DNA from: a virus
Direction: 5' to 3' (one strand)
DNA length: 36,497 nucleotides
Virus record (IMG/VR): IMGVR_UViG_3300031673_000227
Location: 1-36,497 of that record
Part shown: in pieces, positions 1 to 36,497 of the stretch
Position numbering within the stretch: position 1 is the stretch's first letter
Layout of the letters: every line of letters begins with the position of its first letter
The notes under the pieces: model-generated
What the model was told of the DNA's origin: nothing
Database searches by the model: none
Seen by the model: the letters and a program-made list of their open reading frames with translations, nothing else
Translations under genes and position numbers: made by a program

Positions 1-1
1 T

Positions 2-631
2 CCTTCTGACCCTGACAAAACCTTCTCCGATGACCCCACACGGATTCTTCGGGCCATCAAGTTCACTGGCAAGTACGGGTTCAAAATTCCGCCGGACCTG
101 GCGAAAGCCATCAAACGTAACGCTCCAAAGATGAAGCGGATGCCGTGGGAGGCCATTGGCAAGATCCTCGTGGACAACATCCTCAAGGAGCCGACGGCAC
201 GTAAATCCCTCAAGCAGATGAAGGACTTGGGCATCCTCGATGTCGTCTCCGAGATGATCAAGACCACGCCTCCGTTCAAGACGTACATGGCGGGTCAGTT
301 CAAAAAGAACCGCAATGTTGCGCTCTTGCTGGACATGATGGATTTGGGGGTTCCGTCGAATACGCCACTGACGGGATTGAAGATGGACCCCAAGCAGATG
401 CAGAGGTTCCGTGAGATCACAATTGGGATGGACGAGAGCGACGCCGGCAAGTTCCTTGACGCCCTCATTTCACCCCCCATCGACAACCGCGTCATCTTTG
501 AGACGCTCAACCTCCAAGGGCCGGATCGCGGCAAGATGAAGCCGGCTGCGCAAGTCCTGCTTCTTCAAGACCCTGCTCTTACTACGAACCCACGAAAGCT
601 GACCGATCTGGTCATCCGCGAATTGCGATGA
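2..631 (+). CDS. tRNA nucleotidyltransferase / poly(A) polymerase family protein, C-terminal part (5' truncated by window)
   Basis: The frame is open from the first complete codon of the window, so the true start lies upstream; 209 residues are visible. The first visible residues carry the conserved block after the catalytic head of class II CCA-adding enzymes and poly(A) polymerases: F-S-D-D-P-T-R-I-L-R-A-I-K-F, then Y-G-F-K-I and P-P-D-L-A-K-A-I. This is the neck/body helical region that recognises the tRNA acceptor end. The nucleotidyl-transfer aspartates would lie upstream and cannot be checked. The rest is helical with no motif I recognise. Members of the family add or repair the 3' CCA of tRNAs in the cytoplasm; a phage copy could maintain tRNAs during infection, which is inference. 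The stop codon overlaps the next start in an ATGA, suggesting translational coupling. The family call is fairly secure, the exact activity is not. Confidence 0.75.
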   Translation, partial: PSDPDKTFSDDPTRILRAIKFTGKYGFKIPPDLAKAIKRNAPKMKRMPWEAIGKILVDNILKEPTARKSLKQMKDLGILDVVSEMIKTTPPFKTYMAGQFKKNRNVALLLDMMDLGVPSNTPLTGLKMDPKQMQRFREITIGMDESDAGKFLDALISPPIDNRVIFETLNLQGPDRGKMKPAAQVLLLQDPALTTNPRKLTDLVIRELR

Positions 632-1857
632 ACCAACGAGCAGAGCACGCTTTCCGAGTCCGGCTGGCGACCCTCGCCAAGTCGGCGGAGGGCCTTCGTG
701 AGCAAGACGGAGCCCAGTTGGTTCAGGCTTTGCTGAAGGTGATGCCTGACACCATCGCCATCGTGAAGGCTCTTGAAGACACGGCCAGGACGGGGAATAT
801 CCCGTCGGAGTACGCGCGGGACTACACCTTCCAGAAGGCGGTGCGCTACGGGGATGCGGATAAGGCGATGAGCGACTCGACGGGTAAACGAGTTGCCATG
901 GCGATCCTAGGCCCAGCGGCCGAGCTTGCCCGTTGGATCATTCGGTTCAAATCGATCCCCAAGGGACAAGCAAAATCTCTGGAGAAAGCCGCCAAGCCTT
1001 TTCTTTCGGTTCGTCGCATACCCCGGAAGATTGCTGGATGGCTTCTCAAGAACGAGAAGAACATCACCTACTTGGTCAGAGCCTTTGGGACCTGGCCCGA
1101 CAAGACGGAGGCGTCCCCCGACAAATACAATATCGGGCCGTTCACTATCCACAACACCCTCCAACTGGAGGGGGATGACCTTGCCAAGACCAACAAGGTC
1201 ATCGAGGCCGCGACCAAATTTGTCAAAAGCTCCGGCATTCCCGGAGCCAACAAGCCTCTCTATGGCGACGTGTTCGTGGTTGGCAAGCTCCAGGGCCACA
1301 ACACCCTGGCTTGGTACAACTTCCGTGACGACAACATCTATCTCCGGCCGCTTTTGAAGGCCAACTTGGACGCCACCCATTCGTTGGCCCACGAGATCGG
1401 TCATCGGTATTGGAGGAAAGACCTTCCACGCGACGTACAGGCCAAGTGGCGCAGTTACCACATGGGCCAAGGCTACGCGGTCCCTGATGTGAAGGATCAA
1501 GTGAAAGAGGTCATGGGAACCATCAAGATCGGGGAGCCGATGCCAGTCCCGATCAAAGGGTGGTCGCGCGGTGGTCCTCCTATCATCACGGAATTGGAGC
1601 CTACCGGGGGCAACCGTGATCTGATCATCACTTACGAACTTCAACGGGGAGCCAACAAAGGCAGGCAAGGCAAGATTCAGGCGAGCCGTATCTACGATTT
1701 CCTGCACAAGCAGGAGGCCAGGAAGATGTCGTTCCCGTCCGATTATGCCTCGACCAGTCCCGAGGAGCATTTCGCTGAGTCTTTTGGGTTTTACGCACTA
1801 AAGAAGCTATCGGGAACCCACAAGGAAGCCTTTGAAAAGCTGATCGTGAAGCGATGA
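628..1857 (+). CDS. Zinc metallopeptidase with HEIGH motif
   Basis: This 409-residue protein has the zincin motif H255-E-I-G-H259 in a typical context (S-L-A-H-E-I-G-H-R-Y-W). About 120 residues later comes T-S-P-E-E-H-F-A-E-S-F, where E380 or E384 would be the third zinc ligand. That layout resembles gluzincins such as the anthrax lethal factor-like (ATLF) group, whose third ligand sits in a similar E-x-F-A-E-x-F helix. Family knowledge predicts a single zinc with the first motif glutamate as general base. The N-terminal 170 residues are helical and basic with no recognised domain. No signal peptide is visible, so it probably acts in the cytoplasm or as a virion component. It overlaps both neighbours by four bases (ATGA), so it is co-translated with the nucleotidyltransferase and the giant fusion gene. 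The substrate is unknown; it could process phage proteins or attack a host protein. Confidence 0.75.
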   Translation: MNQRAEHAFRVRLATLAKSAEGLREQDGAQLVQALLKVMPDTIAIVKALEDTARTGNIPSEYARDYTFQKAVRYGDADKAMSDSTGKRVAMAILGPAAELARWIIRFKSIPKGQAKSLEKAAKPFLSVRRIPRKIAGWLLKNEKNITYLVRAFGTWPDKTEASPDKYNIGPFTIHNTLQLEGDDLAKTNKVIEAATKFVKSSGIPGANKPLYGDVFVVGKLQGHNTLAWYNFRDDNIYLRPLLKANLDATHSLAHEIGHRYWRKDLPRDVQAKWRSYHMGQGYAVPDVKDQVKEVMGTIKIGEPMPVPIKGWSRGGPPIITELEPTGGNRDLIITYELQRGANKGRQGKIQASRIYDFLHKQEARKMSFPSDYASTSPEEHFAESFGFYALKKLSGTHKEAFEKLIVKR

Positions 1858-4800
1858 GCGACCGAGAACTCATACGGCGAATTGCCGCCCGTTACCTGCT
1901 GGCCCGAGATTTCTTTGAGATCGGGGACCCTATCTTGTTCGGTAAGTACAAGAACAAGAAGGGCGTCATCGTGGGTTGGGGCACCGACCACAAGGGCAAC
2001 CCGACGGTTTTCATCGATCCCATCCCCAAGGGTCGGAAGAAGACCAAGGAGATGGGCCTGTTCAAGTTCTGGCACAACCCCCCTCCCGCCATCGCCAAGA
2101 AGCTCCAAGAGGAGGCAGCCGCCCAGATGAAGCTCGGGTGCATCATCGCCGGCAGGAAGTTTGACGATGACGTGTGCCTGTTCAAGAACCGGGACCGTGC
2201 CTACGACGCCGCGGTAGATGTCGTCCATTTGGAAAATGACGGCACCGAGATGGCGATCATCTTTGATCCAAAGACCGGCTACATCGAAGGGGTCAACGAG
2301 CACGGCATCGGAATCGTCAACACGGCGTTGATGGTCGAACGCGACGAGGCCGAGGGCAAAGGGGCGGACAAGGCGAAGGACAAAGGCAAGAAGCCGGTGA
2401 AGTCCAAGGACGGCCCCAAGATCTACAAAGCCCTGGCGTCCAAGAACTTGAGCGATGCTGTTGACATCCTCATCACCGAAGATGGCGGGATCAAAGGACA
2501 CACGTTCGTTTCGGACGGAAAGAAGATCGTCTGCATCGAGTGTAGCCGGACGCATCCGGCTCGGGTGACGACGCTGGACCCGGAAAGAACAAACACCCGG
2601 ACGAACCATGGGATCAGCTACCCCGACGCCGGATACACCGAGGGGGACGACTACGTTTCCTCCATCGTGCGTCGTTGGGAAGCACAGAAGCGTATCCAAG
2701 ACTTGAAGCACCCGGAAGACATCGGCCCGGCGCTGATGGAGACCATCCACAAGAAGGACAGCCCCTTCAATCCCGTGCGTGATACCGACACGATGCGCAC
2801 GACGAGCCAGCTTCTCATCAATACGACACGTCCCCGTATGATCCTGTACCTGATCCCAGGACACGGGAAACTCAACCGGGTTCGCAATATGCTCCCGGAC
2901 AAGCGAGAGCCCAAGATCCCTGTTCGCGTCATCAACTACGAGGGCGAGCAAGGTGAGGAGAAGATCGAAGAAAAGGATACGGCTACAGACCGTCCTCGTA
3001 CCGCCGCTCGCTACAAGTCCAAGAAACAGGTCAAGAAGCAAGACGGCGGAGAGATGACCGTCTACGAGTACAGCGACCGTCAGATCGCTGACCGGAACCG
3101 GGGCAAAGCCGAGCGTATCGAGAAGCTCCGCAAGTCCGTGGACAAGCTCCGTACTCAGGTTGCCAAGGACATGAAGTCCGGCGATGAGAAGAAGCGTGCC
3201 ATTGCTCTGGCCGTGGCCCTCATGGATCACACATTTGAGCGCGTGGGCAACGAGGGTTCAGCCAAAGAAGGCCACTTCGGAGTGACCACATGGCAGGTCA
3301 AACACATCAAATTCAAGGGCAACAAGGCCACCATCAAATACGTCGGCAAGTCCGGGGTGGATCAGAAGAAGGAAGTTACCGACACCAAGATCGTCAGCGC
3401 CCTCAAAGCTGTCTGCAAAGACAAAGGCCAGAAAGCCTGCTTGGTGGATGCGAAAGCCTCTGATGTCAACGAGTACCTCAAGCCGTTTGACATCTCGGCC
3501 AAGGACATTCGTGGTTTCCATGCCAACACGGAGATGAAGGCCCAACTCAAGAAGGTGCGATCAGGGAAACTCCCGACGGACAAGAAGGAGAAGGAGAAGC
3601 TCCTCAAGGAAGAGTTCAAGAAGGCATTGGAGGAAACGGCCAAAGCCGTGGGCCACGAGCCCAGCACGCTCAAAAGCCAGTACCTCGTCCCCGGCTTGGA
3701 GGACGGCTATCTCAAGGATGGCACCGTCAATGAGAGCCACACGAAGTCTGGCGGTCGCAAGGAGAAGGAAGACCTTGACCGTGAAGATGAGCAGGCTCAG
3801 AAGATGCTCCGTAAGGAGCCCAAGAAGAAGCCCCCACGCTACGACCTTCGTGACAACCGCACCCTCAAGGAGCGCGACAAAGACATGGAGGGCCTCGATG
3901 GCGACGACGGCGGGGACAAGGACTTGCAGGATGATGTGCGCCGCTACGCCCGTCGTGTGGCGTTCAGGTGGCTAGCCCTTCCACGAGAGCCATCGGCTGT
4001 TCGTGTGGCGATGTGGAAACAAGCGGCGGCGGATGCGGCCAAAGACAACCGAGGTAAGCACTGGAAGTCCCCGACCTCCGACTATTGGATGGGTCAGGAC
4101 ATGACGGGGGATACTCGCGGATTTGAGAGCGAAGAAGCCGCCAAGTCTTTTTCTCGTGGAGAGAAGTCTGAGAAGGAAAAGGACAAGAAGAAGAAACGGA
4201 AAAAGAAAAAAGACGAGGTTCCGAAGGGGGACACGACCGAAAAGACTGAGGAGACCTCTGGTGGCCCAGCCGAGGCCGAGGGGGACACCCCGGAGAAACC
4301 AGATACCCGGGAAGAACACAAAGCGATCCGAGACTACACCGACGAGGAGTTGGACAATGAGACCGGAGAATACTTTGAGAACGATGTGACGATGGCCGTG
4401 GCGCCCGGAGCCTTTGTCGATGCTGCCGAACTCAAAAAGAAGATCCAAGAAGCCGCGACCAAAACGCTTGGGATCGAGGAACTCAAGGCCATTGGAAACA
4501 CGGATGCCTCTGAGATTGCCGGGTTAGACCCTGAAGCTGCCCTGGCGCGAGGTAAGGAGCTTGCCGAGGAATACGAGCGGGACTGGGGGCGGATTGAACA
4601 AGGATTTACGGAAGGTGCCGAAATGCCGCCTCCTATTGTCCTTCGTGATGCGGACGGGAATATGTGGCTCATGGCTGGCAACACCCGGATGATGGGTGCG
4701 ACCGCTATGGGCAAGTCGATGCCCGTCAAGATCATTGACGTTCCCAAAGTGGATCATAGTGCCGCTCCCGGCGAAGCCAAGATAGACGAAAAAGCCTTGA

Positions 4801-7800
4801 CCGAGGCCAAGCAGGATGTCGAAGACCAACAGAAAATGGTCGATGACATGATGAAGGATCTGGAGACGGTCGAAGATGACAAACGGGAGAAGCTGGAGGA
4901 GGAGATCATCGCCGAGCGTGCCGCCCTCAAGGAGTACAAGGACAAGGTAAAAGAGATCGAGACCCCGGCGGAGGAGAAGCCCGAGGAAGACGCCAAGCCT
5001 GAAGACAAGGCGGAGGAACCAAAGGAGCAGACCCCCGAGGAGAAGCGCCAGGAGAAAGAAGACAAGCGCGGCGAGTTAGAGGCCAAGGTCAATGAGCTTC
5101 AGAAGCAAATCGACGACGGCAAGGATGCCGATGGCGACCGACTTTTGGAGGATGAGCGCCTGGAGGTAGAGAAGGAACTCACCAAAGCCCGCGACGAACT
5201 TGGAAAAGCCAATGAGGAGCTTTCCGCAGAGGATGCCACCAAGTCGGAGAACGAGCGCACTGAGCAAATCGCCAAAGAGATGCACAAGAAGGAGAAGAAG
5301 AAGAACCCTGGTACGACAAAGACCAAGGAAGACTTCGCCGCTCAAGCTCGTGCAGAAGCTCAGAAAGAAGTTGCCAAGGAACTCTCCAAGCGGAACGTCA
5401 CCGAGGCTGAGAAGACCATTGAGAGCATCATCGGCCCCGGAAGCGGTTTGTCCAAAGAGGTGCGCGAGTCCCTGACAACGGCACTGGGGAACCTCGACGA
5501 CGACCAGAAGGCGGAGTTTGCCGCGGCTCTCAAGCAAGACCTTGGCACATTGGTTGCGGACACCGAAGGCACCTCCAAGACGGCCATCAACATTGCCAAC
5601 AAGGCCGCCAACACGAGCTACGACGGCATCAAAGACCCCAAGAAGCTCGCCAAGGCCGTAGCCGAAGCTGCCTATGCCCGGAACGTCGTGGCGAATCCGA
5701 AGATCTTGGGCGGCACCCCCATTTCGGAAAACCCGAAAACTCAGGAGGAGCTTTCCGCCCGTGCTTTAGAGGCGGTCGCTCATTATCGTGAGCTAGATCC
5801 GTCTTTGCGCAACGGGGCTGCGGAGACGCTGACCGAAGAACTCAAAGACATGGACCCGAAGTCCAATCGGGCCAAAGAGATCAACCATATCCTGACCGGC
5901 ATTGCTACGGCTTCGGCGTTGAGTGTTGAAATTGGATCTGACGGCAAAATCAAAGGCGATCCCACGGTCCCCGGTCGTCCACAGCCTTCCGCCAAGGCCG
6001 TGAAGCTCCTTCAGGCGATGGACAAACGAGGGCACCTGGAGCAGATGTTCAAGCCTATTGAGGATTTGACATCGCCGGAAGGGCGCGCAGCGATTGGCGA
6101 TGCTTTGCGGGAATTGAACAACGAGGATCTCATCGATCAGATCACGGATGGGAAAAACGACCACCCGTTGAGTCCACTCACAGCGTTGCTCAATGATGAA
6201 GACCTCGATCCGGTCATCCGGGCGGCCATTCGGGAGGCTCTCATCGGGATGTCCACTGACGGGATGACCTGGGGAGACCGGGCTATTCGGGAAGTGACAG
6301 GAGAGAATGATCTCCAAAAACGTCAGGACATGATGTTGGAGATCCAAGGGGGCAAGGAGAACCGGGCTCTCGTCTCCGGGATTGCAGAAGCCGCTAAAAA
6401 CGGCGAAACGGAGAAATTCGCCCCTCCGACTGGCGGAGAGGGCGAAAACGAAGATTCTAAGGAAGAAACCACGAGTTTGTTAGACGTTTGGAGGGCTGCT
6501 CAAGCACAAAATCTCCTTGAGGAGCACTCAGACGCGGCTGAAGAAAATAAAACCAGTCCTGCGGTCGCGGTTTACCGCGAATTCGGGACTTCCAAAAACC
6601 CATCTGTCATGGATTCCGAAGTGGAACCCCACCCCGAGGAGTTTTGGGCGACTCAACGGGGCAAAAAAACTGCATCTGAATCTCAGTTATCCGCTTATAG
6701 GACACCCCATATAAGCGAAGGGCTGTCCTACGTCCCGGTTCAGAACACCGCCCCGCCCGCTAGGAGACAAAGTTCGATGACGAATCTCACCGAAAAAGGC
6801 GCCCGACAGGTAACTGCCGATCTGGACCGTCTTGCCAATCTTTTCCAAAACGACCACGACACCCTGGGTATCCCAGCCAAGGTGGCCGAGGACATGGCCC
6901 TTCGATGCGACATGCTGAGTGATCGCATTGAAACTCAGGCTGGTATGCGTCCTCGTGAAGCCACGATGGACCCTCCTGCCAACTACACCGAAGAGAAGGT
7001 GGCCCCCAATGAGTTCAATCCCGCCGAGATCGGCGAGGAGCAGAGCCAGGCCCTTCTTCGGAACGAAGATGAGCCGTACATGGACGCGTTCAAGCAGGAC
7101 GAGTTCGACGAGCTTCGTCAGGTCCAGCAGGACGGCATGTTCAGCAACGCGAAAGCCGCCGCCGCTCTTGTGAAGAAGATGGCCGCTGCGCTGGCAAAAG
7201 CGGGTCATCCGCAGTTCTCGGCTCAAAAAAAAAGTGATCTGAACGCCTCCTCCAACGAGTTGGAGGATCTGGCGGCATCACTGGAGCGCCTCGGGAACTT
7301 GGACGAAAAGATTGCCAAGTTCCACGAGGCGGCTGGCCTTGGTCACTGGACGGACTTCCAAGCGGAGGAGCACATCCGTCAACTCACAGAGCTTGAGCGC
7401 CAGCTTGCTGATGCCGAAGCCGAGATTGAGGCCCTTGCGGGTGAGGTTCTGAAGCGCAAGAAGTCGCTGGAAGCTGACCACAAGAAGCGAATCGAGCAAC
7501 TCAAGAAAGAGCTTCCGCAGACCATCGCGGGACAGAAGAAGATGGTCGTTCAAGTACGTGACGCCATCATCAAGTACGCCAAAGTCGCTGAGAAGAAGCG
7601 CCCTGGCGTCAAGCAGATGCTTGGTGATCCCAACCGAGACATCGGATCTCCGGTTGCCGAGCGCGGCGGGGAGCTTCTTCAGCGGGTCGAGGCCGAGCTT
7701 GGCGATGTCATCGCCCAGCAAGTCGCGGAGATCTACGACACCGTGATGGAAGAAATCACCGTCCTGACCCCCACCGTTCGGGGCCTTGAGTACGAACTCA

Positions 7801-8180
7801 AGCAGAAGGACGCGTCGGACCCGAAGACCGCCTCCGAGGAAGACATCCAGAAGGAAGCGGGCGTCATGTCCCTCCTGGTCAAGTTCCGCGATTGGCTGGT
7901 CCGTGGTCTCGACAAGATGAAGCGACTGTTCGGGATGGGCACCAAGCGCATCAGCAACGCTGCCAAGAAGATCGACGACGCCATCAACAAGGCCGACAAA
8001 GGCTGGGACATGGCAATGAAGACCGGCTCCGAGCATGAAGCCGGTGAAATCCCCGAAGCCTTCAAAGAGAACATCGAGAAGATGAAGGCCAAGTCCAAGG
8101 ACAAGGACGGGGATGACGACAAGGACGACGACAAGAAGGACGACAAAAAGGCGTCCCACGGCTACGAGTTGTCGGCCTAG
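1854..8180 (+). CDS. 2108-residue multidomain fusion: KOW/SH3-like + Ntn-hydrolase + topoisomerase IB + ParB-like + coiled coils
   Basis: Domains in order. Residues 6-17 carry an R-I-A-A-R-Y-L helix, followed by a short KOW/SH3-like segment (25-73). Residues 94-370 look like an Ntn-hydrolase of the acyltransferase/choloylglycine hydrolase type: candidate nucleophile C96 after L-G, N-R-D-R at 112-115, G-V-N-E-H-G-I-G at 146-153 and R-T-N-H-G near 249-253. Residues 385-625 form a type IB topoisomerase with the full catalytic set R463, K499, R553, H601 and Y610. A second R-V-A-F-R-W helix is at 701-706. Lysine-rich and acidic low-complexity sequence follows, then a ParB-like G-N-T-R-M-M-G-A motif near 940, long coiled coils (about 965-1130) and an Ala-rich region. 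The C-terminal 467 residues, coiled coil near 1840-1893 and a charged tail, may also be made separately from ATG 6777. The start overlaps the upstream stop (ATGA). TopoIB enzymes relax supercoils through a 3'-phosphotyrosine; use inside the virion or on injected DNA is inference. Confidence 0.8.
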   Translation: MSDRELIRRIAARYLLARDFFEIGDPILFGKYKNKKGVIVGWGTDHKGNPTVFIDPIPKGRKKTKEMGLFKFWHNPPPAIAKKLQEEAAAQMKLGCIIAGRKFDDDVCLFKNRDRAYDAAVDVVHLENDGTEMAIIFDPKTGYIEGVNEHGIGIVNTALMVERDEAEGKGADKAKDKGKKPVKSKDGPKIYKALASKNLSDAVDILITEDGGIKGHTFVSDGKKIVCIECSRTHPARVTTLDPERTNTRTNHGISYPDAGYTEGDDYVSSIVRRWEAQKRIQDLKHPEDIGPALMETIHKKDSPFNPVRDTDTMRTTSQLLINTTRPRMILYLIPGHGKLNRVRNMLPDKREPKIPVRVINYEGEQGEEKIEEKDTATDRPRTAARYKSKKQVKKQDGGEMTVYEYSDRQIADRNRGKAERIEKLRKSVDKLRTQVAKDMKSGDEKKRAIALAVALMDHTFERVGNEGSAKEGHFGVTTWQVKHIKFKGNKATIKYVGKSGVDQKKEVTDTKIVSALKAVCKDKGQKACLVDAKASDVNEYLKPFDISAKDIRGFHANTEMKAQLKKVRSGKLPTDKKEKEKLLKEEFKKALEETAKAVGHEPSTLKSQYLVPGLEDGYLKDGTVNESHTKSGGRKEKEDLDREDEQAQKMLRKEPKKKPPRYDLRDNRTLKERDKDMEGLDGDDGGDKDLQDDVRRYARRVAFRWLALPREPSAVRVAMWKQAAADAAKDNRGKHWKSPTSDYWMGQDMTGDTRGFESEEAAKSFSRGEKSEKEKDKKKKRKKKKDEVPKGDTTEKTEETSGGPAEAEGDTPEKPDTREEHKAIRDYTDEELDNETGEYFENDVTMAVAPGAFVDAAELKKKIQEAATKTLGIEELKAIGNTDASEIAGLDPEAALARGKELAEEYERDWGRIEQGFTEGAEMPPPIVLRDADGNMWLMAGNTRMMGATAMGKSMPVKIIDVPKVDHSAAPGEAKIDEKALTEAKQDVEDQQKMVDDMMKDLETVEDDKREKLEEEIIAERAALKEYKDKVKEIETPAEEKPEEDAKPEDKAEEPKEQTPEEKRQEKEDKRGELEAKVNELQKQIDDGKDADGDRLLEDERLEVEKELTKARDELGKANEELSAEDATKSENERTEQIAKEMHKKEKKKNPGTTKTKEDFAAQARAEAQKEVAKELSKRNVTEAEKTIESIIGPGSGLSKEVRESLTTALGNLDDDQKAEFAAALKQDLGTLVADTEGTSKTAINIANKAANTSYDGIKDPKKLAKAVAEAAYARNVVANPKILGGTPISENPKTQEELSARALEAVAHYRELDPSLRNGAAETLTEELKDMDPKSNRAKEINHILTGIATASALSVEIGSDGKIKGDPTVPGRPQPSAKAVKLLQAMDKRGHLEQMFKPIEDLTSPEGRAAIGDALRELNNEDLIDQITDGKNDHPLSPLTALLNDEDLDPVIRAAIREALIGMSTDGMTWGDRAIREVTGENDLQKRQDMMLEIQGGKENRALVSGIAEAAKNGETEKFAPPTGGEGENEDSKEETTSLLDVWRAAQAQNLLEEHSDAAEENKTSPAVAVYREFGTSKNPSVMDSEVEPHPEEFWATQRGKKTASESQLSAYRTPHISEGLSYVPVQNTAPPARRQSSMTNLTEKGARQVTADLDRLANLFQNDHDTLGIPAKVAEDMALRCDMLSDRIETQAGMRPREATMDPPANYTEEKVAPNEFNPAEIGEEQSQALLRNEDEPYMDAFKQDEFDELRQVQQDGMFSNAKAAAALVKKMAAALAKAGHPQFSAQKKSDLNASSNELEDLAASLERLGNLDEKIAKFHEAAGLGHWTDFQAEEHIRQLTELERQLADAEAEIEALAGEVLKRKKSLEADHKKRIEQLKKELPQTIAGQKKMVVQVRDAIIKYAKVAEKKRPGVKQMLGDPNRDIGSPVAERGGELLQRVEAELGDVIAQQVAEIYDTVMEEITVLTPTVRGLEYELKQKDASDPKTASEEDIQKEAGVMSLLVKFRDWLVRGLDKMKRLFGMGTKRISNAAKKIDDAINKADKGWDMAMKTGSEHEAGEIPEAFKENIEKMKAKSKDKDGDDDKDDDKKDDKKASHGYELSA
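6693..6779 (+). promoter_or_regulatory. Possible internal promoter and ribosome-binding site inside the giant ORF
   Basis: GCTTATAGG at 6693-6701 resembles the CCTATAG motif found in several intergenic gaps here. An inverted repeat follows (AGGACA at about 6700, TGTCCT at about 6724). AGGAG at 6762-6766 lies 10 nt before an in-frame ATG at 6777, residue 1642. The DNA around it is poorer in codon regularity and encodes a proline/serine-rich linker, as expected of a former gene boundary. The product would be a 467-residue protein starting M-T-N-L-T-E-K-G-A-R. Confidence 0.45.
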
Positions 8181-8197
8181 TTCGTTCAAGGGGATTG

Positions 8198-8833
8198 ATG
8201 CAACGACGCAAGGCAGATGAGGGCAATTGGCAGGCGCGCGGACAGATGTTCGCCGTCGGTCAAACCGTGCGCCTCGTCAACGGCGGTGACACCGATGAAG
8301 GTCGTGTCATCGCTGTTTGGCCTGCCATCGGCATGGTGGATGTGCAGTTCCCGCACACGAACTACCGGATCCCGGTTGAGGATCTCCAAATCCTCAACCC
8401 GGGTCAGGACCAGTTCGTTGCCCCTATGCACGAAACCGTCCCCGGTGGTGCTGGATCTGCGGCCCAGGTTTCGATGGGAGCCCCTCAGAACCAAGACCTC
8501 ATTTCAGGGCAAGAGCCTCTCATCCAACTTGTGGATGACGTGGAAGACGGGATCGCCCACATGGCCTCTCGGGTGGCGCGGGCCTATGTCAAAAAGGCTC
8601 TGTACTGGAACGGCCGCGACCGGAAATACCGATGCACCAAAGTTGAAGGTGCCGTGGACGGCTTCGGATGCCCCAAGAAGGGGTGTTTGGGAGTGCTGAA
8701 GCCTGCGGTCTACAAGCGTGTTGATGGGGCCTCTGTGAAGCTCCTGGGATGTCCAGAGTGCATGTTCCTGATCAAGCGGTCGGACATCGTAGACGGCGCC
8801 GAAGTCGAAGAAACGATGGAGGAGGCGATCTAG
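8198..8833 (+). CDS. Virion-associated protein with KOW/SH3-like N-terminus and cysteine zinc knuckle
   Basis: The 211-residue product is read from ATG 8198, which sits 4 nt after AAGGGG; a TTG three bases earlier is too close to that site. Residues 15-66 look like a KOW/SH3-like barrel (V-G-Q-T-V-R-L-V-N, then G-R-V-I-A-V). A helix with R125-V-A-R-A-Y-V follows, matching the recurring R-V-A-x-R-Y-L signal, then Y-W-N-G-R-D-R-K-Y-R. Cysteines at 146, 158, 163, 185 and 188 (G-C-P-K-K-G-C and G-C-P-E-C) suggest a treble-clef or ribbon zinc site. I do not recognise a named family. It lies between the giant fusion gene and the prohead protease, so a head or internal virion role is likely but inferred. 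Confidence 0.7.
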   Translation: MQRRKADEGNWQARGQMFAVGQTVRLVNGGDTDEGRVIAVWPAIGMVDVQFPHTNYRIPVEDLQILNPGQDQFVAPMHETVPGGAGSAAQVSMGAPQNQDLISGQEPLIQLVDDVEDGIAHMASRVARAYVKKALYWNGRDRKYRCTKVEGAVDGFGCPKKGCLGVLKPAVYKRVDGASVKLLGCPECMFLIKRSDIVDGAEVEETMEEAI

Positions 8834-8834
8834 G

Positions 8835-10277
8835 ATGGCGTTTCTCAAGAAAGCTCGTGCGCAGGTCGTCCACCCGCAGTTTCAACCGAAACAGTGGGGC
8901 CGGGTTCGCACCGCCAGCGTCGCCAAGGTCGGAAGTGACAATCTCGTGGCCCAGGCCAGTGAGATCCTTCAAGAGCAGTTCGATCCCGAGAAGTATCTTC
9001 TGACTCACGCCACCATCGTTGCTTCGGTGGATGTCGATGATGTCCCCGGCGTCAAGATGGGGACCGTCAACGAGTTGGGCCGTGACGTACATCGCAAGTG
9101 GGCGGATTACCGTATCCAACCCAACTGCGACATCTACATCAACAACAACCACGATGCGTGGTCACGAGATGTGCTGATGAAGTCCTACCGGACGTTCGTT
9201 GGCGCGCACAACTTCGTGGAGCACGTCCAGATTGAGGAGCAGAGTCGGGGCCGCATCATTGACGCGGCAGCCCGAGACATCGGCGACTCAATCTACGTGG
9301 ACATCCTGATTGCGACCGACCTCAAGCACGCGTCGCTCATCGAGGACATCAAAACTGGGCGGATGGGCACCCTTTCCATGGGCTGCTCCGTCACCGACAC
9401 GATCTGCACCAAATGCGGAAACGTGGCGGCCGACGAAACCCAGATGTGCGAGCACATCAAGTACCACAAGGGTAACTACGAGTTCGATCAGAAGGGGCTC
9501 AAGTACCGCATTGCCGAGCTTTGTGGGCACAAGGATTTGGACCCCACCGGTGGCGTTCATTTCATCGAGGCATCTTGGGTTGGGACCCCCGCGTTTGCTG
9601 GGGCTGTTCTACGCAACGTCTTAGAGCCCGAGACCCTCAACGTCCAAACTGAGCAACAGATCCGCCAAGTTCTCGCATCGCCTCCTCCTGAGTGGACGAG
9701 TCCCCCCGAGGATCGGATGGCGAAGGCTGCCCGGATGTCCTTCGATTTCGGAGAGGACGAAGGAGGCGGCGACGAGGGTGGCGACGGTGGCGAGGGTGGT
9801 GGGGAAGAAAAGGCCCCCGAGGCTCCTGGGAATCCGCTTGAGGGACTGGAGAAGGAGCTTGAGGAGCTTGTTCTCAACAACGTCAAGAAGCGGATCAAAG
9901 AGAAGCTCCAGAAGGACGTGGAGCAGGATGCAGCCTCCGACGGCGAGCTTGCGACATCCACAAACGACAATCTTCAGCACCAAGCCTCCGCGATGGAGAA
10001 GCGTGCCGCTCAGTACAAAGCTGGAGTGGCTGCTCTCATTCGGGTTGCTCGTTCCGACGTTGAGTTGCTCGACAACTTAGCTCGATTGAATGAAAGGCTT
10101 GGAGTCAAAGTTTCAAGGGAAATCTATTTGACCACATTGCGGGTAGGGTCTACCGCCGGTCATTCGTCCTTTGATTCATACCTTGTGGCTTGCCGCAAAG
10201 TATTAGCGCGCACACCAACACTGGGAGAAGCCAAGACACTGGTTCGTCTTGGGCAGATCCTTTCTTTACGGAAGTAA
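8835..10277 (+). CDS. Prohead maturation serine protease with zinc-knuckle insertion and acidic C-terminal region
   Basis: The 480-residue protein has two blocks in the spacing of HK97-type prohead proteases. F-V-E-H130-V-Q is followed by a beta-rich stretch, and G-T-L-S181-M-G-C ends the core; the 51-residue gap is close to the H65-S115 gap of the HK97 enzyme. Immediately after the serine is a possible zinc knuckle, I-C-T-K-C-G ending in M-C-E-H-I-K-Y-H. Residues 305-335 are Gly/Asp/Glu-rich, followed by charged helices that could be a fused scaffold part. A GGAGG at 8821-8825 gives a good ribosome site. Family knowledge says such enzymes cleave the scaffold and capsid delta regions inside the procapsid. 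Position before the acidic scaffold and the capsid gene supports this. No separate protease gene is seen, so this is the best candidate. The catalytic assignment is from pattern only. Confidence 0.65.
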   Translation: MAFLKKARAQVVHPQFQPKQWGRVRTASVAKVGSDNLVAQASEILQEQFDPEKYLLTHATIVASVDVDDVPGVKMGTVNELGRDVHRKWADYRIQPNCDIYINNNHDAWSRDVLMKSYRTFVGAHNFVEHVQIEEQSRGRIIDAAARDIGDSIYVDILIATDLKHASLIEDIKTGRMGTLSMGCSVTDTICTKCGNVAADETQMCEHIKYHKGNYEFDQKGLKYRIAELCGHKDLDPTGGVHFIEASWVGTPAFAGAVLRNVLEPETLNVQTEQQIRQVLASPPPEWTSPPEDRMAKAARMSFDFGEDEGGGDEGGDGGEGGGEEKAPEAPGNPLEGLEKELEELVLNNVKKRIKEKLQKDVEQDAASDGELATSTNDNLQHQASAMEKRAAQYKAGVAALIRVARSDVELLDNLARLNERLGVKVSREIYLTTLRVGSTAGHSSFDSYLVACRKVLARTPTLGEAKTLVRLGQILSLRK

Positions 10278-10330
10278 GACCCGTTCCCCAACCAAGACGC
10301 CCAGTAACAGGCTCATAAGGAGTAAACCAA

Positions 10331-11839
10331 ATGTCACGTCAACGACTGACCTGGACACGCCAGGCCGATGCCAGCAAGACGGCTTCTCCCCCGCCGCAGA
10401 TTCCTGCGGTGGATCGGACAGAAGGCCCGGATTCACCCGCCTACCTACCTGATCCTCCAGCCGACAAGTACCAAAATGGTGACACGTCGTCCTGGGCCGA
10501 GGATCCGCACCCGGCTCCGTATCCCGAGGGACCGCCCCCGGCGATGCCTGGCAATGGCACGACCGAGGAAGTCACTCATCCGGCGAATGTCACCCCGGCT
10601 GTTGTTGCGCCCCCCACGGGACCAACGACTGAAGCCGAGGCTGATGCTCGTGCCCCCAAGGCCGCGTCGGAGATCCAACTCAAGCAGGCTGCCGAGAACA
10701 AGGCTGCTCTGTGCGTTCGCATCGTTCAGGCCACCATGTCATCCGGCACCGTCGCTGACATCGAGAAGCGTGCGATGGCGATGATGGATCTTCCTGATGC
10801 CCAGATCGCTGCTACGGCCGCGACTCTGAACATCACGGCGGACGACGATGAGGATCAGGACGAAGCGTCGGACGATGATGACGACGACAAGATGTCCAAC
10901 AAGAAGGCCACTCAGGAGATGACGGCCCGTCTTGCCAAGATGGAGAAGCAGACCGCCAAGCTCGTCAAGGCGTTCAGCGACTTCTTCGGCATGGACGACC
11001 TCATGGACGACGACGAAGTTGAACTCGACATGATGATCGAGGACAACGGAGACATGAGTGACGATGAACTCATGGCGACGTTGACCAGCATGGCCGACGA
11101 CGTGGACGGAGACGGCATCGATCAGAGCGACAACGCTTTCCCCGGCAACCAAGCCAACGATGAGTTTGATCGTGGTGAGGAGTCCGAGGGGACCGAGATG
11201 TACGACGAGGGCGATATGCTCGCGTCGCTCATGGCGGAACTCAGCGAAGGTGGTCACATGGCCTCTGACGCCGAGCTTTCCGTTGAGCCGCTTGCCACGG
11301 GTGCGAGCATCCAGTCTGGGGAGGGCGGCAACGTCAATCCCGAGCCTGCGCCGGTCACCCCCGAGGTGGAGCAGATGGACGGTTCTGAGAAGACCGCCGA
11401 AGACGAGGACCCGTCGGAGAACGACATCCAGCTTACCGCTGGTGCTGATCCAATGGGCCTCATGGACGAGGACTCCACCACGGCCTCTGGTCCCAACGAC
11501 GAGCTTCTGGCTCTGTACGCGGACCTGGACCTTCCCAAGACCGCCAAAGCCAAGAAGGGCGATGACGAGGAAGAGGAAGAAGAGGAGGACGACGACGCCG
11601 GAACCGACGAGGAAGCGGAAGCCGACGACGAGGAGTACGACGCGGACGACGAAGGCAAGAAGGGTGGCAAGAAGAAGGCCGCTTCGACGCAACGTCCGCA
11701 GCCCAAAAAGGCGAGCGCCGGTCCCAAGACTCTTGGAACCGTTCCGCAGACCAAGCAGGCCAAGGACGAGATTGCGGAACTGTCCGCGATTTGGGACCAA
11801 GCTCCCGACGTTCGTGAGTTCTTCGGCATCCCCAAGTAG
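10331..11839 (+). CDS. Acidic head scaffold-like / core protein with calcium-loop motif
   Basis: The 502-residue protein is very acidic, with proline-rich N-terminal linkers and runs of Asp/Glu near residues 175-190 and 415-440, then a Lys-rich patch and a short conserved-looking tail ending E-F-F-G-I-P-K. Residues 256-272 read D-V-D-G-D-G-I-D-Q-S-D-N-A-F-P, the pattern of a thrombospondin type 3 calcium loop. A strong AAGGAG site at 10316 precedes ATG 10331. Low complexity, acidity and placement between the putative protease and the capsid genes fit an internal scaffold removed by proteolysis, but no homology can be claimed. A hairpin (11860-11898) follows the stop. Expected to act inside the procapsid. 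Confidence 0.6.
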   Translation: MSRQRLTWTRQADASKTASPPPQIPAVDRTEGPDSPAYLPDPPADKYQNGDTSSWAEDPHPAPYPEGPPPAMPGNGTTEEVTHPANVTPAVVAPPTGPTTEAEADARAPKAASEIQLKQAAENKAALCVRIVQATMSSGTVADIEKRAMAMMDLPDAQIAATAATLNITADDDEDQDEASDDDDDDKMSNKKATQEMTARLAKMEKQTAKLVKAFSDFFGMDDLMDDDEVELDMMIEDNGDMSDDELMATLTSMADDVDGDGIDQSDNAFPGNQANDEFDRGEESEGTEMYDEGDMLASLMAELSEGGHMASDAELSVEPLATGASIQSGEGGNVNPEPAPVTPEVEQMDGSEKTAEDEDPSENDIQLTAGADPMGLMDEDSTTASGPNDELLALYADLDLPKTAKAKKGDDEEEEEEEDDDAGTDEEAEADDEEYDADDEGKKGGKKKAASTQRPQPKKASAGPKTLGTVPQTKQAKDEIAELSAIWDQAPDVREFFGIPK

Positions 11840-11859
11840 GGGACTCGGAGTTCAACCGG

Positions 11860-11898
11860 GGTTTCCGGCCCTTTAGTTAGCCTATAGGGCCGGAAACC
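11860..11898 (+). terminator. Perfect 13-bp hairpin, terminator-like
   Basis: GGTTTCCGGCCCT (11860-11872) pairs exactly with AGGGCCGGAAACC (11886-11898) around a 13-nt loop. It is 20 nt after the scaffold stop. There is no T-tract, so it may be a processing site or stabiliser rather than a simple intrinsic terminator. The loop and right arm include a CCTATAGG sequence. Confidence 0.6.
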
Positions 11899-12028
11899 TT
11901 CGATAAAACGTAAATAGATGGGTCTTATATGTGAACTAGGGGAGTTTTTGCGGTTAGTTGATTGATCTCATTCCGAGATACCCGCTTCTCCCCTTCCCAC
12001 CGCACTCTGTAAACAAGGAGCAATCGTT
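11899..12028 (+). promoter_or_regulatory. AT-richer leader upstream of the decoration/capsid genes
   Basis: This 130-nt gap is less GC-rich than its surroundings and contains TCTTATATG (about 11924-11932), similar to the CTTATAG motif seen elsewhere, and a strong AAGGAG site before ATG 12029. The placement ahead of the two most highly expressed head genes makes a promoter plausible. No clear -35/-10 pair was found. Confidence 0.3.
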
Positions 12029-12688
12029 ATGCCGATGCTTGGACAGGCGAGTGGTGATTGGACTGAGAGCAGCGCAGCGTTGCGAATCCTTCTCGTAGGG
12101 ATTCGGAACTCGACCGGGGTTTTGACCACGGACGCTTTCACTCAGACCAACCCCCCCATCGTCACTACTGCGGGAACGATCTCGACACAGGCGGACACCG
12201 GAGTTCTTGGTGTTCTTTCTGGGTCGGTAGCGTTTACCCGTCCCGATGCAGGATCAAACTTCCTTGGTGGCCCGGTTGAACCCGGCGCCCCCGATGAGGG
12301 CCTCATCCAACCTCTTGGAGTCTTCGTCAACACCGCTGTTGGCAATGCCTTTGAGAATCAGCCCGGACCCGCGTCCGGCAAGAACACCTACGTGTCAGCA
12401 CAAGGAACCTACGGGAACCAACTGTTTGAGACGCAGGCGCTTGCCACAAGCGGTGCCGTCACCGTCGGTGATGACCTCACCTACACGACGGGCAACCAGC
12501 TTGTTTCCTCGCGGAACGGCTACCTCATCATGCGCGTCACCGTGCAGACTGGTGCTGCCATCAGTCTGGACATCGCCGCAATCACCTCGGAAGTTGCGAA
12601 CGGTGCTGGCGCTTCCACAACCCTGGGTATCTTGAAGATGCCCCCCGACTCAGAGCAGTTTGAGTTGGTTTACGACCAGCGCGTCTGA
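12029..12688 (+). CDS. Putative head decoration / capsid-associated protein
   Basis: The 219-residue protein is rich in Gly, Thr, Ala and Val with predicted beta strands and few charges, like small capsid decoration or tail-tube proteins. No catalytic motif, signal peptide or membrane segment is present. Its ribosome site (AAGGAGC, 9-10 nt before ATG) is strong and it lies 17 nt before the major capsid gene, in the position often used by decoration proteins. I do not recognise a named family. It should be an abundant particle component if this is right. Confidence 0.55.
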   Translation: MPMLGQASGDWTESSAALRILLVGIRNSTGVLTTDAFTQTNPPIVTTAGTISTQADTGVLGVLSGSVAFTRPDAGSNFLGGPVEPGAPDEGLIQPLGVFVNTAVGNAFENQPGPASGKNTYVSAQGTYGNQLFETQALATSGAVTVGDDLTYTTGNQLVSSRNGYLIMRVTVQTGAAISLDIAAITSEVANGAGASTTLGILKMPPDSEQFELVYDQRV

Positions 12689-12705
12689 GAAAGGAGCTAA
12701 GCAAG

Positions 12706-13581
12706 ATGTCAGGAATCGACAACGCCATCAAGCAGAGGCTCATCAGCGAGTACATCAAGACCCCCATGGGTCGCGCGAAACTCGCTGCCTCTCTGACGCA
12801 ACCGTTGCGGCTTCGCCGCGACTATACCTCCGTCGGCCGCAAGACCTTCTTGGTCGAGCAATTGCCGGACGGAGCACTGCCCATCTACGACAAGGACCCG
12901 GATGTAACCGCGTTTGTCGTCGGTGAAGAAGGCCAGAACATTCTGGCTATCACCAAGCCGCGTCGCGTGATTTTCCCGCTGTTTGAGATCGCCTCAAACC
13001 CGGAGATCCCGCTGACCCAGATCAAGGAGCGTCGATTCGACCTCATTGAGCGTGCCCAAGATCTCGCCCGTGCGCAGATCCAAGCCGCTGAAGATGAGCG
13101 AGTGTTCGCCGTCCTTGACGCTATCGCAACCGCAGGGTTCGACAGCGTTCCTGGTGGCACCAACCCGGACATCCCGGTTGTTGCACCCATCTCTGGGGCG
13201 GTTCTCGCCGATGCCTTCGCGTTGATCGAGCGTCACGACCTTCGTGTTGCTCGCGTCTACATGAACGCTCGGGACTACGCGGACATCCGTAAGTTCGGTC
13301 GAGACATTCTCGACATCGAGAGCCAGGCAACACTGCTCAAGACTGGTCTGCAAGCTACCCTCTGGGGAGCCCAGGTCATCACGAGCCGGATCGTGCCCGC
13401 AGGTACGGTCTACGTGTGTTGTGAGCCAGAAATGTTCGGCAGGATTCCCGTTCGCACAGAACTCACCGTTCTGTCGGCCGATGATCCCAAGGCACGGACG
13501 ATTGGTTTCTCGGTCTTTGAAAATTTGGGCATTGGTGCGTACAACCCGAAGGGCCTCACCCGCCTCACGGTCACGCGCTAG
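12706..13581 (+). CDS. Major capsid protein (HK97 fold)
   Basis: The 291-residue protein has the layout of a compact HK97-fold coat protein: N-terminal arm (1-45), a strand-rich E-loop-like region (45-85) and a long charged spine helix at about 104-142 (Q-I-K-E-R-R-F-D-L-I-E-R then E-D-E-R-V-F). P- and A-domain strands follow, ending G-L-T-R-L-T-V-T-R. The segment V-Y-V-C-C-E-P-E-M-F-G-R-I-P-V (13408-13452) is notable because similar peptides are encoded antisense near 16167-16355. A strong AAGGAG site precedes the start, and an intrinsic terminator follows about 30 nt after the stop. Assignment rests on fold pattern, size and head-module position. No cleavable delta domain is obvious at this length. 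Confidence 0.85.
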   Translation: MSGIDNAIKQRLISEYIKTPMGRAKLAASLTQPLRLRRDYTSVGRKTFLVEQLPDGALPIYDKDPDVTAFVVGEEGQNILAITKPRRVIFPLFEIASNPEIPLTQIKERRFDLIERAQDLARAQIQAAEDERVFAVLDAIATAGFDSVPGGTNPDIPVVAPISGAVLADAFALIERHDLRVARVYMNARDYADIRKFGRDILDIESQATLLKTGLQATLWGAQVITSRIVPAGTVYVCCEPEMFGRIPVRTELTVLSADDPKARTIGFSVFENLGIGAYNPKGLTRLTVTR

Positions 13582-13610
13582 TAGATCAGATCTACGAACG
13601 AGTGCAGAGA

Positions 13611-13645
13611 GCCCTCGTCCCTTTTGGGGACGGGGGCTTTCTCGT
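13611..13645 (+). terminator. Intrinsic terminator after the major capsid gene
   Basis: GCCCTCGTCCC pairs with GGGACGGGGGC (one mismatch) around a short T-rich loop, followed by TTTCTCGTTT. This likely ends the head transcript. Confidence 0.8.
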
Positions 13646-13686
13646 TTCGGGTATTCGCAGAGTTTGGGTTTGGCGTACAAGAAGGG

Positions 13687-14460
13687 ATGGTTGATCCCTC
13701 CACACAACACGTCCCATTCTCTTTTGGGTCTTACGATGTGCTGACGGGTTCCTCTCAGGAGCAAGACGTAGCCCGACAGGTCGTCCGATGGTTTTTTCGT
13801 ACTCGCGGAGAGATCGAGGAGGAGCTTCAGCACATCTACGATCTGCGCCAGCGTTTACTGAATGAGCGTGAGGACGTGCTTCTCGCCCAAAAGAAGAATA
13901 TCGGCCCCGAAGCCGGCAAACTTTTACGCCGACAGGCTCCCCAAGTCACCAGGGCGATGTTGGATCGCTATTGGACACATCGTCTCAAAATGAAAGAAGT
14001 TTTCTGGTTTCTTGAGCCCGAAGATCCGTGGACTCCCCAACGGCTTGGGTTGCTGATCAAGCAGATGTTCGACCACGAGTTCAAGGACGTGGCAGCAAAA
14101 CGGAAACGTCGGACGGAGGGAAACCGCGAGGAGTTCCTTGAAAAGCAACGACAGCGTGAGGAACAACAGCAGCGCGAGTGGGAGGCCCAGAGATTCGACC
14201 ATTACGCCGGCCACGAGGACTATCAGGACTACCTGATGTCAGAGCACTGGCTTCGTAAACGCGAAGCAGCCCGTGAGTATTACGGAGATTCCTGCTGCTT
14301 CTGCAACGACCGTAATAATCTCCAGGTACATCACCGGCATTATCGAACTCTCGGCCGCGAGGCGATGACGGATTTGTCCGTCTTGTGTGATGACTGTCAT
14401 GGGCACCATCACACCCGCAAAAAACTGACGCCAGAGCCGCGACACTCTGGGGTAAGGTGA
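13687..14460 (+). CDS. HNH endonuclease
   Basis: The frame is open from a TTG at 13624, but that lies inside the capsid terminator, so ATG 13687 is preferred (257 residues); its ribosome site is poor and a later GTG cannot be excluded. The N-terminal two thirds are helical, with a coiled coil rich in Arg, Glu and Gln near residues 140-175. The C-terminal domain is a clear HNH: Y-L-M-S-E-H-W, C204-F-C206, V-H215-H216-R-H-Y, then L-C-D-D-C-H-G-H-H-H. The cysteines form the structural zinc site and H215/H216 the beta-beta-alpha metal core. Such enzymes nick or cut DNA, as free-standing homing endonucleases or terminase-associated nucleases. The place between the capsid gene and a RecA-like gene, outside any intron I can see, favours a free-standing nuclease. 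Confidence 0.85.
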   Translation: MVDPSTQHVPFSFGSYDVLTGSSQEQDVARQVVRWFFRTRGEIEEELQHIYDLRQRLLNEREDVLLAQKKNIGPEAGKLLRRQAPQVTRAMLDRYWTHRLKMKEVFWFLEPEDPWTPQRLGLLIKQMFDHEFKDVAAKRKRRTEGNREEFLEKQRQREEQQQREWEAQRFDHYAGHEDYQDYLMSEHWLRKREAAREYYGDSCCFCNDRNNLQVHHRHYRTLGREAMTDLSVLCDDCHGHHHTRKKLTPEPRHSGVR

Positions 14461-14464
14461 GGAC

Positions 14465-15208
14465 ATGGCGCGGTTGAGTAAAGAACAAAGATCCCAGAAC
14501 AAAGAAAGAGCCCAACAGGCACGCGAAAGGGCGTTGGCAAGAGTGCGCGCCGACGTTGAAAAGGAGTTTTCAACCCCGAGAAAGGTATTTCCCCCCTTCT
14601 CGACGGGAAGCGCCCTTTTGGACCGACTTATTGGAGGGGAGAATCATGTGTGCGACGGTTACCCTGGAGGCAATCTTGTCCAAGTCGGAATTGACCGCGA
14701 TCATTTTGAGAATATCCGTGAGGTTCTTTTGCGGACTTATCAGGGTCCGAGGTTTCTTGTGGAAACCGCGACTCTTCCTGATGCTGACACGGGGATTTCG
14801 ATGATTTATGGAGCGTCGGGTTTGGAAAAGGGTCCAGCAGGACTCGTCTTGGTCGATGATGTTCGGTTAGGCACCTCCGGTGATGAAGCCGCCAAACTTT
14901 GCGGGAAGATGAATACAGTTTTTCCTAAAATTAAAGCAAGGGTCCGACAAACCGGGCACACGATTCTCGGTTTCACCAAAGCAGAGAAGGGGGGAAACCA
15001 CGGGTATTCCGGCTACAAGTGGCAAGGGGGCAAAGGATGGTCGTTCTATTCTTCTGTGAGGATGCGGATCGAGCCCTCAGACGTTGTGGAGGGTGCCTTT
15101 TCCGTTACGTTGGACAAATGCAAAGTCGCGCCCACCCAAAAGAATGAGGCAACCCTCATTCTTCGTGACGGACTCATTGATGAGGAACTCTCCATCATAC
15201 GGAAGTAG
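14465..15208 (+). CDS. RecA-like protein lacking the Walker A motif
   Basis: The 247-residue protein follows the RecA core in order. A basic helical N-terminus (1-40) precedes F-S-T-G-S-A-L-L-D (45-53) and D-G-Y-P-G-G-N-L (64-71). A Walker B-like L-V-L-V-D-D is at 127-132, G-G-K-G-W-S-F-Y-S-S-V-R-M-R-I at 188-202, and K-C-K-V-A-P plus R-D-G-L-I-D-E-E-L at 218-242, as in the RecA end block. Where RecA has G-x-x-x-x-G-K-T, this protein reads Q-V-G-I-D-R-D-H-F-E-N-I, so canonical ATP binding is lost. At 247 residues it is also shorter than RecA (about 350). It may be a structural or regulatory paralogue that co-assembles with RecA or DNA. The start has AGGTGAGG just upstream, part of a sequence (GGGTAAGGTGA) repeated before 22412. 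It is followed by a strong terminator. Confidence 0.65.
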   Translation: MARLSKEQRSQNKERAQQARERALARVRADVEKEFSTPRKVFPPFSTGSALLDRLIGGENHVCDGYPGGNLVQVGIDRDHFENIREVLLRTYQGPRFLVETATLPDADTGISMIYGASGLEKGPAGLVLVDDVRLGTSGDEAAKLCGKMNTVFPKIKARVRQTGHTILGFTKAEKGGNHGYSGYKWQGGKGWSFYSSVRMRIEPSDVVEGAFSVTLDKCKVAPTQKNEATLILRDGLIDEELSIIRK

Positions 15209-15309
15209 AGGGGCTTTTCTATTGCCACTTGCTGACGATGGCTTCGGATTTCAAACCCGAGAAGTTCCTTAGTGCGGTGGCCCCCTCCTCTTGAGGGAAA
15301 ACGAGCGCC

Positions 15310-15351
15310 GAGAGCCCTCAATCCTTCGGGGGTTGAGGGCTCTCTTTGTTT
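15310..15351 (+). terminator. Strong intrinsic terminator
   Basis: GAGAGCCCTCAA (15310-15321) pairs perfectly with TTGAGGGCTCTC (15333-15344), followed by TTTGTTT. It separates the RecA-like gene from the papain-like peptidase gene. The rest of the 15209-15417 gap shows only the hairpin next to the following start. Confidence 0.85.
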
Positions 15352-15386
15352 ATGGGTAGCCCCCGAAAAACGGGAGATAGCTAACC

Positions 15387-15417
15387 GTCCTATGTCGTAC
15401 TCCTCTGTAGGTACGAC
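15387..15417 (+). promoter_or_regulatory. CCTATG motif and perfect hairpin abutting the peptidase start codon
   Basis: GTCGTAC (15394-15400) pairs exactly with GTACGAC (15411-15417), and the last base of the stem touches the ATG at 15418. The only ribosome-site-like AGG lies at the edge of the right arm. The upstream GTCCTATGTC resembles the intergenic CCTATAG motif. The arrangement could repress or time translation. Confidence 0.45.
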
Positions 15418-16167
15418 ATGGCTGATCCCATCAAGCTCCGAGACGGTTCCGAAGTTCAAGACATCCGGCTGGCCCGGTTGAAGCAGTTTGACGAGCGGTC
15501 CCGAAACCACCCCGTCATGGCCGCTGTGGGGACCAAGAAGAAGCCCCGGAGCTACACATGGAAGTGTGCCCAGTATCTCGACCAAGGCTCTGAGGGCGCT
15601 TGTGTTGGCTTCTCGATGACGCACGAACTGATTGCTCGTCCGGCGGAAGTCCAGCATCTCAGTGCCGCCTTTGCGAAGGAGCAGGTCTACTGGGAGGCCC
15701 AGAAGATCGACCCCTGGGAGGGCGGCAGTTATCCCGGGGCTTCTCCGAAATACGAAGGAACGGCGGTCCTGGCTGGGGTCAAGATCCTCAAGAAGCTGGG
15801 CTACATCGACGGCTACAAATGGGCTTTCGGGCTCAACGATCTCGTCATGGCCGTCGGCTATGCGGGGCCGGCTGTCCTGGGGATTGCCTGGTACGAGGGG
15901 ATGTTCGATACCCACTCCTGCGGGTATCTCCATGTCGAAGGTCAGGTGGCGGGAGGCCATGCCATTTTGTGCAAAGGCGTCGATGTGAAGAACAAGACGT
16001 TCACGCTGCACAACTCCTGGGGCCCGGCATGGGGGAGCGGTGGAGATGCTCTCATCCATTGGGATGAGATGGACCGATTGCTCAATGAGCAAGGGGAAGC
16101 GGTGATTCCGACGGGGCGTCACACCACCGGCATCCTGGGATCCCTCAAGAAGCTCGTTGGCCGGTAG
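15418..16167 (+). CDS. Papain-like (C1 family) cysteine peptidase
   Basis: The 249-residue protein has all three catalytic blocks of the papain fold: Q-G-S-E-G-A-C62-V-G-F-S, G-G-H181-A-I-L, and H-N199-S-W-G-P-A-W-G-S-G-G. These give the Cys-His-Asn triad plus the oxyanion glutamine before the cysteine. The domain fills most of the protein. There is no long inhibitory propeptide and no signal peptide, so it is unlike secreted papains and more like the compact forms found in viruses and bacteria. It is flanked by a terminator and start-proximal hairpin upstream and by non-coding DNA downstream, so it is probably its own transcription unit. It could be a virion-borne peptidase that modifies host proteins or the wall, or a maturation enzyme; the substrate is unknown. 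Confidence 0.85.
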   Translation: MADPIKLRDGSEVQDIRLARLKQFDERSRNHPVMAAVGTKKKPRSYTWKCAQYLDQGSEGACVGFSMTHELIARPAEVQHLSAAFAKEQVYWEAQKIDPWEGGSYPGASPKYEGTAVLAGVKILKKLGYIDGYKWAFGLNDLVMAVGYAGPAVLGIAWYEGMFDTHSCGYLHVEGQVAGGHAILCKGVDVKNKTFTLHNSWGPAWGSGGDALIHWDEMDRLLNEQGEAVIPTGRHTTGILGSLKKLVGR

Positions 16168-16355
16168 CGACCGAACATCTCGGAGTCACAGCAGACGTAA
16201 ACACCCAGGCCCGACTTCGCTGGGCTCGACGACATCCGGGGCCGCTTTTGGCGCTCAGATAGCCCCTTGGATCGATCTAAGCCCTCAATTCGTCCGTGGA
16301 ACCTCTGCCGTGGAACGCCTTGACTCAAAACTGGGATCCGACCGAACATCTCCGG
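16167..16355 (-). pseudogene. Antisense fragments resembling the major capsid protein (two short copies)
   Basis: Read on the minus strand, 16202-16167 encodes V-Y-V-C-C-D-S-E-M-F-G-R and 16355-16329 encodes P-E-M-F-G-R-I-P-V, in the same frame. The capsid protein has V-Y-V-C-C-E-P-E-M-F-G-R-I-P-V at 13408-13452. Most nucleotide differences between the first copy and the capsid gene are in third codon positions, which suggests descent from a diverged coding copy rather than a recent duplication. At DNA level the two copies share CGACCGAACATCTC (16168-16181 and 16339-16352). The sequence between shows no further clear match. The surrounding 16168-16508 gap has no convincing gene on either strand. 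It could be a relic of a lost capsid paralogue or a functional DNA/RNA site. Confidence 0.55.
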
Positions 16356-16485
16356 CCGACGACCCGAACCGTTCAACGACTGGGTTTTGGGATTGACAGA
16401 GGCCGGGGCCAACCGTAGATTCCCGATACCGGATGGCATCCCCATCACAACTGAATACTCTTGAGGTCCGTGGACCGCCCTAGCT

Positions 16486-16504
16486 GACTTCCAACTTGGA
16501 AGTC
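16486..16504 (+). promoter_or_regulatory. Hairpin sequestering the ribosome-binding site of the next gene
   Basis: GACTTCC (16486-16492) pairs with GGAAGTC (16498-16504) around AACTT. The right arm contains the GGAAG that serves as the ribosome site for ATG 16509. Opening of the stem would be needed for translation. Confidence 0.45.
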
Positions 16505-16508
16505 CGCA

Positions 16509-16796
16509 ATGAGCAAAAACACCGACCACAAGAACCATTCTGACAACACCAACCCTCCCAGGAAGCCCCGTCCGGGCTTCAAACGCATTGTTGTGGGCTG
16601 GAGGCCCATCCCGATGCAGGCGAAGCATTTGGAGACTCCAGCGGGGAGTCACAGATGCCCGAAGTGCTGGCTGAAGAACGCCCAAAAGGGGCACTTTTGC
16701 CGTTGGGACATCGAGAACGAGGGCCCAGGGCGCGATCCCAACCCTCCGATGCGGTGGGCGCCTATCTACCAGTGGGTGCCGGCCGGTTCCGGGTAG
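16509..16796 (+). CDS. Small cysteine-containing protein of unknown function
   Basis: The 95-residue product is hydrophilic and Pro/Arg/Lys-rich, with C-P-K-C-W near the middle and one further cysteine and histidine (G-H-F-C) that could complete a zinc site. No family recognised. GGAAG six bases before ATG 16509 supports the start, though the site lies in a hairpin. It sits between the non-coding relic region and a virion-associated gene. Small size and low complexity leave some doubt that it is expressed. Confidence 0.5.
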   Translation: MSKNTDHKNHSDNTNPPRKPRPGFKRIVVGWRPIPMQAKHLETPAGSHRCPKCWLKNAQKGHFCRWDIENEGPGRDPNPPMRWAPIYQWVPAGSG

Positions 16797-16797
16797 T

Positions 16798-16811
16798 CCG
16801 GCTATAGGCTC
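16798..16811 (+). promoter_or_regulatory. CTATAG motif upstream of 16832
   Basis: GGCTATAGGC sits in the short gap before the next gene and reads GCCTATAGCC on the other strand. It is one of several CCTATAG-like sites in gaps of this window and may be a promoter element. Confidence 0.35.
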
Positions 16812-16831
16812 GCCTTTGGCAGAGGGTGCCT

Positions 16832-17947
16832 GTGGACCTACGACAAGCCATCGCCAATTGCGCAAAAAACCACCCTGAACTCACTGGGGTGTTCAGGGCC
16901 GAATTGCGCAAAGTATCCCGTGACGTGAAAACGCTGAACGTGAAGTTCAAGCTCAATGGCGTCAAGATCCTTGAGTCGTATTTGAACGAAGTCGATGACA
17001 CCGCCAGTGGCAAGGTCGCCATGTCCGGGACCATCGGGATTCGGATGGGCATGGGGGGCTGGAGAGAGTGGCCCTTCAAAGGTGTCTACAATGTCGTGCA
17101 AGCTCAAAGCGGCGACATCGACATCCACAACACGCAAGGTCCCCTGCTCTCCAAAGACACCCAGGTTGCAATACTCTTGGAGGACATCTTGGAGGAGGAG
17201 ATTGGCGGCAAGCTCGCCGACATGCTCGCCCGTCACGCGCTCAAGTGGGGCAACACGAGTGAGTCCCAAGACGACAACGTACCGACGCGGTTCGTCTACA
17301 AGGGTGCCTCAACCAATCCGGCGATGTTGACCACCAATCAGTTTCGATATTTTCGGGGGATCCCCGGTGGTGCCGGCAAGAAAGTCGAACAGTCTTGGCG
17401 AAGTGGTGAGACTCCGGCGTGGGGCTATCTCCAGAAAGTTGTGGAGAACCTGCGTAAGTACGAGGAGATTCGACAGAAGCCGGGATGGGAAGACCCCGAG
17501 CAACTGGCGTCTCTCCAAGATGCCATCCAAAAGATGGAGATCTACCTCAAAGGTGTTTACCCGACGGGCAAACCCAAGCCTCCCAAGAAGAAAACGCCCA
17601 AGATGATCTTCTTGGAGCAGATGGAGTACCCCGAGGTCAAGAGCCTCATCTCCAAGTTCAGCCGGATCTTCAAGGGCAAGCCAGCCGAGGCCGGGCAGTT
17701 CGCCTACGATGTGCTGGAAGACGCCAACTTCCACCGTGAAGGCGGCAACATGAACGTGCCGATGGCGGACTACTCCGGCACCACCAAGGTTGCCCCGAGT
17801 TCCGTTGCCATGAAACTTGGGTGGGACAGCACTGTGTTGCCGTTCGCGGTGGGCATCGTGGCTGGTGCCGGCGACAAGCGTGGTGCAGCCCAGATGCTCA
17901 AGACTTGGGTCCAGATGCACAAGGACTGGTACGTGGAGGCTGCCTGA
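16832..17947 (+). CDS. Virion-associated protein of unknown function with A-K-x-H-P-E N-terminal helix
   Basis: The start is GTG 16832, five bases after AGAGGG; GTG 16826 overlaps that site. The 371-residue protein begins L-R-Q-A-I-A-N-C-A-K-N-H-P-E-L, which matches the N-terminus of the gene at 20186 and an internal segment of the gene at 17950. The rest has a beta-rich half (residues 35-110), a segment with G-W-R-E-W-P-F-K-G, and charged helices with a Pro/Lys linker near 255. No catalytic motif seen. The C-terminal quarter ends in an Ala/Gly-rich helix. The next gene starts 2 nt after the stop, so they are probably co-translated. Placed among structural genes, it is likely a minor virion or assembly protein. 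Confidence 0.6.
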   Translation: MDLRQAIANCAKNHPELTGVFRAELRKVSRDVKTLNVKFKLNGVKILESYLNEVDDTASGKVAMSGTIGIRMGMGGWREWPFKGVYNVVQAQSGDIDIHNTQGPLLSKDTQVAILLEDILEEEIGGKLADMLARHALKWGNTSESQDDNVPTRFVYKGASTNPAMLTTNQFRYFRGIPGGAGKKVEQSWRSGETPAWGYLQKVVENLRKYEEIRQKPGWEDPEQLASLQDAIQKMEIYLKGVYPTGKPKPPKKKTPKMIFLEQMEYPEVKSLISKFSRIFKGKPAEAGQFAYDVLEDANFHREGGNMNVPMADYSGTTKVAPSSVAMKLGWDSTVLPFAVGIVAGAGDKRGAAQMLKTWVQMHKDWYVEAA

Positions 17948-17949
17948 CC

Positions 17950-19110
17950 ATGGCTGAAGACAACAAACCCACGGCTGATCAGATCCAGTATGCCCTGGAT
18001 CTCGCCAAGGAGAAGGGCAAGGACTACGACAAGTCCAAACTCCAAGGGATGTCTGGCAAGGAAGTCTCCGACGCCATCGACTCCATGAAGGACGAGCCTA
18101 CGAAGTCTTCGGACAAACAAGTGAGCTTCGCCCTTGATCTCATCAAGGAGCAGGGCAAGTCAGGTCCGACCAAAGACAAGCTGGAGAAGATGCCGGCGGA
18201 GAACGTCTCCAAACTCATCGACAAGCTGAAGGGCTCCGGCAAAACAGCGAATCAGATTGCGAAGACCATCATGGAGCAGATGGGTGGTCGGCGCGGCATG
18301 ATGATGATCGGTGCCAAAAACCTCACGTCCCTTCCAAGGGGTTTGGCGTTTTCGTGGCCGAACCGTCAACGATCCAAAGGGAACTACGTCGAGATCACGT
18401 TGACAGGGCGTGATGACTACGACATGGAGTTCTTCAACTGGGCGATGAGCCAAGGCAAGAAGCCGGTCAAGAAGTACCGTGGCATCTACGCTGAAGATTT
18501 GGTCCCCACATTTGAGAAGCAGACGGGTTGGTTTCTTCGGATGGCAACAGGCAAAACAGCCAACCCGTTTCTTCGTTCCTTGGACCCCGAGCAGGAGCGT
18601 CTTGCGGAAGAACTGCATGTGATGGCGGAGAATGATGGGGCTTCCTATCAGAAGAAGGACGCCGAGGGTGCCGTCAAGAAAGCTCAGCGAGAGCTTCGGC
18701 AGTCGAAGACCCGAGACCTTGATTTCGATCTGAAGAAGGTCGATCCTGCGGTCGTGAAATCCTTGAAGGCCAAATGGGCTCAAAGCGAACGAGACCACCG
18801 TCAGAACCAGAGATCCGCCACCATGAAAAAAGAAGCCGTTGTCCAAGAGGCCATGAAGCGAGCCAAGGCGGATCCTGAGTTTCGCAAGAAGCTCGTGGCT
18901 GCCGTTCAGAAAAAGGCCGCACTCGCTCCCCCTGGTGGCGGCCCCGTTTCCAAGAAGGAATACGACGGCTTTTTCAAGCATCTGATGGAGGCCGCCAAGA
19001 TCGTTTCCAAGTGGGAGACACAGGACAAGCCTGGCGGATACGTCGCCAATGAGAGCTTGGGTGCCTTCATGGAGAAGCTCAAGCGCGACATGAAGAAGCA
19101 CGTCAAATAG
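17950..19110 (+). CDS. Unknown protein with two N-terminal DUF3072-like repeats and a P-E-F helix
   Basis: The frame extends upstream of the annotated start, but ATG 17950 with GGAGG 10 nt before it is the best start (386 residues). Residues 8-50 and 54-97 are two copies of a helical repeat (T-A-D-Q-I-Q-Y-A-L-D-L, then S-D-K-Q-V-S-F-A-L-D-L), reminiscent of the short helical DUF3072-type unit. A mixed domain follows, with R-R-G-M-M-M-I and G-R-D-D-Y-D-M-E-F-F-N-W, of no recognised family. Near residues 299-318 there is E-A-M-K-R-A-K-A-D-P-E-F-R, a match to the helix at the N-termini of the genes at 16832 and 20186. Mostly helical and basic C-terminus. Probably a virion or DNA-associated protein; function unknown. 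Confidence 0.6.
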   Translation: MAEDNKPTADQIQYALDLAKEKGKDYDKSKLQGMSGKEVSDAIDSMKDEPTKSSDKQVSFALDLIKEQGKSGPTKDKLEKMPAENVSKLIDKLKGSGKTANQIAKTIMEQMGGRRGMMMIGAKNLTSLPRGLAFSWPNRQRSKGNYVEITLTGRDDYDMEFFNWAMSQGKKPVKKYRGIYAEDLVPTFEKQTGWFLRMATGKTANPFLRSLDPEQERLAEELHVMAENDGASYQKKDAEGAVKKAQRELRQSKTRDLDFDLKKVDPAVVKSLKAKWAQSERDHRQNQRSATMKKEAVVQEAMKRAKADPEFRKKLVAAVQKKAALAPPGGGPVSKKEYDGFFKHLMEAAKIVSKWETQDKPGGYVANESLGAFMEKLKRDMKKHVK

Positions 19111-19115
19111 GTCCG

Positions 19116-19805
19116 ATGGCTGCGATTTTCGACCCCGAGCGTTGTGCGTGCATCGACCAACTTGGTGACACGAAGATCTGGCGCGGGAACCTACCGCTGA
19201 ACCAGAAAGGCGATTTCGCTTACCACGAGATGTGCATGGCTCTGGACATCGAGCCGGGGACCAAGCTCATCGACGTGAGCCTCATCGACAACATCCAGGG
19301 TTCCGAGAGGGACCAGTGGATGGTCGAACTCCTGACCTACGGCTTGCATCCCGTCATCTTCCCTCCGGCACAGAACATCCCTCCCCAGTTCAACCAGCCC
19401 AACTGGGATCCCCGACGGCTCATGGGAGACGGTATCCATCTGAACAACGGGATCGCCCCTGGGAGTTGGGTTTGGTGGCAAATCGAAGGCGGTCACGATG
19501 GGATTGTTCTTGGCCCCGAAAACAAGAGCTACAATTTCATTGGGCTCATCAAGTACCTGGAGGTTCTTCGCAAGCTCGACAATGCGGTGATCTACGTCCA
19601 CTGCATGAATGGCACCGACAGAACCGGGGCCGTCGTAGCCGGCTACGCCATCACGTACATGGGCATGAACCTGGAAGAAGCGATGGCGTTCGCCGATTCA
19701 CTCAAACCAGCCGGCATTATGAGCGACGACTACAAGGCGTTGGTCAAAGCCTACTGGGACTGGCACGGTCATTTGGATTTGGACGCCGCTTTGGAGCCCC
19801 AGTGA
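19116..19805 (+). CDS. Protein tyrosine / dual-specificity phosphatase-like protein
   Basis: The 229-residue protein has the signature loop V-H-C163-M-N-G-T-D-R169-T-G, an exact H-C-x5-R of the cysteine-dependent phosphatases, followed by a helix rich in small residues. A P-loop with G-T-D-R-T-G is typical of dual-specificity or phosphoinositide-like members. C163 would form the phosphocysteine intermediate and R169 binds the phosphate; the general acid aspartate was not placed with confidence. No signal peptide or membrane segment. It ends near the converging minus-strand GIY-YIG gene and overlaps it. Phage copies of this family are uncommon; acting on host phosphoproteins, or on nucleotide or lipid phosphates, is possible but untested. 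Confidence 0.8.
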
Positions 19806-20140
19806 GGGTCCGAGACCCACGGGTGCTCTGATCCAAGGCCCCTACAAAGCTCGTGGTCGGTCGGAGACCAGTTGCAACGAGCCGGACCCCTCTTGGTCCG
19901 CTTGAGTTTCATCTCGGCTTTGAAAGCCTCTGAGCGGTCCTTGTAGGGTCCGTAACATGCACGCGGGATCCACGGCCGATGCGTGGCGGTATAGCGCCCT
20001 CCGCCTTTGATTTCACCATTATGCTGGCGCAAACGACGCGCAGGATCGGTGGTCGAGCCGACGTAGTGGAAACCGGGGAGTGGGTTCCCTCGCTTACCCA
20101 CGCGGATTTCTAGGCTTTGAAGGACGTAGACCCACCACAT
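19769..20140 (-). CDS. GIY-YIG nuclease (only minus-strand gene)
   Basis: The 123-residue protein starts M-W-W-V-Y-V-L-Q-S, then has H-Y-V-G-S-T (25-30) and R-R-L-R-Q-H-N (35-41), the two core blocks of the GIY-YIG fold, with a glutamate in E-A-F-K-A-E near the end as the expected metal ligand. The C-terminus is basic. It is convergent with the phosphatase gene and overlaps its last 37 bases. Upstream on the minus strand is TAAAAT ending six bases before the ATG, with no ribosome site, so the transcript may be leaderless. Opposite orientation, separate promoter and nuclease identity point to an inserted free-standing homing-type endonuclease, although the family also includes repair enzymes. 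Confidence 0.85.
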
Positions 20141-20154
20141 GGGTTCATTTTACC

Positions 20155-20162
20155 GCCTATAG
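20155..20162 (+). promoter_or_regulatory. GCCTATAG motif upstream of 20186
   Basis: GCCTATAG is 24 nt before ATG 20186, with no -35-like sequence at a suitable distance. AGGAG lies between. It is the clearest member of the repeated CCTATAG set, but the minus-strand gene's upstream region overlaps here. Confidence 0.4.
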
Positions 20163-20185
20163 CCCTCCCCTGAATAGGAGCCTCC

Positions 20186-20761
20186 ATGTCTCAGATCAAA
20201 CAAGCGGTTCTGAAGGTTGCCAAGGAACACCCCGAGTTTGGGAAAGCCCTGGTCGCAGAAATTCAGAAGACCGCCTCTCTCAAGATGGTGGGGGTCAGCC
20301 GACATACCCGAGGCAAGAAGCCGGACCTTCTGGCGACCATCACTTCCTGCACCAAGTACGATCCGGCGCACAAGAAGTCGATGCCGTCCGTTGAGATCAT
20401 GGCGAAGCCGGACGGAGCCAAGCAGCCGTGGATGCGAGCCTTCGCCAACAAGGTGCGTCCGTTGTTGGAACGTGAGATCGCCAAGCAAAAGTACAGCACT
20501 CCTCAAGAAGACACTTGTGTTGGCGTGGCCGAGATCGGTTCCTACTCCACACAGGAGTCCTACTCCGATGACAGCTACCTCATCGTGCGGTCGGACGAGC
20601 CAACGCTGACGCGGACCATTATGAAGGTGCTGAAGGAAGTCCGCCCCACTACCGGGGGCGGCGTTCCAGGTTCTTCAGGATACCGAGGGAGTGGAGTCCA
20701 AAAAACTTCCGACTCCGCGGTATTGCTTTACAACTGGTCGTCCTTCGGCATTGGTGATTGA
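20186..20761 (+). CDS. Unknown virion-associated protein with A-K-x-H-P-E-F N-terminal helix
   Basis: The 191-residue protein opens M-S-Q-I-K-Q-A-V-L-K-V-A-K-E-H-P-E-F, closely matching the N-terminus of the gene at 16832. The remainder is alpha/beta with a D-D-S-Y-L-I-V-R block and a Gly/Ser-rich end; no motif recognised. AGGAG 6 nt before ATG gives a good start. The stop overlaps the next start (TGATG), suggesting coupling to the lipoprotein gene. Function unknown. Confidence 0.6.
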   Translation: MSQIKQAVLKVAKEHPEFGKALVAEIQKTASLKMVGVSRHTRGKKPDLLATITSCTKYDPAHKKSMPSVEIMAKPDGAKQPWMRAFANKVRPLLEREIAKQKYSTPQEDTCVGVAEIGSYSTQESYSDDSYLIVRSDEPTLTRTIMKVLKEVRPTTGGGVPGSSGYRGSGVQKTSDSAVLLYNWSSFGIGD

Positions 20762-21405
20762 TGCAACGGTTACTTCCAGCCTTTCTCGTTCTCCTTGCTG
20801 GGTGCCCTGGTTTCTACGAAGCACCGCGTCCGCCAACGTGGGATGGCGACTCTTGTCAGCCGAGTGAGCCCTACTACCTCGATCTGGCGAAGGGGACGCA
20901 GTACCTCTCCGCTGAAGGGGAGATCCCCGACGATCCCGAGATGGCTTTGGAGAAGGTCAAGGCATCCCTCAACGAGAAGGGCATTGACATCGTTCCCAAG
21001 GCGGAGGGGTTGGAGCAGTGGGACAAGTTCAACACCACGTTCCCGGACACGATCTACATCAGCAAGACGTTTCCCGATTCCTCGTCGGCCGTCCAAGCGG
21101 GCATCTTGTGGCACGAGTTCGTGCATGTTCGTGAGTACGAGGACTTGGGCGAAAAGAAGTTCTTTCAGCACTACATCTTTGCCGAGGGCAGATGGGCTCT
21201 TGAAGTCCAGGCGTACCGGGAGAACTTCCGAGTCCAACGCCTGTGGGGTGTTCCCGAGGATCAGATCAAGCTCAACATGGATCGAACCGCCGAGAGCCTC
21301 TACGTGAGCTACGAGCTTGGACAAGTGAGCGAGAACGGTACAGGGATGCCCAAGCAGTGTGCTGTGGGTGTCGCCATCCAAATCTGGATGTTGGACGCGG
21401 CCTGA
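20761..21405 (+). CDS. Lipoprotein zinc metallopeptidase (HEFVH)
   Basis: Read from ATG 20761, 214 residues. The first 17 residues are a lipoprotein signal: a hydrophobic run ending L-L-A-G-C15, so lipidation at C15 and membrane anchoring are expected. The catalytic motif is W-H118-E-F-V-H122 with E148 in A-L-E-V-Q-A-Y about 30 residues later as third zinc ligand, a gluzincin layout. The start is coupled to the previous gene by TGATG. A secreted lipidated peptidase in a phage structural region is unusual; it could modify the host envelope, exclude other phages or help in release. All of that is inference. The catalytic domain call is firm, the localisation rests on the signal. Confidence 0.75.
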   Translation: MQRLLPAFLVLLAGCPGFYEAPRPPTWDGDSCQPSEPYYLDLAKGTQYLSAEGEIPDDPEMALEKVKASLNEKGIDIVPKAEGLEQWDKFNTTFPDTIYISKTFPDSSSAVQAGILWHEFVHVREYEDLGEKKFFQHYIFAEGRWALEVQAYRENFRVQRLWGVPEDQIKLNMDRTAESLYVSYELGQVSENGTGMPKQCAVGVAIQIWMLDAA

Positions 21406-21423
21406 TTCTGCGTAAAATAGACG
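21391..21423 (+). promoter_or_regulatory. Host-type promoter candidate giving a near-leaderless transcript
   Basis: TTGGAC (21391-21396), 16 nt spacer, TAAAAT (21413-21418), then five bases to ATG 21424. The next gene has no ribosome site, so a leaderless start is plausible. Confidence 0.4.
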
Positions 21424-21966
21424 ATGGCCCGTCCGATCATCGTCACTAAAGACGACCTCATCGCCCGGTATCCCACCGTTGAACTGGGTGACTTCAAGCC
21501 CACTCATGCGGCGCGCATCCAAGGACGCGAGCAGTGGGACTTCGTGGCGCTGCGAAAAGAGGGAGAGGTTGTTCGGTACGGCTACGAACCGGGGAAAGAG
21601 GAACCTACTTACGGGGTGATCCCAAGCGGGAAGTGGCAACACCTTGACTCAGCCGGTCTCGTCGATGCCGACCCCATTCGGTACGACGCCAACTGGATTC
21701 CGTTGCACGAGCGCGACGGCCATGTGTATTTTGTGGAGTCGGGTACAGAAGGCCCGGTCAAGATAGGTTGGTCACAAGATGTCGAACGTCGTATCGCGGA
21801 GTTGCAAGTGGCGAATGCGCACAAACTTAGGCTTCTTGGTGTGGTCCCCGGTACGATGAAGAAGGAGGGCGAACTTCACGCCACCTTCTCCCATTTGCGC
21901 ATGGAAGCGGAATGGTTCCAGAACTCGCCGGAGATCCACGTCTACCTCGACAAATTCAGTCGGTGA
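21424..21966 (+). CDS. T5orf172/MUG113-type GIY-YIG-related protein
   Basis: The 180-residue protein has, from about residue 99, H-V-Y-F-V-E-S, V-K-I-G-W-S, R-R-I-A-E-L-Q and L-H-A-T-F with a closing E-W-F, the pattern of the T5orf172/MUG113 family related to GIY-YIG nucleases. The N-terminal 95 residues form another unrecognised domain. There is no ribosome site; a TAAAAT box ends six bases before the start. Such proteins are often DNA-modifying or nuclease accessory genes in phages. Together with the HNH and minus-strand GIY-YIG genes it makes three nuclease-like genes among the structural genes. Confidence 0.65.
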   Translation: MARPIIVTKDDLIARYPTVELGDFKPTHAARIQGREQWDFVALRKEGEVVRYGYEPGKEEPTYGVIPSGKWQHLDSAGLVDADPIRYDANWIPLHERDGHVYFVESGTEGPVKIGWSQDVERRIAELQVANAHKLRLLGVVPGTMKKEGELHATFSHLRMEAEWFQNSPEIHVYLDKFSR

Positions 21967-21969
21967 AGT

Positions 21970-22030
21970 GCCTATAAGTCCCGCTAATTGGCAAGAAGGC
22001 GAGCTTAGTTTTGCAGAGCACAGGTAAAGT
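21970..22030 (+). promoter_or_regulatory. CCTATAAG motif and TAAAGT box before 22049
   Basis: GCCTATAAG (21970-21978) resembles the intergenic CCTATAG motif, and TAAAGT (22025-22030) looks like a -10 box. No good -35 was found. Tentative. Confidence 0.25.
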
Positions 22031-22048
22031 GTTCGGGACTTGAAGCCT

Positions 22049-22345
22049 ATGTCTGAATCTGAGCGCAGTACAAAGGTCAAGGTTGAACCCGAGGTCAAAT
22101 TCGGAGAGTTCGCCAACGCCTTCCGCGTTGTCGAAGAAATTGGTGAAGACTGTTTTCTCGACTTCATGGTGTATTCGGCCCAGGAGGAGGAGGCCGTCGT
22201 AGTGTCGAGAGTCCGCGTTCGGCGCGATTTCCTTTCGGCCATCTGCGAGCGTTTGGGGGAAGCCATGATCAAGTTTGAGGGCCCAGAGCCCGTAGAGATG
22301 CCCAGGAACGGTGTTCTCCGTAAGGGCGGCGAAACCGTCCATTGA
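22049..22345 (+). CDS. DUF3467-like small protein
   Basis: The 98-residue protein (ATG 22049) has F-A-N-A-F-R-V-V, then D-C-F-L-D-F and S-R-V-R-V-R-R-D-F-L, a pattern close to the short DUF3467 group: small acidic alpha/beta proteins with an L-D-F core and a R-V core helix. Function of that group is unknown to me. No ribosome site is obvious; a TAAAGT box lies 18 nt upstream. It ends 66 nt before the next gene. Confidence 0.45.
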   Translation: MSESERSTKVKVEPEVKFGEFANAFRVVEEIGEDCFLDFMVYSAQEEEAVVVSRVRVRRDFLSAICERLGEAMIKFEGPEPVEMPRNGVLRKGGETVH

Positions 22346-22411
22346 TCCGATTTTGGAGAACGTGGGTAAGGTGATCTTGCCCGCGATCTCCGCGAATCAG
22401 GATCATATCAA

Positions 22412-24085
22412 ATGCCGGAAGTAGAATTTGAGGCTGGAGCCTTTCATGCCTATCGGGCCACCGAGACGATCAACGTCGGTGCCATCGACACGCAGACGAG
22501 CGGATACAACGTCCAAAAGGATGAAGTGTTCCGTTACGACGGCGACACGATCATCCTAAAGGATGGCCGTGAGTTCGGTGGGATTACCCAGCTACGAGGA
22601 GCCATCAAAGCGGGATGGTTCGTCAACGCTGCCGACACCGAGTCCATCTACAGACCCAAGTCGGCCAACATCCAAGTCCGCGAGACGGAACAGCGTGGGC
22701 CCGACAAGAGCCCCATGCGCACGATTATCGTGGAGGATGCCGAGGAGCAAGTCGCTGGAACCGTGGACGCGCGGAGGAAAGACCGAGAGGCCAAGCACGC
22801 TGCTATCTCGTCGGGTGTCCCCGTCATGGAGAGCCCCGAAGCACAAGCGGCGGTCCAAACTCAGGTCGAGGAGCCCGAGACGGATTACCTCACCACCACT
22901 CACGAGTACCTTCAGGAACTCATCGAGTTCAACGAGGAGACAACCTTCAATTGCGGCGACAAAGAGATGAACTCTATCGCCAAGGAGATCTCCGCCGACT
23001 GTAACGGCTGGCTCACGCTCCAGTTGATGTTGCACGCTCCAGTTGAGGATGAGGACGAAGGCGAGGAAGAAGATGTCCGTGAGAAGATCGAAACGGACAT
23101 GCTCTCCTTGTTCTCAATGCTCGATGACATGGAGGGCGACGAAGACCCGGCGCCCAAATCCACACGCAAGGTAGCCAAGAAGGCGCCCAAGAGAGCCGCC
23201 AAGAAAGCCGCAGCGCCCAAGAACGAGCAAAAGAAGTTCCCTGTGCAAGCAGAGGAGCGGCTGTCCATGCCCATCAAGAATGGTGACGAGGACACCGAAA
23301 ATGCGGGCACAGTCGTCCGCACCATCGTTGAGCACGAGCGGAGCACAACGCTCAACATCGCCGCAGCGACACCCCAAGCGAGAGCGGTTCAGCCGCCTCG
23401 TCCTGGTAAAGTCGGGGTCATCGTGGTTGACGAGGATCAAAGGGACGTGGGTCGGATCGCGTTGTCCCGAGAAGCTGCGGGGGCGATCAGCATGGAGGAG
23501 CGGGCCAAGGTCAAACAGGCCAGTACCGACTCGGTACGCATGAGTGCTGAAGCCGAAGTCGGTGGGCACAAGAAGATGCAAACGATGGAGGCGGATAGTG
23601 GTGGTGTTGCGGTGGGACGCATCAAGTCCCCTGCGACTCGTAGCTTCATCGCCTCGGACGCGAACACCAACAGTTCCGCCATCGAGCGCACGGAGCAGGG
23701 CAAGCAACTGGACATCGAGCGGTTGGGCCCCCCGGCCCCCAAGCCCGGGGAGAAACCCCCAGGGCCCATTGCCACAGGTGATGTCCAAGAAGCTCGATCA
23801 GGAGAAACCTTGGATGAGCTTCTTCCCGATGCCGCCACGACCCCCGCCCCCAAGGTCTACCTGCGCCCTGAAGACGACCCGGCCTACAAAGCCATCAAGA
23901 TGCTCATTCCAGATTTTGAATGGAACAAGGACCGACGTTGGCAGGATCGTGTCGAAGGGGCGATGAAGTACCTCAAAAAGCCTCAATACCTGAAAGGCAT
24001 CCTGGCCGTCGAGACGGAGACTGTCCGCGAGGAAATCAAGAAACGCCTCGCAGAAGTGCTCCAGAGCAAAACGGCGGCGGGATAG
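22412..24085 (+). CDS. Putative structural protein with histone-like lysine/alanine linker
   Basis: The 557-residue protein begins with a compact beta-rich domain (1-80; F-E-A-G-A-F-H-A-Y, then L-R-G-A-I-K-A-G-W). A long charged region follows, with an acidic stretch near 210-245 and a lysine/alanine repeat at about 248-272 (K-V-A-K-K-A, K-R-A-A-K-K) like histone H1-type tails. The C-terminus has a helical domain (residues 490-555). The Lys/Ala stretch suggests DNA or scaffold contact, but nothing is proven. The start is supported by a weak AGGA nine bases upstream. No family name. It is in the structural cluster. Confidence 0.55.
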   Translation: MPEVEFEAGAFHAYRATETINVGAIDTQTSGYNVQKDEVFRYDGDTIILKDGREFGGITQLRGAIKAGWFVNAADTESIYRPKSANIQVRETEQRGPDKSPMRTIIVEDAEEQVAGTVDARRKDREAKHAAISSGVPVMESPEAQAAVQTQVEEPETDYLTTTHEYLQELIEFNEETTFNCGDKEMNSIAKEISADCNGWLTLQLMLHAPVEDEDEGEEEDVREKIETDMLSLFSMLDDMEGDEDPAPKSTRKVAKKAPKRAAKKAAAPKNEQKKFPVQAEERLSMPIKNGDEDTENAGTVVRTIVEHERSTTLNIAAATPQARAVQPPRPGKVGVIVVDEDQRDVGRIALSREAAGAISMEERAKVKQASTDSVRMSAEAEVGGHKKMQTMEADSGGVAVGRIKSPATRSFIASDANTNSSAIERTEQGKQLDIERLGPPAPKPGEKPPGPIATGDVQEARSGETLDELLPDAATTPAPKVYLRPEDDPAYKAIKMLIPDFEWNKDRRWQDRVEGAMKYLKKPQYLKGILAVETETVREEIKKRLAEVLQSKTAAG

Positions 24086-24106
24086 CCGTCTCGGTTATTG
24101 GTCAAT

Positions 24107-24132
24107 GGGCCGCCCCCTTGTGAGGGCGGTCC
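24107..24132 (+). terminator. Hairpin abutting the start of the next gene
   Basis: GGGCCGCCCCC (24107-24117) pairs with GAGGGCGGTCC (24122-24132) apart from one mismatch and one G-U pair; the stem runs to the ATG at 24133 and contains its ribosome site. It may end the upstream transcript or control translation. Confidence 0.4.
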
Positions 24133-24531
24133 ATGACTTCCAACAAACAAGCAGGAAGCCAAGCAGGCTGGGCACTCGTTGCGGGTGGCGTGAACGCCGC
24201 TCGTGTAGATGCTCACCGTCTCCACCAATTGCTCAAAAAGGTGGAGACGCTCGTCGAGTCCTCTCCCGAAAAAGAGCACATCTTCCAAGTGGCCGGGGAC
24301 CTCCTTTCTGCCATTCCGAAGTTGGTGGAACGGGTCGAAGGTCAGCTTGATGAGACCAGCTACGCCTTGTCCTTGATGGGACAGGAGCATCTCAAAGATC
24401 GCCTTCCCATTTCCAGCCGAGCGATGGTCGATGCCACGGTCGAAGGGTCCGCTTCTTTTTCGGCCCCCATGATGCGCGGTACCGCCGAGCGTGTTGCTGC
24501 TCGCTGGTTGGAGCGGCAGCGGCAGGGGTAA
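24133..24531 (+). CDS. Small helical protein with C-terminal R-V-A-A-R-W-L motif
   Basis: The 132-residue protein is helical with no recognised domain. Its tail reads E-R-V-A-A-R-W-L (R120-L126) followed by E-R-Q-R-Q-G. That tail matches the C-terminus of the next protein and the N-terminus of the giant fusion protein. Its stop is directly followed by the next ATG. Function unknown; a virion tag is a reasonable guess. Confidence 0.5.
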   Translation: MTSNKQAGSQAGWALVAGGVNAARVDAHRLHQLLKKVETLVESSPEKEHIFQVAGDLLSAIPKLVERVEGQLDETSYALSLMGQEHLKDRLPISSRAMVDATVEGSASFSAPMMRGTAERVAARWLERQRQG

Positions 24532-26523
24532 ATGACGACGTTGCCTGAAGACCCCTGGCGCTACTTCAAACGAAGTCCTGGCGCCGTGCTCCTCCCACTG
24601 AGGATGTTGACGCCTTCGCGGGCGCGGCCTCAAGGGATCGAGAACGCAGGGAAATTCATGGCTCTTGCCTACGACGGCAAGAAATCAAAACGCGAACCCA
24701 TCTCCGTGCGGTTGGATGGAGCAGGAAAGTACACCGTCCTTGATGGGAACTCGACGTTCGCCAATGCCGTCAAGAACGGTTGGGACCGTATCCCCGCTGT
24801 CGTCGAGAAGTCCAAGACGGCCTTCCGTCCTCGATGGCAGGACACCCCTGGCTACAAGACCGTCGTTGACAACAAATCCCAACTCGGAATCCTCCCCTCT
24901 CAACTTGAGAACAAGACGGATACCGGCCAAGGCCCTCTCGACGCTGCGTGGCCCGTACAGCCAGGTGTAGCTCGTGAGAAGGAGAGGGCGCTCCCTCTGC
25001 CCTCTGGTCACTCCAAGTCGCGGGAAAAGAAGGTTGGTCCGACGGTCTACAACAAGAACGACCATTACCCCGCCCGTACGTTGTCGCAGCCTGGGGAGCA
25101 ATACGGACATCCCACCAAGTTCGACTACAACACCGTGACTCGTCGCAATGAGGTCACGGGGGCTGAAGACGAAGAAGACGAAGACCGCACCGCGGCTCCA
25201 ATCCCTTCGGGGTCTGGGCGCCAAAATCGGCTCCCTCCCGGGTATCGCCGAAAGAAACGCCAGGAGTATCTGCGTGATCCTGGGAAAAAGATTCAAGAAA
25301 AACGCGACTATCAGACCCGCGAGAAACGCGATCCTCAGAACAAACGCTACCGGAAATACTATCGGCAATATCCGAACCGCTACAAACGGAAAGGGCAAAG
25401 CCCTTTTGGTACTCCGGCTGAGAGAACGAAAGCGTGGCGCGAAGAACAAGGACAAAAGGCAAAGAGCCAAGGACTTACGCCAAAGCAGCAGGAGAGACAG
25501 CGTAAGACTACAAAGCCTGAGTACAGATCACGGACACCAAAGCAGCCAGGATCCGCCTCCAAGGTGTACGCAAGCCACGAGGATTTCATGGCAGCGTGGG
25601 AGATGTTGGGTGCGAACTGGCCGGTTGATTGGAACACGACCACCAAGAAGACACAGCCTCCAGGCCAGCTAGATCAGAACTTCGGGAAAGGGAAGAACCA
25701 GGACACTGGAACTCCTCGTACATCTCCGGGCAAGCAAAAAGGCGAATCCCAGCGGGCTCCGAATCTCGACGAGAAACATCAACCGGGGTTGTTTACCCAG
25801 CACCATCCTCCGGCGGCTGGGGTGCCCAATGTCCAGGTGAACAACCCGACCTCTGGATCAGGCAAGGTCATCCCGATGTCCTATTACACGGACATCGTGA
25901 ATTTCACCCAGCAGATCCCCGACGGTCGCCAGGATCAGTACGAGCGGAACAACAACTTTGAGGTGAAACAAGCCTCGACGATGGGAGACATCTTGCGGCA
26001 TGTGGATCGTGAGATTCAGCTTCGGTCACGAGACCGGCCGCCTTCCCTTCTTCGCACGGATACAAAGAACTGGATCTGGCATTGGAAATCGGGCCAATGG
26101 CTGGTCAAGGTCCAGGCGTTCAAACGGGGTGCCGCCAAGAACTTTGACAAGCTCAATTTGAGGATCTCCTGCAATTGCCCGTTCTGGCAGTGGCAGGGTC
26201 CAGAGCATTGGGCGAAACAGAGCGACTACCTCCTGGGGCGTCCACGAGGCTCAGCAGCGACGCCGGTCATCCGTGACCCCAAGCATGAGCATCCCGTCTG
26301 CAAACACGTCTACGCGGTGCTGGAGCGGTCAGCACGGTTCTTTGTACGTCCCCAGAAGTCCCCCCTGCGAAAGCTCGGATCTCGCTTTTTGGCCGATAGC
26401 GCCGACTCAATTGAGATCCAGGTCGTGACGGAACCCAGTGCAGCGCATGTGGCGCAAGCCCATCTCCACCGCAAGCTCATTGAGCGCGTAGCCGCTCGGT
26501 ATCTTGCAAAGGAGGATTCCTGA
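24532..26523 (+). CDS. ParB-like and SWIM zinc-finger protein with C-terminal R-V-A-A-R-Y-L
   Basis: The 663-residue protein has a ParB-like N-terminal domain (about 18-97; L-P-L-R-M-L-T-P-S and L-D-G-N-S-T-F-A-N-A). A strongly basic Arg/Tyr/Lys-rich middle (about 237-290) with repeated Y-R-K/K-Y-R elements follows, then disordered linkers. A SWIM-type zinc finger comes next: C547-N-C549, then H587-P-V-C590-K-H592. The last residues are I-E-R-V-A-A-R-Y-L. SWIM fingers bind DNA or protein in transposases and kinases; ParB-like folds bind nucleotides or DNA. The combination suggests DNA packaging or ejection, which is inference. AGGGGT five bases before ATG 24532 supports the start; the upstream stop is adjacent. 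Confidence 0.6.
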   Translation: MTTLPEDPWRYFKRSPGAVLLPLRMLTPSRARPQGIENAGKFMALAYDGKKSKREPISVRLDGAGKYTVLDGNSTFANAVKNGWDRIPAVVEKSKTAFRPRWQDTPGYKTVVDNKSQLGILPSQLENKTDTGQGPLDAAWPVQPGVAREKERALPLPSGHSKSREKKVGPTVYNKNDHYPARTLSQPGEQYGHPTKFDYNTVTRRNEVTGAEDEEDEDRTAAPIPSGSGRQNRLPPGYRRKKRQEYLRDPGKKIQEKRDYQTREKRDPQNKRYRKYYRQYPNRYKRKGQSPFGTPAERTKAWREEQGQKAKSQGLTPKQQERQRKTTKPEYRSRTPKQPGSASKVYASHEDFMAAWEMLGANWPVDWNTTTKKTQPPGQLDQNFGKGKNQDTGTPRTSPGKQKGESQRAPNLDEKHQPGLFTQHHPPAAGVPNVQVNNPTSGSGKVIPMSYYTDIVNFTQQIPDGRQDQYERNNNFEVKQASTMGDILRHVDREIQLRSRDRPPSLLRTDTKNWIWHWKSGQWLVKVQAFKRGAAKNFDKLNLRISCNCPFWQWQGPEHWAKQSDYLLGRPRGSAATPVIRDPKHEHPVCKHVYAVLERSARFFVRPQKSPLRKLGSRFLADSADSIEIQVVTEPSAAHVAQAHLHRKLIERVAARYLAKEDS

Positions 26524-26524
26524 G

Positions 26525-26911
26525 ATGCCGACCTACAACTACGAGTGCAATTCCTGTGGCAACGGTTTTGAGGAACTGATCCCGTTGGCCCAATACCAAG
26601 ATCCGCAGCCATGCCCCGAATGTGGCGAATCGGCTCCGCGAGTCATGGGTGCCTTCCCCGGCACCATCTTCCGTGGGGACGGTTGGGCTTCCAAGAACAA
26701 CCGCATCGCCGGACAGATGAAGGACAAGAACAAACGGCTGGCATCCAAGGAACGGGAGCAGAAGGGGGACGGCATGATTCCGACCCTTTCCCCCAATGTC
26801 GGAGGTGAACAAACGGCCTCTTGGGCTGATGCTGCAAAACTCGCCAAGGACAAGGGCAAAGACACGAGTGGGTATGACGCCCGTGCTCGGAAGGAAACTA
26901 AGTCGGCATGA
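26525..26911 (+). CDS. FmdB-like zinc ribbon protein
   Basis: The start is ATG 26525, with AGGAGG eight bases upstream; the frame upstream is part of the previous gene's end. The 128-residue protein begins M-P-T-Y-N-Y-E-C-N-S-C-G, and about 20 residues later has P-C-P-E-C-G, the FmdB/CxxC zinc-ribbon pattern. The C-terminal half is charged, with no known domain. FmdB-type proteins were named as regulators, but most occurrences have no known role. Its stop overlaps the next start (ATGA). Confidence 0.65.
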   Translation: MPTYNYECNSCGNGFEELIPLAQYQDPQPCPECGESAPRVMGAFPGTIFRGDGWASKNNRIAGQMKDKNKRLASKEREQKGDGMIPTLSPNVGGEQTASWADAAKLAKDKGKDTSGYDARARKETKSA

Positions 26912-27675
26912 TTCCGGTCCCCAGCATCCTTGACAGGTCGAAGGGCTACCTGACCCTTCAGTTCATCAACGACCCGGACATCCTGGGCTACCGCATTCGT
27001 GTTGCGAACAGCCTGAACAACGCCTATGGGCCGTTCAACGGGGTTGTGCCGACGGCGGGTACTGGAACCGAAGCGATCTTCGATGTGAACCGTGGGCAGA
27101 CCCTTCGGACGAAGACCATTCGTCTGACCGGGCTTGGAGTCAGCGGGGACACGACACGAGGACAGACTCGTGCGACCTACGACCCCAACGAGTTCTTCAA
27201 CCCACCGACGACCTTGGTGGTCCCACCGGACAACCAACTCGCGTTCATGCGGGTTCAGGTTCGCACGGTTGCGGCCCCGGCCTTCCCCGGTGGAGCGTTT
27301 CCGGGAACTGCTGATGAGACCAATCAATCGAAGATCCTCATCGTGCAGGATCCGAGATACTTTGAAGTTCCGCGTCCGGCGTTGACCCTTGCTGGAAATG
27401 CCCCGACGTTGGCGACTGCGGTTGCTGGATTGCCGGCTCCTCCCGGAGCACTCGTTTTTGGTGTTCCCGCTTTTGCGGATGCCATGTCGATCACAAATCA
27501 CGATGCGGCAAACCCGCTGTTCTTTGCGGCGGCTCTCGGGCAGCCCCTCATGCAGATCGATCCTTTGACCACCATCACGCACGCCAGTGGCATGAAAGAT
27601 GAATTGGTGTTCTGCGCCGCTGCCGGTGCTCCGGCCTTTTCCATGATCGTTTCCACCGTTACTGGGCTGCGGTAG
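26908..27675 (+). CDS. Virion structural protein, unknown
   Basis: The 255-residue protein is beta-rich and hydrophobic (Y-L-T-L-Q-F-I, L-A-F-M-R-V-Q-V-R) with Pro/Ala/Gly-rich linkers and no catalytic motif. The ATGA overlap with the FmdB-like gene gives the start. It precedes three paralogous structural genes after a gap holding a CCTATAG motif. I cannot name a family. A tail or neck component is likely by location. Confidence 0.55.
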   Translation: MIPVPSILDRSKGYLTLQFINDPDILGYRIRVANSLNNAYGPFNGVVPTAGTGTEAIFDVNRGQTLRTKTIRLTGLGVSGDTTRGQTRATYDPNEFFNPPTTLVVPPDNQLAFMRVQVRTVAAPAFPGGAFPGTADETNQSKILIVQDPRYFEVPRPALTLAGNAPTLATAVAGLPAPPGALVFGVPAFADAMSITNHDAANPLFFAAALGQPLMQIDPLTTITHASGMKDELVFCAAAGAPAFSMIVSTVTGLR

Positions 27676-27695
27676 CCGCGCGTTATCAATAGTCA

Positions 27696-27703
27696 GCCTA
27701 TAG
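27696..27703 (+). promoter_or_regulatory. GCCTATAG motif before the paralogous structural genes
   Basis: GCCTATAG sits 50 nt before ATG 27753, in a short gap after a stop codon. Same motif as at 11881, 20155 and 16802; a phage promoter element is possible. Confidence 0.35.
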
Positions 27704-27752
27704 CTTCCTCAATTGGGAAAGCGCCCCCACTCCGGGCCCAGGAGATTTCCAG

Positions 27753-28427
27753 ATGCCGTACATCATCATGCGTCGAACCGACATCCCCAACGGGGTGCTC
27801 CAGGTCATCGATCTCAAGCCCAATACCTCCCAGCGGAGTCTCATCTACGATCCCGGTGACGGGCAGTCGGGCTACGTTCGCAACATCCCGGACAACCAAT
27901 CCGTTGCAACGGTTGCCCCTGTTGCCGCCATCCTCACGGTTCGTGACTACTGCGGTTTGGCCGCATACCTCATCGACAACGTGGAGGATGCTGGTGGTGC
28001 CGCGCTCACGGCTGCGGTTGCCAACGCATCGGCAGCTTCCATGATCACGAAGGCTCAGTCCGGTGCCGCTCTCACGCTGGCCGACATGGACTTGAGCCTC
28101 ACGGCCAACGGTGTCGCTGACGCTACCGGTGGTACGGGAGTCGAGGCTGGTGCGTCCACTGGTCTGTTCACCGAGGTGATGAGCCTGCTCCAAGGAAGCA
28201 AGTACCTTCTTCCGGGTGGTTCGACGGTCGATACCGACGGCGCCACGTTCAACCCCACTCGCCAAGGTTCGTTCTCGTTCCTTTCGCGGACCTACTACGC
28301 CACAGGTGCTTTCAACATCTCCAATGGAGAAGGCAACCTGGCCGATTACAAGGCGACGACCTTTGAGTACGAAGGAACGCTGGCCCCAGCAATTGTCGTG
28401 TACGACGACACCGGCGCAGTGGCCTAA
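27753..28427 (+). CDS. Structural protein, paralogue 1 of 3
   Basis: The 224-residue protein begins M-P-Y-I-I-M-R-R-T-D-I-P, then L-Q-V-I-D-L-K-P-N-T-S-Q-R, and ends in Y-A-T-G-A-F-N-I-S-N-G-E-G-N and V-V-Y-D-D-T-G. The same start and end blocks recur in the next two genes. The middle is Ala/Gly/Thr-rich. No catalytic motif. Tandem paralogy in a late-gene region points to a virion protein assembled as an oligomer or used alternately; the exact part is unknown. Confidence 0.6.
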   Translation: MPYIIMRRTDIPNGVLQVIDLKPNTSQRSLIYDPGDGQSGYVRNIPDNQSVATVAPVAAILTVRDYCGLAAYLIDNVEDAGGAALTAAVANASAASMITKAQSGAALTLADMDLSLTANGVADATGGTGVEAGASTGLFTEVMSLLQGSKYLLPGGSTVDTDGATFNPTRQGSFSFLSRTYYATGAFNISNGEGNLADYKATTFEYEGTLAPAIVVYDDTGAVA

Positions 28428-28445
28428 GCCACCGGGAGACAAAAA

Positions 28446-29489
28446 ATGCCGTACATCATCCTCAAAAGAAGTGACATCCCGGCTGCGACGCTTCAGGTCT
28501 TGGACCTGACGCCCAACACGTCACAGCGGAATCTCATCTACGATCCCCCCGGACAGACGAAATACGTCGATCCGGTGCAGAACGACACGGTTGTCACTGC
28601 TGTCAACGGCGCTGGCGACACGGTGATGCACCGCGCGGCCAACGGTTTGGCCGCTTGGATCATCACCAACCTCAATGACGGAACCGGAGCCCCTGGCGTC
28701 GGTACGTTCACCTTGGTGTTCGCCACGCCGATCATCGCGGGTGACACCGTGACGGTTGGTCCGCAGTTGTTCACGGCTGTTGCTGGTGCCCGTACCTCGG
28801 GTGCCAACGACTTCAGCATCGCATCGGGCACTGACCCGGGCATTGCAACTGACTTGGCAGCGGCCATCAATGACCCGGCCAACGGCGGTGGCACTCTGTC
28901 CACTCTCGTGACGGCGGTTCCGGCGGCTGCGGTTGTGACCGTCACGGCCGACATGGATGGCACGGCAGGCAACCTTGTCCTGGCTTCCTCCAACGGTGCT
29001 GGGTTCAGCCCCGTCGGCATGGCCGGCGGTGCAGACGCGGCGGCCATCACAGCAGCGGACGCCAACACGGGCGCTGCGGCTATCCTGGCGCTTTACGCCT
29101 ACGGGGATCTCACCAGCGCAGCCGGTGTCCTGACATTGGGTGCCATCAACGGTGTTCTTGTCGGTGGTGCGGCCATCACGGCTGCTCAACTCACCAGCGT
29201 GTTGGACATCCTGGCTGGTCGTCAGTTCCAAACGCCGCGGGGCGTCCAGATTGAGACCGCGGCCATTGTTTGGGATGTCTCTCCCGCAGTGGGAGCCGCT
29301 GGGGGTCCGGGTTTCGTGGCGGGGTCGCTGCGGAACATCTACAACAGCGGGTCGCTGACTCTCTCGTTCGCCACTGGTGAGCTTGAGGGTTTCTCGGACA
29401 CCGGGTTCATCTACGCGGGTGTCGCAGGCACTCCCAACGGAGAAGCTGTCGTGGTCTACAACGACGACGGCACCCTCTACACGCCGTAA
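28446..29489 (+). CDS. Structural protein, paralogue 2 of 3, with inserted beta domain
   Basis: The 347-residue protein shares the N-terminal I-I-L-K-R-S-D-I-P and D-L-T-P-N-T-S-Q-R block and the C-terminal V-V-Y-N-D-D-G block with its neighbours. It carries about 125 extra residues (roughly 92-215). The insert reads G-D-T-V-T-V-G, F-T-A-V, A-A-A-I-N-D-P and G-T-A-G-N-L-V-L, like the beta-sandwich repeat units seen in phage fibre and adhesion proteins. That suggests a decorated version of the same particle component. The start follows 18 nt after the previous stop. Function inferred only from location and repeat type. Confidence 0.6.
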   Translation: MPYIILKRSDIPAATLQVLDLTPNTSQRNLIYDPPGQTKYVDPVQNDTVVTAVNGAGDTVMHRAANGLAAWIITNLNDGTGAPGVGTFTLVFATPIIAGDTVTVGPQLFTAVAGARTSGANDFSIASGTDPGIATDLAAAINDPANGGGTLSTLVTAVPAAAVVTVTADMDGTAGNLVLASSNGAGFSPVGMAGGADAAAITAADANTGAAAILALYAYGDLTSAAGVLTLGAINGVLVGGAAITAAQLTSVLDILAGRQFQTPRGVQIETAAIVWDVSPAVGAAGGPGFVAGSLRNIYNSGSLTLSFATGELEGFSDTGFIYAGVAGTPNGEAVVVYNDDGTLYTP

Positions 29490-29505
29490 GAAAAGGACAA
29501 GAACG

Positions 29506-30174
29506 ATGCCTCAAGTCTTCTTGGTAATGCGCCGGACTGACATCCCCGAAGAGGAGATGCAGGTCGTGGACCTCAAGCCCAACACGTCTCAGAGGAACTA
29601 TGTCCTCACGGCTCCGGGACAGTCGGGATACGTCAACAACATCCCCGACGCAGCCGCGACTGGCTTCGTTGGGGCTGGTCCCACGTTCACCACTTCGTCC
29701 GATCTGACGGGCGTTTCCGCCTATCTGCTGGGCAACATCAACACCACCGCTGGTGCGGGTGCTCCGTTCACGGGCGTAGAAGCCGATGCGGCAACGGCAG
29801 CGTTGGTCGCCATCGCTCAAGCTGGAACCGTGATGGATCTAGCGGCTGTCAACGCCGCTCTCGCTGGTGTTGTGGGTGGCACAACACTAACGGCGGGAGG
29901 TTCCACTGGTGTCTTGACGGAGCTTCTGAGTGCCATGGCGGGGAACGCATGGGCGATCCCGTCTGGTACAGACCTGGCTGTGGGTGGTGTCAAGACCGCA
30001 GCCGCGAATGGAGCTTTCGTTGCTGGGACGTACCGGGCTCTATACGACACCGGAGCGTTCGTCATCTCCAATGCCGAAGGGAACATCTCGCGCTACAAGC
30101 GGGCGACGTTCACCTACCTGGACACGCAGGGGGCAGCCCTGACCGTCTACTCGGCGACGGGCACGGTCCTGTAG
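29506..30174 (+). CDS. Structural protein, paralogue 3 of 3
   Basis: The ATG is at 29506, preceded by AAAGGAC. The 222-residue protein begins M-P-Q-V-F-L-V-M-R-R-T-D-I-P and D-L-K-P-N-T-S-Q-R and ends G-A-F-V-I-S-N-A-E-G-N and V-Y-S-A-T-G. It is closest to paralogue 1 in length and order and lacks the insert of paralogue 2. It is followed by a double hairpin terminator. Likely virion component. Confidence 0.6.
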   Translation: MPQVFLVMRRTDIPEEEMQVVDLKPNTSQRNYVLTAPGQSGYVNNIPDAAATGFVGAGPTFTTSSDLTGVSAYLLGNINTTAGAGAPFTGVEADAATAALVAIAQAGTVMDLAAVNAALAGVVGGTTLTAGGSTGVLTELLSAMAGNAWAIPSGTDLAVGGVKTAAANGAFVAGTYRALYDTGAFVISNAEGNISRYKRATFTYLDTQGAALTVYSATGTVL

Positions 30175-30179
30175 AGCTT

Positions 30180-30228
30180 GAGGGGAACGGTATTTTCCGT
30201 TCCTCTCCCTCCTCCCCCTTCGGGGGGA
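30180..30228 (+). terminator. Double hairpin terminator region
   Basis: GAGGGGAACGG (30180-30190) pairs with CCGTTCCTCTC (30197-30207) with one G-U pair, and CCCCC (30214-30218) pairs with GGGGG (30222-30226). There is no long T-run. It separates the paralogous structural genes from the next unit. Confidence 0.55.
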
Positions 30229-30250
30229 TGGTCAAATAAGGAAATGAAAA

Positions 30251-30493
30251 ATGGAACAAACAAATGGATACCGGACATCGGACCTCTACTACGCGGCGTA
30301 TTTGAAAGTAGCCGGGGTTCTTCTGCAAGAGACTGTCCGTGAGGGTGGTCGGGTGTACTTCGTTTTCGACAACATGGACACCATCAGCGATCTCAAGAAG
30401 CAATTTTTCAATCGAACCAGCAAGGTGCCCGCTCTCACCTACGCCGACGAGATCAAAGCGATGAAAGCCCTTACTCACGACGCGATGGGCTAG
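30251..30493 (+). CDS. DUF5659-like small protein
   Basis: The 80-residue protein has Y-R-T-S-D-L-Y-Y-A-A-Y-L-K-V, R-V-Y-F-V-F-D-N and a Y-A-D-E-I-K-A-M-K tail, a pattern I associate with DUF5659-type phage proteins. AAGGAAAT nine bases upstream fits a ribosome site. Role unknown; it may be a structural accessory. The next gene starts eight bases after the stop. Confidence 0.55.
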   Translation: MEQTNGYRTSDLYYAAYLKVAGVLLQETVREGGRVYFVFDNMDTISDLKKQFFNRTSKVPALTYADEIKAMKALTHDAMG

Positions 30494-30500
30494 GAGTGCG

Positions 30501-31037
30501 ATGCACCTGAAGGATCTCATCGAGGAAAACTCCGCCAAGGGCAGCCAACACGATCAACTGCAACGGCTTGTTGCGGCAGGTCGTGAGAAGGCTGCCTTTG
30601 AACTTGTGGCCCCCGAAGCCCGGGAAGCCGTCAAGGAGGAGATCGTCCCTCAAATCGAGGAGTCCGTCACAGGCATTGACGTACTCGATGGCCTCGTCGA
30701 ACAGGCCAAAGGTCAGATCGTTCAGGGGTTCAAGGCCAAGAACACCACGTATACGCGCCTCATTCGTTACAAGTCCATCGACCAGTCTGACGCTCAATAT
30801 GAGACCGACCTTCTCTCCGCCTTGGGAGAGTGGGAAAGGACCACCCGTGAGCTTCTCATCTCAGGTAATGAGCCTGGGGAAGAAAAGCCGCAGGAAGTCA
30901 AAGTCAAAGTTGAGATCGAGGGCGCCGATGATGTGGTTGAGACGGATAAAACCGAGGTCCAACTCAAAGAGCAGACGGACGAGGAGATCCCTGTAGCCGA
31001 TCCCACTCCGTTTGATCTTGACGATGTGAGGCTGTAG
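30501..31037 (+). CDS. Helical charged protein, unknown (structural region)
   Basis: The 178-residue protein is helical and charged, with a Glu/Lys-rich C-terminal third containing repeated V-K/V-E strands (residues 135-165) and no recognised motif. AGGAG four bases upstream of ATG 30501. It precedes the neck-type protein with only 3 nt between. Possibly a chaperone or structural adaptor; this is inference. Confidence 0.5.
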   Translation: MHLKDLIEENSAKGSQHDQLQRLVAAGREKAAFELVAPEAREAVKEEIVPQIEESVTGIDVLDGLVEQAKGQIVQGFKAKNTTYTRLIRYKSIDQSDAQYETDLLSALGEWERTTRELLISGNEPGEEKPQEVKVKVEIEGADDVVETDKTEVQLKEQTDEEIPVADPTPFDLDDVRL

Positions 31038-31040
31038 GGC

Positions 31041-31949
31041 GTGGGCGTATGTTACAACGTAGGAACTGAACTCGGCCGGAACGATCTCAAGATCTATCTG
31101 GTCGATGAGTTCGGTGTCCCTTGTAACGCCGCTGAGATCTCCTACGCCGTCTACGCCGTGGACACGACCGTCGGGTATCCCGGCATCGAAGTCCCCGTCG
31201 GCCCTATAGACCGTACTCCCGTCAACCCCTCCATCGGCGAATACTACGCCGCTCTGCTCGTTCCTCCCGGTGCTTCGCCTGGTGACTACCGGATTCGTTG
31301 GACGTTCAGGAAGACCCTGGGAGATGAAGAACAGGAAGTCGTCCAGCAGTTCGGAGTCATCGATCCTTCCGCTGCACAAACCGGAGATCGGGTTTTCACG
31401 AGATGTGAGGCGGACTTCATCGACAAGTTTCGCGTGGTGTTGCGAGACAACAACCCTGACCGGAACTACCACTTTCGACCGCCCGAGCAGGAGCAGGTCA
31501 TCAAGAAATACAACCGCGTTTTCGGGTACGTCTGGGAAGACTATGAGCTTCTTTGCTACTTGGAACTCGGCCTGGACTACTGGAACTCGTTTCCTCCTGA
31601 GACGGATTCGTTCCGGTCGTTGAATGACATCTGTGCTCGCAAGCCCTCGTGGCGAGCCAACATCATTTGGGCTGCCACGGTCCATGCGATGTTCGCGTTG
31701 GCGACGAACTGGATTCACGACGAATTTGACTATTCGATTGGTGGGATTTCCCTATCGTTGGATAAATCTGGCAAGTACCAGAGCCTCAAGGACAATGCGG
31801 AGCAGCAGTTCACCAAGGCCACGGATGCGAAGCTCATCACAGTGAAATTCATCCGGGGCCTCCAACAGCCCAAATATGGTTTTGGCGTCCGATCTAGCTT
31901 CGGGCCCAACGTAGGCCGGGGTGTGCTTTCCCCGCGCTCATTTGTCTAG
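31041..31949 (+). CDS. Putative neck / head-tail connector-type structural protein
   Basis: The product is 302 residues from GTG 31041, just after the previous stop. An N-terminal beta domain (L-K-I-Y-L-V-D-E-F-G, E-I-S-Y-A-V-Y, Y-Y-A-A-L-L-V-P, G-D-Y-R-I-R-W-T-F) resembles immunoglobulin-like domains of phage neck and baseplate proteins. A helical C-terminal half has W-E-D-Y-E-L-L-C-Y-L. No catalytic residues. Its position between small structural proteins and fibre-like genes fits a connector or baseplate role, but the family is not certain. Start codon choice is less sure because GTG sits close to the preceding stop. Confidence 0.55.
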   Translation: MGVCYNVGTELGRNDLKIYLVDEFGVPCNAAEISYAVYAVDTTVGYPGIEVPVGPIDRTPVNPSIGEYYAALLVPPGASPGDYRIRWTFRKTLGDEEQEVVQQFGVIDPSAAQTGDRVFTRCEADFIDKFRVVLRDNNPDRNYHFRPPEQEQVIKKYNRVFGYVWEDYELLCYLELGLDYWNSFPPETDSFRSLNDICARKPSWRANIIWAATVHAMFALATNWIHDEFDYSIGGISLSLDKSGKYQSLKDNAEQQFTKATDAKLITVKFIRGLQQPKYGFGVRSSFGPNVGRGVLSPRSFV

Positions 31950-31981
31950 GGCCGGTTAGTCGGTAATCGCCCGATAGGAGT

Positions 31982-32021
31982 GCGTAGGTAGGGATTCCTG
32001 CATTTTCGGGGCTACCTGCGC
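31982..32021 (+). promoter_or_regulatory. Hairpin ending one base before the fibre-like gene start
   Basis: GCGTAGGTAG (31982-31991) pairs with CTACCTGCGC (32012-32021) with one G-U pair; ATG is at 32023. Similar start-adjacent stems occur at 15418, 16509 and 24133. Confidence 0.35.
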
Positions 32022-32022
32022 C

Positions 32023-33693
32023 ATGAGCAACATCGTCGCTGTCCTGATCGTCAGATGTACCCACACGGGGGTATACGCCGATGGCCGTCCAAACCCGGCT
32101 TCGGTGACGCTCTATGACCTTGACGAGATCACCATTCAGAAGAACCGCACCCGTGCGGTTCCAGTCCCCTTTGGTGCCGGCACGACACGGCCCCCTGTGG
32201 ACATCCCCATGTCCACGCGGACGTTTGTTTCCTGGCATCAGGGCGACATCTGCGTAAATACGAATCTGGGCCTCATCACGTCGGAGATCATTCTCCAGCT
32301 TCGTGACAAAGGAAACTGTGGTGGCCCAGCCGGTACAGGCCAAGCACTCCGGCCAGCCGTCCTAAATATCGAGAGGGTTGCCAATGAGCTTCGGCTCATC
32401 ATCCCCGACAACGTGATCCCCACCGTTTTGGACTCGATTGGGTTCATGGAGGGGGAGCCCGTCACCATCACCGGGTTGACGGGAGCGTTCCGCAAACTCA
32501 ACGCCACCTACGAGATCACCAATGCGGTCCCCGCTACTGGCTTGGCGGGAGCAGTAGCGGGTAGCTACCTCGTTGTGGTCCCGTCCGTGGGGCCGGACAT
32601 CGCCGCGGTCACGCTGACAGGGGTCAACCTTTGCTTGAGCGAAGGCCGGGTTGTCACCCAGTTCAACAGTACAGGAGATGTCGGAGGGTTTGGCCCCAAT
32701 GTCTTCGGATACGTTGGCGGTCAGTTCCTTCCAGGCGTGGGAGGCGGAGGTGGTGGGACCGTCGCAGTCTACGACGAGGGCATCCTTGTTGATGCTGCGG
32801 TTTCGACGTTCGATTTCATCGGGGCTGGGGTCACGGTCACACCCGCAGGAGCCGGTGCTGTAGATGTCACCATCCTCGGGGGAGGGGGAGGAGGGGAGAC
32901 CCTTGCCGCCACGCTGCTCCTTGGGAACACCACAGGGGGCACGGACATCCTGGTTTCGACTGGGGACAGTATCATCGGCGTCACCGATCTGGTGCTCGAT
33001 CCAGGCGCGGGTGGTGGCGACAATGTGATCATCGACGGCCTGACGTGGCCCTTCGCGGATGGCACGGCCGGTCAAGCATTGATCACAAATGGCGCTGGGA
33101 TTTTGAGCTTCGGAGATCCCACTCCGGCTCTCCACGCCATTACGCACATCCATCTTGGAACAGATGAGATTGATGGCGACAGACTCGACATCGACTTTGT
33201 TCCAACGAACTACGTTCGGACAATTACGGGGCCGTTCACCACCAGTGTTGAAGAACTGACTTCACATTTGGCGGGCATTGATGCGGTTCTGGCGAGCACT
33301 GGGTTCAAGACCTTCACTGCCGGAGAAGCCCTCACAACAGGGGATTTGGTGGCTTTGAATACATCCGGGGAGGTAATTCGCGCGGATTCTTCTATTGCCG
33401 GGGCCAATTGGGAGGTGATTGGCGTGGCAAATCAGACCGTAGGTGCAGCAGCACCGGTTCTAGTCACCACTAGAAGTGGTGATTGTCCAATTGTGAGATT
33501 CACCGCGACCCCCGCAGGAGCCGCGAACGGTTCCCTTGTTTTTCTTTCCACGACCTCGGGTCTTGCAACCACCACTCCCCCCGTTGCAGTAGGCAACACG
33601 ATTTTCACCATCGGCACTCTTCAAGGTGCTGACGGAATCACGGCAACCCCCGTTGTTGTGTTCCGCCCTCAGTATCTCGCCCAACGCCGATAA
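32023..33693 (+). CDS. Fibre-like / adhesin-type structural protein
   Basis: The 556-residue protein is low in charge and rich in Gly, Thr, Val and Ala, with poly-Gly stretches near 235-245 and 285-293 and a conserved-looking block H-A-I-T-H-I-H-L-G-T-D-E-I-D-G-D near 370-386, a motif I have seen in phage fibre proteins. The N-terminal part has more complex strands and cysteines. No enzymatic motif. Such proteins usually sit in the tail or baseplate and may bind the host. Next gene begins 12 nt later. Confidence 0.6.
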   Translation: MSNIVAVLIVRCTHTGVYADGRPNPASVTLYDLDEITIQKNRTRAVPVPFGAGTTRPPVDIPMSTRTFVSWHQGDICVNTNLGLITSEIILQLRDKGNCGGPAGTGQALRPAVLNIERVANELRLIIPDNVIPTVLDSIGFMEGEPVTITGLTGAFRKLNATYEITNAVPATGLAGAVAGSYLVVVPSVGPDIAAVTLTGVNLCLSEGRVVTQFNSTGDVGGFGPNVFGYVGGQFLPGVGGGGGGTVAVYDEGILVDAAVSTFDFIGAGVTVTPAGAGAVDVTILGGGGGGETLAATLLLGNTTGGTDILVSTGDSIIGVTDLVLDPGAGGGDNVIIDGLTWPFADGTAGQALITNGAGILSFGDPTPALHAITHIHLGTDEIDGDRLDIDFVPTNYVRTITGPFTTSVEELTSHLAGIDAVLASTGFKTFTAGEALTTGDLVALNTSGEVIRADSSIAGANWEVIGVANQTVGAAAPVLVTTRSGDCPIVRFTATPAGAANGSLVFLSTTSGLATTTPPVAVGNTIFTIGTLQGADGITATPVVVFRPQYLAQRR

Positions 33694-33705
33694 AGGAACG
33701 TCACC

Positions 33706-36497
33706 ATGGCTGGTAATCAAACCGACAACCTGATGCTTTTGGACCTGACCACAGGTCTTCCACGCACTTCTGAAACTGGCGGCACCCCCGACATCATCCA
33801 ATCGTCGGTCGATTGGCAGTTGATCTCGGGTGCGAACTTGCTCGTGGATGGAGATCTGACGGTCAACGGCACGACCACGACGATCCACAGCGAGCAGGTC
33901 AACATCAGGGACAACCACCTGTACCTGAACGCCGACTACACGGCCGTGGTTGCCCAAACGGGTGGCCTCGTCATCAACGTGTTGCCGACAGCTACGGCCG
34001 ACGTGGTTGCCGCTGCCGGGTTCACGGCTGGTGTGGCGGCTGTCTCTAACCCGACGGTCATCACGACAGGAGCGGGCACATTTGCTGCGGGCGACATTAT
34101 CCAGATCGCGGGGGCGAACGACCAAGGCAACGACGGCATCTTTGAGGTTTTGAGCCATGTCGGTACGATTCTGACCATCAAGGGTATCGGTGTCACGGGG
34201 ACCACCGTTCCTTGGGTGGTCAACGACTTCACGACGGATGCGACAGGCGGCGGCGACATTCGCATCGTGAACGTGAATGTCATCCAAGGAGACTCAACCG
34301 GCAATTGGCAGACCTCAACCGTCACCAACACGACGGGTATCGTTTACAACGATTTCACGATTCAGGGGGTTGTTGACCTTCAAGTTGCTTATGAGGCGGG
34401 CAACACCATCACCACTTCGGGTGGTGAAGGAAATGTCGTCATCGCTGGAACTGAACTTCTGCTCATCACGACGACCGGCGGGGTTGACCTCAACTCTCCG
34501 TTCGACTTCGACAGCACATCTTTCGATGTGCAGATGACAGGCTCCAACGGGTTCAGCATCGACGGAACGGCCGCCTCAAACGTCACGGTCACAGCAGGCT
34601 TGCTCACGCTGGCTACGGCAACTTCAGGTTCCGTTGAGATTGACGGCGTAGACGGGGTTGCGATCAACTCGACCTCGGGCCCTCTTGGCCTGGGTGACGA
34701 TGCCAACACAGGGGCCATCAACATCGGAACCGGCGCGGCTGCACGCATCATCACGATGGGTAACAGCACAGGGGCGACTTCGGTCGCTCTCGACTCGGGG
34801 ACCGGAGCCTTCACCGTCGATTCGACGGTAGGTGAATCCGCCGCCCTGATGACTCTGACCACCACAGGCACCGGGGGCGACTCCGTTGGCTTGTTCGTGG
34901 GTGACAGCAACCCTGACACGGTGGTCACAGGTCTCGCTGGGTCTTTGTTCCTTCGGGATACGGGATCAGGCGGCGAAGTTTACGTCAATACCTCGACCGG
35001 ATCAGGTACGGCGTGGACGTTGCTTTCCACGGCAGCGGGCACGACCCTGCAAACGGCCTACGAGGCAGGGAACACCATCACCACGTCCGCCGTCGAAGGC
35101 AACGTCACCATCAACGGCACCGAAGATTTCATTGTTGGGGGCTCCGTCGATGTTGACTTCGACACGACGGGGTTCATCTCCCTCGACGCCGATGTAGCGT
35201 CGAACTTCACGGTTGATAGCGCCACGCTCACTCTGAGCACCACGACCTCGGGCACCCTGGCTGTCAGTTCCGCAGGCATCCTTGATTTGGATGCTACGAC
35301 TTCGGCGACCTTGAACACCGCAAATGCGGCGGATGCCTCGGGCAACGACATTACCCTCACCGCGGGTAGCTCCACAGCGGGCACGGCGGACGGTGCCAGC
35401 ATCATCCTGGCGACAGGAGACGGGTTCACCACTGGTATCGCCGGTTCGGTTGACATCACTGGGCCCAACGATGAAGACGAGGCCCTTGTCACCCTCACGA
35501 CGACCGGAACGAACGGTGATTCGGTCGAAATGTTCGTTGGCGATTCAGACCCGAGCGGTTCCGTCACGGGTCTTGCTGGCTCTCTGTTCTTCAGAGACAC
35601 GGGTGCGGGTGCTGAGCTTTACCTGAACACTTCGGTGGGTTCAGGTACGACCTGGACGGCCTTGAGCACGGGTGGATCTGTCACCCTCCAGAACGCTTAC
35701 ATCAACGGCAACACGATCACGACCTCGGCTGGTGAAGGCGATGTGACGTTCACGGGCACGGAAGATTTCGTTGTCACGTTGTCCGACATGCTGGTGGACA
35801 CGACGGCTTCCATCAGCCTGGACGCCGATGCTGCCTCCAACTTTACGGTTGATGCGGGAACTCTGACGCTTTCGACCACGACGAGTGGAAATGTCGATGT
35901 TTCGGCGGCGGATGCGGTTACGCTGGCCGCAGGGAACGAAGTGGCAGCGGCAGGAAACGTCGTCACCATTGATGCGGGTAACGGCGGAGGGGCCAACGAT
36001 GGCGGTGCGATCAGCCTCACCAGTGGAAACTCTGGTGCTGGTGCCACTGGAAACGGAGGCAACGTCAACATTTCTGCTGGCGATGCAACCTCTACCAACG
36101 GGGATGGCGGAGTCATTGCCCTCGATGTGGGTGCTAACACCGGCACCGGCATCCAGGGCTTCGTGGACATCGTTGGTAACAACCTGGAAGGGGAAGCTCT
36201 TGTCCGGCTCTCTACGACGGGTACGGGGGGAGACTCGGTTCAGTTGTTCGTGGGCGACAGCGATCCTGACGGTTCTGTTACCGGTCTCGCTGGTTCGTTG
36301 TTCATGCGGGACACCGGAGCAGGGGGCACCCTGTACGTCAACGACTCCGTAGGGTCTGGCACGGTTTGGACTGAAGTTGTCACGACGGGCAACGGTACCT
36401 TGACCCTCCAGACAGCTTACGAGGGCGGGAACACCATTGTCACATCGGCTCCTGAAGGGCCTTTCGATGTAAGCGGCACAGAAGCCATCAGTCTCGA
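33706..36497 (+). CDS. Repeat-built fibre-like structural protein, 3' truncated by window
   Basis: The frame opens at ATG 33706 (AAGGAA seven bases upstream) and stays open to the window end, giving 930 complete codons. The protein is built of beta-rich repeats. A-Y-x-x-G-N-T-I-x-T-S recurs near 34387, 35056, 35695 and 36415, and G-L-A-G-S-L-F-x-R-D-T-G near 34930, 35569 and 36283, with periods of about 640-720 nt. Charge is low and Thr, Gly and Ala are abundant, as in trimeric phage fibres and shaft proteins. The N-terminus (1-60) contains L-T-V-N-G-T-T-T-T-I, a collar-like strand block. A tail fibre or shaft role is likely. The true end lies outside the window. Confidence 0.7.
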   Translation, partial: MAGNQTDNLMLLDLTTGLPRTSETGGTPDIIQSSVDWQLISGANLLVDGDLTVNGTTTTIHSEQVNIRDNHLYLNADYTAVVAQTGGLVINVLPTATADVVAAAGFTAGVAAVSNPTVITTGAGTFAAGDIIQIAGANDQGNDGIFEVLSHVGTILTIKGIGVTGTTVPWVVNDFTTDATGGGDIRIVNVNVIQGDSTGNWQTSTVTNTTGIVYNDFTIQGVVDLQVAYEAGNTITTSGGEGNVVIAGTELLLITTTGGVDLNSPFDFDSTSFDVQMTGSNGFSIDGTAASNVTVTAGLLTLATATSGSVEIDGVDGVAINSTSGPLGLGDDANTGAINIGTGAAARIITMGNSTGATSVALDSGTGAFTVDSTVGESAALMTLTTTGTGGDSVGLFVGDSNPDTVVTGLAGSLFLRDTGSGGEVYVNTSTGSGTAWTLLSTAAGTTLQTAYEAGNTITTSAVEGNVTINGTEDFIVGGSVDVDFDTTGFISLDADVASNFTVDSATLTLSTTTSGTLAVSSAGILDLDATTSATLNTANAADASGNDITLTAGSSTAGTADGASIILATGDGFTTGIAGSVDITGPNDEDEALVTLTTTGTNGDSVEMFVGDSDPSGSVTGLAGSLFFRDTGAGAELYLNTSVGSGTTWTALSTGGSVTLQNAYINGNTITTSAGEGDVTFTGTEDFVVTLSDMLVDTTASISLDADAASNFTVDAGTLTLSTTTSGNVDVSAADAVTLAAGNEVAAAGNVVTIDAGNGGGANDGGAISLTSGNSGAGATGNGGNVNISAGDATSTNGDGGVIALDVGANTGTGIQGFVDIVGNNLEGEALVRLSTTGTGGDSVQLFVGDSDPDGSVTGLAGSLFMRDTGAGGTLYVNDSVGSGTVWTEVVTTGNGTLTLQTAYEGGNTIVTSAPEGPFDVSGTEAISL

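Follow-up and report, generated by a model that had tools for sequence, protein, structure and literature searches.

The regulatory site of the T4 homing endonuclease I-TevI imitates the homing site of this enzyme without a properly placed cleavage sequence; the operator agrees with the homing site at 15 of 20 nucleotides, and although the enzyme binds both equally, it cleaves the operator about 100-fold less (PMC2988022). Free-standing intronless homing endonucleases also adjoin essential phage genes, examples being the seg and mob genes of T4 and the 'HEG islands' known from ICP1 as well as other phages (PMC10448857). The window analyzed here is an entire linear IMG/VR virus record of 36,497 bp, which carries two short antisense fragments of the major capsid protein (MCP) gene, termed element 1 and element 2, behind a papain-like protease gene (Table 1). 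Like the I-TevI operator, element 1 is a short intergenic likeness of a conserved target gene segment, is altered where cutting might occur, and belongs to a phage that has endonuclease genes beside the target gene. Unlike the operator, it is not located upstream of an endonuclease gene, is longer (35-39 nt), and occurs in several copies. Phages also carry CRISPR spacers against competing phages, and element 1 resembles these in being a spacer-sized antisense match to the structural gene of a competitor. In contrast to such spacers, it has no flanking CRISPR repeats, the sole repeat being 14 nt inside the capsid match, and all element 1 copies bear central mismatches; a CRISPR array or spacer was therefore rejected. 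As with seg/mob and the HEG islands, the MCP gene has endonuclease genes as neighbours, a LAGLIDADG or HNH gene coming immediately after it in about half of the window's relatives; unlike here, antisense capsid fragments in a gap are not known to be described for those systems.

The two antisense elements and the capsid paralogue interpretation

The MCP family is strongly conserved, with relatives encoded on 500 IMG/VR stretches, the best 80 of them at 89-98% identity; several of these relatives sit on contigs of hundreds of kb, and Bacillus phage G is a named distant relative. The same region is found on two other contigs, L003 and L004, with a capsid protein that is 98% identical, and the clade comprising the window, L003 and L004 is probably a small group of huge phages. 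In the window, a second ORF lies between the HNH gene and the protease gene, and the gap between the protease gene and the following 95-aa ORF is 341 bp in length. The first-pass annotation of this DNA had placed two capsid-like peptides in the gap, in one minus-strand frame and 171 nt apart, with an exact 14-nt direct repeat (CGACCGAACATCTC) marking both and a counterpart in the MCP gene, and we recovered each of these features at the proposed place. The two copies of CGACCGAACATCTC are absent elsewhere in the 36,497-bp contig. Searching the gap alone with the capsid protein of the window (tblastn) gave E-values of 5e-5 and 4e-4. Element 1 spans 12 codons and element 2 nine; they overlap by 14 nt, both contain EMFGR, and their order is circularly permuted relative to the capsid.

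Table 1 Coordinates of the capsid locus, the two antisense elements and their surroundings in the window
Feature	Position	Strand	Remarks
MCP gene	12706..13581	+	PHROG 2522, major head protein
Own MCP segment VYVCCEPEMFGRIPV	13408..13452	+	Counterpart of both elements; MCP codons 235-249
HNH endonuclease gene	13624..14460	+	PHROG 119/144 (weak E-values); an insertion immediately 3' of the MCP gene
Papain-like protease gene	15418..16167	+	Element 1 right behind its stop codon
Element 1, antisense MCP fragment reading GVYVCCDSEMFGR	16168..16206	-	Conserved in L004, decayed in L003
Direct repeat CGACCGAACATCTC, copy 1	16168..16181	+	14 nt, exact
D-S codons GACTCC, middle of element 1	16182..16187	-	GAGCC to GACTC change; element 2 stops short of this position
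Insertion specific to the window versus L003/L004	16330..16788	+	Approximate limits, about 460 bp; element 2 at left edge, ORF 16509-16796 inside
Element 2, second antisense MCP fragment reading PEMFGRIPV	16330..16356	-	Start coincides with the loss of homology to L003/L004
Direct repeat CGACCGAACATCTC, copy 2	16339..16352	+	14 nt, exact
95-aa ORF	16509..16796	+	No assigned function; C-x2-C pair

The peptides had been interpreted as remnants of a diverged capsid paralogue. This interpretation is favored by the protein-level match, by the single minus-strand frame that is open through the gap, and by the differences between element 1 and the capsid gene of the window (9 of 35 nt), which are mostly silent, as had been noted, except for the change from E-P to D-S. 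However, the capsid search of the gap revealed no similarity beyond the two short peptides: the rest of the gap reached at best 28.3 bits against the capsid while shuffled sequence reached up to 32.6 bits, and no further capsid pieces were found in it. The nearest match of element 1 is a gene of another lineage, and the frame is broken by a 1-nt deletion in L003. Moreover, since overlapping pieces in circularly permuted order would not result from decay, a decayed gene is unlikely. As the similarity is confined to pieces of 12 and nine codons and does not extend colinearly across any sizeable portion of the capsid gene, we rejected a capsid paralogue or pseudogene, and regard such remnants as highly improbable.

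Source of the elements and their copies in related phages

Element 1 has only three mismatches in 35 nt to MCP genes of the L015 type (32/35), but nine to the MCP gene of the window itself, nine to that of L003 and eight to that of L004. A blastn search against the capsid loci of the relatives gave matches of 33/36 with E-values down to 6e-8. The best capsid match of element 2 is 22/23 nt in L044, where 14 of its nucleotides are those shared with element 1. Based on these mismatch counts, element 1 evidently derives from the MCP gene of a related but different phage lineage. Thus, the earlier view that the copies do not stem from a recent duplication of the resident capsid gene holds, the element being nearer to the capsid genes of other lineages than to its own. 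Chance is likewise excluded, as had been argued, because of this 32/35 match to a relative's MCP gene together with a copy at 33/35 on the separate contig L004.

In each of the three phages, an element of the first type comes just after the stop codon of the protease gene; the comparison across relatives that had been proposed recovered it in L003 and L004, with the reading frame broken in L003. The L004 contig holds two copies, on either side of an extra ORF (2834-3601). The copy at 2764-2800 directly adjoins the protease stop codon and is degenerate; the one at 3604-3638 is near-perfect (33/35) and has flanks that cannot be aligned with the window. We sought relatives of this extra ORF, considering that it might be a widespread mobile cassette, and found none. 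In L003, a single copy is located behind the protease gene; it has lost 1 nt and carries further changes. Element 1 is therefore well preserved in two of the three phages. The pentamer GACTC is common to all four copies (element 1 of the window, both L004 copies, and the L003 copy), whereas the capsid genes examined all read GARCC, and the further sampled capsid genes of relatives all encode E-P at the D-S position. Since all copies share this central change, descent is favored over repeated recent import. Judging from the common position and the common substitutions, the capture evidently dates back to an ancestor common to all three phages.

A peptide search through the whole contigs of 50 relatives returned a clear second copy in L004 alone, plus one weak 14-residue match in the L087 contig (E-value 0.04); this search overlooked the frameshifted copy of L003 and would likewise overlook other decayed ones. 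When IMG/VR was searched with degenerate patterns for the D-S form, L004 was the only match, and the two matches to the element in GTDB genomes are both in unrelated coding sequence, at approximately the chance rate. No further intergenic antisense fragments were seen in the window, L003 or L004. Several other features of the region were observed in the course of this comparison. Within the L004 protease gene (1877-2770), a segment of about 48 residues (WYEGTSVLAGVKMLKTLGYIDGYKWAFGLNDLVMAVGYAGPAVLGVP) is repeated in tandem and in frame, a duplication that is either real or an assembly artefact. The palindrome GATCGATC is conserved in the gap of all three phages (L004 3707-3734, window ~16262-16285, and L003 ~5158-5185); in L004 it forms the centre of a perfect 26-nt palindrome, and the fold of the region has a z-score of -4.1. 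An intergenic motif GGGTAGT..C..CTATAGG...GGCAG.GGG is conserved upstream of the next gene in the three phages (window ~16793-16830, L003 ~5288, and L004 ~3821), and is possibly a promoter.

Conservation of element 1 and its possible roles

The window and L004 copies of element 1 are identical at 33 of 35 positions (94%), whereas only 88 of 172 fourfold sites (51%) are identical in the aligned genes, and thus the element looks constrained (binomial test, p ~4e-8). The corresponding value is ~2e-5 for the window and L003, which is approximate because it is based on a hand-counted identity of 30/36 where the script alignment gives 29/37, and 0.008 for L003 and L004 (hand-counted identity 33/38). 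Both differences between the window and L004 copies are at silent capsid positions and involve bases that are common among capsid genes. These comparisons point to selection acting on the sequence of the element, at least between the window and L004. Recent exchange among lineages might give the same picture, although it would need to span just 35 nt. Taken together, the alignments show a real, capsid-derived short element in a small clade, and this element probably has a function; in view of its good preservation in two of the three phages, a working site or an RNA is more probable than a dead gene. The conservation is more readily reconciled with the alternative that had been offered, namely that the copies are kept as a recombination or RNA site, than with the paralogue; no link to packaging emerged.

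Nevertheless, the element might be an inert relic, a fragment captured once in recombination and of no present function, the likeness between the window and L004 then being due to recent exchange or luck. The L003 copy is decayed (a 1-nt deletion and 5 changes in 38), the first L004 copy is degenerate, and no relative outside the clade was seen to keep the element in our searches of the relatives' contigs. Against this are the excess of the window-L004 identity over the ~51% expected at neutral sites, in spite of the unalignable flanks, and the one central change in all copies. We consider a relic possible, and nearly as likely as the functional site mimic that is preferred below.

The main functional rival is an antisense RNA against the capsid mRNA of competitors, in which the plus-strand 3' UTR of the protease operon would pair with MCP mRNA from relatives infecting the same cell and block its expression, the phage's own MCP mRNA being spared by its different codons. 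Consistent with this, all copies, read on the coding strand of the adjacent genes, are antisense to a capsid mRNA, the duplex is predicted at about -64 kcal/mol with L015-type mRNAs versus -38 with the own mRNA, the window and L004 copies differ only by the silent, common capsid alleles mentioned above, and a perfect GC-rich hairpin follows the L004 element. However, the pairing of element 1 with the own capsid is barely above background, neither element 2 nor the L003 copy has the capsid of its own phage as best partner, and all copies keep the central mismatch to every known capsid. In addition, the fold of the window element is unremarkable (z = 0.5), and the recoding of the own capsid gene at the site is not significant (217 of 254 windows rank lower). 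Such an RNA thus appears rather unlikely. A variant in which the RNA targets the phage's own capsid mRNA is unsupported, since the own-capsid pairing is near background and is lost for element 2 and L003. An Rfam scan of the whole window matched no family.

A short minus-strand peptide that mimics a capsid strand and interferes with assembly would explain why the 12-residue peptide is identical in the window and L004, with only silent differences. Yet the copies share no common start, end or flanking residues, the L003 copy is frameshifted, and the neighbouring genes are all on the opposite strand, so we regard this as highly improbable.

Homing endonucleases behind the MCP gene and the proposed capture of capsid fragments

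The 3' end of the MCP gene is occupied by endonuclease genes in many of these phages. A sample of 59 ORFs was taken from immediately 3' of the MCP gene, covering the window and relatives. LAGLIDADG_2 is matched by 21 of them, single HNH endonuclease profiles by up to 10, some of which are perhaps the same ORFs, and DNA methyltransferases by several. At the level of loci, 32 capsid loci have a LAGLIDADG gene and 35 do not, the latter being counted only when at least 1.5 kb of downstream sequence is available. Free-standing LAGLIDADG_2 genes directly 3' of the MCP gene occur in about half of the relatives (regions in L003-L082). A LAGLIDADG gene follows the MCP gene in L003 and an HNH gene does so in the window; L004, a contig of just 5.7 kb, has no endonuclease gene there. 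Since LAGLIDADG or HNH genes occupy this place in about half of the relatives, we consider the 3' end of the MCP gene a homing hotspot. An identical 36-nt capsid site is found in L058, which has a LAGLIDADG gene, and in L015, which has none; therefore, the site cannot protect its carrier in the LAGLIDADG family. No synonymous constraint at the capsid site was detected across the capsid genes, its low nucleotide divergence stemming from residues of low degeneracy. The MCP genes of L015 and L058, which otherwise differ at 100 positions (about 10% divergent), share an identical 122-nt tract spanning the capsid site, which suggests local gene conversion. There is no clear gene-conversion hotspot at the capsid site, as identical tracts cluster elsewhere too.

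The explanation we prefer, by analogy with the T4 system and with a probability of roughly one in three, is that a capsid-gene fragment was captured in a homing-type recombination and has been kept as a homing-site mimic. A 35-39-nt piece of the MCP gene of another lineage would have been captured, in reversed orientation, behind the protease gene in the common ancestor. This may have occurred during co-infection, in the course of double-strand break repair near the end of an MCP gene (3' side), as the free-standing homing endonucleases located there would suggest. The element would then persist as a short DNA site resembling the capsid homing target, with the centre altered. The relatives' capsid segment that element 1 matches at 32 of 35 nt is the candidate target, and the replacement of GAGCC by GACTC in the middle of all four element-1-type copies is the candidate alteration of the cleavage site. 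Through this alteration the element might be bound, or used for recombination, yet remain uncut, like the I-TevI operator. Counting against this explanation are the identical sites in L058 and L015, the lack of synonymous constraint and of a clear conversion hotspot at the capsid site, the lack of an endonuclease gene after the MCP gene in the short L004 contig, the decay of the L003 copy, and the placement of the element. In the window, element 1 does not overlap the promoter of the HNH gene but follows this gene at a distance of about 1.7 kb. Hence we do not class it as an I-TevI-type operator, although it perhaps works alike.

Homology of the window to L003 and L004 runs to ~16328 and resumes at ~16790, at the GGGTAGT...CTATAGG motif. 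The extra copies flank newly inserted ORFs, namely, element 2 in the window and the pair of copies in L004, and in the homing-site mimic scenario these would be further break-repair events at the same place. The main reason for considering break repair is that the insertion edges carry such copies or duplications. The segment comprising the HNH gene and the following ORF is missing from L004, and a short stretch 3' of the L004 MCP gene (~1245-1304) matches window 13627-13648 and 15316-15378, on either side of this segment, as if duplicated on insertion.

The repeats could alternatively reflect site-specific integration, the 171-bp inter-repeat unit being a tiny element whose circular form joins VYVCCDSEMFGR to IPV with CGACCGAACATCTC as the crossover core. 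The repeat is exact, and the 171-bp unit joined head to tail restores VYVCCDSEMFGRIPV. However, element 2 is missing from L003 and L004 although both have element 1, so that they do not represent empty sites, a unit of 171 bp falls below the size of known integrative elements, and no integrase or tRNA was found nearby when the neighbouring genes were scanned, a tRNA scan also finding nothing. Integration is therefore very improbable.

It is also conceivable, though quite unlikely, that the captured capsid segment is an anti-competitor element that tracks the alleles of other lineages, though not those of its own, and either lowers the capsid production of co-infecting relatives or directs breakage at their most invariant gene. 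If the resemblance to the capsid genes of other phages is functional, it would represent compact sequence-based competition between huge phages or, alternatively, a further case of homing-site mimicry outside T4. If the elements are relics only, they record repeated capture of capsid fragments beside newly inserted genes in phages whose MCP gene is a homing-endonuclease hotspot.

Apart from this locus, related 102-nt segments open consecutive genes of the window (27753-27854, 28446-28547, and 29512-29613), and their homologues in L003 share starts of the type RRTDIP/RSDIP...LKPNTSQR. The similarity of these starts suggests a duplicated structural protein family.
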